IMG/VR virus record: IMGVR_UViG_3300036835_000701
Span: 1-41,783 of that record
DNA from: a virus
Direction: 5' to 3' (one strand)
Length of the DNA stretch: 41,783 nucleotides
Shown: positions 1-41,783 of the stretch, one piece after another
How the letters are laid out: every line of letters starts with the position of its first letter
How positions within the stretch are numbered: the stretch's first letter is position 1
Notes under the pieces: model-generated
What the model saw: the letters and a program-made list of their open reading frames with translations, nothing else
The model's database searches: none
Told to the model about the DNA's origin: nothing
Program-made: the position numbers and the translations under genes

Positions 1-467
1 ACGTGTGGCAGACGTTGACGGTCACGGTTGCGGTGCCGACAACTGCGACCGGTGTGTTTCCGGCGATCTACTTCTCAGCCTCGTGCGGTGTCTACATCGA
101 CAGCGCCATGCTGGTGGTCGGCTCGCAGCCCGCCAACTACGTGCCGCTGCACCCGGCGGACGACCTGGCGCGGTGTTTGCGGTACTACGAAGGTCTGGCT
201 GGCAATGACGCAGTAGCCACATTCTCTGGATATCAGGGTGCGGGCGGTGCCTTTTACACCATGATTCCATTCAGAGTTATCAAAGCAGTAGTTCCGACAG
301 TAACGAAGAACGGAACGTGGACTGTTTCCAACGCGAGCCAGCCCATTGTTGGCGCGAATAACAGCTTCCAGATGAGATTGGATGTCACGGTTACCACTGC
401 TGGTTTCGGGTTCGTTCAACCAGTAGGTGCCCCGAGTCCTTCACTTGTAGCGGAGGCCAACCCCTGA
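1..467 (+). CDS. Tail/fibre-type protein, C-terminal part (5' end outside window)
   Basis: The frame is open from base 1 (bases 1-2 complete a codon) to the TGA at 465-467. The protein has a beta-rich carbohydrate-binding-like stretch (WQTLTVTVAV near the start) followed by SAMLVVGSQPANYVPLHPADD and LARCLRYYE, a signature I associate with the C-terminal half of phage tail/fibre proteins that begin NLLTNGGFE.W.RG. That N-terminal signature is at the other end of this window (41366-41783), so the two pieces are most likely one gene cut by linearisation. The last 85 residues are more divergent and could be the host-contact tip. The next gene's ATG overlaps the stop. Confidence 0.75.
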   Translation, partial: VWQTLTVTVAVPTTATGVFPAIYFSASCGVYIDSAMLVVGSQPANYVPLHPADDLARCLRYYEGLAGNDAVATFSGYQGAGGAFYTMIPFRVIKAVVPTVTKNGTWTVSNASQPIVGANNSFQMRLDVTVTTAGFGFVQPVGAPSPSLVAEANP

Positions 468-826
468 TGAGCGTGCGACCAGTCAATTTCTTACCCGACG
501 GCTCCATCGACGTGGTCTACGACGAGCTGGGCCACAGCGGCACCATCCCCGCCGCCGAGGTCCAGTGGGCCACCAACATGCAAGGCGGGCACGATCACAA
601 CTTCATCGTGCTCCAGTGCCCCGACGGCTGCGGCGCATCCTCGACGCATCCGGTGGGGGGCGGCGCAGCACCTGTCGAAGTGCAGCAGATGTTCGTCAAC
701 AAAACCACCAGCGAAGGTTGCGCCTGTGGCCAGGTGGATGCGACCGACGCCGACACGCTGGGCGAGTCGCACGTCAGGCTGAACGTGAACCGACTTGACG
801 GGCCGGGAAGGTGGCAGCTCGCATGA
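467..826 (+). CDS. Hypothetical protein with Cys/His pairs
   Basis: A 119-residue protein not recognised by family. The ATG at 467 overlaps the TGA of the tail gene, so translation is probably coupled. The sequence has cysteine pairs (CPDGC, then CAC near the C-terminus) and a GGHDHNF segment, which could bind a metal ion, but the spacing matches no named zinc finger that I know. It sits between the tail gene and the lysis genes, so it would be expressed late. It could be a tail-associated or fibre-assembly protein. Confidence 0.6.
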   Translation: MSVRPVNFLPDGSIDVVYDELGHSGTIPAAEVQWATNMQGGHDHNFIVLQCPDGCGASSTHPVGGGAAPVEVQQMFVNKTTSEGCACGQVDATDADTLGESHVRLNVNRLDGPGRWQLA

Positions 827-1035
827 CCGAGACGCAGTTTCAGTTCAAGGTGGTGTACGTCGATCCTGGGAACGGCTTGATCGTCGGCATGGACCCGTCC
901 GGCGGCGCCGTGGGCAGCGCGCACAAGGTCGCGGTCCTCCACGACCAGGCCGAGTACGAGGTGCTGATGCGCACCGATCCCGCCTTTCTGTCTGACGATA
1001 AGCAGAGAATTCTGGCGGAGCCCGATCACGCATGA
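823..1035 (+). CDS. Small hypothetical late protein
   Basis: A 70-residue protein not recognised. The ATG at 823 overlaps the previous stop in an ATGA arrangement; a GTG at 811 in the same frame is possible but less economical. The stretch FQFKVVYVDPGNG looks like a beta-strand-rich small domain. There is no membrane segment. It overlaps the next gene by 4 nt. Confidence 0.55.
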   Translation: MTETQFQFKVVYVDPGNGLIVGMDPSGGAVGSAHKVAVLHDQAEYEVLMRTDPAFLSDDKQRILAEPDHA

Positions 1036-1268
1036 CCGACGTGAGCCAGTATTCCGACGATCAGACCGCGCAGATCGTCCAGCTGCAGCAGCAGCAGGGT
1101 CTGTTCACCCAGGCGCTCAAGGCTGCCGTGGAAGGCCACTGGATTGGAGCGGGTTCGGTCGAGGCCTTTCTCTATGCGCTCGATCCCAACCTGCAGGGCA
1201 CCGTCACCCCGGACCCGCCGGTCACCGACTCGGAATACGCGGAGGATGCCGACTCCCCAAAAGCGTGA
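1032..1268 (+). CDS. Small hypothetical late protein, Gln-rich N-terminus
   Basis: A 78-residue protein starting at an ATGA overlap. The N-terminal part has a glutamine run (VQLQQQQG) in a predicted helix, followed by an acidic, proline-containing tail. No known domain or membrane segment was seen. Its GTGA overlap with the following putative lysin gene suggests co-translation with the lysis module. Confidence 0.55.
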   Translation: MTDVSQYSDDQTAQIVQLQQQQGLFTQALKAAVEGHWIGAGSVEAFLYALDPNLQGTVTPDPPVTDSEYAEDADSPKA

Positions 1269-1732
1269 CCTGGGACCCGAACTGGTTCATGCCAGCCCAG
1301 GCGTACAGCTGGACGTGCAGCGTGTGTTCGATCACATGGGTGCTGCAGGCGACGGACACGGCGCATCAAGAGGACGATGTCTACGACGCGCGCTACGCCG
1401 TGGGTGAACGCATGGGCGTGCCCAGCTGCGTGAATCCAACCTACGGGTGTATGAGCGCGCAGTGTGTCATCGACTGCCTGGCGAGCTACGGCCTGGTGGC
1501 CAAGCAGTCCTACGTCACCTTCGATGAGGCGTACGCCATTGCCAGGACGAACACCGGCTGCATCAACCCGATCGGGATGTACCACTTTATGGGGATCAGG
1601 GGCGTGAGCGGCGCGGACATCTGGGTGGCGAATTCGGCACCGGGTTATGACTCAGTGTGGAGCAATCTGACGCGAGAGCGATTCAATGCGCTGGGGCCAG
1701 TGAGTCTGATCTGGGTGGAGTCGCGGGCGTGA
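1265..1732 (+). CDS. Putative C39/papain-like cysteine peptidase, candidate endolysin
   Basis: A 155-residue protein starting with GTG in a GTGA overlap. The arrangement fits the papain-like fold of the peptidase C39-like group: a Cys-containing helix start (WTCSVCSITWVLQAT, C18/C21), a His in a beta strand (MYHFMGI, H107) and a following WVANS segment with Asn123 as the possible third catalytic residue. Such domains cleave peptide bonds in peptidoglycan or act as amidases. The gene lies directly before two small membrane proteins, which is the usual order in a lysis cassette. There is no signal peptide, so a holin would be needed for release. It could instead be a virion or processing protease. 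Confidence 0.55.
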   Translation: MTWDPNWFMPAQAYSWTCSVCSITWVLQATDTAHQEDDVYDARYAVGERMGVPSCVNPTYGCMSAQCVIDCLASYGLVAKQSYVTFDEAYAIARTNTGCINPIGMYHFMGIRGVSGADIWVANSAPGYDSVWSNLTRERFNALGPVSLIWVESRA

Positions 1733-1750
1733 TGCGCAACAGGGGAGACT

Positions 1751-1912
1751 ATGCAGATAACGACTGTCGGTAACTATGCGATCACCATCGGCTGGCTGAT
1801 CGCGCTGCTGGTCCTCATCCTGGCCATCCTGGGGCTGGTCGGCGTGCTGCCCATGAGTGCCACGGTGGTCTTCGGTCTGATCGCGGCGTTGGCGATCGCA
1901 CGCTTGCTCTAA
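1751..1912 (+). CDS. Holin-like small membrane protein
   Basis: A 53-residue protein with ATG at 1751 and an AGGGGAGA ribosome site a few bases upstream. It is almost entirely hydrophobic: one segment at about residues 12-34 (ITIGWLIALLVLILAILGLV) and a second at 38-52, joined by a short turn with Pro. Two short membrane helices, small size and a position after the candidate lysin fit a class II-type holin. There is no sequence-specific holin motif, so the assignment rests on topology and context. Confidence 0.55.
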   Translation: MQITTVGNYAITIGWLIALLVLILAILGLVGVLPMSATVVFGLIAALAIARLL

Positions 1913-1931
1913 GCCGCTCTAGCGTGACCTG

Positions 1932-2168
1932 ATGAGCGAGTCGCCTGAGGAGTGGCACGAGCCCGCGTCGGTCACGGTCACGCGGCTGATCTGCCAGGTG
2001 CTCGTCACGCTGACCGTGCTGGGCGCCTCCGTTTTGCTGGTGCTGGCGCATCCTGAGTACGGGGCAGGCATCGCGCTGGTGTGCGGTGTCGTGCTGGGCA
2101 GCTGGTTCACGGGCGTGCCGCAGGGCTGGACGCGCGGCCGGCGCCGCCGTCAGGATTCCGAGGAGTGA
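1932..2168 (+). CDS. Small two-helix membrane protein, second holin or antiholin candidate
   Basis: A 78-residue protein with membrane segments at about residues 22-40 (VLVTLTVLGASVLLVLA) and 44-62, and a basic C-terminal end (TRGRRRR). The charged cytoplasmic tail and two-helix topology are common in holins and antiholins. It follows the 53-residue holin-like gene by 19 bases and is followed directly (TGA-ATG) by the Pro/Thr-rich gene. Which of the two membrane proteins forms the lysis pore cannot be told from sequence. Confidence 0.5.
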   Translation: MSESPEEWHEPASVTVTRLICQVLVTLTVLGASVLLVLAHPEYGAGIALVCGVVLGSWFTGVPQGWTRGRRRRQDSEE

Positions 2169-2843
2169 ATGCTGGTCTTTGCCGTGGGCCTGGCGATGCT
2201 GCTGCACGCCCAGTGCGTCAATCCGCTCGGCACCATCGAGGTGTGTCCCACGCCTACCGAGATGCCTGTCCCGACCGAGACGCCCGAGCCGACCGAGACA
2301 CCAACCGTTGAGCCGACGCCGACCGAGACGACGGAACCGACCGACACGCCCACGGCTGTGCCGCGCGACACGCCCACGCCCGAACCTACCCAGACGCCTG
2401 TCTCGCGCCCAACCGTCATAGTGGTGACCGAGACACCTACGCCGCGCGAGCAGCGTACGCCCAGGCCCACTCCGGAGGTGCCATCGGTGCAGACGCGCAC
2501 CCGTCCGACGCTGCCGCCCGGCCCCGAACGAGCGCGATCGCCGGCCTGCCTGTCGGCGCCGCCACCCGTGCCCGACCTGGCTGGAGTTCGCGACGTGAGT
2601 TGGACCAACGAGCAGCGCTGCGGCGGCACGCCCGAGGCACTCGCTACCCAGCACGAGCTACCTCTGCGTACGCCAGCACCGGAGCCAGATCGCGCCGCGC
2701 CGCTGGTGGTGGTGGTCATCCTGCCGGCGCGCGAGCCGACCGAGACGCCAGCACCCGAGCGCGTACTGCCGATGGGCTCACCCACGGACGAGGTGCTGCC
2801 TGACTGGCCAGAAGTGCCTGTTCAGTTGCCGGACCCTGAGTGA
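2169..2843 (+). CDS. Exported Pro/Thr-rich repeat protein
   Basis: A 224-residue protein with a hydrophobic N-terminus (MLVFAVGLAMLLHAQC) that looks like a signal peptide or anchor. It is followed by a long low-complexity region of PT/ET repeats (PTETPEPTETPT and similar), then a less repetitive Pro/Arg-rich part with two Cys and a hydrophobic VVVVIL patch. The Cys after the signal does not match a good lipobox. Pro/Thr spacers like this occur in surface proteins of Chloroflexota, which is a weak hint about the host. As the last gene of the late operon it could act in lysis or be a surface spacer. It ends one base from the convergent minus-strand gene. Confidence 0.5.
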   Translation: MLVFAVGLAMLLHAQCVNPLGTIEVCPTPTEMPVPTETPEPTETPTVEPTPTETTEPTDTPTAVPRDTPTPEPTQTPVSRPTVIVVTETPTPREQRTPRPTPEVPSVQTRTRPTLPPGPERARSPACLSAPPPVPDLAGVRDVSWTNEQRCGGTPEALATQHELPLRTPAPEPDRAAPLVVVVILPAREPTETPAPERVLPMGSPTDEVLPDWPEVPVQLPDPE

Positions 2844-2844
2844 A

Positions 2845-3159
2845 CTAAGGGCAGTTATCTGTATCAACGTCCGGCGACTTCACGCCGCAGACTGTGTTGA
2901 GCATCAGGTTTTCGCCGACGATGCCGTAACTGGCGGACCCGTTATCGAGGGTGAACGTGATGATGCCATCGCCCGTCTGCACGTACTTGGGCGACGCCTC
3001 CTCTAGAAACTCGCGTGTGAAACACACGCGCTCTGGAAACGGTCCAACAGCCTCCACTGCTTTGCAATCCCACAGTACGCGTAGGCTCAGGCGCTGAGCA
3101 GTTGGGCGAAGCCTGCCGTACTCGCATTCGCAAGGCGGGTAGAGGGGTTCTCGGCTCAC
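2845..3159 (-). CDS. Hypothetical protein
   Basis: This frame reads as coding to its TAG at 2845-2847, ending with a beta-rich part (IITFTLDNGSASYGIVG). No family was recognised. The start is uncertain: I chose GTG at 3159 because it lies after the small upstream frame; an ATG at 3252 would overlap that frame by 76 bases. Cysteines are scattered (CECEY, WDCK, VCF). It is the last gene of the minus-strand accessory block and is tail-to-tail with the lysis operon, with no room for a terminator between them. Confidence 0.4.
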   Translation of the reverse strand: MSREPLYPPCECEYGRLRPTAQRLSLRVLWDCKAVEAVGPFPERVCFTREFLEEASPKYVQTGDGIITFTLDNGSASYGIVGENLMLNTVCGVKSPDVDTDNCP

Positions 3160-3176
3160 ACTAACGGCACATCTGT

Positions 3177-3299
3177 CTACCAAACCCCGGACACGTGCAA
3201 AAAGACTGCTGCCCCAAGCAGCACCGGCAAGATCAGAATGACCATGCACCACGTTGGGTCCGGGTCACTCAGCACTTCGTAAAGTTTGCTAGCTTTCAC
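3177..3299 (-). CDS. Small single-pass membrane peptide (doubtful)
   Basis: A possible 40-residue peptide starting with GTG at 3299, just after the true end of the radical SAM gene (TGA at 3314-3316). Its second half (MVILILPVLLGAAVFLHV) is a clear hydrophobic helix. An in-frame ATG at 3365 would overlap the radical SAM tail and is less likely. There is no strong ribosome site. It could be a signal-peptide-like remnant of the next frame downstream. Confidence 0.3.
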   Translation of the reverse strand: MKASKLYEVLSDPDPTWCMVILILPVLLGAAVFLHVSGVW

Positions 3300-3313
3300 G
3301 GCACTTATCTCTA

Positions 3314-3462
3314 TCAAGAGGCCAGCGCTGGCACGTAGTCGTGGAAATCGGGCACTTTCCGCCACACAAAGCCATCGTTCCAGTGCTGAATGTCGAGCCT
3401 GACGCGATCGCGGTTCGACTGCTCGTCGAAAGCCCGGTACACCATCACCTTCGGGGTAATGC
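3314..3462 (-). pseudogene. Detached C-terminal end of the radical SAM gene
   Basis: Reading the minus strand through the distal repeat copy in the original frame gives VYRAFDEQSNRDRVR and continues to DYVPALAS with a TGA at 3314-3316. This is about 38 residues beyond the shared repeat. It is the natural C-terminus of the upstream enzyme, cut off by the 44-bp duplication, and has no start of its own. If the duplication is an assembly or sequencing error, this segment joins the main gene and the enzyme runs from 4305 to 3314. Confidence 0.65.
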
Positions 3463-3510
3463 CTAATCGTCGAAAGCCCGGTACACCATCACCTTCGGGG
3501 TAATGCCTAA
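3423..3510. repeat. 44-bp perfect tandem duplication inside the radical SAM gene
   Basis: Bases 3423-3466 are repeated exactly at 3467-3510, starting TCGTCGAAAGCCCGG. The unit length of 44 is not a multiple of three, so it shifts the frame of the minus-strand gene that crosses it and creates a stop two codons past the repeat junction. It could be a real slippage event in the phage population or an assembly artefact. Confidence 0.95.
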
Positions 3511-4305
3511 TCGGTGCAGAGTGGTGAGTCGGTAGAGTTCCTCTTCGACTTCATAGCCGGGGTAGCCGATCAGCACATAGAAGATCAGGTCATTGATACC
3601 GAACCCGGCGTTCAGCAAGTGGCGGATACCGCGTTCAATTTCACGGCCCGGCGTCGGATTGTCCCAGGCAAAATGGATCTGGCCTGGCTTTGTGAAGCGT
3701 TGATTCCAGACCTGACGACGGGCACGTAGGTCGCCAAGCGCATGAGCCTGATCCTCGTCGATCAATCGAATGTCGAGTCCCTGCGGCCATGAGACACGTA
3801 GCCCGCGCTCGCGAATCTCGGCGACTTTTGGGCGCCAGTCTGAGGCGAAGAAGTTGTTATCGAGCAGGAGCAGGCGATTTGATCGCGGGTTGAGCAAGTC
3901 GGCGATCGCGCTCTCCTCGCGAATATGCCCCTCGATTCTTGGGACTGGACAGAAAGCGCACCGTCGAATGCAACCACGCGAGCTGTAGCCGATGCCGAAT
4001 TCGACGTCGAACAGAGCGTAATCGTTCGGCATCGCGTCGACTTCGCTGGATAGCTGAGTTGGCAGCGGCAGGACACCAGGACCGCCGATCTGTACGTCCG
4101 AGAAGTGGAACGTGTTGGCGACCGCCCGAACCATGTGCTGCTGCCAGGTGAACAGCGTGGAGATGTACACCACGTCAGGCATGTCCAGTGGCAGCGGGTT
4201 CAAGATCACCGTATCGCCTTGCGCCTTGTGCCACGCTGATAGGCGCATCAGGGCAATGTTCGGCAAGCTGCTCCGGCGTGGGAACTCGATCAAACCGACG
4301 TGCAT
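3463..4305 (-). CDS. Radical SAM enzyme, C-terminus frameshifted
   Basis: A 280-residue product with the radical SAM cluster motif CX3CX2C (C112, C116, C119 in CIRRCAFCPV), which binds a 4Fe-4S cluster that cleaves S-adenosylmethionine. The first 110 residues look like the cobalamin-binding-type N-terminus of B12-dependent radical SAM proteins (MHVGLIEFPRRSS, then DVVYISTLFTWQ), though the His-binding motif is not clear. Later landmarks are WPQGLDIRLID and FYVLIGYPG, typical of the TIM-barrel strands. The substrate is unknown. The reading frame stops at 3463 because of a 44-bp duplication; the original end is at 3314. The essential core is intact, so the product may still be active. Confidence 0.8.
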   Translation of the reverse strand: MHVGLIEFPRRSSLPNIALMRLSAWHKAQGDTVILNPLPLDMPDVVYISTLFTWQQHMVRAVANTFHFSDVQIGGPGVLPLPTQLSSEVDAMPNDYALFDVEFGIGYSSRGCIRRCAFCPVPRIEGHIREESAIADLLNPRSNRLLLLDNNFFASDWRPKVAEIRERGLRVSWPQGLDIRLIDEDQAHALGDLRARRQVWNQRFTKPGQIHFAWDNPTPGREIERGIRHLLNAGFGINDLIFYVLIGYPGYEVEEELYRLTTLHRLGITPKVMVYRAFDD

Positions 4306-4333
4306 GGTTTGGTCGATCTAACCATTTCTATCT

Positions 4334-4579
4334 CTATCGAGCCCGCATAAGAATGGTTGGTTCCCACAGATACTCTGCTCGGGTGACGTGCCTCTTGCCG
4401 TTGGCATCAACTGTCCGCATGGTGCAGACGCGCGCTGGTCTGCCGCCACAGTAGTGTTCGATCCAGTCGTGCGCGCACGCTGGCAATGGCCAAAGTAACC
4501 GGCTCAGGATTGGACCCGCGCCGCTTCTGGACGGCGACAGCCAAGCGTTCAATTTGATCTTGGTAGAGCTAAGCACCAT
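4334..4579 (-). CDS. Hypothetical small protein with Cys/His residues
   Basis: A frame of 81 residues from ATG 4579, overlapping the end of the zinc-ribbon gene upstream by 11 bases; GTG at 4576 is an alternative. It contains CAHDWIEHYCGGRPARVC, which could bind a metal, and ends EPTILMRAR. No family was recognised. It lies in the same direction as, and between, the zinc-ribbon gene and the radical SAM gene, so the three are probably one operon. Confidence 0.45.
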   Translation of the reverse strand: MVLSSTKIKLNAWLSPSRSGAGPILSRLLWPLPACAHDWIEHYCGGRPARVCTMRTVDANGKRHVTRAEYLWEPTILMRAR

Positions 4580-4790
4580 CGGGGTCCATGCCGACACCGA
4601 CAACTTTCGCCAGCCACGCGATGGCCAGGGTGATGTCGCCATCAGTGGCCGCCAGCAACTCGACCCTCTCCTGGAACAGCGGCGTGATGCGCTTCAGTCG
4701 TTTTTCGTAGCACTTCGGGCAGAGTGCGGGCGCGGGATCATCGGGATCTTCGTTACCGAGTCGTCCGCAGTCGCGGCAGATCCGTTCCAT
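4569..4790 (-). CDS. Small zinc-ribbon protein
   Basis: A 73-residue protein starting at ATG 4790. The N-terminus has a clear two-pair zinc ribbon: CRDCG near residue 5 and CPKC near residue 25, then a helical C-terminal part (RITPLFQERVELLAATDGD). The start overlaps the TGA of a 17-codon leader frame and is preceded by a purine-rich GGGAGAAGGGG site. Zinc ribbons of this size usually bind nucleic acid or a protein partner; the function is unknown. It heads the small operon that ends with the radical SAM gene. Confidence 0.6.
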   Translation of the reverse strand: MERICRDCGRLGNEDPDDPAPALCPKCYEKRLKRITPLFQERVELLAATDGDITLAIAWLAKVVGVGMDPDGA

Positions 4791-4843
4791 CACATCGCCC
4801 CTTCTCCCGCTAGGAGTTGGCGTGTTAGCGGTACGCTGTTCAT
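4790..4843 (-). CDS. 17-residue leader peptide ORF
   Basis: The reading frame MNSVPLTRQLLAGEGAM has a very strong ribosome site (GGGAGGAGAT, 4851-4860) seven bases before its ATG at 4843. Its TGA (4790-4792) overlaps the ATG of the zinc-ribbon gene by one base. This layout allows translational coupling and suits a regulatory leader. No attenuation codon run, such as repeated rare or amino-acid-specific codons, is evident. Confidence 0.45.
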   Translation of the reverse strand: MNSVPLTRQLLAGEGAM

Positions 4844-4882
4844 GGACTGGATCTCCTCCCAATCAGGTGATCTCGGTCTATA

Positions 4883-4918
4883 CGAAAGGCCACGCATCCG
4901 AGAGAGCGTGGCCTTTCG
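4883..4918. terminator. 13-bp perfect hairpin, likely bidirectional terminator
   Basis: CGAAAGGCCACGC (4883-4895) and its exact complement GCGTGGCCTTTCG (4906-4918) flank a 10-base loop. The CGAAAGG...CCTTTCG stem resembles the shape of the E. coli rrnB T1 terminator. There is no long U tract on either strand, so termination may be weak or the hairpin may have another role in the leader of the zinc-ribbon operon. Confidence 0.55.
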
Positions 4919-4928
4919 CGTGTCTGGG

Positions 4929-4950
4929 GGCCTACGGCTGAGTATAGGCC
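4929..4950. other. Small inverted repeat overlapping a -10-like TATACT
   Basis: GGCCTA (4929-4934) and TAGGCC (4945-4950) form a 6-bp stem. On the minus strand the interval contains TATACT, a good -10 hexamer, but no convincing -35 lies 16-18 bases upstream. A promoter for the leader and zinc-ribbon genes must lie near here, as a terminator stands just upstream. Confidence 0.3.
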
Positions 4951-4954
4951 TCAG

Positions 4955-4989
4955 CAACAAAGAGCCCCCGGCCCGAAGGACCGAGGGCG
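4955..4989 (-). terminator. Rho-independent terminator after the DUF5131 gene
   Basis: Read on the minus strand, a GC stem (CCCTCGGTCC with GGCCGGGGG) closes a stable C(TTCG)G tetraloop and is followed by CTCTTTGTT. It stands about 50 bases after the stop of the DUF5131 gene and should end the transcript coming from the integrase region. Confidence 0.65.
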
Positions 4990-5040
4990 GCAGCGCGAGG
5001 ATTGGCACCCAAACACACTGCGTTTCATAGTATGCCGTTG

Positions 5041-5853
5041 TTACGCTGCCAACGCCAACCGAGGTTGCGGGAACTGCTTGACTTCGTATCCGTCGAGTAG
5101 GCAACCACCATCATCGTGATGCATGCCGCCAACCTGCTTGAAGAAGTGCGCCACACCAAAACCCTGGCATTGGCGATCGAGGTCACGTACCCAGTCGATG
5201 TCGAACGTACGGTGCTTCGGACCGCTCTCTCCGCCGGTGATCACCCAGTTAGTGCGTGGCATCCAGCGCGTGAGGTTGAGTGAGCCAAGCAACGGCTCAG
5301 CGCTGATGAAGTGGACGACGGCGGGCACCTCGAGCAGCGTCTCGATGCGTAGCTCGGCCCACTTCTGGAGCTCGATGCTGGTGCCCAGCCAGACGTTCGG
5401 TCGCGGTCGTTTCAGCCACTCACCCGGCAGCATGCGCTTGATGTTCATGGGTCGCTTGGTGAGCAGCAGCCAGTCGAGAAACGGTGTCTGCTCGATCATG
5501 CCCCACAGCCGCTCCCGAACGAGGTCCATGGCTGGGTTGAACTCGAAGACGTCCGACATCGATGCGCAGAAGACGAGCCGTCGCTGACCACCGCGCACCG
5601 ACGGTAACCAGTTTTTTGTCCAGATCGTGTCGTTGTCCGCGGCTTTCTTGTTCCAGCGGATCGGTGCCTTCCAGTTGGTCTCGCCGGTCACGAGTCGATC
5701 GCCCGACCCCGGTGGTCCCCAGTAGCCTGGCCCGCGCGTATAGTTCGTCCACGTCCGGGCATAGCAGTTGTCGCAGCCTTCGCTGACTTCGTTGCAGCCC
5801 CACCACGCGTTCCACGTGTGGTCACACCAGAAGATTCGAGTCGTGTCTCCCAT
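5041..5853 (-). CDS. DUF5131 family (phage Gp37/Gp68-like) protein
   Basis: A 270-residue protein matching the phage Gp37/Gp68 family, now called DUF5131. The hallmark is near the N-terminus: WNAWWGCNEVSEGCDNCYA, with cysteines C20, C27 and C30 (CX6CX2C), plus an early C10. Downstream landmarks are FCASMSDVFE, LLLTKRP, WLGTSIE, FISAEPLLG and WVITGGESG, all characteristic. The cysteine cluster and barrel-like strand order suggest a radical-SAM-like iron-sulfur enzyme; the reaction is unknown. The ribosome site GGGAAGAAAG precedes the ATG at 5853. It follows the integrase gene by 13 bases, so the two are probably co-transcribed, and a terminator follows it. Confidence 0.85.
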   Translation of the reverse strand: MGDTTRIFWCDHTWNAWWGCNEVSEGCDNCYARTWTNYTRGPGYWGPPGSGDRLVTGETNWKAPIRWNKKAADNDTIWTKNWLPSVRGGQRRLVFCASMSDVFEFNPAMDLVRERLWGMIEQTPFLDWLLLTKRPMNIKRMLPGEWLKRPRPNVWLGTSIELQKWAELRIETLLEVPAVVHFISAEPLLGSLNLTRWMPRTNWVITGGESGPKHRTFDIDWVRDLDRQCQGFGVAHFFKQVGGMHHDDGGCLLDGYEVKQFPQPRLALAA

Positions 5854-5866
5854 GCGTCTTTCTTCC

Positions 5867-7654
5867 CTATGCCACTTTGATGTCGAGGTCGATGACCACG
5901 TCCACCTGTTGTGGGCCGCCCTCCACTTTTTGTCCTAACCGTAGATCCTTCAGCAAGAGACTGGCATCGCCGCCGAAGCGCATCATGGCCCATAGCCGCG
6001 GCTCGTCGTTCACCGTGCGGACCTCAATACGTCTCACGACCGCTTTGATCAGCGCTTTTTTGAGCTCGACATCGTTATCGCGGTCGATGGCCTCGAGCTC
6101 CTGGCCGATGTCGTCCAGCGTGACCTGGCTGTTGCGTGATTCCAGATCGGCATAGCTGAGCGAGCGAATCTGCATCTCGAGGGCATCGCGTTGCTGTTTC
6201 AACGTTTTGATCCGGCTATCGATTTCGCGGAAGCGAGCCTTGGCTCCGTCCCAGTCGCGCATGCCTTCTTCCACCGAACGCACGACGTTTTCACGTTCGG
6301 TGCCGGCGCGATTCAGTTGGTTGGCGACGTCGCCGAGGTCTCGATTGAGCTGGGCGAGCATGTCACTGCGACCTGAGTCCGCTTCGGCGATGACCTCGCC
6401 GGGATGGCTGACGAAGCGCTTAACCAGATTCCAGATCGCATTGTCGACGTCGCTGGCGCGCAACATCTTTGCCGTGCAGCCTGCGCGGTTGGCTTCGACC
6501 TGCGCCTTCAGCTTGCGCGTGCAGAAGTAGTAGCTGTATTCGGGGCCACCTGGCTTGTTGACCCCAGCGCGTCCGGCAAACGAGCGACCGCACTGGCCGC
6601 TGATCTTGTCTGAGGGACGTTCGCGAGTTCTGCCCTGCTCGTCCACCGTCGAGATGTAGTCGTACGGCTCGCAGCACACCAGCAGCCCGCTCAGCAGATA
6701 CACGCGGTGACGTCGGCCACCAGCTCTGCTGCGATTGGCCGTCAGCGCGTCCTGGGCCATGTCCCACAACGCCGGACTCACGATCTGCGGCGGCGCGTTC
6801 TTCTCGGCGGCCGTGAACGAGCCGTCCTTGGCGTAGATGCCCCCCTCGCCTTTGTAGCGCCTGTTATGGAGGATCCAGCCAACGCGGCGCTCGGTCAGCC
6901 CGGTGCGCTGCGCTTCTTTCCACGTCGTCGAGTCGTGGAGCGCGATGTTCTCGAAGATCGACTGAACGACGCGGTACGCCATTTCGCCACAGCGCTCGAC
7001 GAAGGTGTCGTCGATCACGAGGCGTCCGTCCTCGTCAGTCTTCAGGCCAAAGGTTTTGCGGCCACCCACCCACTTGCCCTCCGATGCCTTGTGGTGTTTG
7101 CCAGCGGTCGTGCGTTCGAGGATCGTCTCGCGCTCCCACTCGGCGATGCTGGCCAGGATGGTGAAGATCAGGCGCCCGGTACCGGTGCGCGTGTCGATCG
7201 ACGGGTCCATGCAGATGAGCGACACGTTGTGACGCCGCAGCCAGGCCTCGATGTCAATCAGGATCTGGAGCTTGCGCGCCAGCCGGTCCAGCTTGGTGAT
7301 CCAGACTTGATCGACTTCGCCCGTGTGGCTGCAGCGGCCATCGCATTCGGTCGACACGCGTGGGCAGATGCGCTCCATGAGCTTGCGTCCTTCTGGGCGC
7401 TGCTCGAGCGACAGTGTGCCACTGACGCCGTCGTCCCAGAACGCGCCCAGGAGGTGCAGCTGATCGCGTTCAGGCAGCTCGGGGTTTTCACGGACGTTGA
7501 TCGTGCCCAGCAGTTTGGTGACCTGGACCTTGATCGACTCGCTGTCGCGCTGCATCTCGCTCGAGACGCGACCGTAGGCGAGGGCTTGCTGAATGCGAAG
7601 AACGGTGAGCGGAGACGGCGGGCCAGAGTGCCCGGCGCGGCGTTTGGGTGCCAT
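5867..7654 (-). CDS. int: Large serine recombinase (integrase)
   Basis: A 595-residue protein. The resolvase-type catalytic domain starts at about residue 24 with AYGRVSSEMQ (catalytic Ser31 or Ser32), followed by ITKLDRLAR and the SIAEWERETILERT helix. Next come the Recombinase domain (about 190-300, with the typical RRVGWILHNRRYKG), a zinc ribbon (about 320-400: VCCEPY, GQCGRS, YYFC, AGC) and a C-terminal coiled coil (about 420-540). Length and order match phage large serine integrases, which cut attP and attB with a two-base stagger and need a directionality factor to excise. It shows that the phage is temperate. The start at ATG 7654 is 22 bases after the stop of a 50-residue gene. Confidence 0.95.
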   Translation of the reverse strand: MAPKRRAGHSGPPSPLTVLRIQQALAYGRVSSEMQRDSESIKVQVTKLLGTINVRENPELPERDQLHLLGAFWDDGVSGTLSLEQRPEGRKLMERICPRVSTECDGRCSHTGEVDQVWITKLDRLARKLQILIDIEAWLRRHNVSLICMDPSIDTRTGTGRLIFTILASIAEWERETILERTTAGKHHKASEGKWVGGRKTFGLKTDEDGRLVIDDTFVERCGEMAYRVVQSIFENIALHDSTTWKEAQRTGLTERRVGWILHNRRYKGEGGIYAKDGSFTAAEKNAPPQIVSPALWDMAQDALTANRSRAGGRRHRVYLLSGLLVCCEPYDYISTVDEQGRTRERPSDKISGQCGRSFAGRAGVNKPGGPEYSYYFCTRKLKAQVEANRAGCTAKMLRASDVDNAIWNLVKRFVSHPGEVIAEADSGRSDMLAQLNRDLGDVANQLNRAGTERENVVRSVEEGMRDWDGAKARFREIDSRIKTLKQQRDALEMQIRSLSYADLESRNSQVTLDDIGQELEAIDRDNDVELKKALIKAVVRRIEVRTVNDEPRLWAMMRFGGDASLLLKDLRLGQKVEGGPQQVDVVIDLDIKVA

Positions 7655-7676
7655 ACTGACGATAGTACTACACCTG

Positions 7677-7829
7677 TCAACCAGTCCGCTTGTAACTGCC
7701 TTCTACGTTTTGCCTTTCGCGGATGCGCTGGACGAGGATCTTGATCGCCTGGGTGTAGGCGACGCGTGCCTCAGGTGACGTGTCGACAACGACCTCGACG
7801 ACAGGTGGCGGGTCTGGCTTCCTGGGCAT
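7677..7829 (-). CDS. 50-residue protein just upstream of the integrase
   Basis: A small frame starting at ATG 7829 (MPRKPDPPPVVEVVV) and ending RTG at 7677, with a helical, charged middle (YTQAIKILVQRIRERQ). It is in the same direction as the integrase and 22 bases upstream, so it should share its transcript. No family was recognised. Small basic proteins next to serine integrases are sometimes directionality factors, but this one shows no specific motif and the role is only a suggestion. Confidence 0.55.
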   Translation of the reverse strand: MPRKPDPPPVVEVVVDTSPEARVAYTQAIKILVQRIRERQNVEGSYKRTG

Positions 7830-7876
7830 GCTCCGAGTGTGGCCACGTCAGGCTGCAGCAGTCGACGCCTACGACC

Positions 7877-7908
7877 AGACACACCATCGTCATGTCCAGT
7901 GTGTGTCT
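7877..7908. repeat. Inverted repeat between regulator and integrase genes; terminator or attP candidate
   Basis: AGACACAC (7877-7884) and GTGTGTCT (7901-7908) are exact complements 16 bases apart, with weaker symmetry continuing inward. It lies at the stop codon of the helix-turn-helix gene and upstream of the integrase operon. It could terminate the regulator transcript, though no U tract follows. An imperfect palindrome next to the integrase is also the place where an attP would be expected. The central dinucleotide (AT) is symmetric, which is unusual for a serine-integrase crossover. Confidence 0.3.
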
Positions 7909-8287
7909 AGCTTCTGTCTGATGTGCGGACAGGCCAAGTTGAAACAGGTTCGAGACGTTTGGCTTCAATGATGAACACGCCTTCTTCGTGCAGCTTGGCT
8001 TCGGCGTCGCTGAGCGTGGCCGCGGTCACGCGACAGGTGATCAGCCAGAAGTCGGCGCGCGCGACGTGAACAGTGGCCTCGCGGGCGATCTGGGTCCAGA
8101 GTTGACGATCGATGGGCGGCCAGGCGATACGCAACTCGTTGAGCCAGCGCGAGAGCGTGCGTGGGCTGACGTTGTAGTCGGCGGCCATGCCTTGCTGGCG
8201 GAAAGCAGCCGGATTGGCGCGTAGTCGTGCCACCAGATCATCGATAAAGGTCTGGCGATCGGAAAACCGTGTACGCGACCCTGGCAT
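7907..8287 (-). CDS. Helix-turn-helix DNA-binding protein, candidate repressor
   Basis: A 126-residue protein starting at ATG 8287 (MPGSRTRFSDRQ); earlier in-frame ATGs exist but lie in the divergent control region. A helix-turn-helix is visible at about residues 33-53 (GMAADYNVSPRTLSRWLNEL). The rest shows no protease or dimerisation motif that I recognise; the segment HVARADFWLITCRV could be a beta-rich oligomerisation part. Divergent transcription from the early operon and location next to the integrase are the classical place of a lysogeny regulator. A resemblance to CI itself is not visible. Confidence 0.6.
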   Translation of the reverse strand: MPGSRTRFSDRQTFIDDLVARLRANPAAFRQQGMAADYNVSPRTLSRWLNELRIAWPPIDRQLWTQIAREATVHVARADFWLITCRVTAATLSDAEAKLHEEGVFIIEAKRLEPVSTWPVRTSDRS

Positions 8288-8543
8288 GCCACCGAGGGAA
8301 GGCGTGTCCTCCCCATCGAAGGCGCAGTATAGTCCCGTGTTACCGGCATTCACGCGGTCTGTCGCGTGCGGTGAGCAGTGCCTGAGGAGCATGTGCGATA
8401 ACGTGTCTGTAAGGGTGGCGTAAAGATTCTGACACCTGTCCGATGAGAAGCCAGGATTGGTGGGTTCGGCAGGCCCGACATGCTGGCGGCACAGGTTAGT
8501 CCTGCTGTAGAACTTGTGTTCTAGCAAAGGAGGGGATAGGTGG
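8288..8543. promoter_or_regulatory. Divergent control region (lysogeny/early switch)
   Basis: This 256-bp gap separates the minus-strand regulator from the plus-strand early operon and contains no convincing gene. On the minus strand TATACT (8326-8331) is a good -10 hexamer about 40 bases before the regulator start, with only a weak -35. On the plus strand the LexA-like palindrome at 8508-8523 and the ribosome site AAAGGAGGGG (8526-8535) precede the first early gene. No repeated operator set like the lambda OR sites was seen. Confidence 0.5.
8508..8523. promoter_or_regulatory. LexA/SOS-box-like palindrome TAGAAC-TTGT-GTTCTA
   Basis: A perfect 6-bp inverted repeat with a 4-base centre. Its core GAACTTGTGTTC fits the GAAC-N4-GTTC SOS box known for LexA of Bacillus and Actinobacteria. 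It ends three bases before the ribosome site of the first early gene, a position where a bound repressor would block transcription. It could instead be the site of the phage's own regulator. Confidence 0.5.
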
Positions 8544-8873
8544 GTGAGCACATTCGCCGAGCGTCTCTTGTCCGAGATTCAGCACGCGACGCTGTCGTCT
8601 GAAGATCGCAAGCAGCTGCTGGCCGCACTTCGCGATGGACGGGTTGGCCATCCGAGCGTGATAGCCAAGTGGCCCTCGTCCTTTGCGTGCGTGATCGACC
8701 TGTGCGAGTGGGTGGCCGCGCTCGAGCCCGAAGATTTACCCCCCCGCGAGGGCGACGCGGCACGCTATTTCGGGTGCAGCGCCCGCACCATCGGACGCTA
8801 TCTGGCCAAGACAGTCGTCGAAAACTGGGAGGGGTTTCTGCGCTTCTACCATCTCGCCATTCGGAACGAGTAA
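8544..8873 (+). CDS. First early gene: small helix-turn-helix protein
   Basis: A 109-residue protein. GTG at 8544 is preferred because AAAGGAGGGG lies nine bases upstream; an ATG at 8514 would place the ribosome site inside the gene. The C-terminal half has a helix-turn-helix (AARYFGCSARTIGRYLAK) and ends with a short aromatic stretch (WEGFLRFYHLAI). Being the first gene under a possible SOS box and divergent from the putative repressor, it could be a Cro-like or excisionase-like protein. The exact function is not readable. Confidence 0.65.
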   Translation: MSTFAERLLSEIQHATLSSEDRKQLLAALRDGRVGHPSVIAKWPSSFACVIDLCEWVAALEPEDLPPREGDAARYFGCSARTIGRYLAKTVVENWEGFLRFYHLAIRNE

Positions 8874-8883
8874 CTGTCATCCA

Positions 8884-8910
8884 ATCGGACAGATCGTCTG
8901 TGTGTCCGAT
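8884..8910. repeat. Inverted repeat ATCGGACA / TGTCCGAT
   Basis: Two exact 8-base arms (8884-8891 and 8903-8910) 11 bases apart lie in the gap between two DNA-binding-protein genes. There is no U tract on either side, so an operator for one of the flanking proteins is as likely as a hairpin terminator. Confidence 0.4.
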
Positions 8911-8955
8911 CAACGGCATCGACAATGGTTCAGTCAGTGACCAAGAATTTTCGGC

Positions 8956-9120
8956 ATGGCGAATAGCGCTCTGTACGTCAAGCTCGACCAGGAGAGCTTC
9001 GAGCGCCTGCGCCGGTTGAGCGCTGAACAGCGTCGTCAGCCGGGTGACCAGGCCGCGCTCCTGCTGCGCGAGATCCTCGCTCAACAAGAAGCCGAAACCA
9101 CCGCCGACGTCGCTGCCTGA
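8956..9120 (+). CDS. Small ribbon-helix-helix-like protein
   Basis: A 54-residue protein (ATG 8956, TGA 9118-9120). The sequence SALYVKLDQESFERLRRL, followed by a second helix after QPGDQAALLLREILA, has the strand-helix-helix pattern of Arc/CopG-type DNA-binding proteins, which act as dimers. Its inverted-repeat neighbour upstream (8884-8910) is a natural candidate for its binding site. No toxin partner was seen. Confidence 0.55.
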   Translation: MANSALYVKLDQESFERLRRLSAEQRRQPGDQAALLLREILAQQEAETTADVAA

Positions 9121-9123
9121 GCC

Positions 9124-9702
9124 ATGTCAGAGGCGGGTTCTGGCGAAGCCGTGTCCTCGGAGGCCATTGTCGAGGCCTCGCGCGCCTTCATGGCCGCGGC
9201 GCGGCGCACCAACACGCTGTACGAGCTGAGCGAAGACTATCTGCGGCTGCTCGATCTGCTCGAGGATCCTGACGCGGACGAGCAGGCGCTCGAGGCTGAG
9301 CTCGACCAGATCTCGGGGCTGATCGCGCACAAGGCTGAAGCCATCGCCGGCCTGGTGACGCACATGGAGGGTCTGGCCGACGCGCGGCGGGCCGAGTCGA
9401 AGCGGCTGAAGGAGCGTGCCGACGCGGACGAGCGCCACGCGCAGCGGCTGCGCGACTACGTGCTGCGGCACATGCAGGCCATCGGCAGCGAGCGCATCGA
9501 GACGCTGCGGTTCACGCTGCAGATCAGGCGCAACCCGCCGGCGGTCGAGGTCCTGGAGCAGATGCTCGTGCCGCCGCAGTTTCTGCGCACGGTGACCACG
9601 GTCAGCGTCGACAAGCGCGCGATTCTCGAACACTTCAAAGCCAGCGGCGAGGTGCCTGATGGCGTCGACATTTCGCGCAAGCACCGACTGGACATCAGAT
9701 AG
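9124..9702 (+). CDS. Siphovirus Gp157-like protein
   Basis: A 192-residue protein of the Gp157 family first noted in Streptococcus phage Sfi. A long helical and coiled-coil N-terminal part (about 25-130, LYELSEDYLRLLDLLED... KAEAIAGLVTHMEGL) is followed by a C-terminal domain with FTLQIRRNPPAVEV and IPD-like ends (GEVPDGVDISRKHRLDIR). These proteins are common in phage replication modules and have been linked to phage resistance, but the molecular role is not known. It starts three bases after the preceding stop. Confidence 0.8.
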   Translation: MSEAGSGEAVSSEAIVEASRAFMAAARRTNTLYELSEDYLRLLDLLEDPDADEQALEAELDQISGLIAHKAEAIAGLVTHMEGLADARRAESKRLKERADADERHAQRLRDYVLRHMQAIGSERIETLRFTLQIRRNPPAVEVLEQMLVPPQFLRTVTTVSVDKRAILEHFKASGEVPDGVDISRKHRLDIR

Positions 9703-9718
9703 AGGAAGGAGCCTCACG

Positions 9719-9919
9719 ATGACGCACGAGGTTGCTGTCTATGAAGAATGGATCGCCTACAGCGGTGATCGGGCGTACGTCCACAAGGATGACCACCAGG
9801 TGTTTGCCTCGCGCGGCGGCTGGTGGAATACCGCCTTCCGCGCGCCCTTCGAGGAGTTGTCCGCGCGTGGGCTGGTGCCCGAGCCGCACAAGCCGACCGC
9901 GCTGGTGAAGACGAGCTGA
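9719..9919 (+). CDS. Small hypothetical early protein
   Basis: A 66-residue protein with ATG 9719 behind a good ribosome site (AGAGGAAGGAG). It has an aromatic-rich centre (SRGGWWNTAFRAPFEEL). No known domain was found. Its TGA overlaps the ATG of the next gene, as in most of this operon. Confidence 0.6.
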   Translation: MTHEVAVYEEWIAYSGDRAYVHKDDHQVFASRGGWWNTAFRAPFEELSARGLVPEPHKPTALVKTS

Positions 9920-10266
9920 TGGAGAGCGCGACCCACACGCCGATCCGTTTCTACAGCTGCGACACGCCCGTGGGTCACCTGCTGGTGATGGAGTGTCGGC
10001 ACCCGGAGGCCGAGGGCGAGCGACCCGACATTCCGCTGGGTCGCATGTGCCGCGAGCACGTGCGGACGTGGCACTGGTGTCTCGACCGCGAGGAGGCGTG
10101 GTGCGACGGTGGGCCGCCCGACTGGGTCTGGCACGTGGGCGAGATCGCCATCGTTGAGGCGGAGGACGACCTAAATGGCGGTCAGGACACTGCTCTACCA
10201 CGTCATGTTCGACCACGAGCCCGAGGTGCAATGCCACGTGTGTCCCGAGCACCGCGCCTTCGCTGA
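9919..10266 (+). CDS. Hypothetical Cys/His/Trp-rich protein, C-terminus possibly frameshifted
   Basis: A 115-residue frame starting at the TGATG overlap at 9919. The first 84 residues look authentic (FYSCDTPVGHLLVMECRHPE, then MCREHVRTWHWCLD), with Cys/His spacing that could bind zinc. After about residue 84 the frame turns Arg-rich and overlaps the next gene by 92 bases. A shift of one base would reach a TAA (10172-10174) that abuts the next ATG (10175), so an indel near 10160 is suspected. Confidence 0.5.
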   Translation: MESATHTPIRFYSCDTPVGHLLVMECRHPEAEGERPDIPLGRMCREHVRTWHWCLDREEAWCDGGPPDWVWHVGEIAIVEAEDDLNGGQDTALPRHVRPRARGAMPRVSRAPRLR

Positions 10267-10381
10267 CGCGCTGCCGTGTCCCGACCACGACGACCACGGC
10301 GCCTGCGACCACATCCAGTACGAGGCGTGCGCTTGCAACGACAACGTCGGCTGCCTCGGCTGTTGGGATCCGACAGCGTGA
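10175..10381 (+). CDS. Small Cys/His-rich protein
   Basis: A 68-residue protein with many metal-ligand residues: CHVCPEHR, PCPDHDDHGACDH, then CACNDNVGCLGC. The pairs suggest at least two bound zinc ions. It is not recognised by family. It ends in a TGATG overlap with the VUT transporter gene. Confidence 0.55.
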   Translation: MAVRTLLYHVMFDHEPEVQCHVCPEHRAFADALPCPDHDDHGACDHIQYEACACNDNVGCLGCWDPTA

Positions 10382-10935
10382 TGAAGGTGTTGTGGTTCGC
10401 CTGCTACGTCACGGTGATCGTGGCTGCCAACTGGGCTATCGCGACCTTCGGCATCGTGCCGGTGGGCTTCGGCCTGTACGCGCCAGCGGGTGTGTATTTC
10501 GCGGGGTTCGCGTTCACCTTCCGCAACCTCGTCCAGCAGACGAGTGGCCGGCGCTGGGGTTTCGCGGCGATCGGCGTGGGGGCAGCGCTCAGTGCAGTCA
10601 TCTCGCCGCATGTCGAACTTGGTGGCCCACTGCCGTTGCCGCTTGCCAGTGGCGCAGCGTTCGCTCTGAGCGAGTCGGCAGACGCGCTGGTGTGGACACG
10701 ACTGCGTAAGCAGGGTTGGTGGATTCGTGCGATGGGCGTGGCCGACCTCGCGTCGCAACTCATCGACTCGCTGTTGTTCCTAGCATTGGCACTCGGCTCG
10801 ATTGAACTGTGGCTCGGCCAGACGGTCGGCAAGGCGTGGTGTACGTGGCTGACGATGGGCGCGATGTGGCTGGTGGTGCGTGTTATTTCTCTCCGGCGCG
10901 TTGACACCATCACTCCTCAGGTCGCGGCGGACTGA
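10381..10935 (+). CDS. VUT-family (YhhQ-like) transporter, probable queuosine/7-deazaguanine precursor importer
   Basis: A 184-residue integral membrane protein from ATG 10381 with about six hydrophobic segments (VLWFACYVTVIVAANWA first; ASQLIDSLLFLALALGS near 130-150). The family marks are the FRNLVQQTSGRRWG loop, the LSESADALVWTRLR helix and the DLASQLIDS motif, all typical of VUT proteins (Pfam family of E. coli YhhQ), which carry 7-cyano- or 7-aminomethyl-7-deazaguanine into cells. The start is set by the TGATG overlap. The gene is followed after one base by a TGT/DpdA-like gene, which fits import of a DNA-modification precursor. The substrate is inferred from family and neighbour. Confidence 0.8.
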   Translation: MKVLWFACYVTVIVAANWAIATFGIVPVGFGLYAPAGVYFAGFAFTFRNLVQQTSGRRWGFAAIGVGAALSAVISPHVELGGPLPLPLASGAAFALSESADALVWTRLRKQGWWIRAMGVADLASQLIDSLLFLALALGSIELWLGQTVGKAWCTWLTMGAMWLVVRVISLRRVDTITPQVAAD

Positions 10936-10936
10936 C

Positions 10937-11497
10937 GTGGGATTCATGAGCACCAAGGCCACAGGACAGACGCCACCGGAGGACATGCTGGTGGCCTACG
11001 ACAACGGCTGTTTCGCAGGCTCGTGGCAAGCCGAGACGTGGGCCACCTGGCTACACAAGCAGCGACGTGGACTCTTCGCTGTCGTGCCTGACGTGGTCCG
11101 CGACGCATGCGCGACACGCCACAATTTCGAGCGCTACGCCAGCGAGGTGGCTGGCTGGCAACCCGTGGCCTATGCCGCGCAGGATGGCATCGGGGACTAC
11201 CCGCCACCGTGGGACGACATCGACGTACTGTTCGTGGGTGGCAGCGACGCCTTCAAGTTGAGCGAGCAGGCCTGGCGTTTGTGTCAGGAGGCGAAGGCGC
11301 GCGGCAAGTGGGTCCACGTGGGGCGTGTCAATTCGTTTCGGCGGATGCGCGCGTGTCACGTGTCCGATGTCGACAGTGTGGATGGCACATTCCTGAAGTG
11401 GGGCGCGATTCGCAAATACGCCTCGGACCCGCGCTGGCCACAACTGTGTGGCTGGTTGGATGACCTGCACGCCCAGCAACGGATGTGGTGCGCGTGA
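10937..11497 (+). CDS. TGT-fold DpdA-like protein, putative 7-deazaguanine DNA transglycosylase
   Basis: A 186-residue protein from GTG 10937; ATG 10946 is the alternative. It matches my knowledge of actinophage proteins labelled queuine tRNA-ribosyltransferase-like or DpdA-like: GFMST and AYDNGCF at the start, FAVVPDVVRDA, PVAYAAQDG, DVLFVGGSDAFKLS, GKWVHVGRVNS and DSVDGTFLKWG in order. The Asp residues in PDVV and DSVDGT are candidates for the catalytic and base-binding positions of the barrel. In characterised phages DpdA exchanges guanine in DNA for a 7-deazaguanine. It is somewhat shorter than usual at the N-terminus. Coupling to the VUT gene supports a shared pathway. A tRNA substrate cannot be excluded. 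Confidence 0.65.
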   Translation: MGFMSTKATGQTPPEDMLVAYDNGCFAGSWQAETWATWLHKQRRGLFAVVPDVVRDACATRHNFERYASEVAGWQPVAYAAQDGIGDYPPPWDDIDVLFVGGSDAFKLSEQAWRLCQEAKARGKWVHVGRVNSFRRMRACHVSDVDSVDGTFLKWGAIRKYASDPRWPQLCGWLDDLHAQQRMWCA

Positions 11498-11580
11498 GCG
11501 ACGAGCAACTGCGCGTGGGCTTCGTCGTGTTCATCTTCGTGGCGTTGGTGATCCTGTTCATCGCCAGGAGCACGAGTTGA
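11494..11580 (+). CDS. 28-residue single-pass membrane peptide
   Basis: A very short frame starting with GTG in a GTGA overlap (11494) and ending in a TGATG overlap (11578-11580) with the transglycosylase gene. After a short polar N-terminus it is one hydrophobic helix (VGFVVFIFVALVILFIA) ending in RSTS. The two exact overlaps make it likely to be translated. It could anchor or regulate the neighbouring muralytic enzyme. Confidence 0.5.
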   Translation: MSDEQLRVGFVVFIFVALVILFIARSTS

Positions 11581-12092
11581 TGGCGCGCTACGGCCTGGGT
11601 GTGCTGACCGGCATGGTCATCATGGCGTTCGTCGGCGCGGCTGTCGGCTTGCGGGCTGAAGATCCGAAGACCGACATCCAGACGGCCGCCATAGCGGCTG
11701 GCGTCGACCCCCAGGATCTGGCCGGCGCGGTGGCCAGTACCGGATTGGATCCGTGGGTCTACCTGCGCGGCGTGGGCGAGCTCGAGCACGCCGCGAGCGC
11801 ACCACCATCAGCATTGCCGCCGCCCATCATTGGCGCGTTGGCGCGCGCCGACTGCATCATCGCGCGCGAATCGGGCGGTCTCGATGTTCCGAACGCGCGC
11901 GGGTCGGGCGCCCAGGGACCTGGGCAATACATGGGTCCAACGTGGGCGACGGACGTGGCGCTGTATCGGGCGGCGACGGGCTACAGTGGGCCGCTGAATC
12001 TGCACGTGCTGGCCGACGTGCGGCGTGTGATGGCGTACGTGCTGACGCTGCCGGGCAAGCGCGCCCAGTGGACGGTGTCCGGATGCTCCTAG
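11580..12092 (+). CDS. Secreted lysozyme-like transglycosylase
   Basis: A 170-residue protein. Residues 1-25 form a signal or anchor (LGVLTGMVIMAFVGAAVG). A linker follows, then a lysozyme-fold domain beginning around residue 88 with CIIARESGGLDV (catalytic Glu97) and the substrate-cleft motif GSGAQGPGQYMGPTW, as in transglycosylase-like and Rpf-type domains. It would cleave the glycan strand of peptidoglycan outside the membrane. It sits in the early operon, away from the late lysis genes, and is flanked by two small membrane proteins. It may act in early wall change, superinfection exclusion or a second lysis pathway. Confidence 0.7.
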   Translation: MARYGLGVLTGMVIMAFVGAAVGLRAEDPKTDIQTAAIAAGVDPQDLAGAVASTGLDPWVYLRGVGELEHAASAPPSALPPPIIGALARADCIIARESGGLDVPNARGSGAQGPGQYMGPTWATDVALYRAATGYSGPLNLHVLADVRRVMAYVLTLPGKRAQWTVSGCS

Positions 12093-12105
12093 GCGGGTGC
12101 AACTG

Positions 12106-12318
12106 ATGCCGCGTGTGGTGCATCACCCCAACGGGGTGATCATGATCAACGGCAGGCGCTACCAGCGCTCTCAGTTCGCGGCCACGCGACCGACCGTCAA
12201 GGACTGGCTGTTGTGGCTGATGATCATGACCGGCCTAGTGCTTAGCGGCGTGTTGGCGGTCACGTGCCTGGTCGGTCTGGTGTGGCTGATCGTGGAAGGC
12301 ATCCGTCGAGTGCTATGA
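12106..12318 (+). CDS. Small membrane protein next to transglycosylase
   Basis: A 70-residue protein from ATG 12106; GTG 12097 is in frame. A basic, soluble N-terminus (INGRRYQRSQF) is followed by one long or two short membrane helices (residues 35-66: WLLWLMIMTGLVLSGVLAV onward) and a basic tail. Location after a secreted transglycosylase suits a holin-like or anchoring role. It overlaps the nuclease gene by 4 nt. Confidence 0.5.
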   Translation: MPRVVHHPNGVIMINGRRYQRSQFAATRPTVKDWLLWLMIMTGLVLSGVLAVTCLVGLVWLIVEGIRRVL

Positions 12319-12701
12319 CACGCAAGCTGTCGCAGCCCGCGCTCTTTCGCCAGCTCGTCGACGGCGCGCTGACCGAAAAGCAGTGGCAGCGCCAGGTCGA
12401 GGAAGCGCTCGACTTCTTCGGCTACTGGTGGATGCACGTGCCGAGCAACGTCGTCGTGTGTCCGACCTGCCACACCAAGATCTACCGCGGCATCGCCAGA
12501 GGTGTGCCCGACATCTGGGCCATCAAGCCGCCGCACATGCTGTACATCGAATTGAAACGCGAGCGCGGCCAGCTCGACCCCGAACAGAAGCGCGTGGGCG
12601 CCATGCTGCAGGCCTGCGGCCAGCGCTGGATCCACGCGCGTCCGCGCGATCGTGAGCAGCTCCTGAACCTGATCGCGCATCCGGAGATTGCGTCTGTATG
12701 A
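12315..12701 (+). CDS. VRR-NUC domain nuclease
   Basis: A 128-residue protein starting at an ATGA overlap. The VRR-NUC fold is visible at about 55-115: RGVPDIWAI, then LYIELKRERGQLDPEQK and WIHARPRD. This gives the PD-(D/E)XK catalytic set (Asp in GVPD, Glu and Lys in IELK, Gln in the following helix). A CPTC pair before it may bind zinc. Stand-alone phage VRR-NUC proteins are thought to cut branched or flap DNA in replication or recombination. It is coupled to the methyltransferase gene by another ATGA overlap. Confidence 0.85.
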   Translation: MTRKLSQPALFRQLVDGALTEKQWQRQVEEALDFFGYWWMHVPSNVVVCPTCHTKIYRGIARGVPDIWAIKPPHMLYIELKRERGQLDPEQKRVGAMLQACGQRWIHARPRDREQLLNLIAHPEIASV

Positions 12702-13750
12702 CCGACATTGTGCAAATCATGCCGGCTGCCGAATTCGCGGTTGCCGAAAGAGTCATCGCTGCGGGCCTGCAGACATTTGTCGAGGTTGGTCAGGCGCTCA
12801 TCGCCATTCGTGATGGTCACGGCTACCAGCATGCTGGCTATGTGAGTTTCGAGGCGTACTGCCGTGAGCGGTGGCAGATTAGTCGCCCTCAAGCGTATCG
12901 CTTGATGGACGCCGCACAGATTGCCCAGGTGTTGTCTCCAATTGGAGACAACACCTTCACTGAGAGTCAGGCTCGCGAACTTGTTCCGTTGCTGCGTACT
13001 GATCCAGAACTGATCCCGGAGGTATGGCGTGAAGCAATTGAGACAGCCCCCAATGGTCAGATCACCGCCGCACATGTTGCTGAAGTCGTCGAGCGCCATG
13101 CTCGGCCGGTACCAGAACCCGACTCGCGGCCGATGCGCGAAACGCCATTGTTGCGATTTTCGCAAGACTTGCCGACGGCGACGATCGTCTCGCTCATTCT
13201 GCGCGTCTTCTTTCCTGATGCGAAGACAGCACTCGACGTCACATATGGATCCGGTAATTTTTGGGATGGCTCGGCGCATGTTGAAGTCACTGCGCATGAC
13301 CTTGATCCGACACGGGCTCCGCACGGAGTGGTGGACTTTACGGGTCTTCCATATGCCGACGCAGTATGCGATGTAGTGCTCGCCGATCCACCCCACTTGG
13401 CTGATTTGAGTTCCGGCTCAATCATGGCTGAACGCTTCGGGACCTATCCAGATGCTCAACTCGCTGATGCCATTCAGCGTGGTGTGCGCGAAGCGTGGCG
13501 TGTGGCCCGTTTGGGCATCGTGATTAAGGTGACGGATCATGTCCATTCGCAGCGCTATCAGTTGGAATCTGATTGGGTGCGTGCCGCGTTGGACGGACTC
13601 GAGCCCTATGACGTGGTCCATCAAGTTCGTTCAGGGGCACTGATAGATCCGAAGTGGGGCGCACAGATGAGCGCCTACAACAACGGCTCCACCTTCATGA
13701 TCTTTCGCAAAGACGGCCCGCTGCACAGGCCGAGAGGGAGTTTGACGTGA
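12698..13750 (+). CDS. DNA methyltransferase with N-terminal DNA-binding region
   Basis: A 350-residue protein. Residues 15-135 resemble the helical region found in ParB-like phage and plasmid proteins (GYVSFEAYCRERWQISRPQAYRLMDAAQ, then ESQARELVPLL). Residues 155-345 are a class I methyltransferase fold: ALDVTYGSGNFW as the SAM-binding motif at about 178 and ADPPH at 229-233 as the catalytic motif (DPPH rather than DPPY/F). It should methylate adenine N6 or cytosine N4 in DNA. The sequence is visibly less GC-rich than its neighbours, suggesting recent gain. No restriction enzyme partner is present, so it probably protects the phage or marks the origin. Confidence 0.75.
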   Translation: MTDIVQIMPAAEFAVAERVIAAGLQTFVEVGQALIAIRDGHGYQHAGYVSFEAYCRERWQISRPQAYRLMDAAQIAQVLSPIGDNTFTESQARELVPLLRTDPELIPEVWREAIETAPNGQITAAHVAEVVERHARPVPEPDSRPMRETPLLRFSQDLPTATIVSLILRVFFPDAKTALDVTYGSGNFWDGSAHVEVTAHDLDPTRAPHGVVDFTGLPYADAVCDVVLADPPHLADLSSGSIMAERFGTYPDAQLADAIQRGVREAWRVARLGIVIKVTDHVHSQRYQLESDWVRAALDGLEPYDVVHQVRSGALIDPKWGAQMSAYNNGSTFMIFRKDGPLHRPRGSLT

Positions 13751-13959
13751 GTGATCCATTAGCTGGACTCAAGAACAGTCCCGATCTGTGGGCTTTGTTT
13801 TGCCAACAACCGGACCAAGTCCAGCGGGCATATCTCGACTGGTGGATGGAACGTGTCGAGACGCGCGGCGCCCATCGTGATTGTCTTGAACCATTTCTGG
13901 CCGGCTATGCGGCTCGTGACCGAGTCCTCACGCGACGGCCAGTTGCCAGTCATCGGTGA
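13747..13959 (+). CDS. Small hypothetical early protein
   Basis: A 70-residue protein from GTG 13747 in a GTGA overlap with the methyltransferase gene. It is helical and Trp-rich (DLWALFCQQPDQ, LDWWMERVE). No known domain. It shares a GTGA overlap with the SWIM gene. Confidence 0.55.
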   Translation: MSDPLAGLKNSPDLWALFCQQPDQVQRAYLDWWMERVETRGAHRDCLEPFLAGYAARDRVLTRRPVASHR

Positions 13960-14264
13960 GCAAGCTGACGCGCGAGCAGCGCGCCGACGTGCATTACGCG
14001 CGTCGTGCCCAGTGGCTGCACGTCACGTTGCGACGGCAGGGCACGCGGGCCTTCGGCATCGCCTCGCTGTCCGAGCCCCATCGCTTCTACGTGTGCGACG
14101 GGCAGGCGTGTAGCTGTCCCGATTACCGCTTCCACGGGCTCGCCAGCGTGCGTATCGGTCACGCGGGCGTGCATCAGCCGTGTTCGCACGTGCTGGCTGT
14201 GCAGCGCGTCCTGGAGGCCTCTCCGGCCCTACCGTCTGAAAGGCTGAATTCCCCATGGCCGTAG
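13956..14264 (+). CDS. SWIM-type zinc-finger protein
   Basis: A 102-residue protein starting with GTG in a GTGA overlap. It carries the CXCX(n)CXH pattern of SWIM zinc fingers: ACSCPDYRF at about residue 52 and QPCSHVLAV at about 75. SWIM modules bind DNA or protein and occur in recombination-linked proteins. It is short, with little outside the finger. Next to replication genes it may assist DNA metabolism. Confidence 0.7.
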   Translation: MSKLTREQRADVHYARRAQWLHVTLRRQGTRAFGIASLSEPHRFYVCDGQACSCPDYRFHGLASVRIGHAGVHQPCSHVLAVQRVLEASPALPSERLNSPWP

Positions 14265-14428
14265 CGCCGCACTACCACCGTTGCAAGGCCTGCAATAAAC
14301 GCATGGACCACGGCTGTATCGACGCCTCGTGTCGCGAGGGTCTGCAGTGGGTCATCCTGTGCCTGCGCTGCTACGAGGCCCTGTCCGAAGAGTTGAGCGA
14401 AGCCGAAGCATTCGGGAAATACGGATGA
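14255..14428 (+). CDS. Small zinc-ribbon protein
   Basis: A 57-residue protein starting at ATG 14255, overlapping the SWIM gene by 10 bases. It has CKAC near residue 10, CIDASC near 20 and CLRC near 38, so one or two zinc-binding sites are likely. The tail is acidic. The function is unknown. Confidence 0.55.
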   Translation: MAVAPHYHRCKACNKRMDHGCIDASCREGLQWVILCLRCYEALSEELSEAEAFGKYG

Positions 14429-14485
14429 AAGGGTTATCCGTCGTTCAGGCCGCGGTCGCAGAGCCGTAGAGAGCATCGAGTCACT

Positions 14486-15151
14486 ATGCCCATGCGAGAT
14501 CCGAGCGCCGGTGGTGGCCTGGCCATCCCGAGCGAGATTCGAGTCAACGAGATGTACATCGGCACGCTCGTCGAGGTGGAGTCGCGCGAGTACACCGGCA
14601 CGCCGCACTACAACAAGGACGGCACGGTCAAACAGGAGATGTCGATCGTCTGGAAGTTCGAGCTGCGCGAGCACGCCAACCTGCACAAGATCCTGCAGGA
14701 CGACGGCACGCCGTATCTGCAGTGGCGCTTCACGTCGGACGCGACGGGCCAGGGATCGCTGGCGCGGCCGATCATGGAAGCGCTCGCCGGACGGGCGGTG
14801 TCCGATGCGGAGGTGGCCAAGCTGCTGGCGGCCGACCCCGACCACATGCCGACGAAGCTGTACGGCAAGTCGTGCCTGGTGGTCATCGGCAGCTACACGC
14901 GCAGCAATGGCCAGGAAGGCCTGGGCATCACCCAGACGCTGCCGCTGTCCGCCTCCGACAAGGCGCGTCTGCAGCAGGTCCTGGCGCAAGAGAAGGCGTC
15001 TGACCTGCCGTGGGACGCGGAGGTGGGTCCCCAGATGGGCGCCGCCGCGGCGCGACCGGCCCAGCAATTCACGGCGCAGGGTCAGCCCGCACGCCAGCAG
15101 CAGCCCGCGGCTGTGGCAGCGCAGGAGGACGACGACGACGTGCCCTTCTAA
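14486..15151 (+). CDS. SSB-like single-stranded DNA-binding protein
   Basis: A 221-residue protein from ATG 14486. The N-terminal 150 residues are beta-rich (MYIGTLVEVESREY, SIVWKFELREH, KSCLVVIGSYTR) in keeping with an OB-type domain. A Gln/Ala-rich linker leads to an acidic tip EDDDDVPF, the form used by bacterial SSB to recruit primase, helicase and repair proteins. The tip and the adjoining primase-helicase gene support the assignment; the OB fold itself is not a clear family match. Confidence 0.65.
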   Translation: MPMRDPSAGGGLAIPSEIRVNEMYIGTLVEVESREYTGTPHYNKDGTVKQEMSIVWKFELREHANLHKILQDDGTPYLQWRFTSDATGQGSLARPIMEALAGRAVSDAEVAKLLAADPDHMPTKLYGKSCLVVIGSYTRSNGQEGLGITQTLPLSASDKARLQQVLAQEKASDLPWDAEVGPQMGAAAARPAQQFTAQGQPARQQQPAAVAAQEDDDDVPF

Positions 15152-15161
15152 CTAGCCAGGT

Positions 15162-15184
15162 GCTCCCGTTTGATCCACGGGAGC
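15162..15184 (+). terminator. 8-bp perfect hairpin between SSB-like and primase-helicase genes
   Basis: GCTCCCGT (15162-15169) and ACGGGAGC (15177-15184) enclose a 7-base loop and are followed by CCGTTCTTGT. The U content is modest, so it may cause partial termination, lowering primase-helicase relative to SSB, or stabilise the upstream mRNA. Confidence 0.5.
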
Positions 15185-15217
15185 CCGTTCTTGTGACGTC
15201 GAGGTGGACGGGTAGCC

Positions 15218-17182
15218 GTGGTCGACACAACCATTGCGCACACGCGGTATGTCACGGCGGTTTTTGAATCTCGGCACGCGATCGAGCCGCAACACTACGA
15301 GCTGACGTGGGACGAGCTCGCGACCGGGCTGTCTACACACCGCGTGTACGCCTCCAAACACGCCGCCTGGCTCTGGTCGCCGACGCTGTATCGCGCGGGC
15401 GCCACGCGTGGACGCGAGGGTGTCGAGTCGATCAGTCTGCTGGTGGCCGACATCGACGACGGCACGCCGGTCGAGACGCTGCGCTTCTGGCTGCGCACGC
15501 AGGCGGCGCACGTCATCGTCTCGACCTGGTCGCACACGCCCGAGGTGCCGCACTTGCGTGTGATCGTGCCGTTGCTGCGACCGATTCCGGCCGCGCAGTA
15601 CGACGAGGTGTGGCGTCGCTTCAACGCGCACGTGTTCCACGCGCACATCGATCCGAGCACCAAGGATTGCTCGAGGATGTTCTACGCGCCGGGCTGTTCG
15701 GTCACCAATCAGCCGTACGCGTTTGCCGAACGCTTCGACGACGCGCCGCCACTGGACTGGACGACGCTGCCGGCGGTGGCGGACCCCATCGGTGGCGTCT
15801 CGTTCGAACGACTGGTGACCGATACCGCGGCGCGGACAGAGCTCGAGCGGCGCGCGCGCTCGTTCTTGAGCAAGTGGTATCGCGACCTGGCCGGCATGCC
15901 GCCCGCCTCGGGCCGCCACAACGCGCTGCTGGCCAAGGCGCGCGCCGCGGGTGGGCTGATCGCCACGGGGCTGCTCAGCGAGCGCGAGGCGTACGAGGTG
16001 CTGCTGGCCGCGTGCGAGGCCAACGGGCTGCTGAGCGACCCCGGCGGGGCGGCCGAGAAGACGCTGCGCGACGGGCTCGAGCATGGCGCGGCGGCCCCCT
16101 GGACACCCGATTCGCTGCCCGACACGCCTGCCTGGCGCGCGCGTCTCGAGGGTCCCCGGATGGGCTCAAAAAAACCTGTCTCTGTACCGGTCCCCTTAAG
16201 GGAAATACAAGATACAAGTTCTTTTGAGCTGTTTGAGACTGCCCGTCAGGTGGCCGAGCAAGCGCTCCCGCGGGTGGCCTGGATCGTCCGTCCGTGGATT
16301 GCCGAGGGTGGGTTGACGGAGGTCGACGGCAAGGTCAAACAGGCGGGCAAGACGACGTGGCTGCTGGCGCTGATCCGCTGTGTGCTGGACGGGGAAGCGT
16401 TCATGGGCCAGGACACGCTGCAGACGCCGGTGGTGCTGTTGAGCGAGCAGAACCCGCGGTCGCTGCAGCAAGCGCTGTTCCGGGCGGGCCTGGAGGCGCA
16501 CGACGACCTGCACATTCTGTTCTGGCACAAGGTCCGCGATCAGAAGTGGGACCACGTGGTCGACCTGGCGGCCGCGAAGTGCCAGGAGATTGGTGCGCGG
16601 CTGCTGGCGGTCGACACGCTGGGTCAGTTCGTTGGTCTGCGGGGCGACTCGGAGAACAACTCGGGCGACGCGCTGGCGTCGATGCAGCCGTTGCAGGCGG
16701 CGATCGCGCGTGACGGCATCGCGGTCGTCTTCAATCGCCACGAGCGCAAGAGTGGTGGGGAGGTGGGTGATTCGGGGCGCGGCTCGAGCGCGTTCGCCGG
16801 CGCGGTGGACATCATTCTGTCCTTGCGTCGAGCGGGTCAGGAATTGCGACCGACGGCGCGCCACCTGCACGCGCTGTCGCGTTTCGACGAGACGCCACAG
16901 CGCACGGTCATCGAGCTGCAAGGCATGCGCTACGTGGTGCTGGGCAGCGAGGAGCGCGTGCTGGCCGGACAGGCCGAGGAGGCCATCCTGGCAGCGCTTG
17001 GCGCCACGGATGAGGGGCTCACGGCGGACGAACTGATCGAAGAGACGACGCTGCATCGGACGGAGCTGTACACCGCGCTCAAGGTCTTACGCGCGAGTGG
17101 TCGCATCCGACGCACGGGCAGCGGCGGCCGCGGCAACAAGTTCCGCTACTTCGTCGCGCACGACGATGACGACGCAGTTTGA
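15218..17182 (+). CDS. Primase-helicase (RepA-like ATPase fused to primase-type domain)
   Basis: A 654-residue protein starting with GTG at 15218. The N-terminal 180 residues carry LLVADIDDG (metal-binding acidic pair) and HVIVSTWSHTPEVPHLRVIVPL, a pattern seen in primase-polymerase type domains of phages and plasmids. A helical part follows (to about 300). The C-terminal half is a RecA-fold ATPase of the RepA/AAA_25 type: KQAGKTTWLLAL as a degenerate Walker A near 375, LLAVDTLGQF as Walker B near 462, and FNRHERKSGG. The end is a winged-helix segment (DEGLTADELIEET). It would unwind the origin and prime synthesis for the host polymerase. No phage polymerase gene was seen. Confidence 0.8.
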   Translation: MVDTTIAHTRYVTAVFESRHAIEPQHYELTWDELATGLSTHRVYASKHAAWLWSPTLYRAGATRGREGVESISLLVADIDDGTPVETLRFWLRTQAAHVIVSTWSHTPEVPHLRVIVPLLRPIPAAQYDEVWRRFNAHVFHAHIDPSTKDCSRMFYAPGCSVTNQPYAFAERFDDAPPLDWTTLPAVADPIGGVSFERLVTDTAARTELERRARSFLSKWYRDLAGMPPASGRHNALLAKARAAGGLIATGLLSEREAYEVLLAACEANGLLSDPGGAAEKTLRDGLEHGAAAPWTPDSLPDTPAWRARLEGPRMGSKKPVSVPVPLREIQDTSSFELFETARQVAEQALPRVAWIVRPWIAEGGLTEVDGKVKQAGKTTWLLALIRCVLDGEAFMGQDTLQTPVVLLSEQNPRSLQQALFRAGLEAHDDLHILFWHKVRDQKWDHVVDLAAAKCQEIGARLLAVDTLGQFVGLRGDSENNSGDALASMQPLQAAIARDGIAVVFNRHERKSGGEVGDSGRGSSAFAGAVDIILSLRRAGQELRPTARHLHALSRFDETPQRTVIELQGMRYVVLGSEERVLAGQAEEAILAALGATDEGLTADELIEETTLHRTELYTALKVLRASGRIRRTGSGGRGNKFRYFVAHDDDDAV

Positions 17183-17426
17183 GCTGGTGTACGCCGAGAT
17201 TCGGCAGCTCGGCCGCGACATGGTGCGTCTCGAGGCGTGGGCCGCCGAAGCGGCTGCGCGCCGCAGGTGGATGCGCGTGGGCGAGATCAACGCGGAGCGC
17301 GACCAGGCGCGCGAGCGGCGTTCGCAGTTGATGCGCGAGGTGTGGGAGCCGCGCCGCAGGCGTCCTCCAGGAGGGACGGTCTCAGAGGTGGTCGAGCCGC
17401 GGACCGCGGCCCTACGCGCGTGCTAG
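17166..17426 (+). CDS. Small charged coiled-coil protein
   Basis: An 86-residue protein from ATG 17166, overlapping the primase-helicase end by 17 bases. It is almost all helix, with a heptad-like pattern (AEIRQLGRDMVRLEAWAAEA) and many Arg/Glu, and a loose C-terminus. No family match. As the last plus-strand gene before a convergent cassette it could be a replication accessory protein. Confidence 0.5.
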   Translation: MTTQFELVYAEIRQLGRDMVRLEAWAAEAAARRRWMRVGEINAERDQARERRSQLMREVWEPRRRRPPGGTVSEVVEPRTAALRAC

Positions 17427-17483
17427 AGCGATTTCAGGGCACGTGCGCGTCCGGCCGCTTCGAGTGCCAGTGAGCGTGTGACG

Positions 17484-17654
17484 CTATGGCCGTCCGAGCC
17501 AGTTGCCGAAGTCGCACAGTGCCGGCCAGACGAGGTGGCGCACCACGGCGTAGAGGGTGACGCCGACGAACAGCGCGACGACGAGCAGCCAGGTGGAGCT
17601 CAGGATCAGCGACGGAAGGATCATTAGCCAGTTCAGAATGTCGAGGGGGCTCAT
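17484..17654 (-). CDS. Small two-helix membrane protein
   Basis: A 56-residue protein from ATG 17654 (MSPLDILNWLMILPS) to TAG at 17484. Hydrophobic segments at about 5-19 and 22-38 are joined by a short turn. It lies 11 bases after the Xre-type gene and is the last gene of the minus-strand cassette. The function is unknown; membrane proteins expressed from lysogens often alter superinfection. Confidence 0.5.
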   Translation of the reverse strand: MSPLDILNWLMILPSLILSSTWLLVVALFVGVTLYAVVRHLVWPALCDFGNWLGRP

Positions 17655-17665
17655 GTTCGGGTGCC

Positions 17666-17929
17666 TCAGAGGATGGAGAACGCGGCCGCCGGGCGCTCGG
17701 GCTCGGCAGCGCTGTCAGAAAAAGGTGGTTCGCTGAGCTGACGCTCGAGTTCGCGCAGGGCCAGCCACAGGAACGCTGGCATAGCGCGCGTGCCGCTTTC
17801 CCAGCGCTGGACGGTGAGCCACGTGACGCCGAGATAGCCGGCCAGTCTGGCCTGGGACAGGCCTTGCAGCATGCGCCAGCGGCGCAGGTCGGCGCGCGTC
17901 TCCTCGGGCGTGGTGGGCAGCATGGTCAT
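17666..17929 (-). CDS. Xre-family helix-turn-helix regulator
   Basis: An 87-residue protein. Residues 12-65 are a classical Cro/CI-type helix-turn-helix: LRRWRMLQGLSQARLAGYLG, then VTWLTVQRWESGTRAMP. This is the Xre pattern with the QxxLAxxLGVxxxTVxRWExGxR recognition layout. It lacks a C-terminal oligomerisation or peptidase domain, so it resembles Cro-size regulators. It may control its own cassette through the palindrome at 19239-19251. The start could be ATG 17929 or ATG 17923. Confidence 0.8.
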   Translation of the reverse strand: MTMLPTTPEETRADLRRWRMLQGLSQARLAGYLGVTWLTVQRWESGTRAMPAFLWLALRELERQLSEPPFSDSAAEPERPAAAFSIL

Positions 17930-17981
17930 GGCTGCCCGCCGCGGCGGGAATGTTCACCGCCCGGTCCGGCTGGCGGGGCGG

Positions 17982-18179
17982 TCATGGCTGCGTGTCGACG
18001 GGGATGACGGTGTGCGCCAGGACCATGACGCCGCTGCCGTCCGGTTTGCTGCAGATGAGTGCCGGCTCGACGCGGAGCACGGTCAGCATGGTCTCTGAGC
18101 CATCGAGGATGCACTGCACGGTCTGACCCGGCCGCAGCACGGCCGGATCGATGTACGCGGGTAACTCAATGCTGGTCAT
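17982..18179 (-). CDS. Small hypothetical beta-rich protein
   Basis: A 65-residue protein (MTSIELPAYIDPAVLRPGQT) with alternating strand-like segments (VQCILDGSETMLTVLRVEPALI) and no membrane part. The start is fixed by an ATGA overlap with the gene before it. The function is not recognised. Confidence 0.5.
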   Translation of the reverse strand: MTSIELPAYIDPAVLRPGQTVQCILDGSETMLTVLRVEPALICSKPDGSGVMVLAHTVIPVDTQP

Positions 18180-18337
18180 GGCTGGGTGCCTTCGATCTTC
18201 TGGCGCAGGTCAACGATGAGCGCCAGCATGCTGAACAGTGCGTTTTCGATAGGTTCGTTATCGATGGCCAGTATCTGGCGACGGATGTCGCGCTCGAGTT
18301 CGCGCACAGTGCCGGGGCTCAACGCGGTGATAGTCAT
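18176..18337 (-). CDS. Small helical hypothetical protein
   Basis: A 53-residue protein (MTITALSPGTVRELERDIRR), mostly helical, with ATGA overlap to the following gene and one-base overlap (TGATG) with the GP88 gene. The function is unknown. The tight overlaps show that these minus-strand genes are a single transcript. Confidence 0.5.
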   Translation of the reverse strand: MTITALSPGTVRELERDIRRQILAIDNEPIENALFSMLALIVDLRQKIEGTQP

Positions 18338-19227
18338 CACCGTACCCCTGCCGGCACGGTGAGGTTGTGTGCCTCAACGATAGCCCGGGCATCCTCGAGA
18401 TTGATGACGAAACCGGACGTGTCGCGCTTGCCGCGACCCTTGGCAGCCAAACCTACGATGACGCCGGCCGGGTCAAGGAAGCGAAGGTCATCGTTGTCGC
18501 CGTCGACGACCGTCAGACCCTGATACAACACCGGCAGTTGGTGAGGCTTGACCGCAAAGACAGCCGCGACATTCCCGCCGGCCGACAGTACGCGCTCTAC
18601 GTCGGCATGGTTCGATTCTGCACGCGAGAACGTCAGCGAATAGTTGGCCGGATGTGCACCGGCGGCATTGGCGATCGCCCGCCCGGCGTGCTTCGTGTAG
18701 TCGTAGAACATGATGTCCGGGAAGGTCTCCAGCACGGTCCGGCCATCGTTGAGGCGCAGCGTCTCCCACGGTAGATCCGACGTGCCATTCAGGCGTACGA
18801 CCGGAATCAGACCGTTCCGACGTGCTCGCCGGATGTGCGTCTCAATCGCGCGAACGAGCAAGATGTTGAACAGCCGGCGATTGAGAAAGAACAGACGTGT
18901 GCGGGCAATCCTCGCACGTTGAATATCGTTGAGCCCGGCAGCGTCAAGCGCGATCCCGCCGTGACCTGCCGTGTTCAAGCACGCGGCTTTGCAACCGGCA
19001 GTCGCATACTGACACACGTTGTAGCCCGACAGCTCAGCCGGCGCAAAGTGCAGAATCGCCGTCGAATAGCCTCGCGCGCGACCCTTCTTCGTCTTCGGAT
19101 TGTACCCGTCCGGGGTCAAAAGCTCGACGAAGCCAAACTGTCGATAGCCAGCCTTGCCAGCCAGAATGTCCGTGGCGACAACGATCGCCATGTCTTCAGC
19201 GCTCAGCGCTGTGTGTGTGGGTGCCAT
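18337..19227 (-). CDS. GP88-family phage protein
   Basis: A 296-residue protein starting at ATG 19227 (MAPTHTALSAED). It matches the phage gene product 88 family: GYNVCQYATAGCKAACLNTAGHGG (C72, C79, C83), RRLFNILLVRAIETHIRRA, PVVRLNGTSDLPWE, FYDYTKHAGR and YSLTFSRAESN. The conserved cysteine cluster and barrel-like strands suggest an iron-sulfur or radical-SAM-like enzyme; no function is established. An ATG 12 codons earlier would overlap the promoter, so 19227 is chosen. It leads a five-gene minus-strand cassette set between the replication and packaging modules. Confidence 0.8.
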   Translation of the reverse strand: MAPTHTALSAEDMAIVVATDILAGKAGYRQFGFVELLTPDGYNPKTKKGRARGYSTAILHFAPAELSGYNVCQYATAGCKAACLNTAGHGGIALDAAGLNDIQRARIARTRLFFLNRRLFNILLVRAIETHIRRARRNGLIPVVRLNGTSDLPWETLRLNDGRTVLETFPDIMFYDYTKHAGRAIANAAGAHPANYSLTFSRAESNHADVERVLSAGGNVAAVFAVKPHQLPVLYQGLTVVDGDNDDLRFLDPAGVIVGLAAKGRGKRDTSGFVINLEDARAIVEAHNLTVPAGVR

Positions 19228-19234
19228 GCCAGGC

Positions 19235-19263
19235 ACTATATCCAATGGATAGGTAGCGTGCAA
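19235..19263 (-). promoter_or_regulatory. Leaderless promoter with internal palindromic operator
   Basis: On the minus strand TTGCAC (19258-19263) and TATAGT (19235-19240) are spaced by exactly 17 bases. Only seven bases separate the -10 from the ATG of the GP88 gene (19227), so the mRNA would have little or no 5' leader; no ribosome site is present. The perfect palindrome TATCCA-A-TGGATA (19239-19251) lies over the -10 and spacer, where a repressor would block polymerase. Confidence 0.65.
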
Positions 19264-19295
19264 GTGTTTCCGGCGTTGAGCCGCGGTTGCGTAGA

Positions 19296-19781
19296 ATGGC
19301 GCTCACCGTGAGCGACCAGCTGCCGGCCGAGCGTAAGTCACGAAAAGGTCTCCCCCGAGGTCACGTCCGGTCTACGGCTGCACAGTCAGTACAGGCTAAG
19401 CACGCGTTCCTTGAGTGCTATGCGCAATGGGCCAACATTTCGTACGCGTGCGAAATGGCGAAAGTAGCACGCCAGAACATTTATTACTGGCAAGAACATG
19501 ATCCGGAATTCAGTGCTGCATTTCACCGGGCGGAGTCCGCTGCAACAGAACGCTTGGAACGTGAAGCCTGGCGACGTGCAACCGAGGGTACTCCGTACGA
19601 GCGTACGAGTTACTGGCACGGAGAGCCAGTCGGAACGGATCGTAAGATTGAGTACTCCGACCAATTAATGATGCTCTTACTCCGCGCCAGACGACCGGAC
19701 CTCTACAGAGAGAAAGTGGATGTTGCGGTCTCTCAGGTCGTCAAAACTATTGCCGGAGTAGATCCGGCATCCGTGTTGTAG
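19296..19781 (+). CDS. terS: Terminase small subunit
   Basis: A 161-residue protein from ATG 19296; TTG 19287 and GTG 19308 are in frame. The N-terminal helix-turn-helix (FLECYAQWANISYACEMAKVARQNIYYWQ) is typical of small terminase subunits that bind the packaging site. It is followed by FSAAFHRAESAATERLEREAWRRATEG and SDQLMMLLLRARRPDLYREK, seen in many phage TerS. The gene is more A/T-rich than the head genes. TerL follows, after an unusually long gap. Confidence 0.85.
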   Translation: MALTVSDQLPAERKSRKGLPRGHVRSTAAQSVQAKHAFLECYAQWANISYACEMAKVARQNIYYWQEHDPEFSAAFHRAESAATERLEREAWRRATEGTPYERTSYWHGEPVGTDRKIEYSDQLMMLLLRARRPDLYREKVDVAVSQVVKTIAGVDPASVL

Positions 19782-20190
19782 CGCGCTCCTCCGGTTGTTG
19801 GTCACTACGTTTGTGCAAGCAAGCGTAGTTCGCTGTCTCACGTGCACTGCTCCACGTCGCGAACCGGAAGAGGAGACGCGGAGGCGGGGGTGGCACCACC
19901 ACATGCCCCGATCTGTTCGCCCGCCCGGAATCCTCAGGAGCCGAAACGGTACACCCTGGAATATCCGAAACGAAAACCTGACCCCCCATCCGGGACACCC
20001 CGCGGTGCGCCAACCGAAATCCAGAACACCTGTTCGGAGGGGATGGGTGACTACGGCTGGGTCGTGCGCATCAGGAAGGGGGGGGGGCCTTCATATCCCG
20101 GTTTCTTGGGAGGATGCGCGAAGCTCATTGTCAAGCCCCGGCGAGATCAGACTGCAAGCCTGCCGGCATCACAATTCGGAATCTCGGTGT
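19782..20190. other. Gap between terminase genes; candidate packaging (cos/pac) site
   Basis: A 409-bp stretch with open frames on several strands but none with convincing protein character. It carries three CCGAAA repeats (19940, 19964 and 20014; the first two extended to CCGAAACG) and a run of ten G (20078-20087). Repeated short elements near terS are typical of TerS-binding sites, but no cos overhang can be deduced from sequence alone. Confidence 0.3.
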
Positions 20191-20385
20191 ATGCTCGGCC
20201 GTGAAACAGTGGGCGTGAAACATTTCCATGAGTTGTTGATGCTGTTGCACGGGGTGGGGCTTGAGTTGCAGCGCAGCAGTCGGGCAGCTGACCAGGCGTG
20301 GGGGCGGCATCTGCTCGAGGACTGGCGTTCGCTGGAATTGCTCGCGGACCGTCTGGACGAACAATCCGAGACGGAGCCGGTCTAG
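20191..20385 (+). CDS. Small helical protein before terL
   Basis: A 64-residue frame from ATG 20191 (GTG 20209 and GTG 20215 are alternatives), helical and charged: FHELLMLLHGVGLELQ and LLEDWRSLELLADRL. Its stop overlaps the GTG start of terL by one base, which supports a real gene. It is not recognised; a small TerS-like accessory or head protein is possible. Confidence 0.45.
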   Translation: MLGRETVGVKHFHELLMLLHGVGLELQRSSRAADQAWGRHLLEDWRSLELLADRLDEQSETEPV

Positions 20386-21734
20386 TGCCGCCCAGCGGCA
20401 AGCTTGGCAGTACCGCTAGTCCGGCCACGGTCGAGCCGGGCACCGAGGCGAAACCGGAGGAGGCGCCCTATCAGCCGCACGGCGCGGCGCTCGAGCTGTT
20501 CAAGAGTAAGGCCAGAGAGGTGCTGCTCGCCGGTCCGGCCGGTACCGGCAAGAGTCGCGCGTGTCTGGAAAAGCTCAACCTGATCGCCATGCAGGCGCCC
20601 ATCCGCGCCGCGATCGTCAGGAAGACCCGCAAGTCGCTGACCCAGAGTGCCATGGCCACGCTCGAGAACAAGGTGCTGCCGCGGCCCAACCAGGTCAGGT
20701 TCCACGAGGGCGATCAGGAGTACAGATATCCATCCGGTGCCAGGATCATGGTCGCCGGTCTGGACGATCCGGAGAAGATCGGCTCCACCGAGTTCGACGT
20801 GGTCTACGTCCAGGAAGCCACCGAGCTGGAGGAAGACGACTGGGGCATGCTGCTGCGCGGACTCCGCAACAATGTCATCAGTTATCAGCAGTTGATCGCC
20901 GACTGTAATCCGGGTCCACCGGATCACTGGCTCAAACAGCGCTGCAATCATGGCGACTGCACGCTGCTGGAGTCCAGGCACGAGGACAATCCGATGCTGT
21001 GGAACTCCGCTGCCGGCTGGACGGACTTCGGACGCAACTACATTGCCGGACTGGATTCGTTGGAAGGGTATCTGTACCAGCGCCTCCGCTTGGGGCAGTG
21101 GGTTGCCGCGGAGGGCATGTATTTCACCGACTGGGATCCGGCGCTGCACATCTGTCCGGCGTTTGATATTCCAGCGGAGTGGCCGCGCTGGATAGCGGTG
21201 GACTACGGCTTCGCCGTGCCGTTCTGTTGTTTGTGGTTCGCGCGCGAACCGGAGTCCAGAAAGATTTTCGTGTATCGCGAAGCGTACGGTGCCGGACTGC
21301 GCGACGAGCAGCAGGCTCGACGTATCGTCGAGCTCAGCGTCAACGAGCGGCTGCAATTGCGCATTCTGGACCCCAGCATGTTCAACCTGCGCACCGAGCA
21401 GCAGCGGCCCAGCATCGCCGCGGTGTACTGGAGCCACGGCGTGCGGCCGCTCGTGCCGGGCATGAACAGCCGCAAGCAGGGCTGGGCCATCGTCAGACGC
21501 GCCCTCGCGCACGACGCGGAGCCGCCCAGACTGCAGGTGCTGCGCGGCGCGGCGCCGAACCTGGCGCGCACGCTGCCCAGCATGGTCGTCGACCCGCTCG
21601 ATCCCGAGGATGTGGCCGACAGCCTGCACGGTCAGAAGACCGAGGACCACGCCGTCGATGCCCTCAGGTACGGGCTGGCCGCCGAGGCGCAGCCGCCCAG
21701 GCCGACCCAGCCGCTGCAGTTGAGGTTCGGATGA
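20385..21734 (+). CDS. terL: Terminase large subunit
   Basis: A 449-residue protein starting at GTG 20385, overlapping the preceding stop. The ATPase half has Walker A LLAGPAGTGKS (residues 47-57) and Walker B VVYVQEATE near 140. The nuclease half starts with WIAVDYGFA (first acidic residue, about 272), continues with LRILDPSMF and ends with EDHAVDALRYG, all standard for RNase H-fold terminase nucleases. It would pump DNA into the procapsid at the portal and cut the concatemer. Confidence 0.95.
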   Translation: MPPSGKLGSTASPATVEPGTEAKPEEAPYQPHGAALELFKSKAREVLLAGPAGTGKSRACLEKLNLIAMQAPIRAAIVRKTRKSLTQSAMATLENKVLPRPNQVRFHEGDQEYRYPSGARIMVAGLDDPEKIGSTEFDVVYVQEATELEEDDWGMLLRGLRNNVISYQQLIADCNPGPPDHWLKQRCNHGDCTLLESRHEDNPMLWNSAAGWTDFGRNYIAGLDSLEGYLYQRLRLGQWVAAEGMYFTDWDPALHICPAFDIPAEWPRWIAVDYGFAVPFCCLWFAREPESRKIFVYREAYGAGLRDEQQARRIVELSVNERLQLRILDPSMFNLRTEQQRPSIAAVYWSHGVRPLVPGMNSRKQGWAIVRRALAHDAEPPRLQVLRGAAPNLARTLPSMVVDPLDPEDVADSLHGQKTEDHAVDALRYGLAAEAQPPRPTQPLQLRFG

Positions 21735-21850
21735 GGCCGCGCTTCTACCGCGCTCGACGCTGGTGGTACGCCCCGCGTTCGGCGCTGTTCTGGCGCAGCT
21801 TCGTCGGCTGCTGTCGCTTCGAGCACCACCCGACGTGGAGGCACGCCTGA
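21731..21850 (+). CDS. Small basic hypothetical protein between terL and portal
   Basis: A 39-residue frame (MRPRFYRARRWWYAPRSALF) starting at an ATGA overlap with terL and ending directly before the portal ATG. It is rich in Arg and aromatic residues. It may be translated by coupling; the function is unknown and the coding status is moderate. Confidence 0.4.
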   Translation: MRPRFYRARRWWYAPRSALFWRSFVGCCRFEHHPTWRHA

Positions 21851-23935
21851 ATGCCCACCTCCGAAGAGACCATGCAGCGGCTGACGACCGAGCTCGCCCA
21901 GCAGTTGCAGCGCGACTTCCACGATCGCGACGTGCTGTACGCCGACATCGATAGCACGCTGTTTTCGAACTTTCCGATCGAGATCCCCGAGGCGTACCGC
22001 AAGACGGCCATCGAGGTCAGGGCGCCCCTGGCGCTGCACATCGCCCAGAACGTGGCCGCCGCGCTCAGCGTCAACGCGCCCACGGTCGGCTTCCGACCGA
22101 TGGGCTTCGGCGACGTGTACCAGGAGAACTCGACGCGCCGCGAGCGCTTCTTCGAAGCCGCCTGGCAACGCCAGGAACAGGAGTCGCGGCGTCAACTGGC
22201 GCGGCTGTTCATGTGGAGCCTGGCGGTCAAGGGCGAGGGCATCCTCAAGACGTGCGAGCGCGCCGCCGCGGTGTGGAACACGTACGCCGAGGACGCCACC
22301 AGCTACGCCGACCAACTGCAGCACGACGGCCTCGACCAGCACGCCCAGGACCTGGCCTACGACACGCACACCGAAAACTTGAAGCTCAGCCTGCCGTATC
22401 CCATCGCCACCACCGACGTGCCGCCCGAGACCTTCTATTACACGCAGAACGAAAATGGCTACACGGCCATCGTCGAGATCAAGGACGTGCCCTACCTGGA
22501 GGCCCTCGAGCGCTTCCACGCCGGGCTTGACGCGAGCGGCAACGTCAGGACGTACCCCGAGGCGCTCGATCCGCTCGCCGCCCAGTTGGCCAGGCCCGAG
22601 TGGGCGCGCGTCATGAGGAGCGCCGGCTCGACCAACCTGCGCTGCATCGAGGCCTGGGACGAGCACGTGCAGGTCATCTGCCTGCAGGGACCCAACCAGA
22701 TCGCTCGCGGCCTGGACCGCGCCACGCTGTGCAAGGTCACGCCGCACGGCTACGGCGACCCCAACCTGCACACGCTGCGGGGGCCGTACTTCCACGCGCT
22801 GGGCATCACCACCGCCAGCCGCCTGCCCGAACACGCCGGGCTGAGCGTGCTGTTCGGCTACCTGCAGTTGTTCCGTCTGATCGACAGCCTGCTCACGGTG
22901 CAGGGCAACGCAGCGTACCTGACCGGCTTTCCGACGTGGAAGCAGACCCAGAACCCGAACGCCATCCCCGGTCTGCCGTTCGGCGTCGACGGCCGCGAGC
23001 AGGCCGCCCAGGACCGCCTCGAGCCGGGCAAGCTATACCCCTTCGACGTCACGCCGGTCGACCAGCCCCAGAGCGGCGCCGACGCCAGCAAGCTGCTGCA
23101 GAACATCCAACAGTTGGTCGAACGCGCCATGCCCGCGGCGTTTTCCGGCGCAGTCGGCGCGGACCAGTCCGGCTACGCGCTGAATCAGGCCGCCTACCTC
23201 GCGGGTCTGGCGTTCAACCCCATCGTCAGCAACGCCGAGGTGGCCCTCGCCGAGCGCTGCGGCTTCGAGTCGTGGCTCATCGAGCACCGCATCGGCGAGA
23301 CGGTGTACGCCTGGGGCGAGCAGGAGGGACGCCCCGGCAAGCGCGGCGCCGGCCAGATCAAGGGCACCTGGCTGCGCATCGGACCGGACGACCTGGACGG
23401 GGTTCACCGCTATACCGTCAAGCTCAGTCCCAGCACGCCCAGCAACGAGATCATCCAGATCCGCTCCATCGGCGAGAAGATGCAGCTCAAACTGATCACC
23501 TACGAGGACGCCGTGACCGAGGCCGGCGGCAATCCCGACGAGGTCGAGCAGTCGTGGCTGCTGCACGACCTGAAGCAGTCGCCCGAGATCCAGCAGCAGT
23601 TGAAGGACGCCGTCTTTCAGAAGCTGGGCACCATCCAGGCCAAGCGCATGCAGGCCACCGGCGCGCCCAGCCTGGCCGAGTTGTCGGGCATGCCCCCCGG
23701 CGGTCCGCCCGCGGGACCGCCGACGGGTGTGCCGGGCACGCCGGGCACGCCCCCCAGCGGAGCCATGGGCGGCATGCCCGCCAATCCGGTGCCCATGCCC
23801 GGCCGCGGCCTGCCGTTCGCGCCCCCGCCGCCAGGCCCCGGACCGGGTATGCCGCCCGGGGGCATTCCGGGCACGCCCGTGGTGCCCATGCCGCCGCCCA
23901 ACAGCCTGCCGCTGGCGCCTGGCGGAGGCCGCTAG
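21851..23935 (+). CDS. Portal protein
   Basis: A 694-residue protein placed directly after terL. The first 560 residues match phage portal proteins by features such as FSNFPIEIPEAYRKTAIEVR, LFMWSLAVKGEGILK and PSNEIIQIRSIGEKMQLKLI. The portal forms the dodecameric ring for DNA entry and tail attachment. The last 85 residues are a Gly/Pro/Met-rich collagen-like tail (from about 610: MPPGGPPAGPPTGVPGTPG), which is unusual for a portal and may contact scaffold or packaged DNA. The start follows the small gene at 21850. Confidence 0.85.
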   Translation: MPTSEETMQRLTTELAQQLQRDFHDRDVLYADIDSTLFSNFPIEIPEAYRKTAIEVRAPLALHIAQNVAAALSVNAPTVGFRPMGFGDVYQENSTRRERFFEAAWQRQEQESRRQLARLFMWSLAVKGEGILKTCERAAAVWNTYAEDATSYADQLQHDGLDQHAQDLAYDTHTENLKLSLPYPIATTDVPPETFYYTQNENGYTAIVEIKDVPYLEALERFHAGLDASGNVRTYPEALDPLAAQLARPEWARVMRSAGSTNLRCIEAWDEHVQVICLQGPNQIARGLDRATLCKVTPHGYGDPNLHTLRGPYFHALGITTASRLPEHAGLSVLFGYLQLFRLIDSLLTVQGNAAYLTGFPTWKQTQNPNAIPGLPFGVDGREQAAQDRLEPGKLYPFDVTPVDQPQSGADASKLLQNIQQLVERAMPAAFSGAVGADQSGYALNQAAYLAGLAFNPIVSNAEVALAERCGFESWLIEHRIGETVYAWGEQEGRPGKRGAGQIKGTWLRIGPDDLDGVHRYTVKLSPSTPSNEIIQIRSIGEKMQLKLITYEDAVTEAGGNPDEVEQSWLLHDLKQSPEIQQQLKDAVFQKLGTIQAKRMQATGAPSLAELSGMPPGGPPAGPPTGVPGTPGTPPSGAMGGMPANPVPMPGRGLPFAPPPPGPGPGMPPGGIPGTPVVPMPPPNSLPLAPGGGR

Positions 23936-24363
23936 TGGCCGCTCAGAATTTGCTGGATGCCGTCGCCAACGACCTGGCGATCTGGCTCGACCAGGAGTCG
24001 ACGCGCATCGCCGCGGCCATGGCGCCGCAGGGCAGCGCGCCGTTCGCGGCGCAGCTCAGCGAAGAGCAGAAGCTGCAGTACTACCGCGCGCAGTTGTTCA
24101 ACGCGGACGGCACGCCCAACACCCAGGGCCGCGCGCAGCAGATCGCGCGGCTCGGCCCGGAGGGTTTCACGCAGGTCTACAAGGCCGTGCTCAAGGCGTA
24201 CCCGGATCTTCGTCTTCCGAGCCCGCCCGGCACGACAGGCGGGCCGGCGACGCAGGTGGTTCCCCCAGCACCGCCGTCGCCGGTGCCGGCGCCGTTCCTG
24301 CCGCGCGGCGCGCAGACCGCGCCGATGCCCAACATCACGCCGGTGGTCGCGCCCGGTGCGTAG
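23935..24363 (+). CDS. Hypothetical head-region protein with Pro-rich tail
   Basis: A 142-residue protein from GTG 23935 overlapping the portal stop. The helical front (NLLDAVANDLAIWLDQES) and a segment LSEEQKLQYYRAQLFNADG are followed by a Pro/Ala-rich C-terminus. It is not recognised. Its location suggests a head or internal virion protein. Confidence 0.6.
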   Translation: MAAQNLLDAVANDLAIWLDQESTRIAAAMAPQGSAPFAAQLSEEQKLQYYRAQLFNADGTPNTQGRAQQIARLGPEGFTQVYKAVLKAYPDLRLPSPPGTTGGPATQVVPPAPPSPVPAPFLPRGAQTAPMPNITPVVAPGA

Positions 24364-24375
24364 GAGGAACACCTG

Positions 24376-25821
24376 ATGGCTGTCGGTACCGTCGATCCAA
24401 CTCTGTACGCCACGTCGATGACCGCGGCCAACAACGCCGCGCAACTCGCGTATTCCCAGGCCAAGCTGCAGGGCGACGCCGATGACCTGGCCTTCCGCAA
24501 GGCGCAGGCGGCGCTCGGGCAGGCGATGGGCTACGCGAGCTCGTTCGGCTACGCGCCCGGCGGCAACTGGCTGACGTGGGGCGCCGGCGGGCCGACCCAG
24601 CCGCCGGCCGGCACGCCCAGCATGGGCCAGATCGCGCAGGGCCAGACGCTGACCAACGAGCAGTTGGCCAATCAGATCGCCATCTCGGGCGTGACTGGCC
24701 AGTTCGCCCAGCCGGTGGCCAGCCAGTACACGCCGGGCACGGTGCTCACCGCGCCGTCGACCCAGCCGGGCATGGGTCCGGCGTACGGCATCGTCAATGC
24801 CGACGGCTCGGTGCAGATGGTCACCACCGAGGCGCTGGCGCAGACGGCCGCGCAGCGCGGCACGAATGCCCAGGCGCTCATCAGCTCGGCCCAGCCGGTC
24901 GACTGGAACACGCTGCAGCGGCTGAGCATGGGGCCGCCCACCGGCGCGCAGACGCCGACGATGCAGTATCAGCAGCAGCAGTTCAATCAGGCGCAGCAGG
25001 CCGGCGAGCTGACCGGCCTGTTCACGGATCCGAACCAGACCATGGCCGCCTACAACGCGCGCGGCCAGGCGATGAACGGCCAGACCTTCGCCAGCCTGCC
25101 CGGCGACCAGCAGCAGTTCTGGCTGCAGTACAACCAGAACGACCCGACGAAGGCCGCCCAGGCGTGGGCGCAGGGCACCAATCAGGCCCTGATGCAGGCC
25201 GGCTACCAGCCCCAGAACCAGCAGGCGCCCACGCTCGCCATGCAGACGCTGTACGGCAGCTACGCCGCGCCGACCGCCGGTCAGCAGACGCTCGCCGCCA
25301 ACGAGCAGGCCTACACCCAGTGGCTGCGCGCGCAGGAAGAGTCGCGCGCGCAGTGGACCGCGCAGCAGACCGCCGCCCAGAACTACATGGATCTGCTCTC
25401 CAGACTGCGCGGGCCGGCCGACTGGGCGCAGTACCAGAAGGTGCTCGGCGCCACGCCGCAGGGCACGCAGGACCTGGTCAGAGCCGCGGCCGGGCAGTAC
25501 ATCCCCGGCGGTGGCGCGACCACCGGCGTGCAGCCCCAGGCCGCCAACCTGAACACCTTCTACAACCAGCTCACCGGCGCCCAGACGGCCGGCCAGCCCA
25601 GCGGCCAGGACCAGTTGAGCCAGATGCAGAACACGCTGGTGGCGCCCAATCAGATGGCGCCCCAGACGTGGAACGCCCTCACGCCGTCGCAGCAGCAGAT
25701 GCTGCTCGGCGTGTGGGAATCGCAGGGCTATTCGCAAGACGACGCCAAGGCGCTGTTCAACCAGAGCCTGCCGAAGTACGCCACCGCGGCGCCGTCGAGC
25801 GGTAGCTTCCGACTGCAGTGA
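24376..25821 (+). CDS. Gln/Ala-rich virion protein
   Basis: A 481-residue protein from ATG 24376 behind the ribosome site TAGGAGGA. It is very rich in Gln, Ala and Thr, with short repeats such as MQYQQQQFNQAQQAGELTG and long helical stretches. No enzymatic motif. It lies between portal and the 2053-residue protein and probably belongs to the internal virion (ejection) proteins, which are often Gln/Ala-rich and partly disordered. The final codons overlap the next gene by 4 nt. Confidence 0.6.
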   Translation: MAVGTVDPTLYATSMTAANNAAQLAYSQAKLQGDADDLAFRKAQAALGQAMGYASSFGYAPGGNWLTWGAGGPTQPPAGTPSMGQIAQGQTLTNEQLANQIAISGVTGQFAQPVASQYTPGTVLTAPSTQPGMGPAYGIVNADGSVQMVTTEALAQTAAQRGTNAQALISSAQPVDWNTLQRLSMGPPTGAQTPTMQYQQQQFNQAQQAGELTGLFTDPNQTMAAYNARGQAMNGQTFASLPGDQQQFWLQYNQNDPTKAAQAWAQGTNQALMQAGYQPQNQQAPTLAMQTLYGSYAAPTAGQQTLAANEQAYTQWLRAQEESRAQWTAQQTAAQNYMDLLSRLRGPADWAQYQKVLGATPQGTQDLVRAAAGQYIPGGGATTGVQPQAANLNTFYNQLTGAQTAGQPSGQDQLSQMQNTLVAPNQMAPQTWNALTPSQQQMLLGVWESQGYSQDDAKALFNQSLPKYATAAPSSGSFRLQ

Positions 25822-28800
25822 GCCGTCCGCAGCTGCCCGACGTTCCGCAGGACAGCTGGAACGACTTCTCGGCGGACCGCTGGTTCAAACAGACCAGCGA
25901 CCAGATCAACAGCATCGGCAGCCTGCCGCTGCAGCCGGGCCTGGGCTTTCTCAACAACTCGAGCGCGCAGATCAACTCGCTCGGCGCGCTGACCATTCCG
26001 ACGCCCCAGGCGCCGCCGCCGATCCCGGCCCCCCCGCAACCCGTCCCGCGGCCAACGCTGCCGCCGCCGGCGCCGGCGCCCGCCCCGTCGCCGGCCCCAT
26101 CGCCCGCTCCGGTGGCGGTGCCGCCGCCGGCGCTGCCGCCTCTGCCTGGTGCCCCGCCAGGCCCGCCGCCGGTCGGGTTGCCTCCATCGCCCTCGCCATC
26201 TCCGGTGGTGGCGGCGCCCGTGCAGGGAGCGCCCGTGCCTGTGGCACCCAGCGTGCCGCAGGTGCCCGGCGGCCAGCAGGTCACGCTGCCGCCGCCGTCG
26301 GTGTACGCCCCGCCGGCGACCACCAGCACGACCACGCAGAGCCCGTTCGGCGGCGAGGCCACCGGTCCGTTCGCGCCGACGACCACGACCACCACCACGA
26401 CGACCACGACCACCGGCGCCCCGCCGTCCACTGGCGCCACGTCGGTGCAGTACGACCCGAACGCGCCGGCCATGCAGGCGCTGAACGCCGCGCCGCCGGG
26501 CGAGCTGCAGAACTACGCGCGCCAGGCGGCGCTGAAGGCCGGCATCAACCCGGAGCTGTTCGCGGCGCAGATCCAGCAGGAGTCCGGTTTCAACCCCAGG
26601 GCCGGTTCGGCGGCCGGCGCGCAGGGCGTCGCCCAGATCGTGCCGCAGTACCACCCCGGCGTCGATCCGTGGGATCCGCACGCCGCGCTGGACTATGCCG
26701 CCAACCTGGATCGCACACTGCTCGACCAGTACGGCGGCGACTGGCAGAAGGCGCTCATCGCCTACAACGGCGGCAGCGGTGCCGTGGCGGCCTGGGACAG
26801 CGGCCAGCCGTACGGCGAGTCGAAGACGTACGTCGCGCGCATCCTGGGCGACAGTCGTCCGAACCAGCAGACGTCCGCGGCACCCGGCACGGCGCCACCG
26901 GCGTCGACGACGGCGCAGCCCAGGCCGACGGCGATGACCACCTCGCAGTTCGGCGACAAGACGCTGTCGAGCGACGAGGCGTACGCCGCGTGCGGGCCGG
27001 CCGCCGCGGTGCGCTTCGCGCAGGCGTATGGCCGCAACCCCACCCTGCGCGAGGCGACTGACCTGGCCGCCAAAGTCGGCTGGACGCCGGGCCAGGGCAT
27101 GGCCGGCATCGACTCCGAGCAGAAGCTGCTGCAGCAGTTGGGCGTGCCTACGCGGCTGATCGGCGCGGACATCCCGGCCATGGCCCACGAGGCGCAGACC
27201 GGCAACCCGGTGACCATCAGCACGCCCGGCCACTACTTCTACGCCGACGGCTACAACCCGCAGACGGGCGCCTTCCACGTCGGGCAGTCCGGCCTGGACC
27301 TGAAGGGCGGCGCGGAGTGGATGACGCCGGCCCAGATGGAGGCGCGCATGGGCACCATCCAGGGCGCGCTGCTGGCCGACAACCCGCAGGCGCCGGCCGT
27401 GTCGACCGCCGCGCCGATCAGCGACCAGCTCAATCAGACGCGCCAGACGCTGAGCGCGGCGCTGAGCGGCAAGCCTTCGCCCGCGGCACCACCGCTCCCG
27501 CGCCAGGCGATGACTCAGTTCGGCGCCAGCCCGGATCCGCGCGTGCAGCAGCTCGATCAGGCCGTGCAGTCCGCGACCGCGCCGCCACCCGACGTCGGCC
27601 AGCGTCCGGCATACCTGTCGCTCTTCGACACGGCCGCCAGCCGCAACCCGCTCGAGGCGCTCGGCAACACCATCGGCCAGGCCATCAGCAACGCCCTCGG
27701 CCAGGCCGGCTTCGGACCACCCGGCGGCCCACCGGGTGGCAACCGGCGGCGCGAGGAGGATCTCAGCCAGCAGGACCAGTTCAGCCCGCAGGCCGGCGAC
27801 CTGGGCAACCTGACCCTGCAGCCCCCGGAAGACGTCGGCACGCGCGCGCGGCGCATGATCGAACAGCTGCAAACGCTGCCGGGCGGCGCGAAGCTGGGCG
27901 ACGTCGTGGGCGTGCCGGACCTGCTGCCGCCCGACTGGAACAAGCTGAAAGGCATGTCCGTGTGGGAGGCGCTGCAGGAAGCCATGGATCGCGGCAACCA
28001 GCTCGCCAACCTGCCGCGTCCCAGCCTCGGACCGGGCGGCCTGGGCATCGTCGACCCGCACTTCGGCAACGACCCGCGCATGGACATCCCGGACGTCATC
28101 GAGCCCATCGGCCGCGCCCTCGAGGCGATTGGCGGCGGCCGCGGCGAGCGTGCCGCGAGCGCGCTGGACAGCGTCTTCGAGCGCGAGGCCGGCGCCCAGG
28201 GACGCGAGCTCAGCGGCGCGGTCAGCCGGGAGGTGCTCGATGCGCTGCAGCAGCACGGCGAGATGCTGCCGTCGAACCTCGGCGAGGGCCTCACCGGCCA
28301 ACTCGCTCAGGACGGCGCGCAGAGCCTGGCCAGCGGTCTGAGCCGCAATCGCGCGCAGCAGGCGTGGGACACCGTGGTGCGCCAGTTGACCGACAGCGGC
28401 ACCGACCTGGGCACCATCGAGCAGGAGCTCGCTCGACGCAAGGGCGCGCCGCTGACGGACGCCGAGAAAGTCTCGCTGCTGGCGCGCGTGGATCCGACCC
28501 ACCAGGCGGCGACGACCATCGAGACGCGGCTCGGTCCGGCGCTGCGCGACATCCCGACCGCGGCGCTGAACGACTTCTACGGCCCCGGCGGGCTCGTCGA
28601 GGCGCACACCAACCGCTCGGTGGCCGAGGGTCTCGCCAGCCAGGTGGAGCAGCGCACGCTCGAGGGTGGCATCGCGCCACGCACCCAGCAGCGCTACGAC
28701 GAGGCGCTCTCGGGCCTCGACCAGGCGCAACAGGCGCACGCGCAGGCGCTCGCCGACCAGCGCGCGATCGACGTCGGCGCGCACCGCACCCAGCAGTCCA

Positions 28801-31800
28801 TCTCGCTGAACGCCGCCGGCGAACGCGTGCGCGCCGCCAGGGCGGCCGTCAACGATGCCGAGGAGACCGCGCGCGACGCGGCCGCGGCGCACGCCCACGA
28901 GCAGGCCATGCGTTCGCCCAGCGGCGAGCTGGTGCGGCGTCCCGAGCAGCACGACCTGATCCTGGCCGAGAGCGACGCGCGCCGCGCCAACGCGCGCTAC
29001 GAGCGCATGGCCGCGCGCGAGCCGAGCGTGCCGATTGCGCCGACGGGCACCTCGAACGCGGTGCGGCGCGCGTACGAGCAGGGCCTCGCCGCGCAAGCGC
29101 GGCAGGTGGGCTACGCCGAGGACCGCCTCAGCCGGCTGCGCCAGGCGATGGGCGAAACGACAGCCGCCCGCGAGGCCGCCGTCGGCGCGCGCGCCGGCGC
29201 GGCCGCGCAGGCCGCGCGAGAGCGGCCCTACGTGCCGCCCACGCCCGAGCTCGCCGCGGCCCGCGTCAGGTTGCGCTACGAGCAGCAGAACCTGGAGCGG
29301 CTGCAGACCGCCAAAGCGCGTGGCCAGCAGGGCCTCGTGGACGATCTCGCGCGCGCGTATAAGAAGGTAAACGCGGCGCAGCGCGACGTCGAGACGGCCA
29401 CCCGCGACTTGCCCGAGGCGGCCCGCGCGCAGGGCTGGGCGCAGCTCACCGGGCGCGAGTTCGCCGGTCCGAACGGCGAGACGATCCACTACGACGACGT
29501 CATGCAGCAACTGCGCAACCTCGAGGACAAGTACGCGGGCCAGCCCGAGGTGTGGCAGAAGATGCAGGACGGGCTGCAAGCCATTCGCGACCTGCGCCAG
29601 CAGATGCTGCAGGAGAAGGTCGACCACGGCCTGCTCGACCAGCAGACGGCCGACGACCTGCTCAAGACGTACGACTTCTGGACGCCCACGCACATGACCG
29701 ACTACATGACCGACCAGCGACCGGGCGTTGGCCTGGCGCGCGGTGGCCGCTTCAACGTCGGCAGCCCGGGTTTCCGCGGCTACACGCCCGAGGGCAGCTC
29801 GCTGCAGCACGACAACCACGTCGCGGCGCTCCTACGCGAGGTCCACAGCCACACCGCCGGCGTGGCGCGGAACGACGTCGCGGCGGCGCTCGTCAGGGGC
29901 CTGGGCAACGACAGCAAGGTCATGCGCAAGATCGCCGACACCGTCGAGGAGTACACCGCCGTGGGTGGCGCGAAGAGCAATCTGCTGCACCCGGACTATC
30001 GGCCCAAGGCCAACGAGCAGAAGGTCATCGCCATGCTCGACGGCAAGCGCCAGGAGTACGTCACCGACAACCCGCTGCTGAAGACGGCCATGGAGCAGAC
30101 CGGCGGTGGCGACCCGACCCTGCTGCAGCACATCCTGAGCGCGCCGGCGCGCCTGGTGCGCGAGACGGCCGTGCAGCGCAACCCCGGCTTCCTGCCGGTC
30201 AACCTCGTCCGCGACACGGTGGGCTACGCGCTGCGCAACATGTCCGAAGCCGGGCTCGGCCGCAACCTGGCCAGCAGCGCAGTCAACCTGGGTCCGGCGG
30301 CGGTCACCGCGGCGGCCACCAGCAAGGACGACCCGAACCGCGGCCAGAAGATCTCTGCCGCGCTGGCGCTGGGCATGGGCAGCCGCGTCGCGCTGGGCAA
30401 GAACCTGGGCCTGGGACCGAGCGCCACGCGCGAGTTCATGCGCGCTTTCGTCGATGTCATGGAGGGCCTCGGCACGGGACGCATGACCGGCGAGGGCACG
30501 CGCGAGCTGTTGCAGGCCGGCGGCGGCATGCGCGGCGGAGGCTTCTTCGGACGCAACGTGGCGCAGGGCGAGGAGGCGCTGCGCCAGCTCACGCGCCGCA
30601 ACGTGCTGACGGTGCGCAACGGCGCCGACCTGAAGCAGTTGCTCGGCGACGTCGCGGCCTTTGGCTGGAGCAAGGCGCTCGGCGATCGTCTCGAGCTCGC
30701 TCCGCGGGTGGCCACGCGGCGCATGGCCCTCGCGCGCGGCGCCTCGCCGCTCGAGGCGATGATCAAGGCGCGCGACGTGACCACCGACTTCAACCGCGGG
30801 GGTCGCTTGAGTCGCGAGGTGAACCGCTACGTGCCGTTCTTCAACGTCGGCATGCAGGCGCCGGCGCAGCTCAAGCGGCTGATCCAGGACCATCCCGCGA
30901 GCGCGCTGTACTCGGGCCTGACCCTGCTGGGCGCTCCGGCGGCGGCCACCGAGGCGTACAACTACTCCGATCCGCAGCGCGCCCAGGACTACGAGGACGT
31001 GCCCCAGTACCTGAAGAACATGGGCATCGTCATCATGCTGCCGGGCGAGCAGCCGCACGACGCGCAGGGCAACCGCGTGCCGCAGAAGATCTTTCTGCCC
31101 ATCCCCAACGAGTTCATGCCCTTCGTGCTGGCCGGTCGCGAGGGCTACAAGCGCATCTCGGGCAACGGCACGCCGTTGAGCGCCGGCGGTCTGACGGGCG
31201 CCGCGGCGCAGTCACTCAGCCCGTTGGGCGGCGCCAACTCGGTGGAGGGCTCGATCTACGGCCTGGTGCCGCCGGGTCCGGGCACCGTCGCGCAGCTCGC
31301 GGCCAACCGCGACCTGTTCCGCGGCAGCACCATCGCCAACCAGTTCTCCGACGAGAACGCCTCGAACCTGGGCAAGGGCCTCGCGCCGCTGCTCACCAGC
31401 GCGCTGAACCAGTTGCCCGGCCACGGCACCGACCGCGTGCGGCCGTCGCACATCGACTTCGCCATCCGCGACGCCTTCAGCGGCAGCGGCCAGCAGGCGC
31501 TGAACGCCGTCGACGCGCTCACCCAGCGGCCGGCGCGCGTGCCTGGCACGGCTGCCGAATTTCCGCTGGTGGGCAGCCTGGCCAGCCGCTTCGTGCGCGG
31601 CACCGGTGGCCAGGCGGCCGAGGACGTGCGCGCCCCAGAACGCCTGATGGCCCCGGACATTCGTCGCGAGCTGCGCTCGCTGGGCGGCTCGACGCAGTTC
31701 TACGAGCCGTCCACGGTGCCCAGCGACATCAAGAACGTGCCGCTGCGCCGCGAAGAACAGACCGAGTACCAGCGCCTGACCAACCAGTATTTCGACCAGC

Positions 31801-31979
31801 AGTTGCGCAAGTACATGGCCACGCCGAGCTTCACCGGGCGCGACGTGGTGCGCCAGAAGATGATCGACCACGCCATGACCGCCGCGCGCACGCGGGCGCA
31901 AAGCGAGGTCCTGCGCCAGATCCGCGCCGGTGGCAGCAGCGTGGCGCAGCGCATCAAGCAGCAGTCTTCGGCACTGTGA
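25818..31979 (+). CDS. Giant internal virion protein with two wall-degrading domains
   Basis: A 2053-residue protein starting with GTG in a GTGA overlap. Order: Pro-rich N-terminus with a poly-Thr run (to about 210); lytic transglycosylase domain (about 225-340) with IQQESGFNPRAGS (catalytic Glu near 255), GAQGVAQIVPQ and ALIAYNGGSGAV; C39-like cysteine peptidase domain (about 385-510) with YAACGPAAAV (Cys near 393) and GHYFYADGYN (His near 472); a long helical region; and a C-terminal LPD38-like region (about 1440-1800) with RNPGFLPVNLVRDTVGYALRN and NRYVPFFNVGMQAP. This is the plan of an ejected protein that opens a path through the cell wall for DNA. Confidence 0.8.
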   Translation: MSRPQLPDVPQDSWNDFSADRWFKQTSDQINSIGSLPLQPGLGFLNNSSAQINSLGALTIPTPQAPPPIPAPPQPVPRPTLPPPAPAPAPSPAPSPAPVAVPPPALPPLPGAPPGPPPVGLPPSPSPSPVVAAPVQGAPVPVAPSVPQVPGGQQVTLPPPSVYAPPATTSTTTQSPFGGEATGPFAPTTTTTTTTTTTTGAPPSTGATSVQYDPNAPAMQALNAAPPGELQNYARQAALKAGINPELFAAQIQQESGFNPRAGSAAGAQGVAQIVPQYHPGVDPWDPHAALDYAANLDRTLLDQYGGDWQKALIAYNGGSGAVAAWDSGQPYGESKTYVARILGDSRPNQQTSAAPGTAPPASTTAQPRPTAMTTSQFGDKTLSSDEAYAACGPAAAVRFAQAYGRNPTLREATDLAAKVGWTPGQGMAGIDSEQKLLQQLGVPTRLIGADIPAMAHEAQTGNPVTISTPGHYFYADGYNPQTGAFHVGQSGLDLKGGAEWMTPAQMEARMGTIQGALLADNPQAPAVSTAAPISDQLNQTRQTLSAALSGKPSPAAPPLPRQAMTQFGASPDPRVQQLDQAVQSATAPPPDVGQRPAYLSLFDTAASRNPLEALGNTIGQAISNALGQAGFGPPGGPPGGNRRREEDLSQQDQFSPQAGDLGNLTLQPPEDVGTRARRMIEQLQTLPGGAKLGDVVGVPDLLPPDWNKLKGMSVWEALQEAMDRGNQLANLPRPSLGPGGLGIVDPHFGNDPRMDIPDVIEPIGRALEAIGGGRGERAASALDSVFEREAGAQGRELSGAVSREVLDALQQHGEMLPSNLGEGLTGQLAQDGAQSLASGLSRNRAQQAWDTVVRQLTDSGTDLGTIEQELARRKGAPLTDAEKVSLLARVDPTHQAATTIETRLGPALRDIPTAALNDFYGPGGLVEAHTNRSVAEGLASQVEQRTLEGGIAPRTQQRYDEALSGLDQAQQAHAQALADQRAIDVGAHRTQQSISLNAAGERVRAARAAVNDAEETARDAAAAHAHEQAMRSPSGELVRRPEQHDLILAESDARRANARYERMAAREPSVPIAPTGTSNAVRRAYEQGLAAQARQVGYAEDRLSRLRQAMGETTAAREAAVGARAGAAAQAARERPYVPPTPELAAARVRLRYEQQNLERLQTAKARGQQGLVDDLARAYKKVNAAQRDVETATRDLPEAARAQGWAQLTGREFAGPNGETIHYDDVMQQLRNLEDKYAGQPEVWQKMQDGLQAIRDLRQQMLQEKVDHGLLDQQTADDLLKTYDFWTPTHMTDYMTDQRPGVGLARGGRFNVGSPGFRGYTPEGSSLQHDNHVAALLREVHSHTAGVARNDVAAALVRGLGNDSKVMRKIADTVEEYTAVGGAKSNLLHPDYRPKANEQKVIAMLDGKRQEYVTDNPLLKTAMEQTGGGDPTLLQHILSAPARLVRETAVQRNPGFLPVNLVRDTVGYALRNMSEAGLGRNLASSAVNLGPAAVTAAATSKDDPNRGQKISAALALGMGSRVALGKNLGLGPSATREFMRAFVDVMEGLGTGRMTGEGTRELLQAGGGMRGGGFFGRNVAQGEEALRQLTRRNVLTVRNGADLKQLLGDVAAFGWSKALGDRLELAPRVATRRMALARGASPLEAMIKARDVTTDFNRGGRLSREVNRYVPFFNVGMQAPAQLKRLIQDHPASALYSGLTLLGAPAAATEAYNYSDPQRAQDYEDVPQYLKNMGIVIMLPGEQPHDAQGNRVPQKIFLPIPNEFMPFVLAGREGYKRISGNGTPLSAGGLTGAAAQSLSPLGGANSVEGSIYGLVPPGPGTVAQLAANRDLFRGSTIANQFSDENASNLGKGLAPLLTSALNQLPGHGTDRVRPSHIDFAIRDAFSGSGQQALNAVDALTQRPARVPGTAAEFPLVGSLASRFVRGTGGQAAEDVRAPERLMAPDIRRELRSLGGSTQFYEPSTVPSDIKNVPLRREEQTEYQRLTNQYFDQQLRKYMATPSFTGRDVVRQKMIDHAMTAARTRAQSEVLRQIRAGGSSVAQRIKQQSSAL

Positions 31980-31989
31980 GGAGGTGATC
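31979..31989 (+). promoter_or_regulatory. Near-perfect Shine-Dalgarno sequence
   Basis: AGGAGGTGATC matches the full 16S rRNA anti-Shine-Dalgarno end. It overlaps the stop of the 2053-residue gene and is four bases before the ATG at 31993. It stands out from the overlap-coupled starts used elsewhere and suggests high expression of the following protein. Confidence 0.7.
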
Positions 31990-31992
31990 TAG

Positions 31993-34389
31993 ATGGTGGC
32001 ATTCAAACCCGGCCAGGCCCCACCGGCCGGCTATCACCTCGAGACGCAGGCCGACGGCTCGCAGGTGCTGATCAACAATCAGACCGGTCAGGCCGCTATC
32101 GTCGACCCGTACTCGGGCCAGATCACCGGCGAGGTGCCGCGCGCCCAGGCGCGGCCGGCCGTGCCGGCCCAGGGACCTGTCGGCGGTAACGCGCGCGTGG
32201 CGACTCCAGCGGCACCCGGTGTCTACAACCCGGCCGGTGCCGGCAACGTCAATGTGGGTGGTGCGCCGGCAGCAGCGGGCAGCGGTACGCCTATGCCTGG
32301 CGTCCCCGGCGGTGTGTACGTACCGGGCGGCGGTCCGCCAGCCCAACCGTCCGGCGGCGGACCTGGGGGCGTGACGCCGCGCGCCGCGGGCCAGTTGTCC
32401 GGCAACGTCTCGCCGCGCACCGCGCCCGGCCAGCCCGCTCCGCCACCGGGCGGCTACGACAACCCCGGTTCGGACACGTACGACTGGTACAAGATCAACG
32501 ACGCGCTGCGCGCCTCGGGCATGGATGGCTGGCAGATCGCCGGCACCAGCCACCAGCCTGTTAACCAGGGGCAGTGGGTCAAGAATCCGAGCTACGACTC
32601 GCTGCTCACGCCCCAGGAGAACAAGGACGCGGGCAACGGCGACGAGTACACCTTCCGCGAAGGCTCTGACTACGTCATCGGCGTCGTCAATCCGACCACC
32701 AACCAGCTCGTCAAGGTGCATCTGTCGAAGACGCCTTCGCCGGATGGGGCTGGTCACTACAACTACGGCATCACCTCGCGCGAGACGCAGGGTGCGCTGG
32801 ACAAGACGCAGTCGGGCTACACCGGCGTCCAGCGACTGTCGTTCGGCGACGGCCACGAAGAGCTGTGGGGCACCAATTCGCAAACCGGCGCGTTCGAGAA
32901 GATGCCCACCCAGCCCGAGAACCTGGGCAATCTCAAGGGCTGGAGCGACGTCAAGCAGATCGAGTCGAACGGCCAGTTGGTATGGGTCGGCACCAACCCG
33001 CAGGGCGTGCCGCTACAGCCCATCCCTGGCGCGCCGACGGTCAACACCAGCAAGTACGTGCCCGGCAGCGTCAAGCAGGTCCAGGTCGGCAATCAACTGG
33101 TGTACCGCGGCCAGAACCCGCAGACCGGCGTATGGGAGGACATTCCTTCGTTGGGCTCCGAGGTGGTTCAGCCCAAGACCACGACGGTCGGCAAGAACGT
33201 CTACACCACCGACGCCAACGGCAACCTCGTGCTCGCCTCGGCGATTGCTCAGCCGAGAGAGGGCAACGACCAGTGGGTCGACGCTGGCACCGGTTACGCC
33301 AAGCACCAGATCTTCTCGAACGGCGACTGGCACGACGATCCCGACACGCCACAGAAGGCGGTCAGTCCGGCCACGCAGCGGGCCGAGGGCGCGCTCAAGC
33401 CGAAGGGCACCAAATACTGGATTCCGCTGAGCGGCAGCCCCGACAAGATGATCGAGGTGACCGCCGACGGCAACGGCGGCTACACCTACGAGCCGGGTCC
33501 CACCGGCGAGCCGCCGCGCACGATGACGGTGCCCGGCATCCGCGAGCCCACCGAAGTCACCGGTGGCGGCACGAGCGAGTTCTATCCCCAGCGCCGCGAC
33601 CCGTATACGGGCCAGCTGCTGCCGCTGGAGCGCAACCCGAACTGGTCGCCCACCAACGTCGGCGATCGCGTCCGGCAACTGCAGGACCAGGCGCGCGCCA
33701 AGCAGCAGGACCTGCACAGCCAGGTCGTGGCCGGCTCGCTGACCGAGGACCAGGCCAACCAGCAGTTCAACACCTGGTGGGCTGACACGGTCGAGCCGGC
33801 CAAGCAGGAGATTCAGCTCGCCCAGCAGTGGAAGCAGGAGGACCAGAACCGCCAGAACCTGGCCACGGCGCAGACCGGGGCGAGCGAGATCACGCGCGCC
33901 ATCGCCGGCGAGCACCGCGTCGGACCCGGCTTCGGCGCCATGGCGGCCAACATCCAGAACTCGTTCGCCACCGGCAAGTTCCCGCAGGCGATGAGCGCGC
34001 AGGACCTGCAGAACGCCTTCGTCACGCCGATGCCGAATTATCAGGACATCTACGAGCAGGCGACAGCCAGGGCGCTGCAGCACATCAGCCCGACCGCGGC
34101 GCAGATTGCCACCGGTCAGCCGGTGCCGACCGGCCTGGGTCAGCTGCAGAACATGGACGTGACGGCCGGGCTCAGCCAGTCGCGCTACATGCCCGGCGTG
34201 ACTCCTCCGCCGCCTGTCGCGTCGCCGGCTCCGCCAGTGGCACCCGCGCCTGCCCCGGTCGCGCCTGCGCCTGCCCCGGCCGCGCCGTACGACTGGGCCG
34301 CGCTCCAGCAACGCCTCCTGCAGGACCAGTTGCAGCAACGCCTCCAGGCCAGCGCGTACACACCGCCAACCTATCAACCGGCGTTCTGA
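31993..34389 (+). CDS. Large virion protein with repeated beta motifs
   Basis: A 798-residue protein from ATG 31993. After a Gly/Pro-rich region (to about 150) it has repeated strand-turn units such as VKQIESNGQLVWVGTNPQGV and VKQVQVGNQLVYRGQNPQTG, then a helical part (about 550-720) and a Pro/Ala-rich tail with the end LLQDQLQQRLQ. No catalytic motif. It belongs with the preceding two genes as internal virion or capsid-associated protein, highly expressed according to its strong ribosome site. A role in tail or head-fibre assembly cannot be excluded. Confidence 0.6.
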   Translation: MVAFKPGQAPPAGYHLETQADGSQVLINNQTGQAAIVDPYSGQITGEVPRAQARPAVPAQGPVGGNARVATPAAPGVYNPAGAGNVNVGGAPAAAGSGTPMPGVPGGVYVPGGGPPAQPSGGGPGGVTPRAAGQLSGNVSPRTAPGQPAPPPGGYDNPGSDTYDWYKINDALRASGMDGWQIAGTSHQPVNQGQWVKNPSYDSLLTPQENKDAGNGDEYTFREGSDYVIGVVNPTTNQLVKVHLSKTPSPDGAGHYNYGITSRETQGALDKTQSGYTGVQRLSFGDGHEELWGTNSQTGAFEKMPTQPENLGNLKGWSDVKQIESNGQLVWVGTNPQGVPLQPIPGAPTVNTSKYVPGSVKQVQVGNQLVYRGQNPQTGVWEDIPSLGSEVVQPKTTTVGKNVYTTDANGNLVLASAIAQPREGNDQWVDAGTGYAKHQIFSNGDWHDDPDTPQKAVSPATQRAEGALKPKGTKYWIPLSGSPDKMIEVTADGNGGYTYEPGPTGEPPRTMTVPGIREPTEVTGGGTSEFYPQRRDPYTGQLLPLERNPNWSPTNVGDRVRQLQDQARAKQQDLHSQVVAGSLTEDQANQQFNTWWADTVEPAKQEIQLAQQWKQEDQNRQNLATAQTGASEITRAIAGEHRVGPGFGAMAANIQNSFATGKFPQAMSAQDLQNAFVTPMPNYQDIYEQATARALQHISPTAAQIATGQPVPTGLGQLQNMDVTAGLSQSRYMPGVTPPPPVASPAPPVAPAPAPVAPAPAPAAPYDWAALQQRLLQDQLQQRLQASAYTPPTYQPAF

Positions 34390-34418
34390 GTTGACACACG
34401 ACAAGGAAATCGGAAACG

Positions 34419-35162
34419 ATGCAGCCCCAACCACCCGAAGCTCCTTCAGACGCGCAGGCCCCCGCGGATACCTCGCCGCAGCCAGCGGCTTCTGAGTCGA
34501 GCGAAGCTCCTTCGCGAGCCGCTTCCTGGGTCCGTCGCCTGTGGCGCGGACGGGGAGAGACCGCGGAGGAGAGCGACTCTTCCCAGGAAACGCCACCTGT
34601 CGAGCAGGCGTCTGAGCGGCTCAGCCTGACCAGGGACGAGCTCGAAAAGCGCATCCAGGCAGAGACCGATCGGCGCGAAGCCAAGCGCGCCGCCCAGGCC
34701 CTCGCGGACCGGCGACGCAAGCTGCGGGACGAAGACCCGTGGGCGTTCGCCGAGGAAGAGCGCAACGCCGAGAAGATTGCCGAGATCGACGCCCAGAACA
34801 CGAGCTGGCTGAGCAACGTGGGCGCCACCCACGACCGTTTCACGCTCGACCCGATCGTCATGTCGCTGCCCGAGGCGGAACGCACGCGCATCCTCGCTCT
34901 GGAGGGCGCGGGCGTCGGTCTCGAGGGCCGCAAGTTGATCGTCACCGAGGGGCTCAAGGCCCTCGAGAAACACTGGAAAGCCGAGGGCTCCAGGGACGCG
35001 GAAGACAGGCTGCGTCGCAACCCCGCCTTTCGCAAACAGGTCCTCAACGAATTTCGCCGAGGCGCGCTGAGCGAGCCCGAATTCATCGGCAGTGGCGCTC
35101 CCTCGGCATCCGATCGAAACGTCTCGAACATTCTTCGAGACCAGATTCGGGCGCGTCACTAA
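34419..35162 (+). CDS. Probable scaffolding protein
   Basis: A 247-residue protein directly before the capsid gene. The disordered, Pro/Ser/Ala-rich N-terminus is followed by a charged coiled-coil region (LTRDELEKRIQAETDRREAKRAAQALADRRRK) and a helical C-terminus (NPAFRKQVLNEFRRGAL). Highly charged helical content, size and location fit a scaffold that guides capsid assembly and leaves before maturation. No protease domain is seen, so it is not a fused protease-scaffold. Confidence 0.65.
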   Translation: MQPQPPEAPSDAQAPADTSPQPAASESSEAPSRAASWVRRLWRGRGETAEESDSSQETPPVEQASERLSLTRDELEKRIQAETDRREAKRAAQALADRRRKLRDEDPWAFAEEERNAEKIAEIDAQNTSWLSNVGATHDRFTLDPIVMSLPEAERTRILALEGAGVGLEGRKLIVTEGLKALEKHWKAEGSRDAEDRLRRNPAFRKQVLNEFRRGALSEPEFIGSGAPSASDRNVSNILRDQIRARH

Positions 35163-35191
35163 TCAGCGGCGTGCCCTTGAGGTAGCCATCG

Positions 35192-36199
35192 ATGCCATAC
35201 AACAGCGTCGCCGGAAGAACCACACCAGGTACGTCGCCGCTCATCCCCGAGGACGTTCAGCGCGAGATCGTGCAGTCCGTCGAAGAAAAGAGTGCCGCGA
35301 TGCGGCTCATGCCGCATGTGACCATGAAGCGCGCGCAGCAGCGCATTCCGGTGCTGACCCAGCTGCCGATCGCGTACTGGCTGACAGGCGCCAGCCTCGA
35401 CGCGCGCGACCGCGGCCTCAAGCAGACCACCTCCCTGCAGTGGGACAACGTGTACCTCAACGCCGAGGAGATGGCCGTCATCGTGCCCATCGCCAAGTCG
35501 CTGCTGGACGACCTGGACTACGACTTCTGGACCCAGGTTAAGCCCAAGATCACCGAGGCCTTCGGCGTGGCGCTCGACGAGGCGATCTTCTTCGGCAACG
35601 GCGCGCCGTCCACCTTTCCGACGGCGATCGTCACCGCGGCCAACGCGGCCGGCAACCTGCTGGTCGTCGGCGCCACGGCCGGTCAGGACTTCCTGGGCGA
35701 CGTCAGCGCGGGCATGGGCCTGGTGGAAGCCGACGGCTACGACGTCTCGGGCTTCTGGGCGCGCAAGCAGGTCAAGGCCAAGATGCGTGGTCTGCGCACC
35801 ACCACCGGCGCGTTCATCATGCTCGGCGACGACGCCGGTCCGCAGGCCAGCGTCAACACCGGCAGTCTGTTCGGTGAGCCAATCGTCTTCTCCAACGCCG
35901 GCCTGGTGGAGTTCCAGACAGGCGCCACGGGCTACAGCATGATCGGCGGCGAGTGGGACCAGTCGATGCTGGCGATCCGCGAGGACATCAGCATGGAGAT
36001 GTTCGACACGGGCGTCATCTCGGACAACACCAACGCCATCATCTTCAACCTGCTCCAGCAGGACATGGTCGCGCTGCGCGTCATCGCCCGTTTTGCCTGG
36101 GCGGTGCCGAACCCGGTCAACCGTCAGCAGCAGACGGCCGCCAGCCGCTACCCGTTCTTTGCGCTGCAGCAGAAAGCGAGTACCGGTGGGGAGGGTTAA
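35192..36199 (+). CDS. Major capsid protein (HK97 fold)
   Basis: A 335-residue protein. Features of the HK97-fold family are AYWLTGASLDARDRGLK (E-loop region), MAVIVPIAKSLLDDLDYDFW, FGVALDEAIFFGNGAP, the internal GEPIVFSN and the end DMVALRVIARFAWAVPNPVN. The order and lengths match phage capsids of the group with P22-like or HK97-like coats. It forms the icosahedral shell. The N-terminus lacks a long delta domain, in agreement with a separate scaffold gene before it. Confidence 0.9.
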   Translation: MPYNSVAGRTTPGTSPLIPEDVQREIVQSVEEKSAAMRLMPHVTMKRAQQRIPVLTQLPIAYWLTGASLDARDRGLKQTTSLQWDNVYLNAEEMAVIVPIAKSLLDDLDYDFWTQVKPKITEAFGVALDEAIFFGNGAPSTFPTAIVTAANAAGNLLVVGATAGQDFLGDVSAGMGLVEADGYDVSGFWARKQVKAKMRGLRTTTGAFIMLGDDAGPQASVNTGSLFGEPIVFSNAGLVEFQTGATGYSMIGGEWDQSMLAIREDISMEMFDTGVISDNTNAIIFNLLQQDMVALRVIARFAWAVPNPVNRQQQTAASRYPFFALQQKASTGGEG

Positions 36200-36203
36200 C
36201 CCT

Positions 36204-36302
36204 ATGCGCGAAGATCCCAAGCCGCCGATTCCGCCACAGCCCGATCCGGAGCCCATGCCGCCCGAGCCAGAGCCGCAACCCGAGCCCGCGCCCGGAGCCT
36301 GA
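36204..36302 (+). CDS. Small Pro/Glu-rich peptide
   Basis: A 32-residue frame (MREDPKPPIPPQPDPEPMPP) after a GGGGAGGG ribosome site, with a stop followed after one base by the next start. Its extreme Pro/Glu content is like tethers in other virion proteins here. It may be a short structural peptide; coding status is moderate. Confidence 0.4.
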   Translation: MREDPKPPIPPQPDPEPMPPEPEPQPEPAPGA

Positions 36303-36303
36303 G

Positions 36304-36717
36304 ATGTCGGACGTCATCTTTCTGGCCGAGACACAGGACGCCTCGACGCCCACCACCATCTACGGTAAGGGGCACCAGATGTCGCTGGCCGACGAGGCGG
36401 CGGTACTGGCGTTCACCTTGCAGGGCAAGTGCGCCCTGCGCGGCACGTCGATCCGCCAGCCGCGCGCGTCAAGCATCGGCACGACGACGGCGACGATCGC
36501 GTGGACGGTCGATCAGGCGTGTACGGCGATGGCTGTCAATTACGGCACCACGACCGCGTACGGCTCGAATCAGGCGGCCACGCCAGCCTCCGGCTCGGGC
36601 GCCATCGTGGCCAACCTGACCGGGCTGACGACGGCCACGACGTACCACTACCGCGTCACGGTGACGTGTGGCGGCGCGGTCACGTTGACCGGCGACCTGA
36701 CGTTCAGAACCAACTAG
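36304..36717 (+). CDS. Ig/fibronectin-type III-like head decoration protein
   Basis: A 137-residue protein from ATG 36304. Residues 1-50 look like a short head-attached part (SLADEAAVLAFTLQGKCALR). Residues 55-137 have the beta-sandwich pattern of fibronectin III or purple-acid-phosphatase-type domains (SSIGTTTATIAWTVDQAC, AVNYGTTTAYG, NLTGLTTATTYHYRVTV). Such domains on capsids are thought to adhere to surfaces or polysaccharides. It follows the capsid gene, fitting a decoration protein. Confidence 0.7.
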   Translation: MSDVIFLAETQDASTPTTIYGKGHQMSLADEAAVLAFTLQGKCALRGTSIRQPRASSIGTTTATIAWTVDQACTAMAVNYGTTTAYGSNQAATPASGSGAIVANLTGLTTATTYHYRVTVTCGGAVTLTGDLTFRTN

Positions 36718-36727
36718 GAGGCACGCG

Positions 36728-36898
36728 ATGCCAGGTGGCCGTGCGTATAAAAAGCCCGTGAGCCGAGCGCAAGCCAGGTTCTTCGGTTATGCGGCCGGGG
36801 GCAACGTCCCCGGCTTCAGCGCCGCCGACGCGCAGAAGAAGCTCAAGGGCACCAACGAGAAGAAGTTGCCCGAGCGCAAGACGAAAGGCAAGAAGTAA
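36728..36898 (+). CDS. Small basic head protein
   Basis: A 56-residue protein with a good ribosome site (AGGAGG) before ATG 36728. The motif SRAQARFFGYAAGG and the C-terminal KLPERKTKGKK are found in many small phage proteins near capsid genes. It is strongly basic and may contact DNA. The stop overlaps the next ATG by one base. Confidence 0.6.
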   Translation: MPGGRAYKKPVSRAQARFFGYAAGGNVPGFSAADAQKKLKGTNEKKLPERKTKGKK

Positions 36899-37191
36899 TG
36901 CCCGAAGTACGACTGCTGGTGCCGCTCAGCGACCCCGACGGCAACGAGCACCCCGCGGGCGAGGTCATCGACGTGGATGTCGAGCAGGCCGAGGCCTGGC
37001 GCGCGCAGGGCAAGGTGTCGCTGATCACCACGGAAAAGGCCGCCGAGGAGGCCGCGGCGGGTGGCCACTATTCTGACGTGACGGGTCGTGACGACGTGGC
37101 GCCGCTCAGCCCCGGCGCGCCGCAGCCGGGGCCTCAGACTGAAGATGACGACGAGGACGAGGAGCCCAGGCCCAGGAGCAGGAAGAGGTAG
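36898..37191 (+). CDS. Small head-region protein with acidic tail
   Basis: A 97-residue protein. The front (MPEVRLLVPLSDPDGNEHPAG) shows a short beta-barrel-like pattern ending in VDVEQAEAWRAQGKVSLI; the end is acidic and then basic (EDDDEDEEPRPRSRKR). It resembles small head-completion proteins in layout, without a family match. Confidence 0.55.
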   Translation: MPEVRLLVPLSDPDGNEHPAGEVIDVDVEQAEAWRAQGKVSLITTEKAAEEAAAGGHYSDVTGRDDVAPLSPGAPQPGPQTEDDDEDEEPRPRSRKR

Positions 37192-37193
37192 CC

Positions 37194-37415
37194 ATGTCCC
37201 GAGTTCGTTTTCTGGCGGCGGCCTACGACCCGCGACCAGGCAAAGAGGGCACGGTCTACGGACCGGGTCACGAGACCGACTTCGACGAGACTGATTACGA
37301 GTACGTGCTGGCGCTGCGCATGCGCGGCCTGGCCGAGATTATCGATGCCAGCGGTCTGCCGACTGGCGCCACGCCCGAAACTGCCCAGGAGCCGTTCGTC
37401 GCGCCGGCGGCATGA
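37194..37415 (+). CDS. Small head-region protein
   Basis: A 73-residue protein (MSRVRFLAAAYDPRPGKEGT) with the same design as its neighbour: a short beta-rich front (VYGPGHETDFDETDYEYVLALRMRG) and a loose tail. It may be a diverged copy of a head-completion fold. It overlaps the next gene by 4 nt. Confidence 0.5.
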   Translation: MSRVRFLAAAYDPRPGKEGTVYGPGHETDFDETDYEYVLALRMRGLAEIIDASGLPTGATPETAQEPFVAPAA

Positions 37416-38329
37416 GCATCACCCTCGCCCAGCTCGAGCAGGAGACCGCGCGGCGCATCGGGCCGTACTGGCGCTACTTCACCGATCGCCAGGTGCCGAA
37501 CACCGCGCAGTTCACCTTCGTCAACGTGCCCGAGCTGCGCTCGAGCATCGACGCCGACCTGGTCACCAACCTGTGGCTGCTGCGTCGAGGCGAGTGCTAC
37601 GGCGAGCCTGACGAGCTCGTGGACATGGACCCGGTCGACCGTCAACGCACCGTCGACGTGTACGACGCCGAGCAGGGTCGCGTCTTCCCGGACCGCCCGT
37701 GGGGCACCATCCCCGAGCCGGGCGAGTACATGGAGTTCCACCACCTGAATCCCGACCAGGAGCTCCTGCCGTCAGTCCTGGCTGGCCTGCGTCGCTGTTT
37801 CCTCCCGGACACGGTGCAGGCCCAGCCTACGGCGGCGTACGGCGGTATCGATCTGACCGCCCAGTTCCCGTGGCTGACCGAGACCTGGCAGATCGCGCGC
37901 GTGCGCTACGGTTGGGTGGGTCCGTACGGCGACGCGCCGTGGGACACGTACACCAGCGCGGGGCATCTGATCCTGACCGGCACGTACGGCGCGGCGCTGC
38001 CCATGGCGGTGTGGGTCGACGCCTGGCGACCGGCCTGGTCGTGGGTCAACGGCGCCGAGTCGACCAGTGGGCCGACGGCGGACGGCGACACGCTCGAGGT
38101 GGACCTCGAGTATGCCGCGGCGGCGGCGCACATCGAGGCCTGGCACCTGTTCCCGTCACGTCTGCAAGCCGCGGCCGCGGGGAACCTGCAGGCGACGCGC
38201 GAGCAGGCCGCGGCCGAGTTCAGTCGTCTGGCCAGCATCTTCGGCCCGGTGCGTCCGCGAGACGTCGGCTTTCAGACTGTCGTGCGCACGTCGTCCGGGC
38301 GGGGCGTCTGGATCAACAACCCGTGGTAA
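37412..38329 (+). CDS. Putative head-tail connector/neck protein
   Basis: A 305-residue protein starting at an ATGA overlap. It begins [21 protein letters not shown], as do adaptor proteins that bind under the portal, and has a mixed helix-strand body with many Trp. It ends with a helical part ([17 protein letters not shown]). Position after capsid and small head genes and before the tail genes fits a neck protein of a short-tailed phage. No strict family match was possible. Confidence 0.6.
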
Positions 38330-39222
38330 GCGCCGCCGACCCGCGCGTCAACGTCAACCTGCTGCCAGGCACGCCCGGCCCGCCGGCGTACACCCAGGGG
38401 CCACCCGGTCCCTCGGGTCCACAGGGACCTGTTGGGGCGCAGGGACCTGTCGGACCAGCCGGCGCGCAGGGCCTGCAGGGCGAGCTCGGACTGAGCGGTC
38501 CCGGCTGGAAGATCATGACCCGCGACCCGGCCGACGGCGAGGTGACCGGCGACGTCCTGGGCACGATCTGGTTCAACGCCTGGAACTTCGACTTCTGGTC
38601 GCTGACGAGCGACACGCCGACGTGGACGTGGACCTACCAGGGCAACCTGACCGGTGGCGCCGGCCCGGCCGGGCCACAGGGTCCGCCGGGGCCGACGGGC
38701 TCGACCGGCGCGGTTGGGCCGACCGGTCCCGCGGGCCCGCAAGGGCCGCAGGGTACGACCGGGCTGACCGGGCAGACGGGGCCGGCGGGACCTACTGGCC
38801 CGCAGGGTCCGCAGGGGCAGATCGGTCTCACGGGTCCGCAGGGCGCCACTGGTCCCGCGGGCGCAGACTCGACGGTCCCTGGCCCGACCGGGCCGCAAGG
38901 CGCCACGGGCGCGACTGGACCGCAGGGACCGCAGGGTGTGCCCGGTACGCAGGGTCCGCAAGGAGCGACCGGCAACACGGGGCCGCAGGGCACCATCGGT
39001 CCGCCTGGGCCTGGCGTACCCGCGGGCGGCACCGCCAATCAGATCCTGCGCAAGACGAGCGCGAGCGATTACGCCACGACCTGGGTCTCGCCCACGTCGT
39101 TGTTCACGCCGGTGACGATCACCGGCAGCCGCCACCAGATCCGCAACCTGCCGTACGTCCTGGATCAGCTGCTGACCGCGCTGGCCAACCAGGGGCTGAT
39201 CGTCAACAACACTACGGCCTAA
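38323..39222 (+). CDS. Collagen-like tail protein
   Basis: A 299-residue protein from GTG 38323, overlapping the neck gene by 7 bases. A short N-terminal region precedes Gly-X-Y repeats ([19 protein letters not shown]), which are interrupted by a folded domain ([20 protein letters not shown], to about residue 110) and resume for about 130 residues. The C-terminus (from about 245) is a non-collagen cap with [20 protein letters not shown], probably for trimer registration. Collagen-like segments in phage fibres form triple helices that act as stalks. It is likely part of the tail fibre or spike. Confidence 0.85.
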
Positions 39223-41357
39223 TGGTTTCTGCAAGTAGTCGCAGACGTCCCTGGCCGTGGGACATGCGCCTGTCACTGCAGCAGACGCCCGAGCAGATCA
39301 CCAACATCGGCACCTCGCGCGGCAAGACCATCGGCTCGCTGCGGCCGATCACCATCGGGCAGTTGCGTTCGGCGACCATCAGCGGCATCTTTCGCAACGG
39401 GCTGATGCTGGTCTCCAACGACCAGACCGGCCTGCTGGTGGGCAAGAAGCAGAAGAACCTGGGCGACAACCTGCCGCCCCAGGCGGCGTACGACTCGGCG
39501 CCGATCTATCGCGAGCACACCTTCGAGTTCCGGCCCACGGGCGGCTACGGCGAGAGCGTGCAGAGCTCGCGCACGGACCGGCGCTACCACTACGCCATCA
39601 ACTGCTGGGTGACCGGTGGGCTGTTCGGCCTCGGGCCGGCCTCGCACACGATCGTGCCCGCCAGCACCGGCTCGATACGTCTGTTCGTCGAGGCGCTGGA
39701 TACTAGTCGCGGCTTGTCGCTGTTCATCCTGGCCGGCGCGTACGTGCTCGAGCGCACCGACGATACGCCCGCCGGCCAGATCGTCAGCCGCACTCGCGCG
39801 GGCCATGTTGCCACCGACGCGGTGCGTTTCACGGGTGCCTACAGCGGCGCGGTGGACGCACTGTACGTGGCCTGGGACGACGGCGTGCTGGAGGAGTTCA
39901 ACGGCGCGGCGTGGACGCCATGCGTGCTGCCAGCCGGCTTCCTGCCCAACTTCCTGTGCCGTGTAGGCGACGAGCTGTGGGCCGCCGACGGCAACGCGTG
40001 CATGATTCGCAAGGTGACCAACGATCCCAAGGTCGCTGGCAGCTGGTCGGGTCCGATCCTGATCGGCACGCCCTCGATCAAGATCACCGCGCTGCGCCAG
40101 ACCACCAATCGGCTGGTCATCTTCAAGGCCGACGGCGACGTGTTCACCATCAACGGCGACGGCTCCGACAACGACATGTACCCGGGCCTGCAGAACACCA
40201 TCGACCCGACCAACGGGCGTACCGCGGTGGCGTGGCAGGGCAGCCTGTGGTTCCGCACCGGGCGCGCCTTCTGGAAGCTGGACGTGCAGGGCGGGCTGGT
40301 GCTCAGCCCCGAGGGACCCGGCCGCCAGTTGCAGAATCGCAGCGAGGTGCGCGGTCCGGTGCAGGCCTTCGCCGGCTGGAATAGCCAGATGGCGTTCGGT
40401 GTGATCTACAACGCCAGCCTGGGCAACAGCTACCTGCTCAGCTACGGCAACTGGGAGCCTGTTCAGGGCGATACCGGCACCAACTTCAGCTTCGCCAACC
40501 AGTGGGACGGCGCGCTGGTGCGGTACACGGGCCGTCAGGCGATCTCGCTGTTCGTCTCGAGCCTGCTCGCCGACACGCGCCTGTACGTCGGCTTCAGTGA
40601 CGGCAGCTACGACTGGATCAAACTGGTGCCCTACCCGCTGATCGCGGACGGCGGCAGCGAGTACACCTCCGACACGTCCTATATCGTCATGCCGCTGCAC
40701 ACGGATATGTTCCAGGCGGATCAGAAACAGACGATTGGCTTTTCTATCTGGGGACCGTCCATTCCGGTCGGCTCGGAGGTGACGATCAGCTACCGCCAGC
40801 GCGGCGCCCAGGCTGGCCTGGCGACGTCTGATCCGGCTGGCGATTACGTGACGCTCGGCAACCCGTTTACCTTCAACGGCCAGCGCCAGGACTCACCGAC
40901 GCCCATCGCCGGTACGGCGCTGGAGGTAATGGTCGGGCTGGAGGGCACGCCGAGCGCCTCGCCCATCCTCGAGGGCGTGGGCATCCACGAGCGGCTGGTA
41001 CCCGCGTTTCGTCGCGACTTCACCTTCACCGTGGACGCGCGCGACGCGATCAGCCGCCGTGACGGGGCGAGCGTGCGCAAGAGCGGCCGCTTCTACCGCG
41101 ACCTGGTCCTGCAGGCCGCCGCCGCGCCGGCCACCATCGCCCTGGAGTTCCCGGACGAGGTGGTCATGGACGTGGCGCTGTTCGACTACTCCGAGCGCAT
41201 GGTGGCGCACACTCAGCGCGGTGGTCAGGGCTGGGCGATCGACTGCCAGGCGACCGAGTTCGGCCTGCTGGAGACGTACGGCACCATCGGCCGCACGCGC
41301 GGCACGAAGATCGGCGACACACGCGGCTTCCATATCAGCGACATGCGCCACTTTTAG
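39222..41357 (+). CDS. Large beta-propeller-like tail protein
   Basis: A 711-residue protein from ATG 39222 (TAATG overlap). It is beta-rich throughout with repeated strand units (ALYVAWDDGVLEEFNG, ELWAADGNACMIRKV, RLVIFKADGDVFTING, SLWFRTGRAFWKLDV), in keeping with a propeller domain. A C-terminal sandwich part follows (EVTISYRQRGAQ) and the end repeats short strand motifs (TIGRTRGTKIGDTRGFHISD). Similar motifs near the N-terminus (NIGTSRGKTIGSLRPITIG) suggest a shared element. It probably forms the tail tube tip or nozzle of a short tail. Confidence 0.7.
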   Translation: MVSASSRRRPWPWDMRLSLQQTPEQITNIGTSRGKTIGSLRPITIGQLRSATISGIFRNGLMLVSNDQTGLLVGKKQKNLGDNLPPQAAYDSAPIYREHTFEFRPTGGYGESVQSSRTDRRYHYAINCWVTGGLFGLGPASHTIVPASTGSIRLFVEALDTSRGLSLFILAGAYVLERTDDTPAGQIVSRTRAGHVATDAVRFTGAYSGAVDALYVAWDDGVLEEFNGAAWTPCVLPAGFLPNFLCRVGDELWAADGNACMIRKVTNDPKVAGSWSGPILIGTPSIKITALRQTTNRLVIFKADGDVFTINGDGSDNDMYPGLQNTIDPTNGRTAVAWQGSLWFRTGRAFWKLDVQGGLVLSPEGPGRQLQNRSEVRGPVQAFAGWNSQMAFGVIYNASLGNSYLLSYGNWEPVQGDTGTNFSFANQWDGALVRYTGRQAISLFVSSLLADTRLYVGFSDGSYDWIKLVPYPLIADGGSEYTSDTSYIVMPLHTDMFQADQKQTIGFSIWGPSIPVGSEVTISYRQRGAQAGLATSDPAGDYVTLGNPFTFNGQRQDSPTPIAGTALEVMVGLEGTPSASPILEGVGIHERLVPAFRRDFTFTVDARDAISRRDGASVRKSGRFYRDLVLQAAAAPATIALEFPDEVVMDVALFDYSERMVAHTQRGGQGWAIDCQATEFGLLETYGTIGRTRGTKIGDTRGFHISDMRHF

Positions 41358-41365
41358 GAGGTCCC

Positions 41366-41783
41366 ATGGCAGGCTCAACCACCGAACTGAATCTTTCGAC
41401 AGCCCAGGACAGCGACGACAACGCCGACTATCTGACGCTCAACCTGGCCAACAGCTTGCGCACCCTGGACGGGCTGTTCAACAACGTGACGGGCCACAAC
41501 CACGGCGGCGCGCATCAGGGCGGGCCGGTGTCTCCCGCGGCCGGCAGCATTCCCGGCACCGCGATCACGGACGGCTCGATCACCAACGCCAAGCTCGGCC
41601 CGGACGTGGCGCGCGCCAACCTGCTCACCAACGGCGGCTTCGAGATCTGGCAGCGGGGCAATGGGCCGTTCACGGCATCGGCTGCCTATTGCGCGGATCG
41701 CTGGCAATTCGCGCTCGCTGGCAGCGACACGCTCAGCATTAGCAAGGACACGACGCATCAGGAAACTGGGTCGGCGTGCGCCG
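41366..41783 (+). CDS. Tail/fibre-type protein, N-terminal part (3' end outside window)
   Basis: ATG 41366 follows an AGGAGGT site; the frame is open to the last base (139 codons plus one base). It begins MAGSTTELNLSTAQDSDDNA and contains FNNVTGHNHGGAHQGGPVS, then NLLTNGGFEIWQRGNGPF and AYCADRWQF, the start of a carbohydrate-binding-like domain known in phage tail fibres. The continuation (LVVGSQPANYVPLHPADDL and so on) is at the window start. The middle, about 60-80 residues by comparison with typical relatives, seems missing. Confidence 0.75.
   Translation, partial: MAGSTTELNLSTAQDSDDNADYLTLNLANSLRTLDGLFNNVTGHNHGGAHQGGPVSPAAGSIPGTAITDGSITNAKLGPDVARANLLTNGGFEIWQRGNGPFTASAAYCADRWQFALAGSDTLSISKDTTHQETGSACA

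Follow-up and report, generated by a model that had tools for sequence, protein, structure and literature searches.

The largest group in a 2019 survey comprised 76 phages that carry DpdA without synthesis genes, and it was already suggested there that the precursor of DpdA-only phages comes from the host or from outside (PMC6884629). In the same survey, phage 7-11 was modified with DpdA only; the DpdA-only phage Orion, whose host lacks preQ0, had no modification, and mycobacterial hosts were reported to be without preQ0 synthesis (PMC6884629). Phage YhhQ did not correlate with any group, and phage Que genes without DpdA were proposed to boost host queuosine (PMC6884629). The Pantoea phage MED16, which is also DpdA-only, has dADG in its DNA, amounting to about 0.13% of the guanines (PMC8306585), and the archaeal viruses HCTV-1 and HCTV-16 encode the full pathway in addition to YhhQ (PMC8651126). 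On the transport side, E. coli YhhQ transports preQ0 and preQ1 (PMC5372724; specificity as given in PMC11130926), and the QPTR members described in PMC11130926 carry queuosine precursors. The earlier note on the DNA analyzed here had taken preQ0 synthesis to be part of most known phage systems, which does not agree with the 76 phages of the largest survey group.

The window, i.e., the whole stretch of DNA analyzed, is a virus record of 41,783 nt (IMGVR_UViG_3300036835_000701) with 66% G+C, in which a serine integrase, a terminase and a major head gene are present. The genes relevant here were as follows:

10381 to 10935, + strand: membrane transporter of the VUT/YhhQ family (QPTR, COG1738, PF02592), 184 aa; Pfam, PHROG and profile match
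10880 to 11497, + strand: sDpdA (phrog_15826), a short DpdA-like protein with a predicted TGT fold, GTG start, 205 aa; PHROG, AlphaFold, Foldseek and VIA
10880 to 10935, + strand: overlap of the VUT and sDpdA genes, 56 nt in different frames, a candidate for translational coupling; frame conserved in the related locus L013
12264 to 12701, + strand: VRR-NUC-like endonuclease/resolvase-type gene; phrog_93 at E 1e-10, PF08774 at 22.1 bits, just under the cut-off of 23.8
12698 to 13750, + strand: DNA-methyltransferase-like gene; phrog_24333 "DNA methyltransferase" at E 8e-18
15218 to 17182, + strand: primase/helicase-like replication gene; PHROG DNA primase at E 2e-15, PF13481 AAA_25 at E 2.8e-16

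Judged by these matches, the VRR-NUC-like, methyltransferase-like and primase/helicase-like genes 3' of the pair constitute a DNA-metabolism or DNA-modification neighbourhood. We interpret the pair as a cassette with which the phage salvages a precursor for hypermodification of its DNA, with a probability of roughly 0.68.

The earlier note's statement that synthesis genes are missing was borne out for this record, which may itself be a fragment, as many of the comparison records are: QueC and QueD were absent from the record according to Pfam, and QueE and FolE were absent among all window ORFs according to home-made profiles. A riboswitch search of the window and of eight related loci found no preQ1 riboswitch. 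Two other genes of the window, both on the minus strand (3463 to 4305 and 5041 to 5853), code for a radical SAM protein (phrog_9298) that has a CxxxCxxC motif and for a member of DUF5131 (PF07505); the latter weakly resembles "radical SAM mobile pair protein A". These radical-SAM-type genes were checked as QueE candidates, and neither looks like QueE.

The transporter ORF scored 34.8 bits against Pfam Vut_1 (curated cut-off 27.2) and matched phrog_4899 at E 6e-31. Its score against NCBIfam TIGR00697 "queuosine precursor transporter" was 25.9 bits, under the equivalog cut-off of 50.95; therefore, the protein is a divergent member of the family and no assigned equivalog. A profile built from 32 phage VUTs matched E. 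coli YhhQ with a probability of 96.2% and E 2.3e-9, in agreement with the YhhQ-like identity first proposed for it, and four strong hydrophobic segments were found by the Kyte-Doolittle method. From this family membership we infer an importer of a 7-deazaguanine base.

The sDpdA gene matched phrog_15826 at E 8.5e-42, and its relatives in Arthrobacter and Mycobacterium phages carry the annotation "DpdA-like tRNA-guanine transglycosylase". The earlier note placed this gene one base after the transporter gene, which rests on a start at GTG 10937. The most likely start is instead GTG 10880, which gives 205 aa and makes the gene overlap that of the transporter by 56 nt, because most homologues have about 20 extra N-terminal residues relative to GTG 10937, including the N-terminal strand, because the frame open from GTG 10880 is conserved in the nearest relative L013, 73% identical (VLFLSGALTPSLLRSRRTD vs VLFLSGVLIPALRVSERTD), and because residues 1 to 10 have a mean pLDDT of 96 in the AlphaFold model. 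In L013 there is no VUT gene at that place to constrain the upstream frame. Among relatives, the VUT stop and the start of the sDpdA domain commonly overlapped, by anything from a few nt to about 40 nt.

The AlphaFold model of sDpdA (65 sequences) had a pLDDT of 94.8 and a pTM of 0.91 and showed the TGT-type barrel fold. A Foldseek search of the PDB with this model returned TGTs at nearly all of the top ranks (probability 1.00, E 1.1e-4), and VIA-align matched it to TGT with preQ1 at Z 15.9 over 201 residues with an rmsd of 3.0. A fold unlike TGT enzymes had been named beforehand as a result that would refute the idea, and the predicted protein folds like TGT. However, pyruvate kinase, another barrel, reached Z 15.5; thus, the fold alone is not decisive and the pocket residues tip the balance. 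No usable Pfam family for sDpdA emerged from a Pfam search or from comparing sDpdA profiles with Pfam, and sequence profiles searched against PDB sequences returned no TGT, so that the link to TGT came via structure and profile-profile comparison only.

The conserved motifs of the family are D41-N-G, P70-D71, Q101-D-G, G120-G121, H146-x-G-R-V-N (including R149) and D168-G, and they sit at barrel strand ends in the model. D41, D71, Q101, G120-G121 and D168 were conserved in 63 to 65 of 65 diverse members. Profile alignments together with the model strand ends point to the TGT pocket residues D102, D156, Q203, G229-G230 and D280 of Z. mobilis as their counterparts. In the profile alignments, DNG and PDVV of sDpdA corresponded to DSG and LDVI of canonical DpdA (64% probability), QDG and GG corresponded weakly to the VQG and GG motifs in E. 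coli TGT, and SVDGT corresponded to SVDST in the MED16-like DpdA lineage, whose profile match covered most of the protein (94% probability, E 1.2e-7). The MED16-like lineage in turn matched canonical DpdA at E 2.9e-11. Fold and pocket residues thus confirmed the DpdA-like protein with a TGT fold described for this strand, and they point to sDpdA as a probable 7-deazaguanine base-exchange enzyme.

Canonical phage DpdA (Pfam PF23859) had no match in the window at E 1. The sDpdA profile found nothing at E 10 in the genome of Vibrio phage nt-1, whose DpdA2 protein (YP_008125322) has about 464 aa; it gave a weak match to CPT_0056 of Campylobacter phage CP220 (E 3.5e-4) and none in HVTV-1. On these comparisons sDpdA is neither canonical DpdA, by Pfam, nor DpdA2, by profile; it may still belong to DpdA3, given the weak CP220 match, or to DpdA4, which are reportedly classes defined in Cui 2023.

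A TGT fold with its pocket would also suit an enzyme acting on tRNA, in which case the imported queuosine precursor and a reduced TGT would keep translation efficient during infection. Fusions of QPTR to tRNA TGT are known from bacteria (PMC11130926), and the proposal that phage Que genes without DpdA raise host queuosine (PMC6884629) points the same way. However, sDpdA has 205 aa compared with 340 to 380 aa for solved bacterial TGTs, and the 65 members had no conserved cysteine columns for the zinc site, so the mark of a tRNA-type TGT was not found; moreover, the nearest studied lineage is that of MED16, a phage whose DNA is modified. We regard the tRNA explanation as unlikely. DNA is the more plausible target because of the kinship with DpdA, the loss of tRNA-binding features and the DNA-metabolism neighbours.

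The partners of sDpdA were analyzed in 240 viral loci obtained from three scans with the best-scoring 80 per query, a sample in which a few loci repeat and which is no census. An IMG/VR scan with the single protein gave nothing, while alignment queries did find loci; the VUT alignment was too divergent for use as a scan query. When all same-strand genes within 1.5 kb were clustered with no prior labels, the top neighbour families in the about 240 sampled loci were VUT (68 loci), QueC (51), QueD (33) and QueE (21), followed in fifth place by a DNA cytosine methyltransferase-like family (17). Sampled partner genes were confirmed by Pfam.

The pair therefore recurs in dozens of viral loci, which goes beyond chance. 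In 2.67 Mb of flanking sequence, 68 of 69 VUT matches were found no more than 400 nt away from sDpdA, and all were on its strand. VUT was located 5' of sDpdA in 59 loci and 3' in 14, so that the two genes probably came together at least twice. The absence of VUT within 8 kb in L013, the closest relative, would fit unrelated genes that merely touch in the window, but the linkage counts and the two gene orders refute chance neighbourhood, which we consider hardly credible. On the sDpdA tree, the presence of VUT changed at least 18 times, at least six of them on well-supported branches.

VUT and Que genes excluded each other. The 187 sequences with enough flank formed 139 clusters, of which 45 had VUT within 1.5 kb, 47 had Que genes, none had both, and 47, about a third, had neither (Fisher p 5e-11 for the exclusion, calculated over clusters with kinship uncorrected). 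At every distance tried at most one overlap was found; a kinship-corrected sign test on independent pairs had too few informative pairs and thus low power. In one locus, L093, VUT lies 2.5 kb from sDpdA beside a full synthesis pathway. Of 43 full records, 27 carried VUT, the window among them, and had no QueC or QueD; of the remaining 16, six had these genes. A second short lineage, the MED16-like one, had adjoining VUT in 15 of 42 loci, Que genes in two and both in none. Since HCTV-1 and HCTV-16 have YhhQ along with the full pathway, the exclusion is a trait of the sDpdA family and not of all viruses. These distributions support an "import or synthesise" precursor slot that would feed a DpdA-type enzyme. 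The earlier reading of import plus DpdA was therefore partly upheld: the VUT linkage and the VUT-or-Que slot give it strong comparative support, while its gene start and its premise from the literature did not stand.

Two further genes were observed directly 3' of sDpdA, namely a PAPS-reductase-like gene in ReqiPine5 (L003, 6652 to 7569) and, in Paraburkholderia (L341, about 10611 to 10958), an ORF that contains the ATP-pyrophosphatase motif SGGKDS. They are possibly another precursor-related partner. In the Mycobacterium phage Brusacoram (L012, 3989 to 4607), VUT is cut to 264 bp and the next gene, of 363 bp, is unlike sDpdA; no sDpdA was detected in this locus, and the pair is intact in Bhagsy. 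Brusacoram represents a natural loss and a possible control for Bhagsy.

Sonali, R29Z and phiG7 carry sDpdA alongside canonical DpdA and preQ0 synthesis genes, which raises the possibility that the function of sDpdA is a different one or an accessory one. Eukaryotic TGT is a two-subunit enzyme. By analogy, and given this coexistence, sDpdA could be no inserter by itself, serving to remove or hydrolyse bases or as the partner subunit of another DpdA; however, it was the sole DpdA detected in the VUT-cassette loci with one exception, and it has kept both catalytic aspartates, which makes such a role very unlikely. In Escherichia phage phiG7 (L009, 4741 to 5333), two overlapping ORFs beside the DNA polymerase gene together make up sDpdA, which is frameshifted or decaying.

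Some bacterial genomes also contain sDpdA. Loci L318, L323 and L332 (Nonomuraea, Actinomadura) and L338 to L375 (Caballeronia/Paraburkholderia) have no adjoining VUT or Que gene, and the pocket residues are mostly intact in many of these copies. Neither a clear QueC nor a clear VUT was found in the sampled Nonomuraea, Actinomadura and Streptomyces genomes with sDpdA, although the Nonomuraea sDpdA, for example, looks intact. These genomes weigh against the salvage reading, as do L013, the clusters with neither partner, the coexistence with canonical DpdA in Sonali, R29Z and phiG7, the unmodified phage Orion and the lack of a preQ1 riboswitch. The presence of host QueC did not predict the VUT form, and a host dependence, with VUT phages in hosts without QueC, was unsupported, since the bacterium itself encodes QueC in four of the five genomes where sDpdA is linked to VUT.

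This last count fits an explanation in which sDpdA inserts a 7-deazaguanine supplied by the host and VUT is dispensable or imports something else, as do L013 and the many other loci without VUT and the modification of MED16 and phage 7-11 with DpdA alone. The strict adjacency of VUT, its exclusion with Que genes and the queuosine precursors carried by QPTR members (PMC11130926) argue against it, and we judge it improbable.

The preferred reading, precursor salvage for DNA hypermodification, would operate as follows. VUT in the host membrane would import a free 7-deazaguanine base, most likely preQ0 or preQ1, and sDpdA, expressed from the same message, would exchange guanine for the imported base in phage DNA by TGT chemistry. 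D168 would act as the nucleophile and D41 as the acid/base, while D71, Q101 and G120-G121 would hold the base. The modified phage DNA would then resist host nucleases. In loci without VUT, the slot often holds just one synthesis gene or a larger part of the pathway. The cassette is real and recurrent, and this mechanism, drawn from comparison, is likely; the two-gene unit is likely a cheaper alternative to own synthesis and a shield against bacterial DNA-cutting enzymes. A broader proposal, to which we give slightly less than an even chance, is that of a widespread minimal DNA-hypermodification system in which a phage encodes an importer and a short transglycosylase only, the importer slot can be swapped with single preQ0-synthesis genes, and the genome is modified only where the environment or neighbours supply the base. 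If true, phage DNA protection would hinge on a queuosine precursor that members of the community feed to one another, and would thus be linked to nutrient exchange.

Compared with known systems, the phage VUT belongs to the same family as E. coli YhhQ/QPTR according to the profile match, and it is shorter (184 vs 221 aa). CPT_0056 of CP220 (258 aa) shows LDNS, PDALGD, VQG and SLDTS motifs and is not closely similar to sDpdA; this gene (L388, 2176 to 2952) is annotated only as hypothetical, is TGT-like and is a candidate base-exchange enzyme. The MED16 genome was matched by the sDpdA profile at E 2.7e-7. Its DpdA, like that of the window, occurs without synthesis genes, and VUT is found next to relatives in its lineage as well; however, it has about 261 aa, its lineage has WH where sDpdA has QDG, and no VUT is annotated within about 1 kb of the MED16 gene. 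The proteins of Sonali, Aoka and Bhagsy named "DpdA-like tRNA-guanine transglycosylase" by SEA-PHAGES, together with ReqiPine5 gp03, belong to the sDpdA family (39 to 44% identical). In Aoka, Bhagsy and ReqiPine5 a VUT gene adjoins sDpdA and is annotated merely as a membrane protein, so that sequenced laboratory phages carry the unit; we found no paper treating VUT and sDpdA as one unit. The DpdA-only "third group" phages of the 2019 survey resemble the window in having a DpdA-type gene without preQ0 synthesis, whereas the present loci show one particular short DpdA family in close association with VUT. The pair would thereby turn the 2019 guess of an outside precursor for DpdA-only phages into a defined, testable two-gene unit.
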